Shown here: piece after piece, positions 1 through 40,427 of the stretch
Position numbering within the stretch: position 1 is the first letter of the stretch
How the letters are laid out: every line of letters begins with the position of its first letter
From: Myxococcaceae bacterium
GTDB taxonomy: Bacteria > Myxococcota > Myxococcia > Myxococcales > Myxococcaceae
Direction of reading: 5' to 3'
DNA: 40,427 nucleotides
NCBI GenBank assembly: GCA_017881345.1
Contig: JADGQZ010000256.1
Span: 1 to 40,427, forward strand
Translations under genes and position numbers: made by a program
Notes under the pieces: model-generated
The model's input: only the letters and a program-made list of their open reading frames with translations
Told to the model about the DNA's origin: nothing
The model's database searches: none

Positions 1-40
1 CCTGCCAACGCCGGGGAAAGCCGGATAGCGTCGACGCCCG

Positions 41-1453
41 ATGGCGGCGACCGACGGCAAGCGACGGGTGCTCGGCCTGGGAGCGGATCCGGGCGGGCTC
101 TCTCCCGGGGTCAAGACCCTCATCCTCTTCGGCGCGCTGGGCGTGCTCGGAGCGCTCTTCGCCTTCAGCAATCCCGAGGCGAGCCTGCGGCACCTCAAGG
201 TGGCGTTCCTCTCGGGGACCCCGAAGGGGAACTATCATGCGGTCGTCGAGCGGGTGGCGAAGGGCGCCGCGAGTCGCAAGGGGCATGTCACCAACGTCGC
301 GACCGCGGGCGCGGTGGAGAACGTCGAGCGGCTGATCGCCGCCCGGAAGGGTTGCACCGCGCACTTCGCCCTGGTGCAGGAGGGTGTGGACCTCCCGGAG
401 GGACACGGGCTCGAGCTGATCGGCCGCCTCACCCGTCCCGAGTCGCTGGTCGTGCTCGGTCGGGCCGCAGACCGCATCGCCTCGACGCAGGAGCTTCGCG
501 GCCTGCGCGTGGGAATCGGACCGGTGGGCAGCGGCACTGAGTTCCTGGTCCGGCGCCTGCTCGCGCCGCTTGCCGCGCTCCGGCTCCAGCTCTCGACCCA
601 GCCCATCGACGAGCAGATCCAGAAGCTCGAGCGTGGGGAGCTCGACCTCGGAGCGATGGTCATCGACGAGGACGCCACCCAGCTCCGCGAGGCGCTGCGC
701 GACCGGAAGCTGCAGATCCTGGCCATCCCGCGCGCCGAGGCGCTGGCCAGCGAGCTCCCCTTCCTCAGGGTCGGGCGCATCGAGGCCGGGCACTACGACC
801 CCGTGGCCGGAGTACCGCCCACCGACAAGCCCACGCTCCAGGTGGACACGCTCATCCTCGGCAACGGGTGCGCGAGCCGCTCGGCGACGCAGGGTCTGAT
901 CACCGTCCTCAACGATCTCTACCCCCTCTTCCTCAAGCACAACCGCGAGACGGCAAATCTCAGCGGGCTCCCCTACGCCACGGTGGCCCGGACCTACTAC
1001 GACACCAACGAGCCCGACCTGGTGGGGGTGTATGCCCCCTGGGTGGTGGACATCATGCCCACCGCGAGCTGGGTGCAGCTGGCACTCGGCATCTCTGTCC
1101 TCTTCAACGTGATCGGCGCCTTCAACCGGTTCCAGCTCTGGAGGATCGACGCGGCGCGGGTGTCGCTGGAGCGGGAGCTCCCCACCATCTTCGGGCCCGC
1201 GATCGGCGTGGGTGAGCTCCCGCGCGCCCAGCCGGACCCCACACTCGGGCCGGACGAGGTGCGCGCGCGGATCCGCTCCATCACCGAGCGGCTCGAAGCG
1301 CTGTATGACCGGTGCCGGAGGCGATCCCTCTCGTTCGTGGTGCCGATGGGCGGGGAGATGGCTTACCGGTACCAGGAGGCGCTGATCATGGATCTGCTCC
1401 AGGCGCTCCGGGCCTTCACCGACGGGCAGCTGCCCGCGCGGCGGCCAGGCTGA
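41..1453 (+). CDS. TAXI-family TRAP-type solute-binding protein, membrane anchored (N- and C-terminal TM segments)
   Basis: ORF with TAXI-like core (GTPKGNYHAVVERVAKG...; LRGLRVGIGPVGSGTEFLVRRLL) and hydrophobic segments near the N-terminus and at ASWVQLALGISVLFNVIGAF. Confidence 0.75.
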   Translation: MAATDGKRRVLGLGADPGGLSPGVKTLILFGALGVLGALFAFSNPEASLRHLKVAFLSGTPKGNYHAVVERVAKGAASRKGHVTNVATAGAVENVERLIAARKGCTAHFALVQEGVDLPEGHGLELIGRLTRPESLVVLGRAADRIASTQELRGLRVGIGPVGSGTEFLVRRLLAPLAALRLQLSTQPIDEQIQKLERGELDLGAMVIDEDATQLREALRDRKLQILAIPRAEALASELPFLRVGRIEAGHYDPVAGVPPTDKPTLQVDTLILGNGCASRSATQGLITVLNDLYPLFLKHNRETANLSGLPYATVARTYYDTNEPDLVGVYAPWVVDIMPTASWVQLALGISVLFNVIGAFNRFQLWRIDAARVSLERELPTIFGPAIGVGELPRAQPDPTLGPDEVRARIRSITERLEALYDRCRRRSLSFVVPMGGEMAYRYQEALIMDLLQALRAFTDGQLPARRPG

Positions 1454-1509
1454 CCGCGCCTACACCTCGCTCATCTACCCCCTGCCATCGCGCTAGATTG
1501 GTCAGGACC

Positions 1510-2304
1510 GTGGCCGCCGAACGCACACGCCCGAGCGCCCCCCCAACGGGCGATCCCGCTGGCGGGTCGATCCGCGAGCGGACCTACCGCGAGGAGGAGG
1601 TCGCGGCGATCCTCCGGCGCGCGGCGAGACTCGAGCACGACCGGCCGATCACCACCGGCGCGCTCAGCCTTCCGGAGATCGAGACCATCGCCCGCGACGC
1701 GGGCATCGACCTCGGAATGGTGCGGCAGGCTGCGCGAGAGCTCGACGAGGACCGTGGCGGAGGGATCGGCGCGGCGATCGCCGGTGCTCCGGTGCGCCGG
1801 ACCTTCGAGCGCGTGGTGGACGGGGAGATCGGCGCCGAGGATCACGAGCGCCTTGCCGAGGAGATCCGCGACGTGCTCTCGGGTCCCGGGGGCGGCTTCA
1901 CGGGCCGCACCTCGTCTCTGGGACGGAGCCTCACCTTCTCGGGCTTCGCCGGGATGAGCACGGTCCAGGTGAACGTCGGCCCCCGGGACGGGCGGACGTT
2001 GATCCGCATCGGCGTCGACCGTTCCCAGCTCGCCGGCGGGTTGTTCGGCGGGATCGTCGGCGGGGTGGGCGGAGGCCTCGGCGCGCAGGTGGGGTGGATG
2101 CTGCCCGTCCTTCTCCACCTCCCGGTGGAGGCGGGGCTCGGGGGCGCGGCCCTGGTCGTAGTGGCTTCCTTCGGCCTGGCCCGCTCCATCTTCGCCAGGA
2201 ATGGGCGCGGGCTCGACCGCGCTCTGGACGCGCTCGCGGATCGGCTGGAAGCGCTCGCGCAGCGGGCGATCGCGACGCATCCACCGCCGGTGAGCGGCGC
2301 CTGA
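1510..2304 (+). CDS. Hypothetical membrane protein with N-terminal helical domain and Gly-rich TM segments
   Basis: ORF trimmed to GTG 1510, preceded by TAGATT (1494-1499); GGIVGGVGGGLGAQVGWMLPVLLHL and AALVVVASFGLA hydrophobic segments. Confidence 0.6.
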   Translation: MAAERTRPSAPPTGDPAGGSIRERTYREEEVAAILRRAARLEHDRPITTGALSLPEIETIARDAGIDLGMVRQAARELDEDRGGGIGAAIAGAPVRRTFERVVDGEIGAEDHERLAEEIRDVLSGPGGGFTGRTSSLGRSLTFSGFAGMSTVQVNVGPRDGRTLIRIGVDRSQLAGGLFGGIVGGVGGGLGAQVGWMLPVLLHLPVEAGLGGAALVVVASFGLARSIFARNGRGLDRALDALADRLEALAQRAIATHPPPVSGA

Positions 2305-2350
2305 GCCCTCCGCAGCGCCCCGCCCATCGGCAGCACCCTCGCCGGCCGGA

Positions 2351-3445
2351 TCACCCTGCCGCGCGTGGGCCCGCGGCACCGGCCCGGCCAGTCCGCACCG
2401 CGCCGGCGAGCTCCTCGAGCACGCGCTCGGTGTCCTCCCAGCCCAGGCAGGCGTCGGTGATGCTCTGGCCGAAGCGAAGGTTGACCCGCGGGCCAGGAGC
2501 CTGCCGCCCCTCGACCAGATGGCTCTCCAGCATCAGTCCGAACACTGCGTCGTCGCCCTCGGCCCGGCGGAGTCCGAGCTCGCGGGCCACGTCGATCTGC
2601 CGGCGGGGGTCCTTCCCGCTGTTCCCGTGCGAGCAGTCCACCATCAGCCGGGGGCGCTGACCCGCCTCGCGGAGCGCAGCGCACGTCGCGGCGACCGAGG
2701 CCCGGTCGTGGTTCGGGCCGGTGGTCGAGCCGCGGAGAATGAGGTGCGTGTCCGGGTTGCCATTCGTCTCCACGATGGCGGCCAGACCCTGCTTGGTCAC
2801 CGAGAGGAAGCAGTGCGGATGGCCGGAGGCGGTCACCGCGTCGACGGCGATCTGCACGTTCCCATCCGTCCCGTTCTTGAAGCCCACCGGCATCGAGAGT
2901 CCCGAGGCGAGCTCCCGGTGCACCTGGCTCTCGGTGGTCCGCGCTCCGATCGCACCCCAGGACACGGTGTCGGCGAGGAACTGGGGAGTGATGGTGTCGA
3001 GGAACTCGCAGCCGGCGCGCACCCGCTGCTCGGCGAGCCCGACGAGCAGGCCTCGCGCCAGCGTGAGCCCCTCGTTGATCCGGAAGCTGCCGTCGAGGTG
3101 GGGGTCGTTGATCAACCCCTTCCAGCCGACCCGGGTCCGCGGCTTCTCGAAGTACACGCGCATCACCAGCAGTAGCGCGTCCGAGAGGCGACGCTCGGCG
3201 GTGGCGAGCCGCTCGGCGTACGCCCGCGCGGCGTCCACGTCGTGGATGGAGCAGGGGCCCACCACCACCAGCAGCCGATCGTCCAGCCCGTGCAGGATGG
3301 CGCTCACCTCACGACGGGCGGAGTAGACGAAGGACTCGGCCTCCTCACCGAGCGGCAGCTGCTCGATCAGGATGGCGGGCGGGAGGACCGGGCGCAGCCG
3401 CGCGATGCGGACGTCGTCGGTTCGATGCTGGGATTGGTCGGACAT
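2351..3445 (-). CDS. 3-deoxy-7-phosphoheptulonate (DAHP) synthase, class I AroF/G/H type
   Basis: VVVGPCSIHD, RVYFEKPRTRVGWKGLINDP, GFKNGTDG, DCSHGNSGKD motifs. Confidence 0.93.
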   Translation of the reverse strand: MSDQSQHRTDDVRIARLRPVLPPAILIEQLPLGEEAESFVYSARREVSAILHGLDDRLLVVVGPCSIHDVDAARAYAERLATAERRLSDALLLVMRVYFEKPRTRVGWKGLINDPHLDGSFRINEGLTLARGLLVGLAEQRVRAGCEFLDTITPQFLADTVSWGAIGARTTESQVHRELASGLSMPVGFKNGTDGNVQIAVDAVTASGHPHCFLSVTKQGLAAIVETNGNPDTHLILRGSTTGPNHDRASVAATCAALREAGQRPRLMVDCSHGNSGKDPRRQIDVARELGLRRAEGDDAVFGLMLESHLVEGRQAPGPRVNLRFGQSITDACLGWEDTERVLEELAGAVRTGRAGAAGPRAAG

Positions 3446-3490
3446 GCGAAGGCACCCGGAGGATGCCAGAGCACCCTGGCCTCTGTCGCC

Positions 3491-5488
3491 TCAGCGGGCC
3501 ACGGGAGCGGCCGGGCTGCCGAGGTAGCGCTCGAACCAGCCGACCTCGCGCTGCATCCGGTCCAGGAGGTGGGCAGCGTCCCGGAAGTGGTGACCCTCGT
3601 CGGCGTAGACCACCAGCTCGGTCGGGACGTCGAGCGTCTTCAGCGCGTGCCAGAACTCGTAGCTCTGGGGCGCCGGGCACTCGGCGTCGCGTTCACCCAC
3701 CACCACCAGCGTCGGCGTCTTCACCCTGGTGATGAACTGCATCGGTGAGCTCCGGGCGTATACCGCGGGGTCGGCGTACACCGTGGCGCCGAAGTACGGC
3801 AGCATCCACTGATCGATCTTGTTCTGGCCGTAGTAGCTCAGCCAGTTGGCGATGCCCGCGCTCGCCACTGCGGCCTTGAAGCGCTGGGTCTGCGTGACCG
3901 CGAACATGGCCATGTACCCGCCGTAGCTGTGGCCACGGATGCCGGCGCGCGCTCCGTCGACCCTTCCGGTGCGCGCCGCCGGATCGATGCCGGCGATGAT
4001 GTCGCGCAGATCACCGTGGCCGAAGTCCTTCACGTTGGCGCGGGTGAACGCCTCGCCCTGGCCGAAGCTGCCGCGCGGGTTCGGGGCGAGCACGGCGTAA
4101 CCCTGGCTGACCAGCAGGAGCTGCTCGATGGAGAAATGGTTCTTCGCCACTCCGGCCGGGCCACCGTGGACCGCGACCACCACCGGGCGCTTCCCCGGCC
4201 AGACGTCCTCCGGCGGCAGGTACAGCCAGCCCTGCACCTCCCAGCGGTCGCTCTTCCACGAGAGGCTCTCCACGCGCGCCGCCGGGCTCCTCAGCCCGGC
4301 GTTGACCTTCGAGACCTGCGTCCAGCCGCCGATCGGACCGGCCCAGACCTCCGGAGGCTCCAGGGCGGTCTCCCGGGCCACGGCCACCAGGGCGCCGTCG
4401 GCGGAGAACGCCGCGGACGTGCCCCAGCGCGCCTGGACGTGCTCCGGTCCACGCCACAGCGTGGTCGGTGGGGTGCCGCGATCCGGATCCACCTTCAGGA
4501 AGGCCGAGTCGCCGCCCATGACTGCCGTCGCCACCAGCCCGGCCTCGCGCGACCAGAAGAGCTGTGCTGCCGAGGCCCGCATGCCGGGTGTCACGTTGCG
4601 CGCCGGGCCCCCGCTCGCGGAGACGACGAGCACGTCGCCACCATTCGAGCCCGCGTCGCTCATCAGCCCTTCGATGAACGCGACCCGGCTGCCATCCGGG
4701 CTCCAGGTGGGCTCGCAGATCTGGAGCGCGGGGTGGTGGACCACACGGGCGAGGGCGCCTGCGATGGGGACGATGAAGAGCTCGGCGCTCCACCAGTTGT
4801 CGTCCCCGGAGCCGTGCGCGCCGGTCGCGGCAAACGCGGTGCCGTCAGGGCTCCACGCGTACTCGTAGATGAAGAGGTCCTCGGGAGAGATGGACACCAG
4901 CCGGCCGCCCTCGGCGGGGACCACCGCGATGCGCTGCTCGCGGACCACCGACCCGATCACGCCCGTCTCGCGCGGGCTCGGACCCAGTGGCCCCACCGCG
5001 TCCGGCGCGCCCTCGAGGTAGAGCACCGCCAGGCGCTTGCCGTCCGGTGACCACCGGGGCCGCTCGAGGTGCCCGCTGGCGTGGGTCAGCTTTCTCACCG
5101 CGGCCCCCGTCACGTCCGCGACGTACAGCTGGGGCTGTCCCGGCTGCTCGGCATCCGAGAGGAAGGCCAGCTGCTTTCCGTCCGGCGAGAAGACCGGATC
5201 GTCCTCCTCGTGATCCGCGGCATCCTTCGACGCGGTGATGCGCACCGGTGTTCCCCCGGCACGCGCGGCGAGGCGGATCCGCCTGAGACTTCCGGAGGGT
5301 CCCGCGGGCGTCGGCGCCGCCTCCACCCAGGCGACCCGCCCGCCGTCGGCTGAGAGGGCGACGCGCTTGATCTCGACCAGGCGGCTCAGGTCGGTGAGCG
5401 CCGACTCGACGCCACGGGGCGCGGGCCCGGCGGCGAGCAGCATGAGCGCGAGCGGGAGTGATGTCAGGGGACCACCTCCGGAAGCCAA
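3491..5488 (-). CDS. S9-family prolyl oligopeptidase / acylaminoacyl peptidase-like, secreted
   Basis: WD40-like SPDGK repeats plus GHSYGGYMA catalytic motif and C-terminal GERDAECP / DEGHHF; exact start uncertain (track start at 5488 is TTG; possible CTG at 5467). Confidence 0.88.
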   Translation of the reverse strand: MASGGGPLTSLPLALMLLAAGPAPRGVESALTDLSRLVEIKRVALSADGGRVAWVEAAPTPAGPSGSLRRIRLAARAGGTPVRITASKDAADHEEDDPVFSPDGKQLAFLSDAEQPGQPQLYVADVTGAAVRKLTHASGHLERPRWSPDGKRLAVLYLEGAPDAVGPLGPSPRETGVIGSVVREQRIAVVPAEGGRLVSISPEDLFIYEYAWSPDGTAFAATGAHGSGDDNWWSAELFIVPIAGALARVVHHPALQICEPTWSPDGSRVAFIEGLMSDAGSNGGDVLVVSASGGPARNVTPGMRASAAQLFWSREAGLVATAVMGGDSAFLKVDPDRGTPPTTLWRGPEHVQARWGTSAAFSADGALVAVARETALEPPEVWAGPIGGWTQVSKVNAGLRSPAARVESLSWKSDRWEVQGWLYLPPEDVWPGKRPVVVAVHGGPAGVAKNHFSIEQLLLVSQGYAVLAPNPRGSFGQGEAFTRANVKDFGHGDLRDIIAGIDPAARTGRVDGARAGIRGHSYGGYMAMFAVTQTQRFKAAVASAGIANWLSYYGQNKIDQWMLPYFGATVYADPAVYARSSPMQFITRVKTPTLVVVGERDAECPAPQSYEFWHALKTLDVPTELVVYADEGHHFRDAAHLLDRMQREVGWFERYLGSPAAPVAR

Positions 5489-5629
5489 GCGAGACTAACC
5501 GCTGAAGGCCGTTGCGCGAGACCCGGAGTGGCCCAGGGGGTATTTCGGAAGCGCACCTGCCGAGGCCTCCGGGCCAGGTCCTACCGTCTCGATTCGAACG
5601 GGGGGCCGTTCCCCCCAGGGAGGCTTCAC

Positions 5630-5986
5630 ATGAATCGCCCGCTCGTTGCCCTCGCCGTCGCAGTCGCACTCGCAGGTTGCGGTGGATCGAGTGCTGCCAA
5701 CACGTCCGACCCGGCCGCAGCCTGCAAGACGCTGTTCACCACCGTCTGCAACAAGCTCTTCCAGTGCAACCCCACCGGCGCGGCACAGGCGTACGGGAGC
5801 TCCGCCGCCTGCGCGTCGAGCCTCTCGGCGGGCTGCAACTCGACCAGCGGGAGCGGCTCTTGCCCCGCCGGTACGAGCTACAACTCGTCGAACGCCAGCA
5901 CCTGCATCAACGACTACGGCAACGAGTCGTGCGCCGACATGAACGGTGGGGTCACGCCCGCGAGCTGCAGCAAGGTCTGCAGCTGA
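5630..5986 (+). CDS. Small Cys-rich lipoprotein
   Basis: ATG 5630 with SD AGGGAGG; MNRPLVALAVAVALAGCGG lipobox; multiple Cys. Confidence 0.75.
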   Translation: MNRPLVALAVAVALAGCGGSSAANTSDPAAACKTLFTTVCNKLFQCNPTGAAQAYGSSAACASSLSAGCNSTSGSGSCPAGTSYNSSNASTCINDYGNESCADMNGGVTPASCSKVCS

Positions 5987-6057
5987 CCTGGAAACGGCGC
6001 ACCCTCGAGGCGCGATTGCCCTATGCTCCGCGCCCCACCCTCTCCACCGAGGCAGAA

Positions 6058-6883
6058 GTGCTGCGTTCCTTCCCCCAGGTTCTTCTCTCCGTCGCGCTGG
6101 CCGCGACCTCTGCGCTGGCCCAGTCCGCGCCGAAGCTCGATCTCCCACGCCCGAGCCCGAAGGGGTCGGTCAGCCAGACGGTCGGCCTGACCGACATCTC
6201 GATCGCCTACTCGAGCCCGGCGGTGAAGGGCCGGAAGATCTGGGGCGAGGTGGTGCCGTTCGACCAGCTCTGGCGTGCCGGAGCCAACGAGTGCACCAAG
6301 GTCACGTTCTCGACCCCGGTCTCCATCGAGGGCAAGCCGGTCGCGGCGGGGGCCTACTGCATCTTCCTGCTTCCCCAGAAGACCGGCTGGACGTTCATCC
6401 TGAGCAAGAACACCGAGGGCGGAACGGCCGAGTACAAGCAGAGCGAGGACGCGGTCCGGGTCCCGGCCACCGCCACGGCCATCTCGCCCCGCGAGCGCAT
6501 GGCCTTCGAGATCCTGGACTTCGACGACGAGAAGGGCACCCTGGCCATGGAGTGGGAGACCCTGCGGGTGGGCGTGAAGTTCACCACCGGCACCCGGCAG
6601 CGTGTCCTGACCGAGATCCGCGCCCTCAAGGGTGACGACTGGAGGCCGTACAACGCCGCCGCGCGCTACCTCCTGGGCGCCAGTCTCGAGCCCGCGCTGG
6701 CGATGCAGCTGGCTGACCGTTCCATCCAGCTCAAGGAGGAGTGGAACAACGTCTGGACCAAGGCCCAGCTGCTCCACGCGGCCGGAAAGAACCCCGAGGC
6801 GCTGGCCGCCGCGCAGCGGGCCCAGACGCTGGGCAAGGCCTCCAAGAACTTCTTCGAGGCCGACGACGTGGCCAAGGCCCTGG

Positions 6884-6900
<17 letters not shown>
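6058..6900 (+). CDS. DUF2911-type secreted protein
   Basis: Signal peptide MLRSFPQVLLSVALAATSALAQ; SQTVGLTDISIAYSSPAVKGRKIWGEVVPFDQLWRAGANE motif. Confidence 0.8.
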
Positions 6901-8503
<1,603 letters not shown>

Positions 8504-8541
8504 GGCTCGTTGAGCCTGCCTCGATCGGCGTCGGCCGTCAG

Positions 8542-9744
8542 CTACGTTCGGTCCCGGTCTTCCGGTCCGTGACGGGTCACCCGGACCACCACCTCCCGGT
8601 AGATCTCCTCCACCCGTGAGACGATCGGCCCCGGCTGGAACCGCGCCAGCGCCGAGGCCCGCGCCGCCCGTCCCATGGCCGCCCGCCGCGCGGAGTCCTC
8701 GAGCAAGGCGAGGGCCGCCGCTGCCATGGCCCCCGGGTCGCGCGGCGGCACGAGCCAGCCGGTCTTGCCGTGGGTCACCACCTCCGGCACCCCGCCCACC
8801 TCGCTCGCCACCACCGGGACACCCGAGGCGAGCGACTCCAGCGCCGCGAGGCCGAAGCTCTCCTGTTCGCTCGGGAGCAGGAAGAGATCCGCGTGGGCGA
8901 AGAGGTCCCCGAGCGAGCGCCGCTCACCGGAAAAGGCCACCGCGTCACGGACTCCGAGCGAGGTCGCGAGCGCCTCGACCGGCCCGCGCTCCGGCCCGTC
9001 GCCCACCAGCACCAGCACCGCGGGCCGCCTGCGCCGCACCTCGGCCAGCGCGCGAACCGTGTCCCCCACCCGCTTCACCGGCCGAAAGTTCGAGGCGTGG
9101 AGCAACACCGCCGGGCGCCTCCCGGGACTCCAGTCGAGGGCGGGAAAGAGCGCCGGCACCTCACCCGCCCCGTCGTCGAGCGGATGGAACGCCTCGGGAT
9201 CGACGAAGTTGGGCACGACCGAGATCTGGAGGCTCGGGGACAGACCCAGGGTCGCCGTGGCCACCCGGCGCAGCCAGGCGGACGGAGTCATGACCGCGTC
9301 GCTCCCGAGCGCCGCCTCGCGCACCTGGCCGCGCATCGCCGCGTCGTGCCCGAGCCCCGTGACGTCCGTCCCGTGAAGAGTGATCACCAGCCCCGGTGGA
9401 CGCCGGCCCTGATCGCGCACCAGCTCCCGGGCGAGCAGCGCGGCCGGCCCGTGCGGCAGAGCGTAGTGCATGTGCAGGAGGTCCAGCGACTCGCGCACCG
9501 TCACCTGGGCCATGGCGCGCGCCAGCGCCATCGGCCGACCGACCGCGCCCGACGGCGGTCGCGGTGACGTGTCCACCTCGTGCACCGTCCACGGACCGTC
9601 GCCCGCGAGGCGCACCGGCACCCCGGCGGAGAAGACGTGCACGCGGTGCCCACGCGCCGCCAGCTGCATCGCCAGCTGAGACGCGGCGACGCCGCTCCCG
9701 CCCACGGTCGGGAAGCAGGCGATGCCCACGCCCAGCGTGCTCAC
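8542..9744 (-). CDS. bshA: N-acetyl-alpha-D-glucosaminyl L-malate synthase BshA-like glycosyltransferase
   Basis: GIACFPTVGGSGVAASQLAMQLAARGHRVHVFS N-terminus typical of BshA; GT4 fold motifs (SEQESFGLAALE); GTGA overlap with bshC. Confidence 0.87.
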   Translation of the reverse strand: MSTLGVGIACFPTVGGSGVAASQLAMQLAARGHRVHVFSAGVPVRLAGDGPWTVHEVDTSPRPPSGAVGRPMALARAMAQVTVRESLDLLHMHYALPHGPAALLARELVRDQGRRPPGLVITLHGTDVTGLGHDAAMRGQVREAALGSDAVMTPSAWLRRVATATLGLSPSLQISVVPNFVDPEAFHPLDDGAGEVPALFPALDWSPGRRPAVLLHASNFRPVKRVGDTVRALAEVRRRRPAVLVLVGDGPERGPVEALATSLGVRDAVAFSGERRSLGDLFAHADLFLLPSEQESFGLAALESLASGVPVVASEVGGVPEVVTHGKTGWLVPPRDPGAMAAAALALLEDSARRAAMGRAARASALARFQPGPIVSRVEEIYREVVVRVTRHGPEDRDRT

Positions 9745-11345
9745 GGGCGCACCGTCCGGACGTCCGGTGAGAGCGACGCCGCGGCCGCCACGAGGCTCGA
9801 GACCAGCGTGCGCGGGCCCACCTCGGCGGCGATGGCCCAGAATCCGTGGACCCGCTCCTGTGGCCGTCCGCCGGGATGGAGCGCCGCGGTCACCTGGTTC
9901 AGCGCCTCGAGCGCCCCGGTCCCCTCGCCGCTCGAGGCGAGCACCGCGCGCTGGAGCCGGCCGATGAAACGATCCACCCCGCGCGCGACGTGGGCCTTCG
10001 TCTTCTCCACGTTGCGGGCGAGCTTCGGGTCGAGTCCGGCGGCGTCGGGGCGCAGCGCCTCGAGCTCGCGCGCGATGGGCCCGAGCAGCCGCTCCCGGAG
10101 CGAGCCGTCCATCCACTCCGGCCAGGCGTGGAGCCGCGCGGCGAGGGCGTGCACCGGCTGGTCCGTGTCCTCGGGCGACAGGCGCAGCCGCTCGAGCACC
10201 CGGGCCGTCCACGGGTCCACCACCCGGAACCGCGCCCGCGCGCCGATCATCGGCAGCTCCACCCCGGCGAGCTTGTACAGAGGAGGAAGCTGCGCGAAGT
10301 ACGCGCACTCGGCCGGACCACCGAGGTACCCGGCCGTGGGCAGCAGGGTGTCCTGGACCAGGGGCCGGAGCAGGGCCGAGGTGCTGAAGCTCAGCGGATC
10401 ATCGGCGAGCCGCGTACACATCTCCGCCAGCGACACACGGCCGAGCGGGGTGCAGAAGCCGTCGCCGTCGCGGTCGGGCCGGAAGCGGGGACCCTCCAAC
10501 CCTGCTGGATGGAAGAACGCCAGCGAGGCATCCGCGCGGGCCGGCACCTGGGCGTGGAACCCGCGGCGGACCAGCTCCGCGGAGCGTTCCTCCAGGAGCA
10601 CCCCGATGGCGTCGCGTTCCTCGAGAGCGAAGCGGACCAGGGGCGCGGCGCGCGCGGCCATGATCGGCGTCCGCGGATCGAGCAGGACGAGCCCCTCGTC
10701 CGCGAAGAGCTCCGCGAGGACACCCGCGAAGGCGGTTCCCGGAGAACGCCCCGCGACGTAGTGCCGCGCGAGGAGGGCCGCCACCTCGGTTCCATGGGGC
10801 AGCGGGGCGAGCGCGCGCGACACGGTGGCGAGCTGGACGTCGATCTCCGGAGGAAGCTGCCGATGGGCGAGCGACACCCGGGCCTGGGCGCTCGACTCGG
10901 CGGGGAGCCGGCCGGAGATCCAGTTGCCCCGGACGCACCCGTCGAAGTGGGCGACCTCCGCCCAGTCGTGGTCCTCGGTCTGCAGCCAGAAGACCGGAAT
11001 GCACGGGCGCCCCGTGCGTTCGCCAAGCCACCGGGCCCGCGCCACCGCGGTCGCCGCCTTGTGCAACGTGTACAGCGGGCCGAGGAAGATGCCGACCTGT
11101 TGCCCGGTGACGATGCAGGTCGTTCCCGGCCGCCCCAGCGACGCGATCGCCGCAGTGCGCGCCGCAGAAGCTGGCAGGGCGGATGCCTGTCGCTGCAGCT
11201 CCTCGACCACTCCCTGCATCGGCCGGCGGCGGGCTGCCCGCGCCGCCGCGGCATCCCAGGCCTCCGGGTCGAGGGGTCTCGAGGGCAGGAGCGTCGCCGC
11301 CGCGGCTTCCCCGGCGATGAACTGCGCGAAGAAGTCCGAAGCCAT
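9741..11345 (-). CDS. bshC: Putative bacillithiol cysteine ligase BshC
   Basis: TCIVTGQQVGIFLGPLYTLHKAATAVARARWL...PVFWLQTEDHDWAEV signature; ATG 11345; 3' overlap with bshA. Confidence 0.9.
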   Translation of the reverse strand: MASDFFAQFIAGEAAAATLLPSRPLDPEAWDAAAARAARRRPMQGVVEELQRQASALPASAARTAAIASLGRPGTTCIVTGQQVGIFLGPLYTLHKAATAVARARWLGERTGRPCIPVFWLQTEDHDWAEVAHFDGCVRGNWISGRLPAESSAQARVSLAHRQLPPEIDVQLATVSRALAPLPHGTEVAALLARHYVAGRSPGTAFAGVLAELFADEGLVLLDPRTPIMAARAAPLVRFALEERDAIGVLLEERSAELVRRGFHAQVPARADASLAFFHPAGLEGPRFRPDRDGDGFCTPLGRVSLAEMCTRLADDPLSFSTSALLRPLVQDTLLPTAGYLGGPAECAYFAQLPPLYKLAGVELPMIGARARFRVVDPWTARVLERLRLSPEDTDQPVHALAARLHAWPEWMDGSLRERLLGPIARELEALRPDAAGLDPKLARNVEKTKAHVARGVDRFIGRLQRAVLASSGEGTGALEALNQVTAALHPGGRPQERVHGFWAIAAEVGPRTLVSSLVAAAASLSPDVRTVRP

Positions 11346-11370
11346 GCCAGATTGCACCGTACCAGTGCCC

Positions 11371-13857
11371 ATGCACCCATCCAAACGCGCGCGTCGCGTC
11401 GTGCTTGCCCCGATGGCTCTCTCCCTGCTGCTCTCCACCGCCCACGCTGCACCCACGCTCCGCCCCTCTCAGCCCGATGGAGCGCGGCTGGAACGCTGGC
11501 TCGATCGCCTGCTGGTGGTGGGAGGCGTGCTCTACGTCGCTGCCCACCCGGACGACGAGAACACCCGCCTCCTGGCCTACCTTTCCAACCATTCGCTGCT
11601 TAGAACCGGCTACCTGTCGGTGACGCGCGGCGACGGAGGGCAGAACCTCATCGGCCCGGAGCTCGGGCCGGGGCTGGGTCTCATCCGAACCCAGGAGCTG
11701 CTCGCGGCGCGGGGCATGGACGGCGCCGAGCAGCTCTTCACCCGGGCGCGGGACTTCGGCTACTCGAAGAGCCCCGAGGAGTCGCTCTCCATCTGGGGCC
11801 ACGACGCGATGCTGGCCGACGTGGTGCTCGCCATCCGGCGCCTCCGCCCGGACGTCATCGTCACCCGCTTCCGGCTGGAGGCCGGCGACACCCATGGGCA
11901 ACACACCGCCTCGGCGCGCCTCGCCGTCGAGGCGTTCACCCTCGCGGCGGACCCGTCGTACATGCCGGACGCCGAGCACCGCCGGCTCGGTCCGTGGAAG
12001 GCGCTGCGGGTGGTGTGGAACGAGAGCAACTTCTTCGGGAAGTCCGACGCGGAGCTGATGAAGTCACCGCACCTGGACGTGGGCGGCTACGACCCCTGGC
12101 TCGGGCTCTCGTACCCGGAGCTCGCCGCCGACAGCCGCAGCAACCACCGCAGCCAGGGATTCGGCGCGGCCCGTCGCCGCGGACCGACGCCCGAGGCCTT
12201 CCACCTCCTCGCTGGCGAGCCGATGAAGGACAGTCCCCTGGACGGGCTGACGATGGATTGGTCGCGCGTCCCCGGGACGGCACGCCTCGTCTCCGAGCTG
12301 AAGCGGGCGCGCCAGGCGTACCGGACCGCGACCCCCGAGGCCGCGCTCCCCGGCCTGCTCGCGGCGCGCGCCGAGCTGCGAAAGCTGCCCGAGAATCCAT
12401 GGAAGCAGGCAAAGCTCGCGGAGCTCGATCGGGTGGTGCTCGCCTGCGCCGGGCTCTTCGGTGACGTCACCGCGGACCGCACCACCACCTCGCCTGGAGG
12501 CAGCGTGGTCCTCACCACCAGCGTGCTGCTCCGTCGTCCGGCGCAGGTGGCGCTGAGCTCGGCACGCCTCGGCGCGCAGGCGCTGGCTCCCCCCTCGCCC
12601 CTCAAGCCGGGCATCCCGCTCGAGACGAAGACCACCTTCGAGGTCCCGGCGGACACGCGGCTCTCCAACCCGGCCTGGCTGGACTCGCCGCAGGAGGGCC
12701 TCTACCCGGTGAGCGATCCGGCGCTGGCCGGGCTGCCCGAGGAGCCCGCGCCGCTCGAGGCCGAGCTCGTCTTCGCCTTCGGGAGCGAGTCGATCTCGCT
12801 GCGGCGACCGGTGGCCTACAAGTGGACCGATCCCGTGCTCGGTGAACGGTACCGCCGGCTGGAGGTCCTCCCGCTGGTGACGGTGGATGCCACCAGCGGT
12901 CTACTGCTCTTTCCGGACGCCGCCGCGCGTCCGCTCGACGTGACCGTGCGCAGCGTGCTCGGGGCGAGCGGCACTCTCGCGCTCGAGCTGCCCGCAGGAT
13001 TCTCCGCCGAGCCCGCCAGCGCGCCATTCACGGTGGCCGCCGGCGGCGAATCGACGGTCCGATTCAAGGTGACCCCTCCCCGCGCGGCGGCGCGGGGGAC
13101 GCTGCGGGTCGTGGCCACGGTGAAGGGCCAGCGGTACGACCGCGGGCTGCGGCGCATCGACCTCCCGCACATCCCCGTCCAGACCTGGCTCCCTCCGGCG
13201 ACGGTGCAGCTCACCCGCGCCGACGTGGCCCACGCGCGACGGCGCATCGGCTACCTGCCCGGCCCCGGCGACGAGGTCCCCGCCGCGCTCCGCCAGGCCG
13301 GCTACGAGGTGACGCCCCTCTCGCTGGCCGACCTGCGGGACGGGACCCTGAACCGCTTCGACGCGGTGGTTTTCGGGATCCGGGCGTTCAACGTGGAGCC
13401 GCAGCTGCAGGCGCTCCATGGCAAGCTCATGGACTACGTGGGCTCGGGCGGGATGGTGCTCGTGCAGTACGTGACGAGCAACTTCATCTCCAGGGCGCCA
13501 CCGGACCTCGGGCCCTTTCCCTTCACCATCGGGCAGGGACGGGTCACCAACGAGACCGCGGCCGTGGAGACCGTGGCCGACCCGGTGCTCGCCGCGCCCA
13601 ATCGCATCGGACCCGACGACTGGGCGGGCTGGGTCCAGGAGCGCGGGCTCTACTTCGCCGAGAAGTGGGACCCGCGCTACGCGACGCCGCTGTCGATGCA
13701 CGACCCCGGCGAGCCGCCGCTGAAGGGGTCGGTGCTGGTGGCGCGTTCCGGCAAGGGCGCCTTCGTCTACACCGGGCTGTCGTTCTTCCGGCAGCTCCCG
13801 GCGGGGGTCCCGGGCGCGTTCCGGCTCTTCGCCAACCTGGTGGATGCGGGTGGCTGA
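11371..13857 (+). CDS. Secreted PIG-L (LmbE-type) deacetylase with long C-terminal extension
   Basis: Signal peptide MHPSKRARRVVLAPMALSLLLSTAHA; AHPDDEN, TRGDGGQN, HGQHTASA zinc-deacetylase motifs; C-terminal GATase1/ThuA-like stretch (RIGYLPGPGDEVPAALRQAGYEVTPLS). Confidence 0.85.
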   Translation: MHPSKRARRVVLAPMALSLLLSTAHAAPTLRPSQPDGARLERWLDRLLVVGGVLYVAAHPDDENTRLLAYLSNHSLLRTGYLSVTRGDGGQNLIGPELGPGLGLIRTQELLAARGMDGAEQLFTRARDFGYSKSPEESLSIWGHDAMLADVVLAIRRLRPDVIVTRFRLEAGDTHGQHTASARLAVEAFTLAADPSYMPDAEHRRLGPWKALRVVWNESNFFGKSDAELMKSPHLDVGGYDPWLGLSYPELAADSRSNHRSQGFGAARRRGPTPEAFHLLAGEPMKDSPLDGLTMDWSRVPGTARLVSELKRARQAYRTATPEAALPGLLAARAELRKLPENPWKQAKLAELDRVVLACAGLFGDVTADRTTTSPGGSVVLTTSVLLRRPAQVALSSARLGAQALAPPSPLKPGIPLETKTTFEVPADTRLSNPAWLDSPQEGLYPVSDPALAGLPEEPAPLEAELVFAFGSESISLRRPVAYKWTDPVLGERYRRLEVLPLVTVDATSGLLLFPDAAARPLDVTVRSVLGASGTLALELPAGFSAEPASAPFTVAAGGESTVRFKVTPPRAAARGTLRVVATVKGQRYDRGLRRIDLPHIPVQTWLPPATVQLTRADVAHARRRIGYLPGPGDEVPAALRQAGYEVTPLSLADLRDGTLNRFDAVVFGIRAFNVEPQLQALHGKLMDYVGSGGMVLVQYVTSNFISRAPPDLGPFPFTIGQGRVTNETAAVETVADPVLAAPNRIGPDDWAGWVQERGLYFAEKWDPRYATPLSMHDPGEPPLKGSVLVARSGKGAFVYTGLSFFRQLPAGVPGAFRLFANLVDAGG

Positions 13858-13951
13858 AACCGAGCGCTGGGGCAGACTCTACGCCCTGGTCCTCGGCGCT
13901 CTGACGCTGGAGATCGCCGCTCTCTGGCTGCTGGAGCGGGTCTTCCGGTGA
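13844..13951 (+). CDS. 35-aa single-TM microprotein between PIG-L and symporter (not in ORF track)
   Basis: Read by hand: MRVAETERWGRLYALVLGALTLEIAALWLLERVFR*; overlaps PIG-L 3' end by 14 nt; its TGA overlaps the symporter GTG start (GTGA). Confidence 0.6.
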   Translation: MRVAETERWGRLYALVLGALTLEIAALWLLERVFR

Positions 13952-15609
13952 GCGCGCTCGACTGGGCGGTGCTGGTGCTCACGCTGGTGGGCATCGTCGC
14001 CTTCGGCAGCTGGCGGAGCCGCGGGGTGCACACCACCGAGTCCTACCTGCGCGCGGGGAAGGACATCCGCTGGTGGACGATCGGTCTCTCGGTCATCGCC
14101 ACCCAGGCCAGTGCCATCACCTTCCTCTCGGTACCGGGGCAGGCGTACCAGGATGGGTTGGGCTTCGTGCAGTTCTACTTCGGGCTGCCGATCGCCATGG
14201 TGCTGCTCTCGGCGCTGGTGCTGCCCGTGTACCACCGGCTCCGGGTCTACACCGCCTACGAGTACCTGGAGCAGCGCTTCGACCGGCGCACCCGGCAGTT
14301 CACCGCCCTGCTCTTCCTGATCTCGCGCGGGCTCGCCTCGGGCCTGGCGATCTACGCCCCGGCGCTGGTGCTCTCGGCGGTGCTGGGATGGCCGGTTCTC
14401 TGGACCACGCTCGGCCTCGGCGCCGTGACGATTGTTTACACCGTCGCAGGCGGGAGCCGGGCGGTGAGCCGGACGCAGACCGCGCAGATGGCGGTCATCC
14501 TGGTGGGCCTGGTGGCCGCCTTCGGGGTGGCGGTCACGCTCCTGCCCCGGGGCTTCTCCTTCGGCCGGGGAGTGGCGCTCGCCGGGGCGCTGGGAAAGCT
14601 CCAGGGTGTCGACACCTCGCTGCGGCTCGACACGCGCTACACGCTCTGGTCCGGGCTCCTCGGCGGCCTCTTCGTGCAGCTGGCCTACTTCGGCACCGAC
14701 CAGTCGCAGGTCCAGCGCTATCTGGCAGGAGGGCCGCTGGCCGAGAGCCGGCGCGGGCTCCTGATGAACGGGCTGCTCAAGGTGCCGATGCAGCTCTTCA
14801 TCCTCTTCATCGGAGTGATGGTCTTCGTCGTCTACCAGCTCACGCCACCGCCCCTCTTCTTCAACCGGGCAGAGCTGGACCGGGTGCGGGCCACGCATCC
14901 GGTGGAGGTGGGCCGGCTGGAGGCGACCCAGGCCCGGCTCTTCGCCGAGAAGCGGCAGGCCATCGACGCCTGGATCGCCGACCCGGAGAGCGTGGGCGCG
15001 CTGCGCGCCGCCGAGGGGAAGGTGCAGGCGCTCCGGAAGGAGACCGGTGCGCTGGTGGCGAGGACCCATCCGGGGGCCGACTCGAAGGACGCGGACTTCA
15101 TCTTCCTCCGCTTCGTGCTCGACCACTTCCCCCGCGGGCTCATCGGGCTCCTGGTGGCGGTCATCCTCTCGGCGGCGATGTCCGCCAACTCGGCGGCGCT
15201 CTCGTCGCTCGGCGGTACCACGGTGGTGGACTTCTACCGGCCGCGTCACCCGGACGCGCCGGACGCTCGCACCCTCGCGGTCGCGCGCTGGTCCACGGCG
15301 GGGTGGGGCATCGTCGCGGTGGTCTTCGCGACGTTCGCCTCGCTGCTCGACAACCTCATCCAGGCGGTGAACGTGCTGGGCTCGCTCTTCTACGGACCGA
15401 TGCTCGGCGTGTTCGTGGTGGGCTTCTTCATCGCCCGGGTCGGCGGTCGGGCCGCGTTCTGGGCGACGGTGGCAGGTGAGATCGCGGTGCTCGCTGCAGC
15501 AGCGCTCGGCGGAGTGGGGTTCCTCTGGTACAACGTGCTCGGATGCGCCGTGGTCGTCGGGCTCGCCCCGCTGCTGCAGCGCGTCTGGTCCCGTCCCTCG
15601 CCCGTCTAA
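13948..15609 (+). CDS. Sodium:solute symporter family (SSS) transporter
   Basis: SWRSRGVHTTESYLRAGKDIRWWTIGLSVIATQASAITFLSVPGQAYQDGLGFVQFYFGLPIA; multiple TMs. Confidence 0.9.
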   Translation: MSALDWAVLVLTLVGIVAFGSWRSRGVHTTESYLRAGKDIRWWTIGLSVIATQASAITFLSVPGQAYQDGLGFVQFYFGLPIAMVLLSALVLPVYHRLRVYTAYEYLEQRFDRRTRQFTALLFLISRGLASGLAIYAPALVLSAVLGWPVLWTTLGLGAVTIVYTVAGGSRAVSRTQTAQMAVILVGLVAAFGVAVTLLPRGFSFGRGVALAGALGKLQGVDTSLRLDTRYTLWSGLLGGLFVQLAYFGTDQSQVQRYLAGGPLAESRRGLLMNGLLKVPMQLFILFIGVMVFVVYQLTPPPLFFNRAELDRVRATHPVEVGRLEATQARLFAEKRQAIDAWIADPESVGALRAAEGKVQALRKETGALVARTHPGADSKDADFIFLRFVLDHFPRGLIGLLVAVILSAAMSANSAALSSLGGTTVVDFYRPRHPDAPDARTLAVARWSTAGWGIVAVVFATFASLLDNLIQAVNVLGSLFYGPMLGVFVVGFFIARVGGRAAFWATVAGEIAVLAAAALGGVGFLWYNVLGCAVVVGLAPLLQRVWSRPSPV

Positions 15610-15622
15610 CCGGAGAGCCCAC

Positions 15623-16216
15623 ATGCCACTGACGCGCAAGTTGCTCCTCAGCTGCTGTCTCGCCCTGTCGCTCCCCGCCTTCGCACAGGGTGCAGCCGCG
15701 CCCGCCGTGCAGACCCCTGCCCCGGCGGCCCCTGCCGCACCGGCGTCCACGTTCCAGTCGGACGTGGTCGCGGTGCTCGGACACGTGCAGAAGGAGCTGG
15801 TCGGGCTCGAGCAGGCCATGCCGCAGAACAAGTTCAACTGGCGGCCGGCCAAGGGCGTCCGCTCGGTCGCCGAGGTGTACCTGCACGCCGCCGGTGCGGG
15901 CTACTTCTTCGGGAAGATGCTCGGGTTCGAGATCCCGGCGGACATCGCCGCGCAGATGAAGACCTACGAGACGAGCACCACCGACAAGGCCAAGATCCAG
16001 AAGGCTCTCGACGACTCCTTCGCCTGGTTCGGCAACCAGGTGAAGTCCATGCCCGACTCCGAGCTCACGAAGAGCATGGACTTCTTCGGCCACCCGGCGA
16101 CGAAGCGCGCCGTGGTGCTGACCGCGCTCGGTCACTACCAGGAGCACCTGGGCCAGTCGATCGCCTACGCCCGCTCCAACGGCGTGGTGCCGCCCTGGAG
16201 CAAGAAGGGCAACTAG
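15623..16216 (+). CDS. Exported DinB-superfamily protein
   Basis: Signal peptide MPLTRKLLLSCCLALSLPAFAQG; DinB-like NWRPAKGVRSVAEVYLHAAGAGYFF and ALGHYQEHLGQSIAYARSNGVVPPWS. Confidence 0.83.
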   Translation: MPLTRKLLLSCCLALSLPAFAQGAAAPAVQTPAPAAPAAPASTFQSDVVAVLGHVQKELVGLEQAMPQNKFNWRPAKGVRSVAEVYLHAAGAGYFFGKMLGFEIPADIAAQMKTYETSTTDKAKIQKALDDSFAWFGNQVKSMPDSELTKSMDFFGHPATKRAVVLTALGHYQEHLGQSIAYARSNGVVPPWSKKGN

Positions 16217-16304
16217 CAGACGTGGTGCCGCCAGGGGGTTGCCGCTTTCGAGCAGGCGCCCACCGCAAGTAGGGTCCGCGCTCTCACGCCCAGGGGGTTC
16301 ACCC

Positions 16305-16985
16305 ATGTCGCTGTCGAGGAGAGCGCTGCTCGGAACCGGAGTCGCACTGGCTGCCGTTCGCGTCGAGGCCGCGGGGAAGGACGCAGGCTCGCCGCCTGCC
16401 GGCCCGCCCGCCGACGGATGCGGCGATCGCATGCCCGAGATTCCCGCCGACAAGCTGACCGATGCCCAGAAGAAGGCCGCGGCGGAATTCCTGGCCAGCC
16501 GGAAGGTCCCGGTGTTCGGGCCGTTCGTGCCATTGCTCCGCAGCCCCGAGGTGATGCTCCGGGCAACGGCGATGGGCGACTACCTCCGCTACCGGAGCGT
16601 GCTCCCTCCGAAACTCAACGAGCTCGCGATCATCGTCACCGCCCGGCACTGGAGTCAGCGCTACGAGTGGGGGCTCCACCAGCCCATCGCCCTCAAGGCA
16701 GGGGTCTCGCCCGAGGTCGCCGCGGCCGTGGCCGAAGGGCGAAGACCGCCGAAGCTCGACGCCGACGAGCAGCTGGTGCTCGACTTCGTCCAGGAGCTGC
16801 TCCACAACCAGGCGGTCTGTGACGAGACCTACGCGGCCGCGGTGCGCCGGTTCGGTGAACAGGGCGTCATCGACCTCTGCGGCGTCTGCGGCTACTACAC
16901 CTTCCTCGCGATGGTGCTGAACGTGGCGCGCACGCCGATCCCACCGAACGGCCCCGCTCTCGCGCCGTTCGTCTGTGGTCGGTGA
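16305..16985 (+). CDS. Carboxymuconolactone decarboxylase (CMD)-family protein with Tat-like signal
   Basis: MSLSRRALLGTGVALAAV twin-Arg leader; LNELAIIVTARHWSQRYEWGLHQPIALKAGVSPEVAAAVAEGRRP. Confidence 0.82.
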   Translation: MSLSRRALLGTGVALAAVRVEAAGKDAGSPPAGPPADGCGDRMPEIPADKLTDAQKKAAAEFLASRKVPVFGPFVPLLRSPEVMLRATAMGDYLRYRSVLPPKLNELAIIVTARHWSQRYEWGLHQPIALKAGVSPEVAAAVAEGRRPPKLDADEQLVLDFVQELLHNQAVCDETYAAAVRRFGEQGVIDLCGVCGYYTFLAMVLNVARTPIPPNGPALAPFVCGR

Positions 16986-17136
16986 CAGCCCGAAGGCGAA
17001 TTCGCGAATGGTTGAGCGCCCGCTGGTCGGCCTGCTCTCCGGCCTGCTCTCCGGCCTGACCACCGGACGGTCGCGGCGCGCGTGTCGATACCTACACCGA
17101 CGCACCACGTCAAGCCGCTTATAGGGCGCGACTCTG

Positions 17137-18186
17137 ATGCAAAGACATCCTGGACCCTCCGTCGCCCTGAGCCTGCTCCTCGTCCTCGCCGCCTGCGGTG
17201 ACGGCTCCGATCCGACCGGTTCGCGCGTCCTCCAGAACGAGCCGGTCGTGCCGAGCCGCCCGGGCACTCCGCCCACCTCGCCCGCTCAGGACGGGGGAGC
17301 AATTGCGGACGCAGGCCCGAGCGGCTCGCCGACCCAGACGCCCCCCGCCGGCCCTCCCGCCTCCGGCATCTTCCCGCCCGACAACGACTGGAACATCCGC
17401 ATCGACGACGCACCGGTGGACCCACGCTCGGACGCGTACATCGCGGCGATGGGCGCCGACGATCCGCTCGTCGCAAGCTGGGATGCCGAGGGGAACGGGC
17501 TGCCCTACGTGGAGGTGGGCAAGGACCAGGGCAAGGTAGCGATGCACTTCTGGGGCTTCGCCCGCGAGAGCGACCCCGGACCCTACCCCGTGCCCTGGGA
17601 TGCACCGACGGACCGGAGCGCCGACCACCACGTCATCGTCGTGGACCGTGCGAACGGCTGGCTCTACGAGCTCTTCGCCGCCTCCCGGAGAGCGGACGGC
17701 TCGTGGGATGCGTCCAACGGGGCCAGGTGGAACCTGCGTACCAATGACCGGCGCCCCGACCGCTGGACCTCCGCCGATGCGGCCGGGCTGCCGATCTTCC
17801 CGGGCCTCGTCCGGTGGAACGAGGTGGAGGCCGGGTGGATCGGCCATGCGCTCCGCTTCGCCGTGAACCGGAGCCAGCGCGGATATGTCTGGCCCGCGAA
17901 CCACGCCGCGGGCAGCTGCGCTCTCGGCACCGACTGCCCGCCGATGGGGCTGCGCGTCCGGCTGAAGAAATCGGTCGACATCTCGCGCTTCAGCCACCGG
18001 ATGCAGGTGGTGCTTCGCGCGCTGCAGCAGTACGGGATGTTCGTCGCCGACAACAGCGGCGGGACCAGCTGGTGGTTGGCCGGCGCACCGGACCCGCGCT
18101 GGTCGGACGAGGAGGACCTCACGCTCGGCGCGCTCAAGGGGCGCGACTTCGAGGTCGTCGCGCACGGGGACATCCAGCCGCAGTAG
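17137..18186 (+). CDS. Conserved secreted lipoprotein of unknown function
   Basis: Lipobox SLLLVLAACGDG; DESDPGPYPVP-like ARESDPGPYPVPWDAP, DHHVIVVDRANGWLYELF, PPMGLRVRLK. Confidence 0.7.
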   Translation: MQRHPGPSVALSLLLVLAACGDGSDPTGSRVLQNEPVVPSRPGTPPTSPAQDGGAIADAGPSGSPTQTPPAGPPASGIFPPDNDWNIRIDDAPVDPRSDAYIAAMGADDPLVASWDAEGNGLPYVEVGKDQGKVAMHFWGFARESDPGPYPVPWDAPTDRSADHHVIVVDRANGWLYELFAASRRADGSWDASNGARWNLRTNDRRPDRWTSADAAGLPIFPGLVRWNEVEAGWIGHALRFAVNRSQRGYVWPANHAAGSCALGTDCPPMGLRVRLKKSVDISRFSHRMQVVLRALQQYGMFVADNSGGTSWWLAGAPDPRWSDEEDLTLGALKGRDFEVVAHGDIQPQ

Positions 18187-18279
18187 CGAGCCGGGCCAAC
18201 CGGGAACCGGTGTGCGCTGAATGCGCCGCCGGCCGGGTCCGTCCAAGTGAGCAGTGGTTCCCCAGAGGAGAATTCCTCG

Positions 18280-18813
18280 ATGAAGACCTGGCTGCTCGCC
18301 GCCGTGTTCCTCCCGATCACCGCGCTTGCCCGTCCGTGGACTGCGCCCCCGGACCCGATTGCGCCGTTTCCGCCCCCGGCCGAGTCGTTCCGCGCCGGCC
18401 CGCCGGTCCCCGGTGTCCTGGCACCGCCGATGACCCGGCCGGATGTGGACCACCGGGCGCGGGAGGACGACGCCCGTGACCTCTGGACGGTGGACACGAC
18501 CCTCACCCAGCTCGACCGTGCGGCTGCCGCGCGCGACCTCCGGCTGCTCCGGTGGGTGGACGCGCGCGCGCAGGGTCTCCTCGTGGAAGAGGTGCGCGAG
18601 AGCGAGCGCGAGGCCGAGCGGGCTCGCCTCGAAGCCGGCCGCGGCAACCCGTGGCGCCTCCGGCAGGCGGAGTGGAAGCTCTCGCAGGTCGCGCAGCTCG
18701 ACCGAAGCTATCGCTCGCTCGGCTGGCAGCTGGATCCGCCGAGCGTCGCCCAGCACCGGGCGATCCTGGTCGGCCTGGATCGGCTGAACCGCCGCGAGCT
18801 CGCGGGGCGCTGA
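18280..18813 (+). CDS. Hypothetical exported protein
   Basis: SD (AGAGGAGAA) before ATG 18280; MKTWLLAAVFLPITALARP signal peptide. Confidence 0.55.
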   Translation: MKTWLLAAVFLPITALARPWTAPPDPIAPFPPPAESFRAGPPVPGVLAPPMTRPDVDHRAREDDARDLWTVDTTLTQLDRAAAARDLRLLRWVDARAQGLLVEEVRESEREAERARLEAGRGNPWRLRQAEWKLSQVAQLDRSYRSLGWQLDPPSVAQHRAILVGLDRLNRRELAGR

Positions 18814-18956
18814 GGCTCCGGGGCCGATCCGGCCCGGCCCGGTCGCGCCACACCGGAACCGCAACCGCGTTGAAGAGGGGCAGCGCGCCGCGTTGGCGTA
18901 TTTCGCTCGACGCGAGGAGCGGCCGGGCGTCTGGTGACCCGCACGGAGGGACCTCC

Positions 18957-20597
18957 ATGCGCCCATCAATGCGGCGAGTCCTGGTCGTGGTTCTCGGTCT
19001 TCTCGGCGCCTGCGGTCCAAGCGCCCAGCCCTCGGCGGGGATGCAGGTCCCGGCGAGCACGGAGTCGGCGCTCGGCGCCGCGCACGGCAGCCACGCCGCC
19101 CGCGTGCTCCACGTCGGCAAGTGGAAGAACCACCGCGGCGAGTTCCAGACCGTCCAGGCCGCCGTCGATGCGGCGAAGCCGGGCGACTGGATCCTCATCG
19201 GGCCGGGCGACTACCACGAGCAGGGCGCACCGAACGCCGGCGTGCTCGTCACCACGCCCAACCTCCACCTCCGGGGCATGGATCGGAACAAGGTCGTCAT
19301 CGACGGGACGCGGCCCGGCGCCTCCACCTGCAGCAAGAAGAGCTCGGACCAGGACTTCGGGCCGAGCGGCACAGGGCGCAACGGGATCCAGGTGGAGAAG
19401 ACCGACGGGGTGGTCATCGAGAACCTGACGGCCTGCAACTTCATCGGTGGCGCCGATGGCGAGAACGGAAACCAGATCTGGTGGAACGGCGGCGACGGTA
19501 GCGGCGTCATCGGGATGGGCAGCTACTCGGGCAGCCATCTCACCGCGAGCAACACCTGGTTCGACGGGTCGGTCCCCAACACGGCGCAGTACGGAATCTT
19601 CGCCAGCAACGCCAGGGGGCCGGGACTCATCGAATGGTCGTACGCCAGCAACATGGGCGACTCGGCGTTCTACGTCGGCGCTTGCACCGACTGCGACTCG
19701 ACGCTGCGGCACGTACACGCCCAGAACAGCGCGCTCGGTTACTCGGGGACCAACGCCGGCGGCCGGCTGCGGATCGAGGAGTCGGAGTGGGACCTGAACC
19801 GGTCCGGCATCCTTCCCAGCTCCCTGGCCAACGACGACCCTCCCTCGCCCCAGGACGGCGCCTGCCCCGATGCCCCCGGCAGGTCCTGCACGTTCATCCA
19901 GCGCAACGACGTGCACGACAACAACAACCCGAACACCCCGGCGTTCGGTCTCACCGCCGGCTCACCGATCGGCACGGGCATCGACCTGTCGGGTGGGCGG
20001 AACAACACCGTCCGGGACAACCGCATCGTTCGCAACGGGTCCTGGGGCATCCTGATCAACGACTACCCCGACCCCGATCTCCCCTCGGTCCCCGCCTGGT
20101 GCACGGGTGGTGACCCGTTCTTCAACCCACCGCCTCCGTTCGACCAGATCCTCGGCCCGGTCATCCCCTGCTACTTCCACGCGTACGGAAACCGCGTCGA
20201 GGGCAACACCTTCTCGGGCAACGGCTTCTTCGGCAACCCCACCAACGGGGACCTCGGGGTGGCCCAGCTCCCCTTCCCCACGAGCAACTGCTTCCACGGG
20301 AACGTGGACCGGGGCGGACCCGCGACCAGCTGGCCGCCGGCGCTGCCGAGCACATGCGATCAGGCCTGGAACCCGGACATCGACCAGATCGCGGTCCTCT
20401 TCACCGAGGTGCTCTGCGCCGCGTTTGGCCCCGCCTCGGGCGCCTGCAATGGCTCGAGCTATCCGGTCCCGGGAAAGATCGCGCTGCTACCCATTCCCCG
20501 CGAGCGCGGGATGAAGGACCCCTGCGAGGGCGTTCCCGGCCACGACCCCTGGTGCAACCACAAGGGCCACGACGACGACGACGACGACGACGACTGA
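18957..20597 (+). CDS. Right-handed parallel beta-helix lipoprotein with Cys/His/poly-Asp C-terminus
   Basis: Lipobox VVLGLLGACGPS; FQTVQAAVDAAKPGDWILIGPGDYHE start of pectate-lyase-like helix; ends CNHKGHDDDDDDDD. Confidence 0.82.
   Translation: MRPSMRRVLVVVLGLLGACGPSAQPSAGMQVPASTESALGAAHGSHAARVLHVGKWKNHRGEFQTVQAAVDAAKPGDWILIGPGDYHEQGAPNAGVLVTTPNLHLRGMDRNKVVIDGTRPGASTCSKKSSDQDFGPSGTGRNGIQVEKTDGVVIENLTACNFIGGADGENGNQIWWNGGDGSGVIGMGSYSGSHLTASNTWFDGSVPNTAQYGIFASNARGPGLIEWSYASNMGDSAFYVGACTDCDSTLRHVHAQNSALGYSGTNAGGRLRIEESEWDLNRSGILPSSLANDDPPSPQDGACPDAPGRSCTFIQRNDVHDNNNPNTPAFGLTAGSPIGTGIDLSGGRNNTVRDNRIVRNGSWGILINDYPDPDLPSVPAWCTGGDPFFNPPPPFDQILGPVIPCYFHAYGNRVEGNTFSGNGFFGNPTNGDLGVAQLPFPTSNCFHGNVDRGGPATSWPPALPSTCDQAWNPDIDQIAVLFTEVLCAAFGPASGACNGSSYPVPGKIALLPIPRERGMKDPCEGVPGHDPWCNHKGHDDDDDDDD
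20571..20594 (+). repeat. (GAC)8 trinucleotide repeat in coding sequence
   Basis: Eight perfect GAC units directly before TGA at 20595-20597. Confidence 0.95.
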
Positions 20598-20662
20598 GCC
20601 TGCGGACGACCCTGGACCGACGTGACACGGACCTCCATGAGCTGAGGTAGGGTCCGGCCTCC

Positions 20663-21751
20663 ATGGCGCGCGCACCCGGGGGGCTCATGAAGCACTGGTC
20701 GACGGCTGCGCCCCTGGTCGCGGCGGCGCTGCTCGGTCTGGCGGCTGTCCTTCCGCCGAGTGGAGCCTTCTCTGCGTTCTGCGGGCTCGCACTCATGGCC
20801 GCGGTGCTCGCCGCCGTTCACCACGCCGAGGTGGTGGCCCACAAGGTCGGCGAGCCGCTGGGGACGCTGATCCTCGCCCTGGCGGTGACGGTGATCGAGA
20901 CCTCGCTCATCGTCTCGTTGATGCTCGCCGGGGGCCCCGACAAGGCCGTGCTGGCGCGCGACACCGTCTTCGCGGCGGTGATGATCATCTGCAACGGGGT
21001 CATCGGCCTGTGCATCCTGGTTGGCGGTCTCCGGCACCGCGAGCAGTCGTTCCGGATCGAGGGCGCGGGGCCGGCGTTCGCTGCCCTGGTGGCACTGGTG
21101 ACGCTGGTGCTCGTGCTCCCCGGCTACACCATCAGCGCGCCCGGCCTCGCCTACACCCCGGCGCAGCTCGCGTTCGCCGGGCTCGCCTCGCTGGTGCTCT
21201 GGGGCGTCTTCGTCTTCGTCCAGACCATCCGCCACCGCGACTACTTCCTCCCCGCCGACCCCGAGGCGGAGGACGCGCACCTCCCGCCGCCCAGCACGGC
21301 CATGACCTGGCTGAGCCTCGGGCTGCTGCTGGTCTCGCTCGTCGGAGTGGTGGGCCTGGCCAAGGTGCTCTCGCCCAGGATCGAGGCGCTGGTACGTGCG
21401 GTCGGAGCGCCGGACTCGGTCATCGGCGTGGCCATCGCCATGCTGGTGCTGCTCCCGGAGACGGTGGCCGCGGTCCGGGCCGCGCAGGCCAACCGGCTCC
21501 AGACCAGCATGAACCTGGCGCTCGGTTCGGCGCTGGCGACGATCGGTCTCACCATCCCGGCGGTGGTCATCGCCTCGGAGGTGTTCCACCTCCCGGTCAT
21601 CCTCGGCCTGGAGCCGAAGGACGTCGTGCTGCTCGGGCTGACCTTCTTCGTCGGCACGATCACCCTCGGTACGGGCCGGACCAGCATCATGCAGGGCGCG
21701 GTGCAGCTGGTGGTGTTCGCGGCGTTCCTCTTCCTCTCGCTGATCCCCTGA
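20663..21751 (+). CDS. chaA: Calcium/cation:proton antiporter, ChaA-like (CaCA superfamily)
   Basis: EVVAHKVGEPLGTLILALAVTVIETSLIVSLML and PETVAAVRAAQANRLQTSMNLALGSALATIGLTIPAV motifs. Confidence 0.85.
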   Translation: MARAPGGLMKHWSTAAPLVAAALLGLAAVLPPSGAFSAFCGLALMAAVLAAVHHAEVVAHKVGEPLGTLILALAVTVIETSLIVSLMLAGGPDKAVLARDTVFAAVMIICNGVIGLCILVGGLRHREQSFRIEGAGPAFAALVALVTLVLVLPGYTISAPGLAYTPAQLAFAGLASLVLWGVFVFVQTIRHRDYFLPADPEAEDAHLPPPSTAMTWLSLGLLLVSLVGVVGLAKVLSPRIEALVRAVGAPDSVIGVAIAMLVLLPETVAAVRAAQANRLQTSMNLALGSALATIGLTIPAVVIASEVFHLPVILGLEPKDVVLLGLTFFVGTITLGTGRTSIMQGAVQLVVFAAFLFLSLIP

Positions 21752-21769
21752 CCCCCTGCGCAGCCGGGC

Positions 21770-22306
21770 TCAGCGCCCGAGGTGCGCGACAGGTGCGGCG
21801 AGCAGCGCGTGCTCCGAGCGCTCGAGCCAGTCGTGGACCACGATGGTGCCGGCGATCCGGTCGTGCAGTCCTTGCCGGCGCACCGAGAAGGCCACGGCGA
21901 GAAAGCCGAGCCCGAAGGTGAAGAGGCAGGCGACGTAGCCGAGCGCTCGCCGGAGCGCGGTCCCGAGCCCGAGCGGACGTCCGTCCCTCCGAAGGACCCG
22001 CAGGCCGAAGAGGGCCATCCCCGGCGTCTGGCCGGTCACGGTCCAGAACCCCACCCGATAGAGCGGCGGGAGACCGAAGCCGACGACCGGGAGCACCCAT
22101 GGCAACCCCCGGCAGAGCCAGGTGCGGAGTCGCCACCACTCGGTCGCCGCGGCGCACCGGCCCGGCTCGAGGAAGGATCCGGCGAGGATCTGCCGACCGA
22201 TCTGCTGGATCACCCAGTTGGCGACCGCGATCAAGACCGCGAGGATGACCACGTCGGTCAGCAGCGCGCAGGTGCGGCTCACGAGGCCGGCGTAGCGGGG
22301 CGTCAC
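21770..22306 (-). CDS. RDD-family membrane protein
   Basis: PRYAGLVSRTCALLTDVVILAVLIA..., GQTPGMALFGLRV, HDRIAGTIVV; GTG 22306 overlaps upstream stop as GTGA. Confidence 0.82.
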   Translation of the reverse strand: MTPRYAGLVSRTCALLTDVVILAVLIAVANWVIQQIGRQILAGSFLEPGRCAAATEWWRLRTWLCRGLPWVLPVVGFGLPPLYRVGFWTVTGQTPGMALFGLRVLRRDGRPLGLGTALRRALGYVACLFTFGLGFLAVAFSVRRQGLHDRIAGTIVVHDWLERSEHALLAAPVAHLGR

Positions 22307-22758
22307 GACCGTCCCAGGAGCCTGCGGGCCCACGCATCCACTGCGTCGTCGGCCGCAAGCGCGCGCCCGCGCAGCGCCTCGGTCAGCTCCTCGATGGCGC
22401 TCCGGCTCTGTCCCTGCACGATGCGCCGGATCTGCTCGGGGTGCGCCTCGAGATGCTGGAGGTATCGCGAGGCCTGCGCCTGCACCAGGGCCGCGACGGC
22501 GTCGCTCCGCTCGAGCGCGCCGAGCACCCGGTCCACCTGGCGGTCGACCAGCGCGTCCACCGCGGGGCTGCGCTCGAGCTCGGTCACGGCCTGGGTCAAC
22601 AGCTGCTCCAGCGCGGGGCTACGGACGAGGGCCTGCAGGACGCGTTCGATCAGCGCATCCGCCAGCGGCGAGTCCAGGAGCCTCGCGGCGAGCCGGTCGG
22701 CGAGCTGGGCCTGGAAGCCGGCCGGCTCGATGCTCCGCTCTGACCGGAACGCACCCAC
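22303..22758 (-). CDS. Hypothetical helical protein upstream of RDD gene
   Basis: GTG 22758 preceded on the minus strand by TACCCT; repetitive LxxALxRSxAVxxL helical pattern. Confidence 0.55.
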   Translation of the reverse strand: MGAFRSERSIEPAGFQAQLADRLAARLLDSPLADALIERVLQALVRSPALEQLLTQAVTELERSPAVDALVDRQVDRVLGALERSDAVAALVQAQASRYLQHLEAHPEQIRRIVQGQSRSAIEELTEALRGRALAADDAVDAWARRLLGRS

Positions 22759-22856
22759 GGGCGTGAGGGTAACACGCTGGTCCAGGCACCGAATCCGGAG
22801 CGGATTGGCCCGGAGTGCCTGCTGACAGGGACCGTCGACGGACCTAGGGTGGTTCC

Positions 22857-23669
22857 ATGGGCCTCGCCTCGCTCGCGTGCCTCGCTCTCGTCGGTGCGGC
22901 GCCGAAGCTCCCGCCGGTGAGCGAGCGTTACCCCGTCGTCTACGAGGAGCCCACCAGCCCGTCGATGGCCGCGGTGGCCGCACGGATGAAGGAGAAGCGC
23001 GCGCTCGAGACCACCGCGGAGATGCTGGCCTTCCTGAAGCTGCCGCGGAAGCTGACGCTCAAGGCCGCGAGCTGCGGAGAGGCGAACGCCTGGTACGACG
23101 CCGAGACCGACGTCGTGACCTTCTGCTACGAGATGGCGGACGACTTCATCCGGGGGGCGAGTGCGGAGGAGCGCTTCGGCCTCACCCAGGAGCAGGCGGC
23201 AGCCGGCCCCTTCCTGTTCATCATGTTCCACGAGACGGCGCACGCCATCTTCGCCATCCTCGACGTCCCGGTGCTCGGCCGCGAGGAGGACGCTGCGGAC
23301 CAGCTGGCCACGCTGGTGGCAATCCGGTTGGGGGGCAACTTCGCCGAGCGGATGCTCCGCGGCGCCGCCCTGATGTACCAGCGTGACTCGGCGGCGCGGA
23401 AGATCGGGGAGGACGACTTCGCCGACATGCACGGGCTCGACCGGCAGCGCTACTACAATGTGCTCTGCATGGCGTGGGGCGCGGATCCGAAGCAGTTCGC
23501 CTGGGCTCAGGAGGTGGGCCACCTTCCCAAGGACCGCGCCGAGGGCTGCGCCGAGGAGTTCGCCCAGGTCCAGAAGGCGGTCCGGCGGCTCATCACCGGT
23601 AAGAACGTGGACCAGGCCGCGGCGGTGCGGGTGAAGGAGAAGGCGGCGAAGTCGAAGTTCGCCCGCTGA
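22857..23669 (+). CDS. DUF4344-type putative zinc metallopeptidase
   Basis: LKLPRKLTLKAASCGEANAWYD, FIMFHETAHAIFAILDVPVLGREEDAADQLA (HExxH). Confidence 0.82.
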   Translation: MGLASLACLALVGAAPKLPPVSERYPVVYEEPTSPSMAAVAARMKEKRALETTAEMLAFLKLPRKLTLKAASCGEANAWYDAETDVVTFCYEMADDFIRGASAEERFGLTQEQAAAGPFLFIMFHETAHAIFAILDVPVLGREEDAADQLATLVAIRLGGNFAERMLRGAALMYQRDSAARKIGEDDFADMHGLDRQRYYNVLCMAWGADPKQFAWAQEVGHLPKDRAEGCAEEFAQVQKAVRRLITGKNVDQAAAVRVKEKAAKSKFAR

Positions 23670-23675
23670 CGGCTG

Positions 23676-24068
23676 TCAGCCCGACGTGCCGCCGGACCAC
23701 GGACGGGTGAAGCTCCAGGCCCACGCCACGAGCACCGCCTGGAGCGGAAGGCGTGCCCAGAGCATCCACGGCGCGGCGGCATGCTTGCCGAAGGGAATGT
23801 GATTCACGGCCATGTTCACGTTGGCCGGGAAGACCGCCACCAGCAGGGCCACCAGCCCCCACGCCGCCCAGCGCCGCGTCGAGGGCACGAGCAGCCCCAG
23901 ACCACCGAGGACCTCGAAGGCGCCGCTGATGGCCACCAGCGCTCCTGGGGCGGGCAGCCAGCTGGGGACGATGCGGATGAACGCCCCGGGTGACACGAAA
24001 TGCATCACCCCGGCAAAGGTCATCAGCGTGGCGAGGAGGACGAGGAGGGCGATCTGCACGGGGGCCAT
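23676..24068 (-). CDS. DoxX-family membrane protein
   Basis: FAGVMHFVSPGAFIRIVPSWLPAPGALVAISGAFEVLGGLGLLVP motif. Confidence 0.85.
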   Translation of the reverse strand: MAPVQIALLVLLATLMTFAGVMHFVSPGAFIRIVPSWLPAPGALVAISGAFEVLGGLGLLVPSTRRWAAWGLVALLVAVFPANVNMAVNHIPFGKHAAAPWMLWARLPLQAVLVAWAWSFTRPWSGGTSG

Positions 24069-24154
24069 CGTACGCCGCCGTGGACCCTGGCGGCGTGTCG
24101 ATCGGGCGAGCGTCCCCCGAGCAGCGCCGCCGACGACAGGGTACCCTCTGCGCC

Positions 24155-24886
24155 GTGCATCGACTCCTCCGAGTGCTCGCCGGCGGTTGCGTGATTGCGC
24201 TGGGCCTCCGTCCTGCGCCCGCCCGCGCCTGAGGCATCGCTCCGCCCGTGGGTCTCACGGGCACCTGCGGCGCGGCGCTGGACGATGAGAGGCGCTTCCA
24301 GATCGCGGTGACCGGCGGCGCGCTGCGGACCGACCTCGTGTTCGACGGCGACCGGCAGCAGCTCCGGGAGGCGAGCGTGGCAGCGACGTTCACCTGGCGG
24401 CCATCGGCCCTCTCGGTCCAGGTGTCGCTCGGCGCCGTCATCGCCGGGACGCTCGACGGCCCGCTCGGCAACTACGATCTGAAGCCCGGGGTCATGGCCA
24501 GCGCGGCGGTGGCCTACACGTTCCTCGACGGGAACGGGCCGAGGCCTTACCTCGCGGTGAGCGGGTCGCTCAGCGTCGCCACCGCGGGCACCCAGTCGAC
24601 GTCGAACCCCGCGGACCGGCCGACCTTCACCGCCACCGACCTGCGGGTCTCCGGAGTGCTCGGGAAGCGGCTGTTCGACGTGTGGTTGCCCTACGTGGGC
24701 GTCGCCGTCTTCGGAGGTCCGGTCTGGTTCTCGCCGGGGGGGCAGTCGCTGACCGGCAGTGACGCGAACCACTACCGCATCAGCGTCGGGTCGAGCGTCA
24801 GCCTGCCGGCGCACCTCGAGCTGTTCGTCGAGCTGGGCTTCCTCGGGGAGCAGGCGCTGCTCGGAGGGCTCGGATGGGCGTTCTGA
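24155..24886 (+). pseudogene. Envelope (outer-membrane-like) protein gene with an in-frame TGA separating signal peptide from mature region
   Basis: GTG 24155: MHRLLRVLAGGCVIALGLRPAPARA-TGA(24230)-GIAPPVGLTGTCGAALDDERRFQ... all in one frame; track ORF 24248-24886 is the mature part. Confidence 0.55.
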
Positions 24887-25048
24887 CCGGGTCTCCGCGC
24901 CCCCACCCCAAGGGGCAGGATCCTCGGGACGCCCCTCCACGGACGTAGGCACCAAGGTGCACGATCCATCGGCGAACACGGGGGTGTACGAGGGAGCGTC
25001 CGGACACGCGGTCTCGAGGTCGCGCTCCCACCACTGGAGATCAGACCG

Positions 25049-25429
25049 ATGCTCCCGTTGCTCATCGAGATGCTCCTGTGCCTCGTGGCCGCCGGGGTGA
25101 TCGGATTCCTGATCGCCTGGTTCTTGAGAATGCGTCAGCTGGTCCAGCTGACGCAGGAGCTGGAACGGCTCCGCGCCACCATGCCGACCGGGGTCCTTCC
25201 CTCCGCGCTGTCGACGCGCCTCGAGCTCCTGGCCCGCCTGATGGAGGAGGTACGGGCGCGGCCCGCGACCGACGCGGCGCTGGCGGAGCGGGTGGAGCAG
25301 CGCCTCGACCGGCTCGACGCGACCCTCGAGGAGCTGCGGGAGCGGCGGACCGAGACGCCTCGCCTCCCCGAGATCCCGGGAGCGAGAGTGATGCTGCCCG
25401 GAGAGGAGGCGCGACGGTCGGGACGCTGA
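25049..25429 (+). CDS. Small membrane-anchored coiled-coil protein
   Basis: MLPLLIEMLLCLVAAGVIGFLIAWFL TM followed by charged heptad-like region. Confidence 0.6.
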   Translation: MLPLLIEMLLCLVAAGVIGFLIAWFLRMRQLVQLTQELERLRATMPTGVLPSALSTRLELLARLMEEVRARPATDAALAERVEQRLDRLDATLEELRERRTETPRLPEIPGARVMLPGEEARRSGR

Positions 25430-25472
25430 TCGCGGCACCGATCCCGCCCGGCCTGCGTGGCCCGAGTCGATG

Positions 25473-26197
25473 CTACGCGTGCTCTGGCGGCAAGGCGGGA
25501 CCTGCCTCTCGCCTCGCTCGCAGTGCGCGCACCCGCCGGTTGGCGGCGGCGAGGATGGGTCGGAGCACCAGGAAGCGGAACACGGGGTTCCTCGGGGTGC
25601 GTGCCTTCCCGCTGGCGTAGAAGGCCGGCACGTCGGCGTGGATCCCCGGCGAGCTCCCGTCGTTCACGAACTGCACGAAGCTGTCCGAACGCCCGTCCCA
25701 CGCCGATCGTCCATGCGCGTGGATGCCGAAGCCGATCGGACGTCCGGCCGCGCGGAGCCGTTCGAGCGCCGCCGCATGGAACGGCAAGTCGACGATGTAG
25801 CTGTCCCGTGGAGCCAGCGACCGTCGAGGAAGACCTCCGCATAGGAGTGACCCACGTACGGGCCGCGGGGCTCGATCAGCGGCGCGAGGAGCCGGGTGTC
25901 GATCCCTGCGAAGTGGATGCGCGCGGGGATGCCGGCCGCCCGGAGCATCGTCACGAAGAGCGGCGTCTTGGTGTTGCAGAAGCCGACCTTCCTCGCGAGC
26001 GTCGCGGACGCCCGTCCCCCGTCGAAGGTCGGTGCCCATCCGAAATCGACCTCGTCCCGGACGAGGTCGTGGATGCGCACTGCCCGGTCGATGTCATCGC
26101 GCGATCCCGCCGTCACCCGGGCCACGGCCGCCTGGATGGCCGGATTGTCCCGATCGAGAAACTCGGTCCGTTCGAGAAATGGGGCGAGCTCGTCCAT
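25473..26197 (-). pseudogene. Transglutaminase-like protein gene disrupted by a single-base frameshift near 25803-25812
   Basis: Frame 1 (25664-26197): KVGFCNTKTPLFVTMLRAAGIPARIHF...HSYAEVFLDGRWL; frame 2 (25473-26039) continues RDSYIVDLPFHAAALERLRAAGRPIGFG. Confidence 0.75.
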
Positions 26198-26233
26198 CGG
26201 TGTTCCCGGGCGGAAGCCCGCGGCAACCGCGCC

Positions 26234-27226
26234 TCAGGCCTCGACCCGCGGCCGATCGCCCGGCTCAGCCGGTCGCGCGCGCACCGCCTGCTGGAAGAGC
26301 TCCTGGCGCAGGTCGCCGCAGATCGCCGCGGTCTCGTCCACCACGTGGGTGAGGAGCGCGTGCAGGTCCTCGGTCGCCACGGTCCGTGAGGAGAGGAACG
26401 TCTCGAGCGCCGCGAGCCGCGCCTGGCACTCCAGCGGAGGGAACGCCTGATCCCCCGGCACCCGGATGCTGGCCAGGCGCAGATCCGCCTCGTGCAGACA
26501 GAACACCAGGGAGCGGGGGAAGCGGGGCTCGAGCATCAGGAAGGCCGCAACCTCGCCCGGCGTGACCCGCCCGGCCTTGCGCTTCATGAACGGCTCGAAC
26601 CCGGCGCAGGCCCGGAGCAGCGACAGCCAGAGCGTCTCCTCGCGTACCAGGTCCGGCGGGAGCTGCATCAGCGCGTGGTGGTGCACGTCGAGGATGCGCG
26701 CGGTCTGGCCAACCCGCTCCAGGAACAACCCGAGCATGATGAAGTCGACGGCGTTGTCGTGGAGCATCGTGTGCTCCACCGCACCGAGGATGAGCTGCGT
26801 GCCGGTGCGCACCTGCCGGTAGAACGCGTCGGGCCGGACTTCCCACTCGCGCTGCCCGCTGCCGCCGTGCAGCCAGAGGTGCAGCTCGTTGATCGCCTCC
26901 CAGGCCTCGAGCGACACCACCTCGCGGATGCTGCGGGCGTTCTCCCGCGCGGCGCTCACCGAGTTGGAGAGGCTGGACGGCACCGAGGCGTCCCAGGTCA
27001 GGAACCTCGTGACCGCCACCCCGTCCGCCAGTGCCGCGGAACCGAAGCGCGCGGCGAACGGCTCCTCCTCGCCGGATACCGCCAGCGCGGCATCCCAGAC
27101 CTGCGCCGGCGGGAGGATGGCGTCCAGCACCAGGCTCGAGGTGACGCGCAGCACGCGGGAGGTGCTCTCGGCGCGTTCCAGGTAGCGGCCCAGCCAGAAG
27201 CAGTGGTCCGCCACCCGGGAGATCAT
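26234..27226 (-). CDS. Alpha-E domain protein (DUF403-type)
   Basis: MISRVADHCFWLGRYLERAESTSRVLRVT start; ATGA overlap with ATP-grasp gene. Confidence 0.92.
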   Translation of the reverse strand: MISRVADHCFWLGRYLERAESTSRVLRVTSSLVLDAILPPAQVWDAALAVSGEEEPFAARFGSAALADGVAVTRFLTWDASVPSSLSNSVSAARENARSIREVVSLEAWEAINELHLWLHGGSGQREWEVRPDAFYRQVRTGTQLILGAVEHTMLHDNAVDFIMLGLFLERVGQTARILDVHHHALMQLPPDLVREETLWLSLLRACAGFEPFMKRKAGRVTPGEVAAFLMLEPRFPRSLVFCLHEADLRLASIRVPGDQAFPPLECQARLAALETFLSSRTVATEDLHALLTHVVDETAAICGDLRQELFQQAVRARPAEPGDRPRVEA

Positions 27227-28677
27227 CCATCTCCCTTCAGCACCCAGGTGTCCTTGCTGCCCCCGCCCTGGCTGCTGTTCACCACGTAGCTGCCCTCGCG
27301 CAGCGCCACCCGGGTCAGGCCGCCGGGAAGCACCCACGGCCCGTTGGCCGAGTTGAGAACGAACGGACGGAAGTCCACCCGACGCGGCGCGATGCATTGC
27401 CCCTGCGAGACCCACGTCGGGCAGGTCGACAGCTCGATGCGTGGCTGGGCGATGTAGCGCCGGGGCGAGGCGAGGATCCGGCGGCGGAACTCCTCGCGCT
27501 CCTCGGCGGTGGACGTCGGCCCCATCAGCATCCCGTAGCCGCCGGCCTCGTCGACGACCTTGACCACCAGCTCGGCGAGATGCTCGAGCACGTACGCCCG
27601 GTCGTCGGGCCGCGCGCACTGGTAGGTGGGCACCTGCGCCAGGAGCGGCTCCTCGCCCAGGTAGAAGCGGACCATCTCCGGCACGAACGGATACACGCCC
27701 TTGTCGTCGGCCACGCCGTTGCCGGGTGCGTTGGCCAGGGCGACGTTTCCTCCTGCCCAGGCCCGCATCAGGCCGCGCACGCCGAGCATCGAGTCCGGCC
27801 GGAAGACCTCTGGATCGAGGAAGTCGTCGTCGGTGCGCCGGTACACGACGTGCACCCGCCTCGGGCCACGGATGGTGTGCAGGAAGAGCCGGTCGTCGTC
27901 GACGAAGAGATCCGCCGCCTCGACCAGCTCCACACCCATCTGGCGCGCCAGGAAGCTGTGCTCGAAGTAGGCGGAGTTGTGCGGGCCGGGAGTGAGGACG
28001 ACGATGGTCGTCTCCTCCGGGGCGACCGGCGAGACGCTGCGCAGCGCGGTGGCGAGCCGGCCCGGATACTGGTTCACCGGCCGCACCCTCGTCGCCTCGA
28101 ACGCCCGGGCGAGGAGCCGCTTGGAGAGCAGCCGGTTCTCCAGCACGTACGAGACGCCGGACGGCGTACGGAGGTTGTCCTCGAGGACGCGGAAGACGCC
28201 CTTCCCATCGCGGATCAGATCGATGCCCGAGATGTGGATGCGCACGCCCGCGGGCGGCCGGACCCCGCGGATCGCCGGCAGGTACTGCGCCGAGCCGAGC
28301 ACCACCTCGGCCGGGATCGCACCCGCCTTCAGGATGCGCTGGTCGGCGTAGACGTCCTCGACGAAGGCCTCGAGGGCCAGCACCCGCTGCTTGAGCCCGC
28401 GCTCGAGCTGGTCCCACTCGCTGGCCGAGATGACCCGCGGCAGCAGGCAGACCGGGAAGATCTTCTCCACGCCGCGCGCGTCCGAGTACACCGAGAAGGT
28501 GACGCCCTGGTTGAGGAGCGCCGCCTCGGCGAGCGCCTGCGTGCGGGCGAACTGCTCGGCCGAACCGCTCGCCACCACGGCCTCGACCGTCGCCCTCAGC
28601 TTGTCCGTCGCGCCCAGCAGCTCGTCGAAGGTGCCGGGGAGCGCCGTGTAGTCGGAGAGCATCGAATGTTGAGTCAT
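27223..28677 (-). CDS. Circularly permuted ATP-grasp protein (DUF404/DUF407-type)
   Basis: GVTFSVYSDARGVEKIFPVCLLPRVISASEWDQLERGLKQRVLALEAFVEDVYADQRIL; VYRRTDDDFLDPEVF; NSSQGGGSKDTWVL. Confidence 0.93.
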   Translation of the reverse strand: MTQHSMLSDYTALPGTFDELLGATDKLRATVEAVVASGSAEQFARTQALAEAALLNQGVTFSVYSDARGVEKIFPVCLLPRVISASEWDQLERGLKQRVLALEAFVEDVYADQRILKAGAIPAEVVLGSAQYLPAIRGVRPPAGVRIHISGIDLIRDGKGVFRVLEDNLRTPSGVSYVLENRLLSKRLLARAFEATRVRPVNQYPGRLATALRSVSPVAPEETTIVVLTPGPHNSAYFEHSFLARQMGVELVEAADLFVDDDRLFLHTIRGPRRVHVVYRRTDDDFLDPEVFRPDSMLGVRGLMRAWAGGNVALANAPGNGVADDKGVYPFVPEMVRFYLGEEPLLAQVPTYQCARPDDRAYVLEHLAELVVKVVDEAGGYGMLMGPTSTAEEREEFRRRILASPRRYIAQPRIELSTCPTWVSQGQCIAPRRVDFRPFVLNSANGPWVLPGGLTRVALREGSYVVNSSQGGGSKDTWVLKGDG

Positions 28678-28799
28678 GGTCACTGACACGGCGCGCGAAC
28701 GGGTTTACCCCTACCGGTCGGTCGGTGGGAAGGCTTGCTCAACCCCCCGTTCCTACAAGGGTCGCCGGCCGACAGGCCCGTCGCCTAGGGTGAGCTGCC

Positions 28800-30542
28800 G
28801 TGCCGAATCTCCTGGCCATGTCCTTCGAGGGCGCGCTCTGCCCGGCGTTCGACCTGCGCTGCCTCCACCCTGGCGCGACGCGTCCCGACGGCTGGGGCCT
28901 CGGGTACTACCCGCCGGGAGAGCAGTCGGTGACGGTGCACAAGGAAGCGGCGCCCATCCACGGCAGCCCGCAGTCGGAGTTCGTGCGCCGGGCGGACCAC
29001 AAGGAGTCGTCCACCTTCGTGCTCCACCTTCGCACGGCCCTCTGGGGCGCCCTGACCGACGCGAACACCCAGCCCTTTGCCCGTGCCTGGGGCGGCCGCG
29101 AGTGGCTCTTCGCGCACAGCGGGAGCCTGGAGCGACGGCCGATCCTGCTCCCCGAGCCGCTCTTCGAGCCGGTGGGGGCGACCGACAGCGAGTTCGTCTT
29201 CTGCGAACTCCTGAACCGCATGGCCGCCCGGCGCTGGCGCTCGCTCGGCGAGGCGGACCCCCAGGTGCTCGCCGACTGGCTCCTGGACCTGAACACGCTC
29301 GGCACGCTCGACGTGGTGCTGACCGACGGGCTTGACCTCCTCGCCTGGGCCGACCGCGAGCGCAGCGGCCTGACCAGCTGGCTCCTCCGCCCGCCCTACG
29401 GGCCGATCGCCCTCGGTGACGCGCAGGTCGGCGTCGAGTTCGGCCGCGACGGGGCGCGGAACCGCAAGGGCGTCATCGTCTCCAGCGCACCGCTGGAGGT
29501 CAGCGGCGCGGGGCCAGCTGCGGAGTGGACGCCGGTGCCGGCGGGAACGCTCTGGCTCGTGCGCCAGGGCGAGCTGCGCGCCGAGGCGCGATCATCCGCC
29601 GCTCCGATGGCCGGGGCCATGCCGCGCCGGATCCGCAAGCTGGACCGGCCTCCTCAGGGGGAGACCCGGCGGCTGGACGTCGTCCACCGCACCGTCTACC
29701 GCTACGCCGAGCCGGTGGAGCGAAGCACGCACGTCTTCCGCCTCACCCCGATGCACGACCGGAAGCAGAGCCTCCTCTCGCACTCGTTCGAGGTATCGGT
29801 CGAGGGCCAGGCCCGCGAGTACGACGACGTCTTCGGCAACCGGGTGCGCCGGCTGAGCGTGAACACGCCCTTCACCGAGATGGTCATCGAGGCCCGGAGC
29901 CGGGTGGAGCTGCTCGACACCGCGCCGCTGGCCTCCCGCCCGCTGCGCTCACACTCCACCTTCCCGCTGGTCTGGCTTCCCTGGCAGCGCAACCAGCTCG
30001 CCCCGTACCTCCTGCCTCCGGAGCTCCCGGAGAGCGAGCTCGGAGATCTCACCGACTACGCGATGAGCTTCGTGCGGCGGAACGACGACGACCTCTTCGA
30101 CACCCTGATGGACGTCAACCAGACCATCTTCGAGGAGTACCGGTACGTCCCGGGGAGCACTCACCTCGGCACCACCGCCTACCAGGTGCACGCCACGCGG
30201 CAGGGCGTGTGCCAGGACTTCGCGAACCTCTTCATCTGCATGATGCGGCTGCTCGGTGTGCCCGCGCGCTACGTGTGCGGCTACGTCTACACCGGCCCGC
30301 GGAGCTCGCCGCCCCATCCGCACGCCGAGGCCAGCCACGCCTGGGTGCAGGTCTATCTCCCCGAGGAGGGCTGGGTGGGCTTCGATCCGACCAACGGAAT
30401 CCTGACCCAGACCGACCACGTCCGGGTCGCCTGCGGCCGGGCCTACTCGGACGCCACGCCGACCTCGGGAACCCTCTTCGTGGGAGGGCGAGGCGAGGAG
30501 CTCGAGGTCTCGGTCCGGGTGGAGCTGGCGAACGGCGTCTGA
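28800..30542 (+). CDS. Class II glutamine amidotransferase-like domain fused to transglutaminase-like protease domain
   Basis: MPNLLAMSFEG...DGWGLGYYP...NTQPFARAWGGREWLFAHSGSL (GATase II-like); LDVVHRTVYRYAEPVERSTHVFRLTP...GVCQDFANLFICMMRLLGVPARYVCGYV...EASHAWVQVYLPEEGWVGFDPTNG. Confidence 0.9.
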   Translation: MPNLLAMSFEGALCPAFDLRCLHPGATRPDGWGLGYYPPGEQSVTVHKEAAPIHGSPQSEFVRRADHKESSTFVLHLRTALWGALTDANTQPFARAWGGREWLFAHSGSLERRPILLPEPLFEPVGATDSEFVFCELLNRMAARRWRSLGEADPQVLADWLLDLNTLGTLDVVLTDGLDLLAWADRERSGLTSWLLRPPYGPIALGDAQVGVEFGRDGARNRKGVIVSSAPLEVSGAGPAAEWTPVPAGTLWLVRQGELRAEARSSAAPMAGAMPRRIRKLDRPPQGETRRLDVVHRTVYRYAEPVERSTHVFRLTPMHDRKQSLLSHSFEVSVEGQAREYDDVFGNRVRRLSVNTPFTEMVIEARSRVELLDTAPLASRPLRSHSTFPLVWLPWQRNQLAPYLLPPELPESELGDLTDYAMSFVRRNDDDLFDTLMDVNQTIFEEYRYVPGSTHLGTTAYQVHATRQGVCQDFANLFICMMRLLGVPARYVCGYVYTGPRSSPPHPHAEASHAWVQVYLPEEGWVGFDPTNGILTQTDHVRVACGRAYSDATPTSGTLFVGGRGEELEVSVRVELANGV

Positions 30543-30566
30543 GCGCGCTCGCCAGGTGCCGAATGC

Positions 30567-30947
30567 TCAGGCGTACTGCGCTTCACCGTTTCCGAAGGAC
30601 CAGTTCTCCTTCTTCACCTCGACCAGGCTGATGAACACGTCCTGGCGGCGGAGTCCGAGCCGCTGGTGGAGCCCGTCCGCCACCGCCCGGTAGAACGCCT
30701 TCTTCAGCTCGGTCGTCCGGCCATCGTTGAGCGTGACCTGGATGACGAGGCATTCCGGGCTGCGTTCCACGCCGAGATAGGTGCGATCGATGATCAGATT
30801 CTCCGGAACGTGCTCGGCGATGACCTGGAAGCGGTCATTCGCCGGGACGTTGAGCGTCTGGATCATCGCGTCGTACACGACTTCGCCGGCGGTGCGGCGG
30901 TACTCGGCGCTCTTCCCGCGTGGCAGATCGATTCGAACGAGTGGCAT
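30567..30947 (-). CDS. Tautomerase-family protein
   Basis: MPLVRIDLPRGKSAEYRRTAGEVVYDAM (Pro2 after Met), KKAFYRAVADGLHQRLGLRRQDVFISLVE. Confidence 0.85.
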   Translation of the reverse strand: MPLVRIDLPRGKSAEYRRTAGEVVYDAMIQTLNVPANDRFQVIAEHVPENLIIDRTYLGVERSPECLVIQVTLNDGRTTELKKAFYRAVADGLHQRLGLRRQDVFISLVEVKKENWSFGNGEAQYA

Positions 30948-30957
30948 GCCTCCCAGA

Positions 30958-30971
30958 GTGCTCCGGAGCAC
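30958..30971. promoter_or_regulatory. 14-bp perfect palindrome GTGCTCCGGAGCAC upstream of tautomerase gene (candidate operator)
   Basis: Direct inspection; sequence equals its own reverse complement; lies 10 nt from the ATG at 30947. Confidence 0.45.
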
Positions 30972-31187
30972 GTCCGGCGGCCAGCACAGTCGGCGCGCAC
31001 CTGCTGGATCAGCCGCCGCGCCGCACGGCAGGGGGGTAGGTTGGGCTCGCGACAAGAATCTCACCCCGGGTGATGGCCTGCTGCAGCGCGACGACCCCTT
31101 CCGGCGTTACAGACCCTCGTGGTTCACGCTCGAGGAGACCGGCTCGGTGAGGCCGTTTGAGCTATGGTGCCTGACGAGGGAGTACGG

Positions 31188-32648
31188 ATGCTCGAGTCGT
31201 TCTTCGCGGGATTCCGCCAGAACATCATCGGCGTGGACCAGCGGCTGAACGGACCGTGCGGGGAACGTCCGCTCGTCTATGCGGACTGGACCGCCAGTGG
31301 CCGGCTCTACGGGCCCATCGAGCGACGGATGCTCGAGGACTTCGGCCCGCTGGTCGGCAACACCCACTCCGAGTCCAGCACCACCGGCATGGCCATGACC
31401 CGTGCGTACCAGCGCGCCCAGAGCCTGCTGAAGGCGCACGTCCACGCCGGGCCGGACGACGTGATCATCACCCAGGGCTCGGGGATGACCGCGGTGGTCA
31501 ACAAGCTCCAGCGGATGCTCGGGCTCCGGCTGCCGGAGCAGCTGGCGCCGTTCTGCCAGCTCCCGGAGAAGCTCCGTCCGCTGGTGCTCCTGACGCACAT
31601 GGAGCACCACTCGAACCAGACGTCGTGGCTCGAGACCGTGGCCACCGTGGAGGTGGTCCCGCCCGACGAGCGCGGCCTGGTCGACGTCGACGCGCTCGAG
31701 GCGCTGCTCGAGCAGTACCGCGAGCGGCCCCTGAAGATCGGTGCCTTCACCGCCTGCTCCAACGTCACCGGGGTGTGCCCGCCGGTGCACGCGCTCGCCA
31801 GGGTCATGCACCGGCACGGGGGCTACTGCTTCGTCGACTACGCCGCATCGGCTCCCTACGTCGACATCGACATGCACCCCGGCGACCCGCTGGAGCAGCT
31901 CGACGCGATCTACTTCTCGCCGCACAAGTTCCTCGGCGGCCCCGGGACGCCGGGGGTGCTGGTCTTCGACTCGCGCCTGTACCACAACCGCGTGCCCGAC
32001 CAGCCCGGCGGCGGGACGGTCAACTGGACCAACCCCTGGAAGCGGCACAGCTTCGTGGACGGCATCGAGGCCCGGGAGGACGGGGGAACGCCCGGGTTCC
32101 TCCAGACCATCAAGGCCGCGCTGGCGGTGCAGCTGAAGGATGCGATGGGCGCTTCCCGCATCCGGGAGCGCGAGCACGAGCTCCTGCGCATCCTCCTCGC
32201 CGAGCTCCGCACGGTCCCGCGGCTGCACATCCTCGCCGACCACCTCGAGGACCGGCTGCCGATCGTGTCCTTCTACGTCGAGGACATTCACTACAACCTG
32301 CTGGTGCGGCTCTTGAACGACCGCTTCGGAGTGCAGGTCCGCGGCGGCTGCTCCTGCGCCGGTACCTACGGGCACTACCTGCTGCACGTGGACCCCAACC
32401 GCTCCTCCGCGATCACCGACAAGATCGACCTCGGTGACCTCTCGGAGAAGCCGGGCTGGGTCCGGATGTCGCTGCACCCCACCACCACCACCGCCGAGGT
32501 GCGGGCGCTGGCGGAAGCGGTGCGCGCCTGCGTCGCGCACGCGACCGAGTGGGGAGCGGACTACCGCTACTCGTCCAAGACCAACGAGTTCACCCACCTG
32601 AGCGGGAACGCGGGCGTGCCGGACCTCGAGCCGTTCTTCCGGCTGTAG
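31188..32648 (+). CDS. Class V aminotransferase-fold PLP enzyme (cysteine desulfurase-like)
   Basis: VYADWTASGRLYGPIERRM, NTHSESSTTGMAMT, DAIYFSPHKFLGGPGTPGVLVF, VQVRGGCSCAGTYGHYLL; SD GAGGGA before ATG 31188. Confidence 0.88.
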   Translation: MLESFFAGFRQNIIGVDQRLNGPCGERPLVYADWTASGRLYGPIERRMLEDFGPLVGNTHSESSTTGMAMTRAYQRAQSLLKAHVHAGPDDVIITQGSGMTAVVNKLQRMLGLRLPEQLAPFCQLPEKLRPLVLLTHMEHHSNQTSWLETVATVEVVPPDERGLVDVDALEALLEQYRERPLKIGAFTACSNVTGVCPPVHALARVMHRHGGYCFVDYAASAPYVDIDMHPGDPLEQLDAIYFSPHKFLGGPGTPGVLVFDSRLYHNRVPDQPGGGTVNWTNPWKRHSFVDGIEAREDGGTPGFLQTIKAALAVQLKDAMGASRIREREHELLRILLAELRTVPRLHILADHLEDRLPIVSFYVEDIHYNLLVRLLNDRFGVQVRGGCSCAGTYGHYLLHVDPNRSSAITDKIDLGDLSEKPGWVRMSLHPTTTTAEVRALAEAVRACVAHATEWGADYRYSSKTNEFTHLSGNAGVPDLEPFFRL

Positions 32649-32652
32649 CGTC

Positions 32653-33186
32653 GTGGAAGCCCAGGTCTTGATGCTCCCGGGCTTCGGCGGGCGCGCCGAT
32701 CAGCCGGTGCTCGTCCGCCTGGAACGTGCGCTCCGCGACCGTGGGGTGACGGCCCTGCGCGCCGAGCTGGCCCACGGACGCCCGTCGCCCGGACTGGCGC
32801 GAGAGGTCGAGGTGGCCCGAACCCTCGGCCCCCCGGATCGCAGCTTCTCTGCCTATGCCGGCCGGTCCTTCGGGGGACGCGTCCTGGCGCGGCTCGCGCT
32901 CGAGAACAGGCCGCGGGCACTGCTGCTGCTCGGATTTCCCATCCGCTCCGCAACTGGACGGCGACGCCCGGAGGACGAGGCCGTGCTCGAGCAGCTGGCC
33001 TGTCCGACGCTCATCGTCCAGGGCTCGGCGGATCCGCTGGGCCCTCTCCGGACGTTCGAGCGGCTCATGCGGAGGAACCCGTCGCTGGAGCTCCAGGTCG
33101 TGCGCGGAGCCTCGCACGCCTTCGGCGGCCGCGAGCGGGAGGCGCTCGACTCGGCGGCAGACTGGCTGGCCCTGCGGCTTCGCTGA
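32653..33186 (+). CDS. Alpha/beta hydrolase, KANL3/TEX30-like
   Basis: LMLPGFGGRAD, YAGRSFGGRVLARLA, PTLIVQGSADPLG, GASHAF. Confidence 0.82.
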   Translation: MEAQVLMLPGFGGRADQPVLVRLERALRDRGVTALRAELAHGRPSPGLAREVEVARTLGPPDRSFSAYAGRSFGGRVLARLALENRPRALLLLGFPIRSATGRRRPEDEAVLEQLACPTLIVQGSADPLGPLRTFERLMRRNPSLELQVVRGASHAFGGREREALDSAADWLALRLR

Positions 33187-33195
33187 TCCCGGCGG

Positions 33196-33591
33196 TCAGC
33201 CGTCCTTGTGTCCCTTGCCGTGCCCGTGGCCGGGTTGCTCCGCGGTCTGCTGGCGCGGCATCTGACGGCTGGGGAGATAGACCTCGTTGTACCAGCGCTC
33301 CTCGACGAAGAAGACGCGCTCGCCGCAGGCGTCGTATTCGCGGCAATGCTTGCTCCAGTGCTTGGCGTGCCCGGGCGGGACGCGGAGGTAGATCGGCGGG
33401 CGCTCCACCGCGACCGTCGCAGGGGTGACGACGACAGGGATCGGGGAGACCACCGGCGGCTTCGCTGCCGTGCCGATCTCGATGCGGCCATAGAAGTCGG
33501 CGCTGCCCACCGAGACCGAGGCATTGACGTCGGTCGCGCGCGCCGAGGCGGAGACCAGGAGCGCGGTGGTGATCAGGAGACGAATCTTCAT
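33196..33591 (-). CDS. Hypothetical exported protein with His/Gly-rich tail
   Basis: Signal peptide MKIRLLITTALLVSASARA; YLRVPPGHAKHWSKHCREYDACGERVFFVEERWYNEVYLP; ends PGHGHGKGHKDG. Confidence 0.65.
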   Translation of the reverse strand: MKIRLLITTALLVSASARATDVNASVSVGSADFYGRIEIGTAAKPPVVSPIPVVVTPATVAVERPPIYLRVPPGHAKHWSKHCREYDACGERVFFVEERWYNEVYLPSRQMPRQQTAEQPGHGHGKGHKDG

Positions 33592-33726
33592 CCTCGGGTG
33601 ACCTCCGGAGAGGCGCCGAGGATACAGCCGAGAAAACACCGGAGACCCCGGCGAGCGAGACGTACACCTCGCTCCCGGTGCGCCAGGCGATCACCCCGGC
33701 GACGGACGTCGCACAGCTGCGAGGCG

Positions 33727-35175
33727 CTAGCGATCCTTCTCGAACGCCGCCTTCACCTGCCCCTTCTTCACCGCGCGGGCGAGGGCTGCATGGTCGCGCT
33801 CGTTCTGGTCGGCGTAGGCCACGGCGAACCCCGCGATGGCCTGGTCGAAGGTGTCGCTCTTGCCCATGTAGCCGGTGAGGATCGCCGGGTGACCGGACCG
33901 TGCGTGGGAGAGAGCCAGCGCGCGCCCGCACCAGTCGGCGTAGACCTCCATGTCGACGCGCCCGAACATCTCCACCCTGGGGCTGATCTTCACGTCCCGG
34001 AGCTGGCGCACGAAGAAGTCGCGCTTCGGTCCCCGGGCCCAGCCGAGGAACATGTCGCTGGCCGGCTGCATCAGCCGGTACCCTTCCACCACCCGCTGGC
34101 CACTGTGCTTGAAGACGCTCGCCCCGGCGTAGGGCTCGAGCACCGAGGCACGCGCCTCCTTCACCTGGAGGAACATCGGATCCCCATCGCCGGCGGTGAA
34201 GAGCAGCACCCAGCACATCGTCCCGACGCTCCCGATGCCCACCACCTTGATCGCCACGTCCCGGAGCTCGAAGCGATCGAGGAGCGCCCGGTATGACGTG
34301 GGCAGCGTCGCGCGGTAGCCGGCGAGCGCCTCCATCACCACGTGATGCACCTCGCCCGGCGGATGACCCTCGGCGTGGAAGATGGTCGGCAGCTGGTCCT
34401 TGATGAACGGATTCTGCCCCTTGTGCTCGACAAGCTTGGGGAAGATGTCCTCGGCGACGCTCTTGCCCCGCTCCTTCTCGATCCGCCGGAGGGCCCTCTC
34501 ACGGATCTCGGGGTCCTTGATCCTGGCCGCGATGTCGGTCACGACGAGCGAGGCGTACCAGAGCTCCATCGTCTGCATCTCGCTGAACTCGGCCATCGAC
34601 TCACGGTAGGAGCGGATGCAGGCGAGGACGGTGTCGGTCGCGACGGCCTCGCTGAGCCCGTTGTCCCGGCAAGCAATGACGAAGCTCGACGCGAGCCGTT
34701 TGACGTCCCACTCCCAGGGCCCGGGCAGCGTCTCGTCCAGGTCGTTGATGGAGAAGATGATCCGCCGCTCCGGCGTGGCGAATCCGCCGAAGTTGCACAG
34801 GTGCGCGTCTCCACAGCACTGGACCCGCACTCCGGTGACCGGGGTGCTGGCGAGATCCGCCGCCATGGCCAGGGCCGAGCCCCGGTAGAAGGTGAATGCG
34901 GAGCGGACCATCCGACCGTGCCGCAGCGGCAGCAGCTCGGGCATGCGTCCCTTCTCCGCCGCAAGGACGAGCTCCACCGCATCCCGGCGGTTCCCGGGCG
35001 GCTTCCAGATCGCATGTGAGCGGCGGGGACAGGCGTCGCGCAGGGCCTTTCCCGCGGCGTAGCGCTCTTCCCGGGTCGTCTGGTGGTGGAGCGCGCCCTC
35101 CAGCGTGGCGTATCCGGAGTGGTTCGATGCCGTCCGTCCAGCGACGGCTCTGCGAGCAATGCTGAGGGTCGTCAT
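33727..35175 (-). CDS. DUF2252-family protein
   Basis: MVRSAFTFYRGSALAMAADLA, QCCGDAHLCNFGGFATPERRIIFSINDLDETLPGPWEWDVKRLASSFV. Confidence 0.92.
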   Translation of the reverse strand: MTTLSIARRAVAGRTASNHSGYATLEGALHHQTTREERYAAGKALRDACPRRSHAIWKPPGNRRDAVELVLAAEKGRMPELLPLRHGRMVRSAFTFYRGSALAMAADLASTPVTGVRVQCCGDAHLCNFGGFATPERRIIFSINDLDETLPGPWEWDVKRLASSFVIACRDNGLSEAVATDTVLACIRSYRESMAEFSEMQTMELWYASLVVTDIAARIKDPEIRERALRRIEKERGKSVAEDIFPKLVEHKGQNPFIKDQLPTIFHAEGHPPGEVHHVVMEALAGYRATLPTSYRALLDRFELRDVAIKVVGIGSVGTMCWVLLFTAGDGDPMFLQVKEARASVLEPYAGASVFKHSGQRVVEGYRLMQPASDMFLGWARGPKRDFFVRQLRDVKISPRVEMFGRVDMEVYADWCGRALALSHARSGHPAILTGYMGKSDTFDQAIAGFAVAYADQNERDHAALARAVKKGQVKAAFEKDR

Positions 35176-35278
35176 GGCGCCTTTCTCTCCTCGAGCGGGC
35201 CAACCTGGCTGGCCAGCATAGGCGCGCGGGTCGAAGAACCCGTCGATGATCTCTCCGAGGCCAACACGGCGTCCTGCG

Positions 35279-35851
35279 TCAACCCTGGATGCGGAACTGG
35301 CACTTCGCGGCCCCGCTCGCCTGGCACGCCACCTCGGTGACGCGCACCTCGCGTGCCGCGAGACGCAGGAGCCCTTCGAACGCGCCCTCGTAATAGGCGC
35401 AGCTGCAGCCCGTGCCGGGCGGGCCGCTCTCGGGACGTGCCGTGGGAGCCCCGTCCAGCAGGAGCATCTTGCCCTCGGAGCCGAACGTCCCCGCCCCGGC
35501 GAAGGTCCAGGCGTGCCGCTCGATGGCCTGCAGGATCAGTGGCATGGCCAGGAACGCCGGGAGCCCTGCAAGCGTTGCGCGGATCGCGGCCGGGATTCGA
35601 TGCGAACGGACGTCATCCGCCGTCAGCGCGCCGGACCTGCGAAGCACGGCCTCGGCACGTTCCCGGGGCAGCACGTCCCGGACCGCGCGGATCAGCTGGA
35701 CGAACACCCGCTCGGGGATCATCCCCTCCTCGAGCGGTTCCATCGGGGCCCGCGACTCCACGGCGGCGCGAGACCCGGGCTCGAGCTCCTCCACCGCGCG
35801 GAGCGTCTGCAGCACTGCGCTGGGCCCGATCCGCGCCTCCGCCCGATCCAT
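35279..35851 (-). CDS. BchJ-like / V4R-domain protein
   Basis: ARIGPSAVLQTLRAVEE, EEGMIPERVFVQLIRAVRDVLP, RHAWTFAGAGTF, C-terminal CSCAYYEGAFEGLLRL...ACQASGAAKCQFRI. Confidence 0.75.
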   Translation of the reverse strand: MDRAEARIGPSAVLQTLRAVEELEPGSRAAVESRAPMEPLEEGMIPERVFVQLIRAVRDVLPRERAEAVLRRSGALTADDVRSHRIPAAIRATLAGLPAFLAMPLILQAIERHAWTFAGAGTFGSEGKMLLLDGAPTARPESGPPGTGCSCAYYEGAFEGLLRLAAREVRVTEVACQASGAAKCQFRIQG

Positions 35852-35984
35852 GCCTCGATCGACATGCAAGCGTGCCGCCGGGCTCCCACCGCGCAGCTTC
35901 TGCGCGAGAACGGTCGACGACCCCCTCGCTCCGTCGCGAGCCAGGGGCGCGGCGCGGACATGCAGCCCGGGGCAGCGCGCCGTC

Positions 35985-36131
35985 TCAGGCCGCGTCGGCC
36001 GCGGAGCCCGGCGCGTCGCGCTTCATCCGGTCATCGCCCGGTCGGCCATCTGCAGCAGCGTCACCGCCCTCGGGCCAGAGCGCGACGCCGATGCTCACGC
36101 CGACGCGCGGCGCGGAGGGCACGGTCTGCAT
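35985..36131 (-). pseudogene. Decayed C-terminal remnant of a GGDEF (diguanylate cyclase) domain
   Basis: Minus-strand VGVSIGVALWPEGG in one frame, LLQMADRAM in a second, RMKRDAPGSAADAA* back in the first. Confidence 0.6.
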
Positions 36132-36135
36132 CGGC

Positions 36136-37005
36136 TCACCGGCGCTCGGTGATGTCGCTCACGCAGCCCACGAACCCGCTGACCCGGCCGGCGTCGTCGG
36201 CGAGGATGCGGGCCGTCGTCAGGACCCAGCGGACCTGGCCGTCGGGCCGGAGGAAGCGGAATTCACCCCGGTATGGCGCTCCGGAGCGGCTGGCCTCGCC
36301 CCACGCGGCCGCCACCGCGTCCCGGTCCTCGGGGTGAAGCGCATCGATCCAGCCACCACCGAGCGCGGAGGTCGGGCCGACCCCGGTGATCTCGCTCCAG
36401 CTCTCGTTGACGTACTGGAACTCGCCATCGGGCCCGGCGAGGAAGATGCCCACCGGAGCCTGCGCGCTCAGTCCGCGGAAGCGGGCCTCGCTCGCGCGGA
36501 TGGTGGCCTCGTGCGTCCGGCGCGCGGTGATGTCCTGGAAGGAGCAGACCACCCCCTGGAGCGGCCCGGAGTGCCCGTCCCGGAGCGGCTGGGTGTTGAT
36601 GCTGATCCACCGTGTGCCGCCTCCGGGCAGCCGCACACCCATCAGCACGCCGAGGAGCGGCTCGCCGGTCCGGAGCGTCTCCATCGCCGGGTGCTGCTCG
36701 CCGGGGAAGGGCGTGCCGTCGGCGTGTACCGCGGCCCAGCTCGGTTCGAGCGAGGTCCGTCCGGTCAGCTGCTCGGCGGTGAGCCCCAGGATGCGCAGGG
36801 CGCTCGCGTTGAAGGCGACGATCTTCCCGGTGATGTCCTGCACCACGATGCCCTCGACGAGCGAGGCGAGCACCGACTCGTAGAGCACCACCTGGCCGCG
36901 GAGGGCCTGCTCCACCGCCTCGACGTCGGCGAGGCTGGTCCGGAGCCGCTTCAAGGCATCGGCTGCGACCGCCTTGCTCGGAGCGCCCTGGCCTGGGTCC
37001 AGCAT
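36136..37005 (-). CDS. PAS-PAS sensor protein ending at an interdomain linker (no output domain)
   Basis: LVEGIVVQDITGKIVAFNASALRILGLTAEQL; FRGLSAQAPVGIFLAGPDGEFQYVNESWSEITG...; ends FVGCVSDITERR*. Confidence 0.85.
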   Translation of the reverse strand: MLDPGQGAPSKAVAADALKRLRTSLADVEAVEQALRGQVVLYESVLASLVEGIVVQDITGKIVAFNASALRILGLTAEQLTGRTSLEPSWAAVHADGTPFPGEQHPAMETLRTGEPLLGVLMGVRLPGGGTRWISINTQPLRDGHSGPLQGVVCSFQDITARRTHEATIRASEARFRGLSAQAPVGIFLAGPDGEFQYVNESWSEITGVGPTSALGGGWIDALHPEDRDAVAAAWGEASRSGAPYRGEFRFLRPDGQVRWVLTTARILADDAGRVSGFVGCVSDITERR

Positions 37006-37250
37006 CGTGGCCGCCGAGTCTTTCACAACGATCGCGCAAAGCGTGCGGGCGCGCCCTCTCCGACCTCGAGCACGCACGTCGGCAGCGCACGCACCTCCGC
37101 GCACTCGACGGTGCTGTCGCTTTCGCGCATCGGACAGCAGTCCGCCCATCCCGGCGCCGCCGCGCTCCGTCCGTCGGCGAACACAGTGTCCGGCGGGTGC
37201 CCCGAGAGGGTCCCCGCGGCGGCGGTGTACGTCCGGTAGAGTGCTCCTCC

Positions 37251-37712
37251 GTGCGCCCGCCCCGCCCCACGGTCGAGGAGCTTACCGCGCTCGCCGCGGT
37301 CTGGAACCAGAGCGAGATTCTCAGGCACCAGGGGATGCGCGTGTCGTTCGAGCCGGATCGGGTGGTGGTGGAGCTCCCGGAGGTCCGCGCCGAGCACCGG
37401 GGTGGCCTCGGTACCGCGGCAGTGAACGGCCTGGTGCTGGCCGGGCTGTTCGATCTTGCGGTGGGGAGCACCGTGGTGCTGCTCGATCCGCGGCGTCGCA
37501 GCGCCACCGTGCAGCTCTCGATGAGCTTCGAGCGGGCGGTGTTCGGCGCCTCGGCTCGCTGTGAGGCACGGATCGACCGCGCCGGACAGCGGACGCTCTT
37601 CGCCAGCGCGCGCATCCTGGACGCCGAGGGACAGGTCTGTGCCCGCTGCCAGGCGGTGGTCGCGGTGAGCCGGCAGGTCCTCGAGGGCCCGCAGGGCGCG
37701 CCGGGCGGCTGA
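37251..37712 (+). CDS. PaaI-type hotdog-fold thioesterase
   Basis: GTG 37251; EHRGGLGTAAVNGLVLAGLFDLAVGSTV..., AVFGASARCEARIDRAGQRTLFASARILDAEGQVCARCQAVV. Confidence 0.75.
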   Translation: MRPPRPTVEELTALAAVWNQSEILRHQGMRVSFEPDRVVVELPEVRAEHRGGLGTAAVNGLVLAGLFDLAVGSTVVLLDPRRRSATVQLSMSFERAVFGASARCEARIDRAGQRTLFASARILDAEGQVCARCQAVVAVSRQVLEGPQGAPGG

Positions 37713-37773
37713 GCCGGAACAGTTTCGATGGGAACCGACGCATCAGCGGTGTGGCGCCGGGCAGTCGGGCGGG

Positions 37774-38979
37774 ATGGCCGTTAGCCCACCGGCCTTGGAC
37801 ACCACACGAGACGAGCGGCGACTCACGCTGGCGCTGTTCGCCGTTGCGTGGGGCGCGAACCAGTTCACCCCGCTGCTGCTGGTGTACCGGGAGCGCTTCG
37901 GCTTCGGCCCCGCGGTCCTCGGTGCGCTCTGGGGCTGCTACGCCGTCGGGCTCGTCCCGGGTCTCCTGGTGGGGGGCGCCGCCTCCGACACCCGCGGGCG
38001 GAGGCCGGTGGTGCTCCCCTTCTTCTTCCTCTCGCTGCTGGCGACCGGCGTTTTGATGGTCGGCGCGGTCTGGAGCCCCGCGCTCGCGCTCGGGCGGCTG
38101 GTCGCCGGTCTCGTCTCGGGCGTGGTGTTCGGCGCGGGATCGGCGTGGCTGGTGGAGCTGTCGGCGGCGCTGCACACCCGACGCGCGGCGCTCGCGGTCA
38201 CCGCCGGGTTCTGCCTGGGTCCGCTGGCGGCGGGCCTCATCGCCGACGCGCTGCCGTGGCCCGCGGTGGTGCCCTACCTGCCGCATCTGGCATTGATGGC
38301 TGCCGCGCTCCCGGGTGTTCTCGCGGCGCGCGAGACGCTCCGCCCGGGGGCCCACGCCCGCCGGACGGCCCCGTCGACCGAGGTCCGCCGCAGGTTCCGC
38401 CGCGGCGTCGCGCCGGTCGCGCCCTTCGTCTTCGCCAGCGTCGCGGTGGCCTTCGTGGTGCTGCCGACGCGGTTCGGGCCGCTTCCGCACCCCCTGGCGC
38501 TGGTCGGCCTGATGACCGGCGTGACGCTGGGCATCGGCGCAGCCATCCAGCCGGTCGGGCGGCGGCTGGAGGCGGCGCGACCCGGGCGCTCGGCGGTGGC
38601 GGGGCTGGTCGTCGCCACGGTGGGCTGGGCGGTGGCGGCGTGGACGGCGCATGCCCCCGCGCTTCCCGGCGTGCTCGTCTCGATGGGCCTGCTGGGAAGC
38701 GCCTATGGGCTGTGCCTCGTCGGCGGGCTGTCGGGAGCAGGCCGGCTTGCGGATTCCGCCACCCGGGGAACCCTGGTGGGCTGGTTCTACGCCTGGGCGT
38801 ACGTGGGCTTCGGAGCCCCCTTCGTCATCGCCTGGCTCACGCGCTGGCTGGCGATGCCGCAGGTGCTCCTTGGAGGAGGCGCCATCGCGGCCCTCTCGGC
38901 GGTCACCGTGGCGCGGGAACTCTCACGCTGGGCGGCAAACCCGGGTGACGCCGCGCTGGCCGAGCCAACCGGAACCTGA
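37774..38979 (+). CDS. MFS transporter
   Basis: GALWGCYAVGLVPGLLVGGAASDTRGRRPVVLPFFFLSLLATGVL; 10-12 TM pattern. Confidence 0.88.
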   Translation: MAVSPPALDTTRDERRLTLALFAVAWGANQFTPLLLVYRERFGFGPAVLGALWGCYAVGLVPGLLVGGAASDTRGRRPVVLPFFFLSLLATGVLMVGAVWSPALALGRLVAGLVSGVVFGAGSAWLVELSAALHTRRAALAVTAGFCLGPLAAGLIADALPWPAVVPYLPHLALMAAALPGVLAARETLRPGAHARRTAPSTEVRRRFRRGVAPVAPFVFASVAVAFVVLPTRFGPLPHPLALVGLMTGVTLGIGAAIQPVGRRLEAARPGRSAVAGLVVATVGWAVAAWTAHAPALPGVLVSMGLLGSAYGLCLVGGLSGAGRLADSATRGTLVGWFYAWAYVGFGAPFVIAWLTRWLAMPQVLLGGGAIAALSAVTVARELSRWAANPGDAALAEPTGT

Positions 38980-38995
38980 CTACCCTCCCGCGCCG

Positions 38996-39016
38996 ATGAC
39001 GGGGAGCGGCGGATGA
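38996..39016 (+). other. Six-residue mini-ORF (MTGSGG*) whose TGA overlaps the kinase ATG
   Basis: ATGACGGGGAGCGGCGGATGA; TACCCT box at 38981-38986. Confidence 0.35.
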
Positions 39017-40427
39017 GCGGGAAGCCGGGCGACGCCGTCGACGAGCCAGGCGCAACCTTCGTCAGGCCCCCCGAGGAGCGCACCCAGGATCTGCTTCCCT
39101 CGCCTTCCCTCGGCTCCAGCGGCGAGGCGGACCCGGATCTCCCCCGGCTGCGCCCGCAGGAGCTGCTCGCCGGCCGGTTCTCCATCGTCCGCTTCATCGC
39201 CCGCGGCGGCATGGGGGCGGTCTACGAGGCCGAGGACCTCGGTCTCCGGACCCGCGTCGCCCTGAAGATCATCCGCAGCGCCCTGCTCGCGGACTCCTCG
39301 GCCCTGGAGCGCTTCCGGCGCGAGGTGTTGCTCGCCCGGCGCGTGGGCCACCCCAACGTCTGTCACGTCTACGAGTTCTATGACGCCCGCACCGCGGACG
39401 GGGTGGCGGTCCACTTCCTCACCATGGAGCTCCTCGAGGGCGGCACGCTCGCCCATCGCCTCCGCGATCACGGGCGGATGAGCACCGCCGAGGCGCTGCC
39501 GCTGGTCCTCCAGATGTGTGACGGGCTCTCGGCCGCCCACGCCGAGGGCGTCGTCCACCGCGACTTCAAGAGCAGCAACGTCCTGCTGGTGCAGCGGCGC
39601 GGTGGTTCTGCAGAGTCGGGGTCGACGCGGGCGGTGATCACCGACTTCGGCATCGCCCGCCCCTTCGAGACGGGTGGCGAGCGAGATCCCGGACTGACCG
39701 GCGGTGCCGGGATGATCGGCACGCCGGAGTACATGGCGCCCGAGCAGGTCACCGGCGGCGCCATCACCCCGAGCACCGACGTCTTCGCGCTGGGGGTGGT
39801 GATGTACGAGATGGTGACGGGCGAGCTGCCCTTCACCGGGGAAACGCCGCTGGTCACAGCCGCGAAGCGAATCCAGGAGGTGGCGCGTGCACCGCACACC
39901 GTGCTCCCCGGCCTCGACCGACGCTGGAGCGAGATCATCGTCCGCTGCCTCGCGCGCGAACCGGAGCGGCGGTTCGCCAGCGCCGCCGAGGTGCGCGCCG
40001 CCCTCCTTGCGCCGCCCAGGCATCCGGTGCGGCGGGCCGGGCTCGTCGCGGCTGCGGTGCTGGCGCTCGCGGCGGTCGTGCTCCTCGCCTCGCTCTACCT
40101 CCGCCGGGAGGCGCGGGTGCGCTGGGCGCGCGACGTGGCATTCCCCAAGCTCGTCGAGCTGGTCGAGCTGAACAAGTACGCCGAGGGGATGGCCCTCGCC
40201 GAGCAGATCCAGCAGATCCTCCCGGACGACCCGAAGCTCAAGAAGCTCTTGCCCGAGATGTCCCGGCTCTACCGGGTCGAGAGCAGCCCGCCGGGCGCGA
40301 CCGTCACGGTGAAGCCGTATGGAGCGCCCGACGCTGCCTGGCGCCCGCTCGGCACGACGCCGCTCGATCCGTTCCGGCTTCCTCTCGGCTTGCACCTCTG
40401 GCGCATCGCCCTGCCCGGCTACGAGAC
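39013..40427 (+). CDS. Membrane-anchored Ser/Thr protein kinase with C-terminal PEGA-like region, truncated by window end
   Basis: LLAGRFSIVRFIARGGMGAVYEAEDLGLRTRVALKII, VVHRDFKSSNVLL, ITDFGIARP, GTPEYMAPEQ; TM LVAAAVLALAAVVLLASLYL; ESSPPGATVTVKPY. Confidence 0.93.
   Translation, partial: MSGKPGDAVDEPGATFVRPPEERTQDLLPSPSLGSSGEADPDLPRLRPQELLAGRFSIVRFIARGGMGAVYEAEDLGLRTRVALKIIRSALLADSSALERFRREVLLARRVGHPNVCHVYEFYDARTADGVAVHFLTMELLEGGTLAHRLRDHGRMSTAEALPLVLQMCDGLSAAHAEGVVHRDFKSSNVLLVQRRGGSAESGSTRAVITDFGIARPFETGGERDPGLTGGAGMIGTPEYMAPEQVTGGAITPSTDVFALGVVMYEMVTGELPFTGETPLVTAAKRIQEVARAPHTVLPGLDRRWSEIIVRCLAREPERRFASAAEVRAALLAPPRHPVRRAGLVAAAVLALAAVVLLASLYLRREARVRWARDVAFPKLVELVELNKYAEGMALAEQIQQILPDDPKLKKLLPEMSRLYRVESSPPGATVTVKPYGAPDAAWRPLGTTPLDPFRLPLGLHLWRIALPGYE

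Follow-up and report, generated by a model that had tools for sequence, protein, structure and literature searches.

An exported PIG-L protein, a one-transmembrane microprotein and a sodium symporter beside bshA and bshC: a candidate extracytoplasmic module of bacillithiol metabolism

A known example of thiol salvage outside the cytosol is that of glutathione, in which an exported gamma-glutamyltranspeptidase cleaves the leaked thiol in the periplasm and the resulting parts are re-imported. In the case of bacillithiol, reviews place the cleavage of the conjugates in the cytosol, followed by export of the product. Specifically, the mycothiol S-conjugate amidase Mca (TIGR03446) and the bacillithiol S-conjugate amidase Bca/BshB2 are short cytosolic enzymes of the PIG-L fold, which release the GlcN half of the molecule, namely GlcN-inositol or GlcN-malate, for recycling (PMC4101496, PMC4360819). 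The metal-binding and catalytic residues of PIG-L amidases are contained in an HxDD+H motif with a spacer of 97-148 residues (PMC4101496), and S-transfer to bacillithiol is carried out by the DinB-fold protein BstA/YfiT (PMC4360819). It has been proposed that no bacterial thiols are more widespread than bacillithiol derivatives (PMC6282198), and by number of species that encode the complete pathway Bacteroidota rank among the top phyla (PMC12719100). Our search of the literature on bacillithiol in combination with PIG-L proteins or symporters returned nothing relevant to the arrangement described here.

The window, that is the whole stretch of 40,427 nucleotides of Myxococcaceae DNA that was analysed, carries on its minus strand bshA, coding for N-acetylglucosaminyl-malate synthase (8542-9744), and bshC, coding for the bacillithiol cysteine-adding enzyme (9741-11345), which overlap by 4 bp. 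Both products score above the curated cut-off of their family (353.5 bits against 273.7 for TIGR03999 and 345.3 bits against 265.8 for TIGR03998, respectively) and their identities are unambiguous. The start of bshC (11345) and that of a divergent PIG-L gene (11371) leave an intergenic gap of exactly 25 bp, as the first-pass annotation of this DNA had reported, and every gene that it listed was found in its place. That annotation had also noted the absence of a conventional cytosolic BshB from the window, in which we likewise found none. In the assembly to which the window belongs, which is 83% complete, no protein exceeds the cut-off of BshB1 (GlcNAc-malate deacetylase, TIGR04001), the one other PIG-L protein, encoded on a different contig (C503), reaching 54 bits against the 182.5 required.

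The divergent gene (11371-13857, plus strand) encodes an 828-aa PIG-L metallohydrolase (PF02585, 51.7 bits), composed of a signal peptide, the PIG-L domain, Ig-like/NPCBM-associated domains and a C-terminal flavodoxin-like domain, whose structure model has a pLDDT of 90.7. The signal peptide, already noticed in the first reading, is clear on inspection, and export is conserved, as inspection and simple hydropathy detect signal peptides in nearly all homologues. The protein has in common with Mca and Bca/BshB2 both the fold and the HxDD+H site: H59, D61, D62 and H178, together with the active-site Arg, are invariant in 50 of 50 homologues, and the spacer of 116 residues falls within the published range. 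Unlike these enzymes, it is about 800 aa long, exported instead of cytosolic, provided with Ig-like and flavodoxin-like domains, and it travels with a carrier. Moreover, the surroundings of the third metal ligand read HG[HQ]H, as opposed to HPDH in BshB/MshB, and Arg109, which contacts malate in BshB, is not conserved among the homologues. The curated family that matches best, by number and by E-value, is Mca (50/50 members match), a weak similarity common to the whole superfamily; with 37.7 bits against a cut-off of 277, the window protein is not filed as Mca. Likewise, it obtains 15.7 bits against 182.5 on the BshB1 model, and TIGR04000 is absent from its matches listed at E <= 0.01. BshB1 itself shares the PIG-L fold and is encoded in the same clusters, but as a separate, cytosolic protein, often beside the module. 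A sequence search of the PDB gave no relative of the full-length PIG-L protein.

The PIG-L gene is followed by a 35-aa ORF (13844-13951, plus strand) that overlaps both the stop of the PIG-L gene and the start of a symporter gene. The first-pass annotation had already described it as a one-transmembrane microprotein; in addition, we find that it belongs to a conserved family. In particular, an ORF of 33-62 aa with one transmembrane segment and the motif W-x3-Y-x2-V (here W-GRL-Y-AL-V) lies between the PIG-L and SSS genes in 133 of 138 loci (93/97 and 40/41 in the two sets). The family is real and unannotated: the window protein has no Pfam match, and six homologues gave nothing above cut-off in Pfam or NCBIfam. 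In five Chitinophaga-type loci (L073, L099, L106, L110 and L135), excluded from the alignment of the family, the most hydrophobic small ORF of the gap is a different protein, and the motif test finds a W-x3-Y ORF there too. Symporters of the SSS/SSF family are known to have small partner proteins, as in ActP-YjcH and PanF-YhdT, and the likeness consists in a short membrane protein encoded just upstream of the carrier. YjcH and YhdT, however, are larger, have more transmembrane segments and possess Pfam models of their own, whereas the W-x3-Y proteins have a single segment and no model above cut-off.

The next gene (13948-15609, plus strand) codes for a sodium:solute symporter whose membership in the SSS family is supported by TIGR00813 (226 bits, cut-off 184) and PF00474 (122 bits). 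Its nearest solved relatives are SMVT, NIS, SiaT, SMCT1 and vSGLT, which include carriers of anionic substrates (SiaT, SMVT and SMCT1). The substrates of the SSS family as a whole vary widely. An SSS gene adjoins the PIG-L gene in 69 of 80 loci sampled across phyla; among the other 11, several are on cut contigs.

On the opposite side of bshA, the plus strand encodes an exported DUF2911 protein of 280 aa (6058-6900; PF11138, 160 bits against a cut-off of 27), for which GTG at 6058 is the likely start codon and TTG at 6016 a possible one. This gene is a conserved neighbour of the PIG-L/SSS module, and within Myxococcales its distribution matches that of BshC. The locus, which in the first-pass annotation did not comprise it, should accordingly extend to about 6058. 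The structure model of the protein has a pLDDT of 91, the PDB sequence search gave no relative, and Foldseek returned, for this protein and for the PIG-L protein, nothing beyond part-matches (PIG-L-domain, Ig-like and TPR). The DUF2911 family was previously without known function; in the literature searched, one paper mentions it, and on that basis its co-distribution with the bacillithiol genes appears new.

The first-pass annotation had made its proposal depend on the co-occurrence of PIG-L/SSS genes with bshA and bshC, and the proposal withstood this check: the association of PIG-L with BshC is near-perfect in Myxococcales and strong in Acidobacteriota, and holds in each PIG-L genome tested outside Myxococcota. 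Specifically, in raw genome counts that still contain phylogenetic dependence, BshC is present in 61 and PIG-L in 63 of 145 Myxococcales genomes, with all 61 BshC genomes also carrying PIG-L; in Acidobacteriota, BshC occurs in 104 of 107 PIG-L genomes against 32 of 91 genomes without PIG-L; outside Myxococcota, it was found in 48/48. Since 32 Acidobacteriota genomes have BshC without PIG-L, the module is optional. Acidobacteriota were used because BshC is near-universal in Bacteroidota (291/297), which makes the latter uninformative, and a genome-wide search with TIGR03998 was adopted because a BshC profile built on Myxococcota may miss divergent copies. At the level of gene order, the trio of bshC, PIG-L and SSS is found repeatedly in Myxococcota, far more than chance would allow, and PIG-L clusters with bshA, bshB1 or bshC in Myxococcota and in at least some Acidobacteriota. 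Adjacency of bshC and PIG-L had been expected also in Bacteroidota, where the trimmed-domain profile from Myxococcota, which may miss divergent copies, detected no bshC within 10 kb of PIG-L. The co-distribution in Myxococcales is in part explained by physical linkage. The carriers of the module include many predatory or scavenging bacteria of soil and sea, such as myxobacteria, Flavobacteriia and Chitinophaga.

The four-part module of exported PIG-L, W-x3-Y microprotein, SSS symporter and DUF2911 protein very probably belongs to bacillithiol metabolism, of which it may represent an extracytoplasmic accessory part in diderm bacteria. As for its mechanism, we favour salvage, with a probability of a little under one half. 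Bacillithiol found out of the cytosol, in the form of S-conjugates, disulfides or leaked thiol, would reach the exported PIG-L protein, which would cleave the cysteinyl-glucosamine amide like Mca/Bca in the Gram-positive cytosol; GlcN-malate would then re-enter through the Na+ symporter, to which the microprotein may belong as a small subunit or regulator, and would receive a new cysteine from BshC, while DUF2911 might have a helper role in the periplasm, as a binding protein or chaperone. The logic of exported cleavage and re-import would be that of glutathione salvage, although thiol, enzyme fold and carrier differ. This mechanism is favoured by the co-distribution and clustering with bacillithiol genes, the conserved signal peptides, the invariant metal-site and Arg residues, Mca as best-matching family, the freeing of the GlcN half by Mca/Bca in the cytosol, the anionic substrates of some SSS relatives and the coexistence with bshB1. 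Against it can be set the weak, superfamily-wide match to Mca, the HG[HQ]H surroundings, the non-conserved Arg109, the broad substrates of SSS carriers, the PIG-L loci that lack an adjoining SSS gene, the optional character of the module and the share of physical linkage in the Myxococcales co-distribution. Extracytoplasmic salvage was also the proposal of the first-pass annotation: its bacillithiol-tied step outside the cytosol is sustained by co-occurrence and conserved export, re-uptake is a reasonable mechanism, and the role given to DinB is not supported. If true, a conserved outward-facing arm of cleavage and uptake would alter the view of thiol recycling, electrophile detoxification and cross-feeding in Gram-negative bacteria, and would provide a first functional context for DUF2911, for a large family of exported PIG-L proteins and for an unannotated microprotein family.

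The main rival to salvage is a split or replaced biosynthesis, in which the PIG-L protein would be the GlcNAc-malate deacetylase in the place of BshB, acting either outside, on exported GlcNAc-malate whose product GlcN-malate is re-imported by the symporter, or in the cytosol where the signal peptide has decayed. We consider it unlikely. That bshB1 was not found in the 83% complete window genome, nor in about 15 other Myxococcales that retain bshA and bshC, is in its favour, as is the fact that in five Myxococcales genomes (G010, G094, G129, G144 and G054) the module PIG-L is the sole PF02585 protein found, with weak signal peptides in three of the five; some of these genomes, however, are incomplete (79-98%). 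In addition, the cluster contains no GlcNAc-malate exporter, the closest curated model is Mca and not BshB1/BshB2, and a good bshB1 stands beside the module in 45 Myxococcales genomes, so that a function of PIG-L beyond basic deacetylation is likely. An unlikely possibility is that the two schemes coexist, that is, that diderm bacillithiol metabolism has an extracytoplasmic arm which in some bshB1-less lineages itself supplies GlcN-malate, making thiol synthesis partly periplasmic. Scavenging, in which enzyme and carrier would take prey-derived or environmental thiols or amino-sugar amides as a source of cysteine or carbon, suits their outward-facing position and the lifestyle of many carriers, but it needs no BshC of the cell's own, which PIG-L tracks closely, and clustering with bshA/bshC indicates the cell's own pathway; it too appears unlikely.

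Also improbable is that the substrate of PIG-L and SSS is a different GlcNAc-type compound, such as a glycan or peptidoglycan fragment, their association with the bacillithiol genes being an indirect effect of lineage or lifestyle. PIG-L proteins do use varied N-acylglucosamines (PMC4101496), chitobiose deacetylases are among the best Foldseek matches of the domain, and shared descent may still weigh on the counts; the clusters shared with bsh genes in two phyla, the co-occurrence where the genes are unlinked and the identical distribution of DUF2911 argue otherwise. Finally, a full form of the first-pass model would join to the pathway, as periplasmic thiol transferase and periplasmic redox partner, an exported DinB_2-fold protein (15623-16216, plus strand; PF12867, 47.6 bits; signal peptide) and a CMD-family protein with the Tat-like N-terminus SRRALLG (16305-16985, plus strand; PF02627, 30.2 bits). 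Both genes and their export signals are present, but outside the genus neither accompanies the module, with one exception: CMD has no match in 20 related loci, and a DinB gene lies beside PIG-L only in the sister genome (L031) and on one Eisenbacteria contig. The two were dropped from the core as peripheral genes, and we regard this model as highly improbable. The window DinB protein shares its fold with the thiol transferases BstA/YfiT, from which it differs in being exported and not conserved with the module; on inspection, it keeps three His.

The genes that the first-pass annotation had read as a candidate extracytoplasmic bacillithiol salvage locus were all located. On the minus strand lie bshA (8542-9744) and bshC (9741-11345), whose products pass curated cut-offs, and 25 bp beyond bshC, on the plus strand, begin the genes of an exported PIG-L protein (11371-13857), a 35-residue microprotein with one transmembrane segment (13844-13951), an SSS symporter (13948-15609), a DinB protein (15623-16216) and a CMD protein (16305-16985). 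Overlaps of a few bases join the PIG-L, microprotein and SSS genes, a pattern of translationally coupled genes. A DUF2911 gene (6058-6900, plus strand) falls outside the interval originally outlined. Between it and bshA the window's genus carries a fatty-acyl-CoA-ligase-like AMP-binding gene (6884-8503, minus strand), which was not found in the other related loci searched. Elsewhere in the window, a single ORF (28794-30542, plus strand) joins a domain of the class-II glutamine amidotransferase type to a region resembling bacterial transglutaminases (GATase_4, Bact_transglu_N, Transglut_core).

The module composed of exported PIG-L, microprotein, SSS symporter and exported DUF2911 very probably belongs to bacillithiol metabolism. 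In the Myxococcota loci examined, which took in four genomes from other families of the phylum, PIG-L is followed by SSS and adjoins bshC and/or bshA except at contig ends; the combination noticed in the window is a recurrent one. Among 145 Myxococcales genomes, PIG-L occurs in 63 and BshC in 61, all 61 having PIG-L (Fisher p ~4e-39, not tree-corrected). The two exceptions are drafts: in G094 the PIG-L contig begins at bshA, so that bshC may simply be missing, and in G124 PIG-L is seen as a fragment only. Since the genes are clustered, such a table would also arise if the cluster were lost or transferred as a unit; in four genera of mixed presence and absence (g4, g6, g7 and g26) PIG-L and BshC are concordant.

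Groups in which the genes are mostly unclustered provide a stronger test. In 198 Acidobacteriota genomes, BshC is matched in 104 of the 107 with PIG-L versus 32 of the 91 without it (p ~4e-23, not tree-corrected), or 94 versus 23 when the 19 weakest matches are discounted. At least two of the three PIG-L genomes with no BshC match (G715 and G556) have bshA directly before PIG-L. Directly before bshA in both lies an unannotated protein of about 257 residues (L208:2332-3525 and L209:4832-5725, both plus strand). Its N-terminus (GQQ...HDSDHD) is similar to the core of BshC (GQQ...TEDHD), and it is possibly a short BshC substitute; a comparison of profiles is no more than suggestive (hhalign probability 10%, P 0.003). 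Several Acidobacteriota (G564, G577, G589, G601, G621, G638, G664, G680, G696, G704, G735 and others) give weak, short BshC matches near model positions 320-380, in frames mostly of about 400 residues, and may hold a BshC-like family that has diverged; PIG-L and DUF2911 are both present in some of them, DUF2911 only in others. A cross-phylum scan returned at least 582 relatives, and BshC was present in 48 of 48 of their genomes tested outside Myxococcota. Bacteroidota alone are weak evidence, because nearly all sampled genomes (291 of 297) have BshC anyway. Clustering recurs in a second phylum, as one Acidobacteriota locus (L211) reads DUF2911 - DUF2911 - bshC - bshB1 - bshA - PIG-L - microprotein - SSS.

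Clustering of PIG-L neighbours placed an exported DUF2911 protein at 43 loci. Myxococcota have it on the bshA side; many Bacteroidota, like some Acidobacteriota, have it downstream from SSS, usually on the opposite strand. The 62 Myxococcales genomes (of 145) above the PF11138 cut-off are all 61 with BshC plus G094. Of the 116 Acidobacteriota genomes with DUF2911, 111 also have BshC and 21 lack PIG-L, so DUF2911 may follow bacillithiol more than PIG-L as such. It was found in none of 14 control genomes, three of which (Bacillus subtilis, Thermus and Deinobacterium) do have BshC. Its model (pLDDT 91) comprises a beta domain with no clear solved relative and TPR-like helices. A second copy lies away from the bsh locus in the window's genome (contig C196, 2432-2863, plus strand).

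The AlphaFold model of PIG-L (pLDDT 90.7), together with Pfam and profile matches, delineates a PIG-L domain, beta-rich Ig-like domains and a C-terminal alpha/beta flavodoxin-like domain. Across 50 homologues, residues H59, D61, D62 and H178 (HxDD+H) do not vary, nor does R106, and the 116-residue spacing falls inside the known superfamily range (PMC4101496). By inspection and hydropathy, signal peptides are near-universal. The mycothiol-conjugate amidase (Mca) model matches all 50 homologues and leads both in number of members matched and in E-value, ahead of MshB, BshB1 and BshB2; all scores lie far under cut-offs, so the protein is not assigned to Mca, Bca or BshB. The third-ligand motif is HG[HQ]H instead of HPDH, and T, G or N aligns with the malate-contacting Arg109 of BshB, so that substrate recognition must differ in detail.

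Cytosolic thiol-conjugate amidases and recycling of the sugar half are already known (PMC4360819, PMC4101496). Here, exported PIG-L would act as an extracytoplasmic thiol-conjugate amidase, and GlcN-malate would be taken up again to supply BshC. This reading, to which we assign a probability of roughly 0.47, is preferred because it covers export, Mca as nearest curated relative, the carrier, the dependence on bacillithiol genes and coexistence with bshB1. No literature link was found between bacillithiol and an exported PIG-L, SSS carrier, microprotein or DUF2911, in a search largely confined to papers outside subscription journals, where absence is not proof.

The main rival, a split or replaced biosynthesis, is unlikely. 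bshB1 exceeds its cut-off in 45 Myxococcales genomes, sitting between bshC and bshA in the loci examined; it was not found in the window's genome (a Myxococcales draft of 4.8 Mb in 517 contigs, 83% complete) and about 15 other bshC-bearing Myxococcales. In five of those others (G010, G094, G129, G144 and G054) the module's PIG-L is the sole PF02585 protein found and bshA is kept, which suggests that PIG-L can stand in for BshB there, within the limits of 79-98% completeness and of uncertain start codons (signals weak or short in three, good in two). The window's genome has a PIG-L with a good signal and another, BshB1-distant PIG-L on contig C503. In several bshB1-less Myxococcota (loci L034, L036, L041, L050, L052 and L059) the signal peptide of PIG-L is short or weak, and the protein may have been redirected to the cytosol. 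Scavenging is slightly less probable still, and an unrelated substrate more improbable again. A pathway that also enlists DinB and CMD, as first proposed, is very improbable.

Small ORFs with W-x3-[YF]-x2-[VLI] occupy the PIG-L/SSS gap in 93 of 97 loci with PIG-L then SSS (Myxococcota, Bacteroidota and others, a few perhaps the same species twice), versus a rate of 0.9% in mononucleotide shuffles of the same gaps, and a further 40 of 41 in Acidobacteriota, where several loci are the same place twice. In an 84-member alignment, W is conserved in 82 and Y in 81; members were picked by hydrophobicity, a criterion that cannot account for either residue. No Pfam or NCBIfam model passes its cut-off for the microprotein, which may serve the SSS carrier as a small subunit or as a regulator. 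In five Chitinophaga-type loci (L073, L099, L106, L110 and L135) a longer gap holds a second small hydrophobic ORF of about 50-65 residues, glycine-rich, e.g. ...IVVGLVIGFEIKRVHIGLLIGLGLGL...
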